From positions 1 to 14,657 of the forward strand of contig CBDUXZ010000008.1 of assembly GCA_965371325.1 (NCBI GenBank): a stretch of DNA of 14,657 nt. Reading direction: 5' to 3'. The notes below the pieces were generated by a model, which ran no database searches, had not been told where the DNA came from, and saw only the letters and a list, made by a program, of their open reading frames with translations. This document shows, piece after piece, positions 1 through 14,657 of this stretch. A program made the translations under genes and the position numbers. Source of the DNA: CBDUXZ01 sp965371325 [NCBI: uncultured bacterium]. GTDB lineage: Bacteria; JAUYMQ01. Position 1 is the stretch's first letter, and every line of letters begins with the position of its first letter.

Positions 1-1
1 T

Positions 2-1117
2 CAGTTCCTGGCCCTCGAGGTGGCGCACCAAACGCTTCTGGACGCCGGCATCCCCGATCTACCCCTGAACAGGGAGCGGACCGAGGTGATTCTGGGTCGC
101 GGCACATTTGTCAACCGCGGAACGATCACGAACTTGCTGCACAACATATCGCTCCACCAGTTCATTCGCGTTCTGGCGCAGCTGCACCCCGAGCATACCG
201 ACGAGGAACTGGAGGCCGTTCGTGAAATGCTCAAGTCGAACCTGCCTCCCATCAACGCCGAGACCGCCGGAGGTTCGGCGCCAAGCCTGGTCTCCGGACG
301 CGTGGCGAATCGCTTCGATCTCAAAGGACTGAACTGCACCCTCGATGCGGCCTGCGCGTCTTCTCTCGTCGCCATCGAGCACGCCATGAACGATCTCCGG
401 GAGGGGCGCTGTGACGCGGCACTCGTGGGAGGCGTCCAGGTTTCCACAAGTGCGCCCATTCACAACATGTTCGCCAAGATGGGAGCCCTCTCGCGTCTTC
501 CCCACCTTCGCCCCTTCGACAAGGACGCGGACGGGACGATGCTGGGCGAGGGCGCGGGAATGATGCTTCTCAAACGACATGCCGACGCCGAGCGCGACGG
601 GCACCGGATCTATGCCCTCGTCCGTGCAGTCGGCATCTCCAGCGACGGTCGCGCCAAGGCTGTTCTCACGCCCCGGGTAGAGGGAGAGGAGCTGGCCGTC
701 AGGCGCGCATACGAGGCCGCGGGGATTGAACCGGCGACGGTGGGATTGATTGAGGCTCACGGCACGGCGATGCCGGTGGGGGACGAAACAGAGATCAAGG
801 CGCTCCACCGCGTCTTCGGCGACCGCCAGGGATCGGCGACCGTGGCCCTCGGCTCGGTGAAGTCGATGATCAGCCATCTGCTGCCGGCTTCGGGCATTGC
901 GGGCGCGATCAAGGCGGCCCTCGCGCTCTACCACAAGGTTCTTCCGCCGACGATCGCCTGTGAAAATCCGAATCCGAAGCTCGAGATCGAGAAGACCCCC
1001 TTCTATCTCAACACCGAAACGCGCCCCTGGATACACGCGGGCCCGAACCCGCGGCGCGCCGCCGTCAACGCCTTCGGCTTTGGCGGCATCAACGCCCACG
1101 CCGTGCTCGAGGAGCAC
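2..1117 (+). other. Ketosynthase (KS) domain, N-terminally truncated
   Basis: Condenses the growing acyl chain with the extender unit. The frame begins at the conserved segment before LEVAHQTLLDAG, so roughly the first 60-80 residues of a normal KS are off the window. The nucleophile is C118 in DAACASS. The first histidine is H253 in EAHGT. The second lies in KSMISH (K287, H292), where most KS domains have KSNIGH. The glycine-rich end is NAFGFGGINAH (356-366). All catalytic residues are present, so the domain should be active. The extra segment at about residues 38-90, before the active site, is longer than in modular PKS domains and resembles the iterative synthase class. That resemblance is from memory of the family, not computed. 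Confidence 0.93.
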
Positions 1118-4100
1118 CCCGTACCCAACGAGGACCTGACGGCGAGCCTCCACCGGCGCTGGGACACCGAGCTGGTGGTCATACGGGGTGAACAGAGGAA
1201 CGAGATCCACGCGAGGGGACGGCGGCTTCTCGGGTTTCTGGAACGGTTCCCCGACGTGACCCTGAAGGACGTCGCCTACACGATGAATCAGGAGCTTTCG
1301 AACCCGGGCTTGCGGCTTGCGATCGTGGCCTCCGACACCGGTGATCTGACACGCAAGCTCGGCCATGCGCTCGATAGGCTCGCGGACCCCGGCTGCAAAC
1401 GCATCAAGGAGCGGAGCGGCATCTTCTTCTTCGAGGAGCCTCTGCACCCCGGGGGGCGGATAGCACTCCTCTTTCCGGGAGAGGGATCCCAGTATCCGGG
1501 CATGCTGGGTGATCTGTGCTTCCACTTTCCGTTGGTCCGCTCCCGGTTTGATCTCATGGAGCGAGCGTTCCGGAACCATCCCCGAGGTTACACGCCCGCC
1601 CAGTTCATCTTCCCGCCCCCAGCGGTCGGGCAAACCGTCGATTCCGAACAGCAGGAACGGCTGCTCTGGCAGATGGACGGCGCCGTCGAGTCGGTCTTCG
1701 TGGCGGATCTCGCGCTCGCGGCCCTCCTCAGGAGCCTTGGCCTCAAGGCGGACATCGCGGCCGGGCACAGCGCCGGTGAATACAGCGCGCTCGTTCTCAC
1801 GGGTGCCACCCGCGTGGACAGCGACGCGTCGCTTGTTCGCATGATCCTGGACGTGAACAGCGTCTACCAGCGCCTCCAGGAGACGCAGAGCATTCCCGCC
1901 GTGGTGCTCATCGCGGTCGGTGGCGCCGATGCCGGGCTTCTGGAAGAGCTTACCCGCCTCCACGCGGGGAAACTCTTCGTCGCCATGGACAATTGCCACT
2001 ACCAGGTGGTACTCAGCGCCGCACCCGAGATCGCCGAGGGTGTCGTGGCCCGGCTCAAGGCCGACGGTGCACTCTGCAACACGCTTCCCTTCGACCGTCC
2101 CTATCACACGCCGCTCTTCGAGCCAGCCTACCGCTTCCTGGTCGAATCCTTCCCGCCGATCAGCCAGCCCAGGCCGGAGATCCAACTCTGGTCCTGTGCA
2201 ACAGCGGCCCCCTACCCCGAAGGTCTCGAGGAGGCAAGACGGATAGCGCTCGAGCAGTGGATCAGGCCGGTGCGATTCCGCGACACGGTGGAAGCGATGT
2301 ACGACGCCGGCGTGCGCATCTTCGTCGAGGCGGGGCCCCGGGGGAACCTCACCTCCTTCGTGAACAACGTGCTCCGAAAGCGCCCCTACCTGGCGACGGC
2401 GACCAACCTCCCCGGCCGATCGGGGATCAACCAGCTCCACCAGGCGCTGGCGCTTCTGGTGGCCCAGGGCGTTCCGCTCACCCTCGACCCCCTCTACGCG
2501 CGCCGCGCCCCCGAGCGTCTTGACCTCGAACGGCGGGAAAAGCCTGGCCCCACGCGAAGGGGGGCCATGAAGATCTCCCTCGCCCTCCCCTCCCTGCAAC
2601 TGCCGGCGGACGCGCGCCCCTTCACAAGCCCGACCGCCGCCCCGCCGTCGATCGCGCCGGCGACGCCCGGCCCCGTCGCCCCGCAAGCGGCAGGAAACGG
2701 GAGGGATGCTTCACGGGATGCGACTTCACCCGCACCCGAGGGTGCAGCGGTTCGAGAGCCGGCGGTTTTCGGAGCGGAGATCGAGACCTACTTTGACACC
2801 ATGGAACAGTTCCTCGGGGTCCAAAGCGATCTCATGCAGGCTTTTCTCGCCGAGCCCGCCCTGTCGGATCACGCGACTCCCGTTCACGCCATGGATGAAG
2901 CCCTGGACCCCGGCGGCGTGCAAGGGCCCGCCGAGGCGCGCGCGCCGGCCCCACATCTCTCTCATGCCGCGAAGTCCCCCCCGACGGTCACGGCGGAAAC
3001 GATCCCGACCGATGCGACAGATGAAACCGCCGCTCCTGGAACGCTTCCGGAGGCAAGCGGAGCGCGCGCGGGCAAGCCGGGGCCGCTGGTCGGCGACATC
3101 ATCTCCCTGACGCCCGGTGTGAATCTGACGGCCCGCCGGAGGCTCGCTCCGGAAACCGATCTCTTCCTGCAGCACCACACGCTCGGGGGACGCGCCTCTC
3201 GCCGCGACCCCGCTCTGACCGCACTCCCCATCATGCCACTCACCATGACCCTCGAGATGGCGGCCGAGGCGGCCCTCGCCCTCGCGGCCGGGATGAAGGT
3301 TGTCGAGCTGCGCGACATCCGGGCGAACCAATGGATCGACTTCGACGAGGGCAGCAGAACGCTCCTCATCACCGCGCAGCGGGAAGCCGGAGACCTGGTA
3401 TGCGTAACCATCGCGCAGGCGGGAGAAGCGGCGGGTGGGACCTCGGACGCCCTGCCGCCCCTGTTCGAGGCGACCGCGCGCCTGGCCCCGGAACTCCCCG
3501 CGGCGCCGGCGGCGAGCCCCTTCAAACCCACCGACGCGGGCCCGTCCCGCTGGAATGCAGACACCCTCTACAAGACTGGTATGTCCCACGGCCCGAGCTT
3601 CCAGGGGGTCGAGAAGGTGGAACTCTGGGGAAAGGACGGGGTCACCGCACGGCTGGCCACCCTCCCCGCCGACGGATTGTTCGCCGGGGAGAGCGCACCC
3701 CGCTTCATCTTTGACCCCGCGCTCCTGGACGCGGCCGGGCAGCTGGTCGCCTTCTGGAACGGGGAGAAGGATCTCCGCGGCGTCATCTCGACGCCCTTCC
3801 GCATCGATTCGATCGCGCTCTACGGCCCGCCGCCTCCCCCCCATGCCCATCTCGCCGCGCGGGCGCGGGTCCAGCGGCTGGCCCCGGCTCATCTGCGGGC
3901 GGACTTCGAGGTCGATGCTCCGGAAGGGGGGCTCCTCCTCCGCGTTCGGGGCTGGGAGGACCGCTGCATCGATCTGCCGGAGCCGATGGTCGGGCTCACA
4001 TCGAAATCGGAAGGCCTGACCCTGAGCGAGCGTTGGAAGGCGCCCGAGGCGCCCCTGGGCAACCCCATCGGTTTCCGCTGCCGCCGAGTTCACGCCTGGC

Positions 4101-4810
4101 CCCCGGGAACCTTCGAGGGTTCCGGCATGATCTGGCAGAAGCAGGTTGTTCACCTGATCCTGTCGCGCACGGAGCGTGAGGCATGGCGCGCACTCCGCCT
4201 ACCGCCCCGCGCCCGGACCGAATGGCTCTTCGCCCGCGCGGCGGCCAAGGACGCCGTGTGCGAGCTGGCGCGGGAAAATCACCGAATCGATCTTTTGCCG
4301 GCCGACGTCGAGATCACGGCCACCGAACTCGGCCGGCCGCGCGTCGCGGGCGTGCTCGCAGAAATGCTCGAGCGTCCGCCAACCGTCTCCATTGCCCACG
4401 GCCGCGGCATCGCCGTGGGCATCGCGGCCGAGGGGGAAATGGATCTCGAACTGGGGATCGACGTCGAGCGCATGCGCCCCCTCAAGGAAGGCTTCGAGCG
4501 CATCGCCTTCTCGGAAGAAGATTTGGTGATTCTCGAGGGGGTCGGCGAGGACGCGCGCGCCGAGTGGTGGCTCCGCGCATGGTGCGCCAAGGAGGCGGCG
4601 GCCAAGGCCCTCGGAACCGGACTCGCGGGAAAGCCGCGCGATCTGGTCCTGCGCAAGCTCGATGAAAGCAACGGGATGATGGCGGTCGAAATCGGAGGAG
4701 AGCCGGCCCGCATGCGCCCTGCCTTCACCGGAGAGATCCTGGAAGTCTACACGCTACGCGAAAACGACCACATTGTCGCAGTCACAACGTGCAGAAGGAG
4801 TGAAACATGA
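2..4810 (+). CDS. Iterative type I polyketide/fatty-acid synthase, KS-AT-DH-PPTase, 5' partial
   Basis: The reading frame is open from base 2, so the N-terminus is missing; the first visible residues already lie inside the ketosynthase. About 1602 residues remain. Visible domains in order (numbered from base 2) are: KS with catalytic C118, H253 and H292; AT with GHSAGE at 588-593 and H702; a Pro/Ala-rich linker of about 200 residues; DH with HxxxG at H1059 and D1243/Q1247; and a C-terminal Sfp-type phosphopantetheinyl transferase with GIDVE around D1487 and WCAKE at 1527-1531. I find no carrier-protein motif, ketoreductase Rossmann motif or thioesterase serine motif in the visible part. PPTase-fused synthases are known for enediyne and PUFA-like systems, but those carry internal ACPs. 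The stop codon overlaps the start of the ACP gene (ATGA), which supports a matched pair. Product and starter unit are unknown; domains upstream of the KS cannot be excluded. Confidence 0.95.
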   Translation, partial: QFLALEVAHQTLLDAGIPDLPLNRERTEVILGRGTFVNRGTITNLLHNISLHQFIRVLAQLHPEHTDEELEAVREMLKSNLPPINAETAGGSAPSLVSGRVANRFDLKGLNCTLDAACASSLVAIEHAMNDLREGRCDAALVGGVQVSTSAPIHNMFAKMGALSRLPHLRPFDKDADGTMLGEGAGMMLLKRHADAERDGHRIYALVRAVGISSDGRAKAVLTPRVEGEELAVRRAYEAAGIEPATVGLIEAHGTAMPVGDETEIKALHRVFGDRQGSATVALGSVKSMISHLLPASGIAGAIKAALALYHKVLPPTIACENPNPKLEIEKTPFYLNTETRPWIHAGPNPRRAAVNAFGFGGINAHAVLEEHPVPNEDLTASLHRRWDTELVVIRGEQRNEIHARGRRLLGFLERFPDVTLKDVAYTMNQELSNPGLRLAIVASDTGDLTRKLGHALDRLADPGCKRIKERSGIFFFEEPLHPGGRIALLFPGEGSQYPGMLGDLCFHFPLVRSRFDLMERAFRNHPRGYTPAQFIFPPPAVGQTVDSEQQERLLWQMDGAVESVFVADLALAALLRSLGLKADIAAGHSAGEYSALVLTGATRVDSDASLVRMILDVNSVYQRLQETQSIPAVVLIAVGGADAGLLEELTRLHAGKLFVAMDNCHYQVVLSAAPEIAEGVVARLKADGALCNTLPFDRPYHTPLFEPAYRFLVESFPPISQPRPEIQLWSCATAAPYPEGLEEARRIALEQWIRPVRFRDTVEAMYDAGVRIFVEAGPRGNLTSFVNNVLRKRPYLATATNLPGRSGINQLHQALALLVAQGVPLTLDPLYARRAPERLDLERREKPGPTRRGAMKISLALPSLQLPADARPFTSPTAAPPSIAPATPGPVAPQAAGNGRDASRDATSPAPEGAAVREPAVFGAEIETYFDTMEQFLGVQSDLMQAFLAEPALSDHATPVHAMDEALDPGGVQGPAEARAPAPHLSHAAKSPPTVTAETIPTDATDETAAPGTLPEASGARAGKPGPLVGDIISLTPGVNLTARRRLAPETDLFLQHHTLGGRASRRDPALTALPIMPLTMTLEMAAEAALALAAGMKVVELRDIRANQWIDFDEGSRTLLITAQREAGDLVCVTIAQAGEAAGGTSDALPPLFEATARLAPELPAAPAASPFKPTDAGPSRWNADTLYKTGMSHGPSFQGVEKVELWGKDGVTARLATLPADGLFAGESAPRFIFDPALLDAAGQLVAFWNGEKDLRGVISTPFRIDSIALYGPPPPPHAHLAARARVQRLAPAHLRADFEVDAPEGGLLLRVRGWEDRCIDLPEPMVGLTSKSEGLTLSERWKAPEAPLGNPIGFRCRRVHAWPPGTFEGSGMIWQKQVVHLILSRTEREAWRALRLPPRARTEWLFARAAAKDAVCELARENHRIDLLPADVEITATELGRPRVAGVLAEMLERPPTVSIAHGRGIAVGIAAEGEMDLELGIDVERMRPLKEGFERIAFSEEDLVILEGVGEDARAEWWLRAWCAKEAAAKALGTGLAGKPRDLVLRKLDESNGMMAVEIGGEPARMRPAFTGEILEVYTLRENDHIVAVTTCRRSET
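1460..2490 (+). other. Acyltransferase (AT) domain
   Basis: Loads the extender acyl group onto the carrier protein. The entry motif is GEGSQYPGM at residues 493-501, in place of the more common GQGSQ. The nucleophile S590 sits in GHSAGE (588-593), and the catalytic histidine is probably H702 in PYHTPLF. The domain ends near the segment containing GINQLHQALALL. I do not assign malonyl versus methylmalonyl specificity, because the usual specificity motifs are not clear enough by eye. Residues of about 370-485, between KS and AT, form the usual KS-AT linker region. Confidence 0.9.
2491..3085 (+). other. AT-DH linker with a conserved-looking helical segment and no carrier domain
   Basis: This stretch of about 200 residues is rich in Pro, Ala, Thr and Glu and looks disordered. 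In its middle, residues of about 926-955, sits an amphipathic segment (EIETYFDTMEQFLGVQSDLM and following) with a Phe/Leu/Met heptad-like pattern. It is the only part that looks structured. No DSL-type phosphopantetheine attachment motif is visible where an enediyne or PUFA synthase would carry its ACP. The helix could be a docking or dimerisation element for the discrete ACP; that is inference. Confidence 0.6.
3086..3985 (+). other. Dehydratase (DH) domain, double-hotdog type
   Basis: Removes water from beta-hydroxyacyl-ACP to give an enoyl chain. The catalytic histidine of the N-terminal hotdog is H1059, followed by TLGG, giving the HxxxG pattern; H1058 directly precedes it. The C-terminal hotdog carries D1243 in DPALLDAAGQL, with Q1247 four residues on, matching the DxxxQ pattern of PKS DH domains. 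At about 300 residues it fits a PKS-type double hotdog. The domain ends with the family's RVRGWEDR strand. The presence of a DH implies that a ketoreductase acts somewhere, but none is visible in this polypeptide. Confidence 0.88.
4100..4807 (+). other. Fused 4'-phosphopantetheinyl transferase (PPTase) domain, Sfp-type
   Basis: Transfers phosphopantetheine from CoA to the serine of a carrier protein, converting apo-ACP to holo-ACP. Magnesium-binding residues appear in LGIDVERM (D1487, E1489) and in WCAKEAAAKALG (W1527, K1530, E1531), the two hallmark motifs of the Sfp family. The upstream ERxxW and GRAAAKDAV-like helix and the PADVEI strand are also typical. The domain runs to the protein's end, where the stop codon overlaps the ACP start codon. 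The likely substrate is therefore the neighbouring discrete ACP. Confidence 0.92.
4793..4800 (+). promoter_or_regulatory. Shine-Dalgarno site for the ACP gene
   Basis: AGAAGGAG lies six bases before the ATG at 4807. It is the strongest ribosome-binding site in the window. It sits inside the end of the synthase gene, so the ACP can be translated efficiently and in excess of the megasynthase despite the ATGA overlap. Confidence 0.75.
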
Positions 4811-5127
4811 GCACCGAAATGCAGGCCTCAACCGGATCCCGGGAAACGGTTATCAAGCAGGTGATCAACGTGCTGGAGGACATGACCAGCGACTGGGACA
4901 TCGACTTCTCGGGAGACATCGGTGAATCGACGCAGCTCGTCAGCGATCTCGCCTTTGAATCAATCGACGTGGTGCACCTTATCGTTACCCTCGGTGAGAT
5001 TTACCAGGAGAAGGACCTTGGCTTCGAGGAACTGCTGATCGAGGACGGGCGTTACGTCACGGACCTCAGCATCGCGCAGCTCGCCGACTTTCTGAACAGG
5101 AAGCTCATTGAGAGAGGAAACGTCTAG
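4807..5127 (+). CDS. Discrete acyl carrier protein
   Basis: A 106-residue acidic protein with the helix pattern of an acyl carrier protein. The phosphopantetheine attachment residue is probably S52 in LAFESIDVVHL, where typical ACPs read LGxDSL; the Asp before Ser is replaced by Glu and the following Leu by Ile. The rest fits the fold, with an N-terminal amphipathic helix, a long loop and a closing helix containing DLSIAQLADFL. The loop between helices II and III (residues of about 68-86, with GRYVTDL) is longer than in fatty-acid ACPs. The gene overlaps the synthase by four bases and directly abuts the phosphohydrolase. I infer that it is the carrier for the upstream synthase, which lacks an internal one, and a substrate of the fused PPTase. 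A housekeeping fatty-acid role is less likely given the operon. Confidence 0.9.
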   Translation: MSTEMQASTGSRETVIKQVINVLEDMTSDWDIDFSGDIGESTQLVSDLAFESIDVVHLIVTLGEIYQEKDLGFEELLIEDGRYVTDLSIAQLADFLNRKLIERGNV

Positions 5128-6723
5128 ATGGCAAAGACGCTCCTACTCGGCCTCGACAGCATGACGTTCAGGGTTCTCGACGACCTCGTCGGCGAAGGGC
5201 GGCTGCCCTTCTTCGAGCGATGCCTGTCGGAGGGGGTCCGCGCGGATCTCATCTCCACACCGAACCCGCTGACCCCGCCGGGTTGGACCAGCATGATCAC
5301 GGGCCAGGGACCGGGCGTGCACGGTGTGTACGACTTCATGCACTGGAGCGAGCACGAGCACGGCCCCTGGGGAAGACTCGTCACGTCGAACGAGGTGCGC
5401 TGCGAGACCATCGCGTCGATGGCGGACAGGCACGGCATGCGGGGGATCTGGCTCAATTTCCCGCTGATGTTTCCGGCGCCGCGCATCAAGGGGTTCGTGG
5501 TGCCCGGCTACATCACGGCCAGGCAGTTGCGCACAAGCATCTACCCCCGGTCGCTCTACGACCGCATCCGCGCACTCCCCGACTTCGATCCGAAGGAGTT
5601 CAGCTGGAACATGGAGGAGAACCGTCGGGCTGTGGACGGCCTTCCGGCGGAAGAATACGAGCGCTGGATAGGCTACTACATCACCAAGGATCGCCACTGG
5701 TTTCACGTGGCCCGCATGCTGATCACGGAAGAAGCGTGGGATCTGGCGGCGATAGTCTTCGAGGGCGTCGACCGGCTCCAACACCTCGTCTGGCGCTTCC
5801 TCGATCCCGCCCTGAAGGACACGCTTTCCAGCGACTGGGAACGCCGGATCCGGGACCTCGCCTTGGATTACTTCGTCCAGATCGACGCGCAGCTGGCCGA
5901 GCTGATGGCCATCGCCGGCCCTGAAACCCGGGTCATCATCGCCTCCGACCACGGTGCCGGCCCCAGCACGGAGATCTTCTTTCCGAACGTCCTGCTCTCG
6001 AAGCTCGGCTATCTGAAGTGGAAGAACCAGGGCCCCACGGTGCCGGACGATCAGCTCACGGCGCCTTACATCTTTGACTTCTACAAGTCGATCGACTGGC
6101 CCGCAACGACCGCCTACCTGCGATCGTCCAGCGCCAACGGCATCTACATACGACGGGCCGAGCGCGGATGGGGCGGCGTCACAGAGGCGGACTACGCCGC
6201 CTTCCGGGAAAAGCTGATCGGCGATCTTCTGGGCTACATCGACCCGCGCGACGGCAAGCCCATCATCACCCGGGTCATGACCCGTGAGGAGGCCTACCCG
6301 GGACCGGCTATGGAGGACGCGCCTGATATCACGCTCTTCCTGCGCGACGGCGGGCACCCCGCGGTGCTCAACTCGAATGAGATCGTGAGGTCCCGCCACG
6401 AGGTGAGCGGGATGCACCGGCACGAAGGGGTTTTCATCGCCCTCGGGCCCGGCCTGCGGCACGGCCTGTCGCTACCGCCCCGCGGGATCGCCGACGTGAC
6501 CCCCACGATGCTCTACTGCCTGGGGCTCCCGATCCCCGAGGGGCTCGATGGAAATTTCGTGCGAGAGGCCTTCGAGAAGGACCAGCTGGCCGCCGAGCCT
6601 GTACGCTACGAACACGTGGATGCGCAGGCTGAGAAGCGATCCCAGAGCCCCGAGGAGAGCATGAACGCGGAGGACGAGGCGACTGTGCTCGAGCGACTCC
6701 GGCAACTCGGATACATGGACTGA
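5128..6723 (+). CDS. AlkP-superfamily phosphohydrolase/phosphodiesterase (COG3379-like)
   Basis: A 531-residue metal-dependent phosphohydrolase or phosphodiesterase without a signal peptide, so probably cytoplasmic. The superfamily residues can be placed: D10 in GLDSMT, nucleophile T54 in PPGWTSMITG, D215 and H219 in VDRLQH, D274 and H275 in SDHGAG, and H430 in GMHRHEG. Together they form a complete two-metal site. The C-terminal LERLRQLGYMD tail is characteristic of the uncharacterised COG3379 group of predicted phosphohydrolases or phosphomutases. The start codon directly follows the ACP stop (TAGATG), with GAGAGGAA as ribosome-binding site. Substrate is unknown. Its place straight after the ACP suggests action on a phosphorylated intermediate, a lipid head group or the carrier's phosphopantetheine arm; all three are inference. 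Confidence 0.88.
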   Translation: MAKTLLLGLDSMTFRVLDDLVGEGRLPFFERCLSEGVRADLISTPNPLTPPGWTSMITGQGPGVHGVYDFMHWSEHEHGPWGRLVTSNEVRCETIASMADRHGMRGIWLNFPLMFPAPRIKGFVVPGYITARQLRTSIYPRSLYDRIRALPDFDPKEFSWNMEENRRAVDGLPAEEYERWIGYYITKDRHWFHVARMLITEEAWDLAAIVFEGVDRLQHLVWRFLDPALKDTLSSDWERRIRDLALDYFVQIDAQLAELMAIAGPETRVIIASDHGAGPSTEIFFPNVLLSKLGYLKWKNQGPTVPDDQLTAPYIFDFYKSIDWPATTAYLRSSSANGIYIRRAERGWGGVTEADYAAFREKLIGDLLGYIDPRDGKPIITRVMTREEAYPGPAMEDAPDITLFLRDGGHPAVLNSNEIVRSRHEVSGMHRHEGVFIALGPGLRHGLSLPPRGIADVTPTMLYCLGLPIPEGLDGNFVREAFEKDQLAAEPVRYEHVDAQAEKRSQSPEESMNAEDEATVLERLRQLGYMD

Positions 6724-6732
6724 CAGGCGGAG

Positions 6733-7626
6733 ATGATGGCGAAAGCCAACCTTAAAGGGATTCCAGTGCACTACACCCAGTCGGGCGAGGGCCCCGATCT
6801 GATCCTCGTACATGGCCTCGCCGCCGATCTCTCCTTCTGGTACTTGCGGGTGGTCCCCCGGCTGGCGGTCGGGCGACGCGTCACGGTCTACGACCTGCGC
6901 GGGCACGGCCTCAGCGGAATGCCCCAGGCGGGCTATGCCCCGGCGGATCTGGCGGAAGAGCTCGAGGCTCTGATGGATCACCTCGGCATCGAACAGGCGC
7001 ATCTGGGCGGCCACAGCTTCGGCGGCGCCGTGGCGCTCCAGCTCGCGCTCCAGGCGCCGCGCCGCGTCCGCAGTCTGCTGCTCTTCGACGTGAGGCTCCC
7101 CCAGCTTCAGCCCCTTCCCGCCACAGGGGATAGCGACTTCTGGCGAGAGCGGCGCGACGCGCTTCGTGCGCTCGGCGTCGAGGTGAGCGAGCAGACGCCG
7201 AAGATTCTCTACTCGCTTCTCGAGGAGATCGCGGAGCGACCCGCCGGTGGAAACGGCGGTGTTTCTCCACGGCAGGGCTTCGGCGGCTGGAGGCCCGGCA
7301 GCCGGATGGCACGCCGGTGGGAACGGCTGCGGAACGAGACACGCATGGCCGAGGAAATCAGCGATTGCCGCACACTCAATGCCACCGAGCTTTCGCGCCT
7401 GGGGCATCCCGCACTTCTCTCCTTCGGGGAACGATCCCGCTCCCTCGACACCTGCAGGGCCCTCGAGAAGTGCCTGCCCAACCACCGCACGGTAATCCAT
7501 CCGGGCGTGGGCCACTTTTTCCCGACGGTCCGTCCGGACCTGGTCGTAGAGGACACCCACACCTTCCTCGATGAGGTGGAATCGACCGACTCCCATCGGA
7601 GCCCGGATGGAAGGGGGGGCGGATGA
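6733..7626 (+). CDS. Alpha/beta hydrolase, possible trans-acting thioesterase or esterase
   Basis: A 297-residue alpha/beta hydrolase. The oxyanion region is HG at 27-28, the nucleophile S95 is in GHSFGG, and H261 is in GVGHFFP. The acid residue is less clear: E233 in FGERS or D239 are candidates, and a GExS motif at this position is common in related hydrolases. The cap region (about residues 125-220) is fairly long and Arg-rich. No signal peptide is seen. The synthase shows no thioesterase domain, so a role in releasing the product from the ACP, or in proofreading, is plausible but unproven. Two ATG codons are adjacent (6733 and 6736). The GGCGGAG ribosome-binding site ends directly before the first, so 6736 may be the used start. 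The end overlaps the next gene (ATGA). Confidence 0.85.
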   Translation: MMAKANLKGIPVHYTQSGEGPDLILVHGLAADLSFWYLRVVPRLAVGRRVTVYDLRGHGLSGMPQAGYAPADLAEELEALMDHLGIEQAHLGGHSFGGAVALQLALQAPRRVRSLLLFDVRLPQLQPLPATGDSDFWRERRDALRALGVEVSEQTPKILYSLLEEIAERPAGGNGGVSPRQGFGGWRPGSRMARRWERLRNETRMAEEISDCRTLNATELSRLGHPALLSFGERSRSLDTCRALEKCLPNHRTVIHPGVGHFFPTVRPDLVVEDTHTFLDEVESTDSHRSPDGRGGG

Positions 7627-9938
7627 GGCTTGCGCGCGAGGCGTCGCTCCCGGATGACGTCCGGATTGCGCCCCCGGGGCTCGACCTGGAGAACTTCAAG
7701 CAGATAGGCGTGCGGGGCGTGGGGGATCCGCACAATGCCTACGCCCACTCGATGGTCTGGTTCAAGGGGTGCGTCTACGTCGGGACCTCACGAAACAACC
7801 TTTGGATGGTCAAGCGGCGGGGGCGGATCGTCCCCCCGCCGGAGATGGAATGCTGGCCCGTCAACGTGCCCGACCCGATGCCGCCGGAGAAGATGCGCGC
7901 GCAGATTCTCCGCTACGACCCCCGCCGGGAGGAGTGGAAGCTGGTCTACCAGTCACCCCTGATCATGCGCGACGGCGCGCCTTTCACCCGGGATCTGGGA
8001 TACCGGGGGATGCTGGTCTTTCAGGGCCGCAGCGATCCCGAGCCGGCGCTTTACGCCGCCGGGATCTCGGCCACCGGTCTCAACATGCTCCGCTCCGTGG
8101 ACGGTGAGCATTTCGAAGAGGTCGGTGAGCCGGGCTTCGGCGACCCCCGCATGGTGTCGGCCCGGTCGATGCTCGAGTGGCGCGGACGCATGTACGTCAC
8201 GCCCGTCGGCTCGGTGGGCAAGACGCCGAACGAAACAGACGTGCCGGTGATCCTCGAGTCGGACGATCCGGCCTCGGGAGAGTGGCGCGAGATCTGCATT
8301 CCCGCCTTCGGTGACGATACGAACAAGGCCGTGGCGGAGATGGCCGTGTTCGACGATCACCTCTACGCCGCCACCCTCAACCCGAGCTGCGGTTTCCAAC
8401 TCTACAAGACCCGGGGCGAAGGGGAGCCACCTTACGCGTGGACGCGCGTGATGACGGGGGGGGGCTTTCGCGGCTACCTGAACGAAGGACTCGCCCACAT
8501 GTGCGAGTTCGGGGGGGCCCTCTACCTCGCAACGGGCATTGCCGGGGGGGGCTACAACAGGTGGCACAACATCGGCCCCGCGGCTGCGGAGCTTCTGCGC
8601 CTCTATCCGGACGGGACCTGGGACCTCCTCATCGGCGCGCCCCGACTTACCCCTGACGGGCTGAAGCTCCCCCTCTCGGGCCTTGGGGCCGGCTTCAACC
8701 ATCCGCTGAACGGCTACATGTGGCGCGTCTGCGAGCACGAGGGATGGCTCTACGTGGGAACCTACAACTCGGCCGTCTTCTTCCCGTTCAAACCCATCCG
8801 GATCCCCGAGAAAGTGTTCGAACTGCTGAAGCTTCGCGACATGGACGAGTTCCTTTCCCGCTACGGCGGCTGCCACCTCTGGCGAACCCAGGACGGAGAG
8901 CATTTCTACCCGATCACGACGGACGGTTTTGGCTCGGCCTACAACTACGGCGTGCGGCAACTCCTCTCCACCCGCTCCGGCCTGTTCGTCGGCACTGCAA
9001 ACCCTTTCGGTCCCGAGGTCGGCGTGAAGCGGGCCGGCAAGTGGCGTTACGAGGCAAACCCCCGCGGGGGGCTCGAAATCTGGCTGGGAGATCGCAACGG
9101 GAACCAGGGCCGCGCCGCGCCGCCTCCCCATCGCGACACGGCGGTGACCGAACAACGCTCTACCCTCGCCTCCCTCGCGAGCGTTTTACGGGCTCTGGTC
9201 TACGCCCGGGTGACGGAAGCGTTCTACGGGGAGAGCGGGTACTCGCAAATGGGCTACTGGGACGCCGGTGCAGAGAGCGCGAAACGGGCCTGCGATGATC
9301 TGATGGAGAAGCTGGTCGCCCTCGACCCGGCCAAGCGCGGTCCCGTGCTCAACGTCACGGTCTGCGATCAGGGCGCGACGTCCGAAGCGCTTGCCCGCCA
9401 CTATCCCGAAGAAGAGATCACCGGCACGGACGTCTTCCCACTTTCCCTCGACTTTGCAGTGAAGCGGCTTACCCGGGCGACCTTCAAGCTAGCCTACCCG
9501 CCGCGCCTTGATTTCCCCGACGCCTCGTTCAATGCCATCTACTGCGTCGAGCGCGTTTGCTACTTCAATACGCGGCGGGAGTTCCTGAAGGAGGCCTTCC
9601 GAGTGTTGAAACCCGGCGGGCGGCTCGTTCTCTCCGACGTCCTGTACACGCGCACCGGCGAGGCGCTGAACATCGACCGGCACAGGCAGAACTACCTGGC
9701 CAACCCGGCCGCCTACGAGAAGCTCCTCCGGAAGATGGGTTTCGAGAACATTCAGATGACGGACGCGACCGAGCCCTGCGCCAGAGCCTACCTGGACCAG
9801 ATTCGCGGCCACTTCATGGAGGCGTTTCTCTCAAGAGAAATAAGCGAGGGGGACTTTAACACGCTCATGAGCCTGCTTTCGGTCCACGTGCTTTTCCTGA
9901 GTCACTACGTGCTCGCAGGGGCAACGCGGCCCGCTTAG
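7623..9938 (+). CDS. Beta-propeller-like domain fused to a class I SAM methyltransferase
   Basis: A 771-residue two-part protein. Residues of about 1-490 contain recurring strand pairs of the type GxxYVGT, at about 44-56, 130-149, 182-197, 240-254, 292-309, 369-383 and 447-463. Two DGEHF turns (160-164 and 424-428) resemble Asp-box loops. This fits a six- or seven-bladed propeller. Residues of about 525-771 are a methyltransferase of the type with GYSQMGYWD, then motif I (575-585), FPDASFNAIYCVERVCYF (631-648) and RVLKPGGRLVLSDV (660-673). Motif I reads VLNVTVCDQGA, where the family has VLDVGCGxGA, so SAM binding may be weakened or altered. No signal peptide is seen. The ATG overlaps the hydrolase stop, so translation is probably coupled; no good ribosome-binding site is visible. 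Substrate is unknown. The propeller may hold a partner or substrate for the methyltransferase. Confidence 0.82.
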   Translation: MRLAREASLPDDVRIAPPGLDLENFKQIGVRGVGDPHNAYAHSMVWFKGCVYVGTSRNNLWMVKRRGRIVPPPEMECWPVNVPDPMPPEKMRAQILRYDPRREEWKLVYQSPLIMRDGAPFTRDLGYRGMLVFQGRSDPEPALYAAGISATGLNMLRSVDGEHFEEVGEPGFGDPRMVSARSMLEWRGRMYVTPVGSVGKTPNETDVPVILESDDPASGEWREICIPAFGDDTNKAVAEMAVFDDHLYAATLNPSCGFQLYKTRGEGEPPYAWTRVMTGGGFRGYLNEGLAHMCEFGGALYLATGIAGGGYNRWHNIGPAAAELLRLYPDGTWDLLIGAPRLTPDGLKLPLSGLGAGFNHPLNGYMWRVCEHEGWLYVGTYNSAVFFPFKPIRIPEKVFELLKLRDMDEFLSRYGGCHLWRTQDGEHFYPITTDGFGSAYNYGVRQLLSTRSGLFVGTANPFGPEVGVKRAGKWRYEANPRGGLEIWLGDRNGNQGRAAPPPHRDTAVTEQRSTLASLASVLRALVYARVTEAFYGESGYSQMGYWDAGAESAKRACDDLMEKLVALDPAKRGPVLNVTVCDQGATSEALARHYPEEEITGTDVFPLSLDFAVKRLTRATFKLAYPPRLDFPDASFNAIYCVERVCYFNTRREFLKEAFRVLKPGGRLVLSDVLYTRTGEALNIDRHRQNYLANPAAYEKLLRKMGFENIQMTDATEPCARAYLDQIRGHFMEAFLSREISEGDFNTLMSLLSVHVLFLSHYVLAGATRPA

Positions 9939-9943
9939 AGGAG
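9937..9943 (+). promoter_or_regulatory. Shine-Dalgarno site for the second methyltransferase
   Basis: AGAGGAG starts inside the TAG stop of the preceding gene and ends six bases before the ATG at 9950. This supports that start. Confidence 0.7.
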
Positions 9944-9949
9944 ATCTTC

Positions 9950-10867
9950 ATGCCGGCGACGGCGATCAATACGTCTTACGAGGCGCACTCGGCGGAGCCC
10001 GAGTACATCGAGACAAACCGGGGCCTCATCCGTTCCCTGGACTTCTCGAAGGTGGACCGCCTCCTGGACCTTGCCTGCGGGACGGGGCTTCTGAGCGACC
10101 TCGTGCTGGAAGTACGTTCCGGCGTCGGGATCTTCGCCCTCGATCTCGACCGGCAGCAGCTCCAGCTTACGGAAGAGCGTTTCCGGGAAAAGGGACTTTA
10201 CGAGAACAACGGCGCGGCCGCGGCCGAACCGGAGGGGGCGACTTTCCTCCTCGTCGAGGGAAGCGCCGACGCGATCCCTTTCGCTACCGGAACGATGGAC
10301 GCGGTTCTCATGGGCAACTCGATCCACAACCTTCCCGATCCCGACCGGCTCATCAGGGAGGTACGTCGCGTCCTCCGCCCGGGCGGCCTCTTCGCCTTCA
10401 ACAGCGCCTTCTACGCCGGTACATACGTACCGGGCACCGAGAAATTTCATCAGGCCTGGGTGAAAGAGGCGCTCATCTTCGTGTTGAACAGAGATCGGGA
10501 GCTCCGCGCGAAGGGGCTTCCCGGCGTGAAGCGCAAGCGGGGGACCGCGCCGCGCGCCTCCATCCGTCCCTGGCTCATTCCCGAGCAGTGGAAGGAACTC
10601 GTGGAGCGGAACGGTTTCCAGGTCACGCGCCTGTACCAGCGCGACGTCGCGATGACGCGGCAAAGTTACGAAACCGTGGGCTCCTACGCCGGCTTCGCCG
10701 CCGTCGTGCTCGCGGGCTACCCCCCCGAGCTGGCCTGCGAAGCGCTGAAGACGGCCGTTCCGGTGGCCCTCGCCCAGACTGGTTTCAGCACGGTTCCCGC
10801 GCGCTGGCTGGAGGTCGCCGCGGTGAGGACCGACGGTTCGCCTCCTCCGGCGGGGGGCGGCGAATGA
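9950..10867 (+). CDS. SAM-dependent class I methyltransferase
   Basis: A 305-residue methyltransferase. Motif I is intact: LLDLACGTGLLSD at 38-50. The acidic residue after strand 2 is in FALDLD (62-67), with the SADAIPF stretch at 105-111. Motif IV-like MDAVLMGNSIHNL is at 116-128, and the post-motif RRVLRPGGLFAF is at 139-150. It belongs to the Methyltransf_11/25-like group, members of which methylate small molecules, including O- and C-methylation in natural-product pathways. The atom methylated here cannot be told. The C-terminal half (about 155-305) is longer than a minimal methyltransferase and may shape the substrate site. The start follows the previous stop by 11 bases with a good ribosome-binding site. 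The end overlaps the first SDR (ATGA). It is the second methyltransferase in a row and not a duplicate of the first by eye. Confidence 0.9.
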   Translation: MPATAINTSYEAHSAEPEYIETNRGLIRSLDFSKVDRLLDLACGTGLLSDLVLEVRSGVGIFALDLDRQQLQLTEERFREKGLYENNGAAAAEPEGATFLLVEGSADAIPFATGTMDAVLMGNSIHNLPDPDRLIREVRRVLRPGGLFAFNSAFYAGTYVPGTEKFHQAWVKEALIFVLNRDRELRAKGLPGVKRKRGTAPRASIRPWLIPEQWKELVERNGFQVTRLYQRDVAMTRQSYETVGSYAGFAAVVLAGYPPELACEALKTAVPVALAQTGFSTVPARWLEVAAVRTDGSPPPAGGGE

Positions 10868-11652
10868 CTGCCCGGCGCCTGGAAGGAAAGGTGGCGATCG
10901 TCACCGGAGGCTCGAGCGGCATCGGCCAGGGGGCCTGCCTCGCCCTGGCCGCCGAGGGGGCCAAGGTGGTGGTCGTCGGCCGCACGACCGCGCACGTCGA
11001 GGAGACCCTCCGGAAAATTGACGCGCTTCCCGGCTCCACCCCCGACGCGCGCATGGGACTCACGCTGGACGTGACCCGTGAGTTGGACATGGCCGAGATG
11101 GCGCGACGGACCGTGGAGCGCTTCGGCCGCATCAACGTCCTCGTCGCATCCGCGGGAATCTCCTTCGGTACCGCGGAGACCCGGGGAAGCAGGACCTCAG
11201 TGGCGCAGATACCCATCGCGACCTGGGACGAAATCATGAGCGTCAACCTGAAGGGGATGTTCCTTTCGGATCGCGCGGTTCTGCGCGTCATGATGGAGCA
11301 AGGCGAGGGTGACATCGTGAACGTCTCCTCTTCTCTGGGCACCACCAACGGCTGGGCACACGCCTCTGCCTACTGCGCCTCGAAGTTCGGCGTGATGGGG
11401 CTGTCGCAAGCGCTTGCTGAGGAGGCCCGGATGCAGGGGGTCCGGGTACAGGTCATGGTCCCCGACGCGGTCGACACGCCAATGCTCCGGCAGTCCCACC
11501 TGGCGGTCTTTGGCGCCCTGACCATCGCGCAGACCGGCGATCTCATCGTCGAGATGGTGACCCGGCCGAGGGATATGCTGCTCGTGAACCCGATGATTGA
11601 ACCCTTTGGTACCTGGGAGAAACCGGGGCGGGGAACAGGCTTTTCCGTCTGA
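10864..11652 (+). CDS. Short-chain dehydrogenase/reductase 1 (FabG-like, predicted NADP(H))
   Basis: A 262-residue classical SDR. The cofactor loop TGGSSGIG is at 14-21, with VASAG at 94-98 in place of NNAG. The catalytic tetrad is N128, S157, Y170 and K174 (YCASK). R40 directly after strand 2 (VVVVGR) points to NADP(H) rather than NAD(H); that follows the family rule and is not measured. The likely reaction is reduction of a beta-keto or other carbonyl group. Since the synthase lacks a ketoreductase but has a dehydratase, this is a good candidate for the trans-acting ketoreductase. I chose the ATG at 10864, which overlaps the preceding stop codon. The frame stays open further upstream (from 10588), but that part lies over the methyltransferase gene and is not SDR sequence. 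Confidence 0.9.
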   Translation: MTARRLEGKVAIVTGGSSGIGQGACLALAAEGAKVVVVGRTTAHVEETLRKIDALPGSTPDARMGLTLDVTRELDMAEMARRTVERFGRINVLVASAGISFGTAETRGSRTSVAQIPIATWDEIMSVNLKGMFLSDRAVLRVMMEQGEGDIVNVSSSLGTTNGWAHASAYCASKFGVMGLSQALAEEARMQGVRVQVMVPDAVDTPMLRQSHLAVFGALTIAQTGDLIVEMVTRPRDMLLVNPMIEPFGTWEKPGRGTGFSV

Positions 11653-11668
11653 CGAGGACCTGAACGCT

Positions 11669-11683
11669 CGCGGATCATCCGCG
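11669..11683. repeat. Short perfect inverted repeat in the largest intergenic gap
   Basis: CGCGGATCATCCGCG is a perfect palindrome around a central C. It can form a six-base-pair stem with a UCA loop in RNA. It lies between the two SDR genes, five bases before the AAGGAG ribosome-binding site of the second. It is too short, and lacks a following T run, to be a terminator. It could tune translation of the downstream gene or be an operator. Chance is also possible in GC-rich DNA. Confidence 0.3.
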
Positions 11684-11687
11684 GGAG

Positions 11688-11693
11688 AAGGAG
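11688..11693 (+). promoter_or_regulatory. Shine-Dalgarno site deciding the start of SDR 2
   Basis: AAGGAG lies five bases before the ATG at 11699. This selects 11699 over the earlier in-frame ATG at 11597, which lies inside the first SDR gene and would add 34 residues without SDR character. A GTG at 11696 is also in frame but closer to the site. Confidence 0.75.
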
Positions 11694-11698
11694 ACGTG

Positions 11699-12514
11699 AT
11701 GCAGGGGAACACCGGAGGGGAGACGCACCGACTGGAGAGTGCCGTCGCCATCGTGACGGGCGGCGGAAGTGGGATCGGCCACGCCACCTGCCTGTGGCTT
11801 GCCGCGGAGGGCGCGCGCGTCGTGGCGGTGGACGTCGATCCGGAGCGCGCGGAGGAGACGGCGAAGCAGATCGAAAAGGAGACAGGCGGCGAGAGCCTCG
11901 CGCTGGCCTTGAACGTCCGCCGCGAGGAGGAGATGGAGGCGATGGCGGCCCGCACGCTGGAGCGATTCGGGCGCATCGACATCCTGGTGCACAGCGCGGG
12001 TATCCTCCATCCGAAGGGCGGACAACCGAAGGTCATGGCGGAGCTCTCGATCGAGGAGTGGGACGCGATCGTCGAGACCAACCTCCGCGGAACCTTCCTG
12101 GCGAACCGTGCCGTGATCCAGACCATGATCGGTCAGCGCGGCGGCCAGATCATCAACATCTCATCGACCCTCGGGAGGAAGGCAGAGGCCTTCGAGTCAG
12201 CCTACAGCGCCTCGAAGTTCGGCGTGATCGGACACTCGGAATCGCTCGCCGAAGAGGTCCGCCCCTTCGGAATCAAGGTGATGGTGGTCTGCCCGGGCGC
12301 GGTGGCCACGAAACTCTGGGAGCAGAACGGTCCCATCGGCGCGCCGAAGTTCGCGCTGCCGCCGGAACGCGTCGCCGATTTAATCGGCTATCTCGTGACG
12401 CTGCCACCGGATACGATCCTGCAGAACGTGGTGGTCATGCCCTTCCAGACCCGGCGTCGGAAGAAGAAGCCCGCCGGCACGGAGAGCGGCGCCGCGCCGG
12501 GGGAGAAGAGCTGA
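11699..12514 (+). CDS. Short-chain dehydrogenase/reductase 2 (predicted NAD(H))
   Basis: A 271-residue classical SDR. TGGGSGIG is at 20-27, HSAG at 98-101, and the catalytic N128, S156, Y169 and K173 (YSASK) are all present. D45 at the end of strand 2 (VVAVDVD) points to NAD(H), in contrast to the Arg at this place in the neighbouring SDR. The C-terminus holds ILQNVVVMPF, common in the YdfG-like SDR group, then a basic tail (RRRKKK) and a Gly/Ala-rich end. The likely role is a second redox step in the pathway: a dehydrogenase, or a ketoreductase for another chain length. The two SDRs share the layout of their active sites and may come from an old duplication, though they clearly differ. The stop codon shares one base with the TPR gene start (TGATG). 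Confidence 0.9.
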   Translation: MQGNTGGETHRLESAVAIVTGGGSGIGHATCLWLAAEGARVVAVDVDPERAEETAKQIEKETGGESLALALNVRREEEMEAMAARTLERFGRIDILVHSAGILHPKGGQPKVMAELSIEEWDAIVETNLRGTFLANRAVIQTMIGQRGGQIINISSTLGRKAEAFESAYSASKFGVIGHSESLAEEVRPFGIKVMVVCPGAVATKLWEQNGPIGAPKFALPPERVADLIGYLVTLPPDTILQNVVVMPFQTRRRKKKPAGTESGAAPGEKS

Positions 12515-13620
12515 TGCGCTGGGTTCCGCAGAGTTCGGGCGTTAGCGATGGGGTGCAGACGCACGTACGCCGCAGCCAGGTGCTTTTCGAGAACCGCCAC
12601 TATGACGAAGCTGCGGCCGAGGCGCGCGCAATCCTGGAGGGCGATCCCCGATCGCCCCTGGCTCACACGATGCTCGCAAGAATTCACATAGTCCAGGGAG
12701 ATCTCGATAAGGCGAGGTCCGAGTGCGAGAGGGCCATCGCCTCAAATCCAAGGCAAGCGGAGGCCCGTCTTCTGATTGCTCACATCTACCACCGGCGGGG
12801 GCTCCAGGCCCAGGCCATCACGGCCTACCGCGAGGCCCTGGCTCTGCGTTCTGATTTCACGGAGGCGCGCCTCAGCCTTGCGTACCTTTATAAGGAACTG
12901 GACAGCCACCGGGAGGTGATCCGCGAGACGGAGCGCGCTTTGGAGAAGGAGCCTGATCTCCTTCCGGCCCGGCTGCTGCTTGCCGAGGCACGCCTCGCCC
13001 TGGGAGATGTGAAAAAGGCGCTGGAAGACGCCCGAGAGGCCGTTCGACTGAACCCGCAGCTCCCGCAGGCTCACCACCTGGCCGGAAATTGCCTGATGTC
13101 GCTCGGGCGCTATCAGGAAGCCGGAAGAGCATTCGACGAGGCCACTGCGGCGAACCCCGTCGCCCTCGTCGGACTGGTCTCCGGCGCAGCCCGTCTCCTG
13201 GAGGAGCGCCAGCTGGACGAGGCCCTCGCCCTGTGCGACAAGGCGGAGATCCTTCAACCGAGGTTCGCCGGCACGGCCGCCCTCCGGGGGATCATCCTTC
13301 TCGAGAACGACCTCGCGCGCGAGGCCATCGACTCACTTCGGCAGGCGCAAAGGCGGATGCCGGGCAGCGCTGCCATTCTCTACCATCTCGGCCGGGCCTA
13401 CGAGCGCCTGGGCCAGCGGCTTGAGGCCGAGACGAGCTACCAGGAGGCGCTCCGGCACAACCCGATGATGGGGGAGGCCCGCGCCAGGCTCGCGAACCTC
13501 TACTCGGCACGCGGCGATGGCAAGGCGGCTCTCACCGCCTTCACCCGAACACTCGCGGCGACCCGACCCGTCGATCACCAGGAAGGCACGGATCTAGGAT
13601 TACCCACGTTACCCAGCTGA
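12514..13620 (+). CDS. TPR-repeat protein, ten tandem tetratricopeptide repeats
   Basis: A 368-residue protein that is almost all tetratricopeptide repeat. From residue 14 to 353 it divides into ten 34-residue units with no insertions or gaps. Each unit carries the pattern of a small residue at position 8, a Gly, Glu or similar in the first turn and Ala at position 20, mostly followed by a helix ending in xxNP. Only 13 residues precede the repeats and 15 follow. There is no signal peptide or membrane segment, so it is probably a cytoplasmic protein-binding scaffold. I start it at 12514 (TGATG overlap); the frame is open upstream but that part lies over the SDR gene. In this operon it could organise the synthase, the ACP or tailoring enzymes; that is inference. 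No enzyme domain is visible. Confidence 0.9.
   Translation: MRWVPQSSGVSDGVQTHVRRSQVLFENRHYDEAAAEARAILEGDPRSPLAHTMLARIHIVQGDLDKARSECERAIASNPRQAEARLLIAHIYHRRGLQAQAITAYREALALRSDFTEARLSLAYLYKELDSHREVIRETERALEKEPDLLPARLLLAEARLALGDVKKALEDAREAVRLNPQLPQAHHLAGNCLMSLGRYQEAGRAFDEATAANPVALVGLVSGAARLLEERQLDEALALCDKAEILQPRFAGTAALRGIILLENDLAREAIDSLRQAQRRMPGSAAILYHLGRAYERLGQRLEAETSYQEALRHNPMMGEARARLANLYSARGDGKAALTAFTRTLAATRPVDHQEGTDLGLPTLPS
12553..13572 (+). repeat. Ten contiguous 34-residue TPR units
   Basis: The repeats are seen in the protein, not as DNA repeats. Unit boundaries fall every 102 bases from 12553 without a single-residue shift, which is unusually regular for a bacterial TPR array. Sequence identity between units looks low, so recent DNA duplication is unlikely. 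Confidence 0.85.
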
Positions 13621-13630
13621 CGGAGATGTC

Positions 13631-14044
13631 ATGAAACATCGAAAACCCACCTCTGGCGACCGGCGCTCCATGTTTCAGCGCCTGGTGCAACGGCGCGGGA
13701 AGGCAGAGCACGAACGCGGCATTCAGCAAAGGCAGTCGCTGGAGGGCCTCAGGCTCGCCGCACTCATGAAGCAGATGCAGGCGCTGCAAGCCATTCAGGG
13801 ATTCCAGGAGCTTGCCCCCCGGCAGAAGACCGACGGCGGACGGTCACAGGTCCCGACGAACCGCGAGGAGCGGGCGCGCCAGCGCCAGTGGCTGGAGTAC
13901 AAGGCCGACTGGCTCCAGGCGATGCTTGAGGACGCGCTTTTCCAGTTGGAATCACTCGATCATTTCGAGGCCGACTTGCCCGGGGACCAACATACGACTG
14001 CAAGAATTCCGAGCAACGGGGATGCGAAGCCGTCGGAGGGGTAA
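13631..14044 (+). CDS. Small Gln-rich helical protein of unknown function
   Basis: A 137-residue hydrophilic protein that I do not recognise. Residues 1-30 are basic. Residues of about 30-66 form a predicted long helix rich in Gln, Leu and Ala (for example LAALMKQMQALQAIQ). A second amphipathic helix spans about 78-112, with two Trp (W87, W94) followed by an acidic stretch (MLEDALFQLESLDHFEADL). The tail is disordered. There are no Cys residues, no signal peptide and no membrane segment. CGGAG lies five bases before the ATG, and the gene starts 10 bases after the TPR stop and ends 8 bases before the esterase gene, so it belongs to the operon. The two-helix build would suit a partner protein, perhaps of the TPR scaffold; that is inference. 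Confidence 0.7.
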   Translation: MKHRKPTSGDRRSMFQRLVQRRGKAEHERGIQQRQSLEGLRLAALMKQMQALQAIQGFQELAPRQKTDGGRSQVPTNREERARQRQWLEYKADWLQAMLEDALFQLESLDHFEADLPGDQHTTARIPSNGDAKPSEG

Positions 14045-14052
14045 GGCGGACG

Positions 14053-14657
14053 ATGAAACTACCTTCCGGGTTGACCCTGAGCGCGCTTCTTCTTGCGTTC
14101 TTTTTCGTGGACGGGTGTGCCTACGCGAAGGAAGCCGTCATGAAGGACATAGACAGGATTCCTGCTTCCTGTGAGGCGTCGAGCTTCGGACCGGGAGACT
14201 GGTTCCGAAAGACGAAATTCGAGGATCGCGCCCGCCGCTACATCGTGCATGTCCCGGCGGGCTACACCCCGACGCGTCGCTACCCGGTCGTGCTCATGTT
14301 CCATGGGGGGGGCGGCAGCGCCCTTGGCACGCGCACCTTTCCCGGGTGGGATTCCCTCGCGGACAGGGAGGGCTTCATCGTTGTCTATCCCGACGGGACG
14401 GGACTCCTGAAGCGGAAGCTCCACACCTTCAATGCCGGGAGCTGCTGTGGCCGCGCCATGAAGAAGAAGGTGAACGACGTCGGCTTCACCGCTGCGATTC
14501 TCGATGAGATGGGGAAAGCCTTCTGTATCGATCCCGCGCGGGTGTACGCAACGGGCTTCTCGAACGGGGCGATGATGAGTTACCGGCTCGGCTGCGAGCT
14601 GTCCCATCGCATCGCCGCGATCGGTCCCGTGGCGGGGACCCTTGGCATCAACGACTG
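14053..14657 (+). CDS. Exported PHB-depolymerase/LpqC-type esterase, 3' partial
   Basis: Open to the end of the window with no stop; 201 residues are visible. Residues 1-25 look like an export signal: a short basic start, then hydrophobic LSALLLAFFFV, then CAYA before KEA. Cleavage after AYA would fit signal peptidase I. C22 could instead be a lipoprotein cysteine, though D20 at -2 makes a poor lipobox. The mature part has the marks of the poly(3-hydroxybutyrate) depolymerase / feruloyl-esterase-like family (COG3509): oxyanion HGGGGS at 84-89, NAGSCCG at 127-133, NDVGF at 141-145, and nucleophile S170 in GFSNGAMMSY. The Asp and His of the triad lie beyond the window. The enzyme acts in the periplasm or outside and cleaves esters. 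It may belong to the same unit, starting 8 bases after the preceding stop, but a link to the pathway is unproven. Confidence 0.87.
   Translation, partial: MKLPSGLTLSALLLAFFFVDGCAYAKEAVMKDIDRIPASCEASSFGPGDWFRKTKFEDRARRYIVHVPAGYTPTRRYPVVLMFHGGGGSALGTRTFPGWDSLADREGFIVVYPDGTGLLKRKLHTFNAGSCCGRAMKKKVNDVGFTAAILDEMGKAFCIDPARVYATGFSNGAMMSYRLGCELSHRIAAIGPVAGTLGIND

What the first reader, a model, noticed from the sequence alone, without database searches (positions are those of the whole stretch)
2..5127. PPTase-fused iterative synthase whose carrier protein is a separate, coupled gene
The visible order is KS-AT-DH-PPTase with no ACP between AT and DH, followed by an overlapping gene for a discrete ACP. 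Enediyne and PUFA synthases are the well-known classes with a C-terminal PPTase domain, and they keep ACPs in cis. A self-activating synthase with its ACP in trans would be a distinct layout, and the fused PPTase would have to reach another polypeptide. The catalytic residues of all four domains appear intact.
Basis: partly seen in the sequence, partly recalled or inferred. Interest (0 to 1): 0.72.

Follow-up and report, generated by a model that had tools for sequence, protein, structure and literature searches.

The report
Second subunit of a lipid synthase
The enzyme looks like the second half of a two-protein bacterial lipid-making machine; related genomes keep further acyl carriers in the first half, encoded just upstream, so it is probably not a lone self-activating synthase, though its coupled small carrier protein is conserved and its role is untested.

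Summary
In detail: frame 2-4810 encodes KS-AT-DH-PPTase with no ACP between AT and DH and with catalytic motifs present, overlapping by 4 bases a 106-residue discrete ACP.

The reading as a self-activating synthase with its carrier only in trans fails on context. The window starts inside the KS, so the upstream gene is out of sight. Of 41 relatives with upstream DNA, 39 carry a first-subunit gene there (KR and/or DH); a cis ACP was seen in 35. All 26 ORFs with ER, KS, AT and KR hold 1-6 ACPs. The KS falls with second-subunit KSs, apart from modular PKSs. The DH-PPTase half resembles ArsD of phenolic-lipid operons, thought to activate ArsA in trans.

Best reading: subunit 2 of a Pfa-like "secondary lipid synthase". 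Fused pfaDA plus pfaBC-PPTase is in print, and two Streptomyces records show this gene order. The passages I read do not discuss the discrete ACP, present in 36 of 44 loci with a second-subunit AT and 0 of 13 ArsD-like loci. Product unknown.

The parts
2..961 (+). KS2 domain, N-terminus cut by window edge
   Evidence: PF00109 residues 1-196 and PF02801 204-320; KS2 clade; Cys/His/His motifs present
1469..2398 (+). AT2 domain (GHSAGE, PYHTPL motifs)
   Evidence: PF00698 residues 490-799
2399..3037 (+). AT-DH linker from the Pfam AT edge (residue 799) to the family DH-profile edge (residue 1013); 221 residues if counted from the family AT-profile edge (792); no ACP
   Evidence: no ACP match with HMMER filters off; a stretch around TMEQFL..Q.DLM.AFLA is shared with L005
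3038..4015 (+). DH2 domain
   Evidence: PF14765 residues 1168-1319, and PF21089 below its cut-off; family profile residues 1013-1338
4202..4807 (+). PPTase domain, with GIDVE and CAKEAAAK motifs
   Evidence: PF01648 residues 1484-1553; family profile 1401-1602; the DH-PPTase profile also matches solved AcpS, the human PPTase and fungal FAS alpha subunits
4807..5127 (+). discrete ACP gene, 106 aa, ATGA overlap with the synthase
5128..6723 (+). type I phosphodiesterase-family gene (alkaline-phosphatase superfamily, recalled), next to or near the ACP in part of the family
   Evidence: PF01663
6733..7626 (+). alpha/beta hydrolase, candidate chain-releasing enzyme
   Evidence: PF00561

Best explanation
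The 1602-residue protein is subunit 2 (KS2-AT2-DH2-PPTase) of a two-subunit, Pfa-like iterative 'secondary lipid synthase'. Subunit 1 (ER-KS1-AT1-ACP1-6-KR, often with DH) is expected directly upstream, outside the window. Proposed working: the PPTase domain primes the ACPs of subunit 1 and the discrete ACP in trans; KS1/AT1/KR/DH/ER build a long chain on the cis ACPs; KS2/AT2/DH2 add or dehydrate at chosen cycles or at the end, perhaps with the discrete ACP as their carrier; the alpha/beta hydrolase may release the product. Shown by sequence: architecture, presence of catalytic motifs, gene order, clade, synteny in relatives. Inferred: subunit 1 in this organism, trans activation, the division of labour and the lipid product. 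The stated confidence covers subunit 2 of a Pfa-like two-subunit synthase, not the carrier assignment.
For: 39 of 41 AT-bearing second-subunit loci with at least 1.5 kb of upstream DNA have a KR- and/or DH-bearing first-subunit gene there; a cis ACP was seen upstream in 35 of them, and in the other 4 (L015, L023, L106, L112) the stretch ends first. All 26 non-ars ORFs with ER, KS, AT and KR hold 1-6 cis ACPs. Pfam gives NMO, KS, AT, PP-binding, KR and DH in L035 and L037, and all of these but NMO in L038, whose ER rests on the family profile that it helped to build. The nearest relative's genome G004 has first-subunit pieces: NMO-KS-AT(start) on contig C109 (63% to L037) and an ER-region piece on C29 (47%). 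KS tree of 76 rows: all 27 KS2 in one clade (SH-aLRT 94, just under the starred level; the window in a starred subclade of 17), KS1 with ArsA and PfaA-like (96*), modular separate (98*). The DH-PPTase is homologous to the protein beside ArsA-like synthases; ArsD is described as the PPTase that would modify ArsA. P1a motif x(G/D)xP is present (LGRP) and VSIAH is near the P1b' form GSIxH.
Against: The upstream gene of this organism was not seen, and no genome is held. In the nearest relative the ACP-KR-DH part of subunit 1 was not recovered: C109 ends in AT1 and C531 starts in AT2. L130 and L138 lack a first subunit in the stretch examined. 8 of 44 loci lack a discrete ACP. The PUFA-type P0 motif hRxhLS is not matched by eye (VHLILS). 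The loci were chosen among top hits and are related, so the counts are not independent; the link of the discrete ACP with KS2-AT2 rests on few changes (4 on the tree).
Confidence: 0.9

Rival explanations
1. A stand-alone iterative synthase that works only with its discrete ACP in trans.
For: No ACP in the visible polypeptide; a coupled ACP with conserved serine; catalytic motifs present.
Against: No KR or ER match in the visible polypeptide; relatives have a first-subunit gene upstream in 39 of 41 loci; the nearest relative's genome has first-subunit pieces.
Confidence: 0.05
2. The same two-subunit synthase, but the discrete ACP is not the carrier for KS2-AT2: it is a starter-loading, release or tailoring carrier serving the hydrolase, phosphodiesterase or methyltransferases. 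(This concerns the ACP's role and can hold together with the best explanation.)
For: In seven relatives of the Sinobacteraceae MAG type (L008, L107, L108, L109, L111, L113, L115) the ACP gene lies 1.7-2.6 kb downstream of the synthase, after the phosphodiesterase. Two loci (L110, L114) hold a further ACP of this type at the start of a separate ORF; the L110 protein is a sulfotransferase.
Against: In 13 ArsD-like loci, which lack KS2-AT2, the ACP was not found, and the 5 testable loci with a non-GHSxG AT2 also lack it. Tree-aware support is weak.
Confidence: 0.4
3. An enediyne-type PKS fragment.
For: C-terminal PPTase after DH, recalled as the order of enediyne PKSs.
Against: The enediyne order KS-AT-ACP-KR-DH-PPTase in one chain (recalled) is not met: no ACP or KR between AT and DH.
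Confidence: 0.02

Closest known systems
Fused pfaDA + pfaBC-PPTase operons (Aquimarina, Flavobacterium), said to resemble the Renibacterium salmoninarum cluster, which is Type M of Shulse and Allen 2011
   Same: Two fused synthase genes, PfaD with PfaA in the first and a PPTase domain on the second (PMC13291983: passages and part 2 of section 7; PMC3098273: sections 6 and 7, passages).
   Different: In those texts I saw no mention of a coupled discrete ACP; the figures that show exact domains were not held, so identity with Type M is not tested.
ars phenolic-lipid operon (Type P), ArsA/ArsD of Azotobacter
   Same: First subunit ER-KS-AT-ACP-KR; DH-PPTase homologous to ours at 27-32% identity and held to modify ArsA in trans.
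   Different: ArsD-like proteins here lack KS2-AT2; 0 of 13 loci have the discrete ACP. Type III PKS genes belong to the Azotobacter cluster and probably to the Methylosinus and Beijerinckia loci, where the record says only 'synthase III C-terminal domain'; none was seen in this window.
PfaA/PfaC/PfaE omega-3 PUFA synthase
   Same: A second subunit (pfaC, KS-CLF-DH2) without ACP beside an ACP-bearing pfaA is the ordinary PUFA layout.
   Different: AT follows KS2 instead of a CLF; one DH; PPTase fused; the four PfaC-like KSs sampled form their own clade.
RerA/RerB of Rhodococcus erythropolis PR4
   Same: Iterative KS-AT-ACP-ACP-KR-DH synthase whose PPTase domain is on a second polypeptide; with its own ACPs inactivated it placed polyene chains on discrete ACPs supplied in trans (PMC11563203, first of two parts of the text read).
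   Different: The in-trans ACPs were engineered single domains; RerB is PPTase-Y-TE, without KS-AT-DH; the test was made with RerA joined to the PPTase.
Streptomyces NBC_00984 / NBC_01243 plasmid loci
   Same: KS-AT-DH-PPTase gene, 'acyl carrier protein' and alpha/beta hydrolase after an ER-KS-AT-ACP-KR gene; gene order from the public annotation, domains from my profiles.
   Different: No phosphodiesterase match; a glycosyltransferase follows; NBC_00984 lies in a different KS2 subclade (the NBC_01243 row was left out of that tree).

Membership tests
Pfa-like secondary lipid synthase | KS groups with Pfa/Ars-type KSs, not with modular PKSs | tested here: met
   76 rows; modular KSs (5 rows, used as outgroup) separate at 98*; quick tree, SH-aLRT only; no Hgl or enediyne reference included
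Pfa-like secondary lipid synthase | an ACP-bearing PfaA-type subunit with KR, and an ER, in the cluster | tested here: inconclusive
   the window is cut; met in relatives (all 26 ORFs with ER, KS, AT and KR hold ACPs)
Pfa-like secondary lipid synthase | PPTase with P1a motif x(G/D)xP | tested here: met
   TELGRP in the window PPTase; motif definition from PMC3098273
PUFA-type PPTase (Types A, B, C, D, F, I, L) | P0 motif hRxhLS | tested here: not met
   VHLILS at the likely place, read by eye; motif definition, which says that Type P lacks P0 too
PfaC of PUFA synthase (Type A) | KS-CLF-DH-DH order | tested here: not met
   KS is followed by an AT with a GHSxG motif, and a single DH was found
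ars / Type P phenolic-lipid synthase | type III PKS genes in the operon and a DH-PPTase without KS-AT | tested here: not met
   no type III PKS among the ten window proteins scanned; KS-AT fused
Type M secondary lipid synthase | pfaDA fusion plus pfaBC-PPTase | tested here: inconclusive
Enediyne PKS | KS-AT-ACP-KR-DH-PPTase in one chain (recalled) | tested here: not met
   no ACP or KR between AT and DH
Enediyne PKS | KS inside the enediyne clade | not tested
   no enediyne KS reference was obtained

The most novel reading that the evidence does not exclude
The coupled discrete ACP is the dedicated carrier of the KS2-AT2 pair, so this widespread synthase class runs two KS-AT-ACP systems, one in cis and one in trans, on a single lipid chain, and ArsD-type proteins descend from it by losing KS2-AT2 together with the discrete ACP.
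Probability: 0.35. Interest if true: 0.55.

Novelty: new member of a known kind. Interest (0 to 1): 0.35.

Why it matters
It turns an apparently new enzyme layout into a member of a lipid-synthase class seen here in Planctomycetota, Acidobacteriota, Myxococcota, Nevskiaceae-type gammaproteobacteria and Streptomyces, for which I know of no identified product. The conserved discrete ACP is a concrete, testable gap in how such synthases share work between two ketosynthases.

Tried and rejected
A hidden ACP in the linker was searched with two ACP profiles with HMMER's filters off: none listed for the window. The one viral-contig scan found no relative; plasmid tblastn with the ACP gave no match at E 1; the PDB sequence search with the ACP gave only two unrelated-looking hits. 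PHROGs gave nothing for the ACP or for the domain at 7623-9092.

An association between the AT2 motif GHSxG and the discrete ACP looked strong by Fisher test (34, 3 against 1, 5), but that script miscoded L005 (its AT is cut; GHSAG), set L007 by hand and left L140 out. Recounted by hand: GHSxG 36 with ACP and 3 without (L130, L135, L138); other motifs 0 with and 5 without (L014, L019, L105, L126, L137); L023 and L136 are cut. On the tree only 2 independent pairs exist, so I do not claim it as tested. The same holds for KS/AT against the ACP (35, 8 against 0, 13; p 1e-7).

No enediyne reference was identified among the plasmid records opened, so the enediyne clade was not placed. Literature searches showed in their listings no paper whose title or abstract start describes a discrete ACP in PUFA or secondary-lipid synthases; some listings were capped, most listed papers were not opened, and figures and most subscription papers are not held.
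Full report
What is there. The frame at 2-4810 (+) is open at the window's left edge and encodes KS-AT-DH-PPTase. The KS match starts at profile position 90, so about 90 residues and everything upstream are missing. Catalytic motifs of all four domains are present. Stop and start of the next gene overlap as ATGA at 4807-4810; the 106-residue product is followed directly by a phosphodiesterase-family gene at 5128 and an alpha/beta hydrolase at 6733.

Is the small gene an ACP? Pfam gives nothing and NCBIfam only weak ACP hits. Aligned relatives keep the serine in 38 of 38 rows, of which two are extra copies in L110 and L114 and two (L139, L140) look alike. Pfam PP-binding does recognise some relatives (L139 E 2.9e-6, L114 E 1.4e-4) but not L104. 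AlphaFold2 on 22 sequences gives mean pLDDT 79, pTM 0.68; the best Foldseek PDB match is 6lvu_A, an ACP, with TM 0.75 by target length but E only 0.022. I accept it as an ACP.

Relatives. A scan of species genomes with a DH-PPTase alignment gave 19 loci. The closest, L005 (Deltaproteobacteria MAG), has the same AT-DH-PPTase, ACP and phosphodiesterase order at 67-92% identity, the AT-DH linker being lower at 42%. Profile searches then found matches at E 1e-20 in 74 of 248, 35 of 238, 15 of 248 and 57 of 194 genomes around four relatives, and at E 1e-3 in 70 of 192 around the fifth, many of these partial, PPTase-sized hits. Not every match is a second subunit: DH domains of first subunits and lone PPTases also match. 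I fetched 8 stretches around the first relatives, 35 more out of the match lists, and opened twelve plasmid stretches; the choice favoured high scores.

Anatomy of the family (family HMMs built, tallied). 46 loci, the window included, have a second subunit with AT: 8, 3, 32 Streptomyces, 1 window. A first-subunit gene bearing KR and/or DH lies upstream in 39 of 41 with enough upstream DNA; in L007 it lies 2 kb away, and in some loci the subunit is split over two ORFs (L108, L111, L118, L136, L137) or only its 3' part is in the stretch. A cis ACP is seen upstream in 35 of the 41. L130 and L138 are the exceptions; 5 are cut by an edge. All 26 ORFs outside ars with ER, KS, AT and KR carry 1-6 ACPs; 14 of the 26 also carry the DH1 match. 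A discrete ACP lies on the same strand in 36 of 44 with at least 500 bases downstream; L014, L019, L105, L126, L130, L135, L137 and L138 lack it. In 13 ArsD-like loci (DH-PPTase without KS-AT) none was found within 6 kb, nor with the iterated profile.

Trees. The KS tree has 76 of the 105 rows gathered; the other 29 were left out by hand, mostly as near-duplicates. KS2 is one clade of 27 (94), the window sits in a starred group of 17, KS1 groups with ArsA and PfaA-like KSs (96*; KS1 by itself is not one clade because ArsA lies inside), and modular KSs stand apart (98*). The KS1 of G004, the genome of the closest relative, falls with other KS1s. In a DH-PPTase tree of 57 rows the 13 ArsD-like proteins are one clade (99*) beside AT-bearing loci that lack the discrete ACP; the root is a midpoint, so the direction is not shown.

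Mechanism. The visible polypeptide shows no KR, ER or ACP, so it is unlikely to run a reductive cycle alone. PfaC-type subunits are likewise ACP-free beside the ACPs of PfaA (domain orders in PMC3098273, section 6). ArsD, a homologue of our DH-PPTase half, is described as the PPTase that would modify ArsA (PMC4824345, passage). In RerA, an engineered Pfa/enediyne-like case, discrete ACPs supplied in trans picked up polyene chains (PMC11563203, first of two parts read). I therefore infer trans activation of both the subunit-1 ACPs and the discrete ACP. Which steps KS2-AT2-DH2 perform, and what lipid results, are not shown.

Against. The organism's own upstream gene is unseen, and the nearest relative's assembly breaks inside AT1 and AT2, so its cis ACP was not recovered. 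L007/L037 has an ACP between AT and DH (PF00550 E 2.3e-9), so absence of a linker ACP is not universal. L038's ER has no Pfam match and rests on my own profile. The relatives are phylogenetically clustered, so counts describe rather than test.

Known or new. Fused pfaDA with pfaBC-PPTase is in print (PMC13291983, passages and part 2 of section 7; Type M in PMC3098273, sections 6-7 and passages). The same gene order stands annotated in two Streptomyces plasmid records. The discrete ACP is not discussed in the passages read, and the listings of the searches named in Tried and rejected showed no paper on it. I file the finding as a new member of a known kind.

Noticed in passing
L006, L121, L122, L123 (Paludisphaera soli and three unnamed relatives): The fused PPTase looks degenerate: GIH or AIH replaces the GID motif in all four, and KKA replaces KEA in three of them (L122 matched no such motif), so another PPTase may serve there.
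   Followed up: no
L127, L129, L131: The KS2 active-site cysteine column holds S (L129, L131) or G (L127) where 36 of 39 KS2 rows have C; L127 also lacks both histidines and may be misread. This suggests a KS reduced to a structural or decarboxylating role.
   Followed up: partly
L007:6371-10843: An ACP sits between AT and DH of the second subunit, and the DH continues in another frame in this MAG.
   Followed up: partly
window 7623-9938: A 771-aa protein joins a conserved N-terminal part of about 490 aa without a Pfam match to a methyltransferase; the N-terminal part occurs as a separate gene in L008, L015 and L104.
   Followed up: partly
L110:1296-2672 and L114:1320-2681: An ACP of the discrete type at the N-terminus of a separate ORF near the operon on the other strand; the L110 protein is a sulfotransferase by Pfam.
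   Followed up: partly
window 5128-6723: Phosphodiesterase-family gene without a PDB sequence relative at E 0.001, found near the synthase in many of the loci.
   Followed up: no
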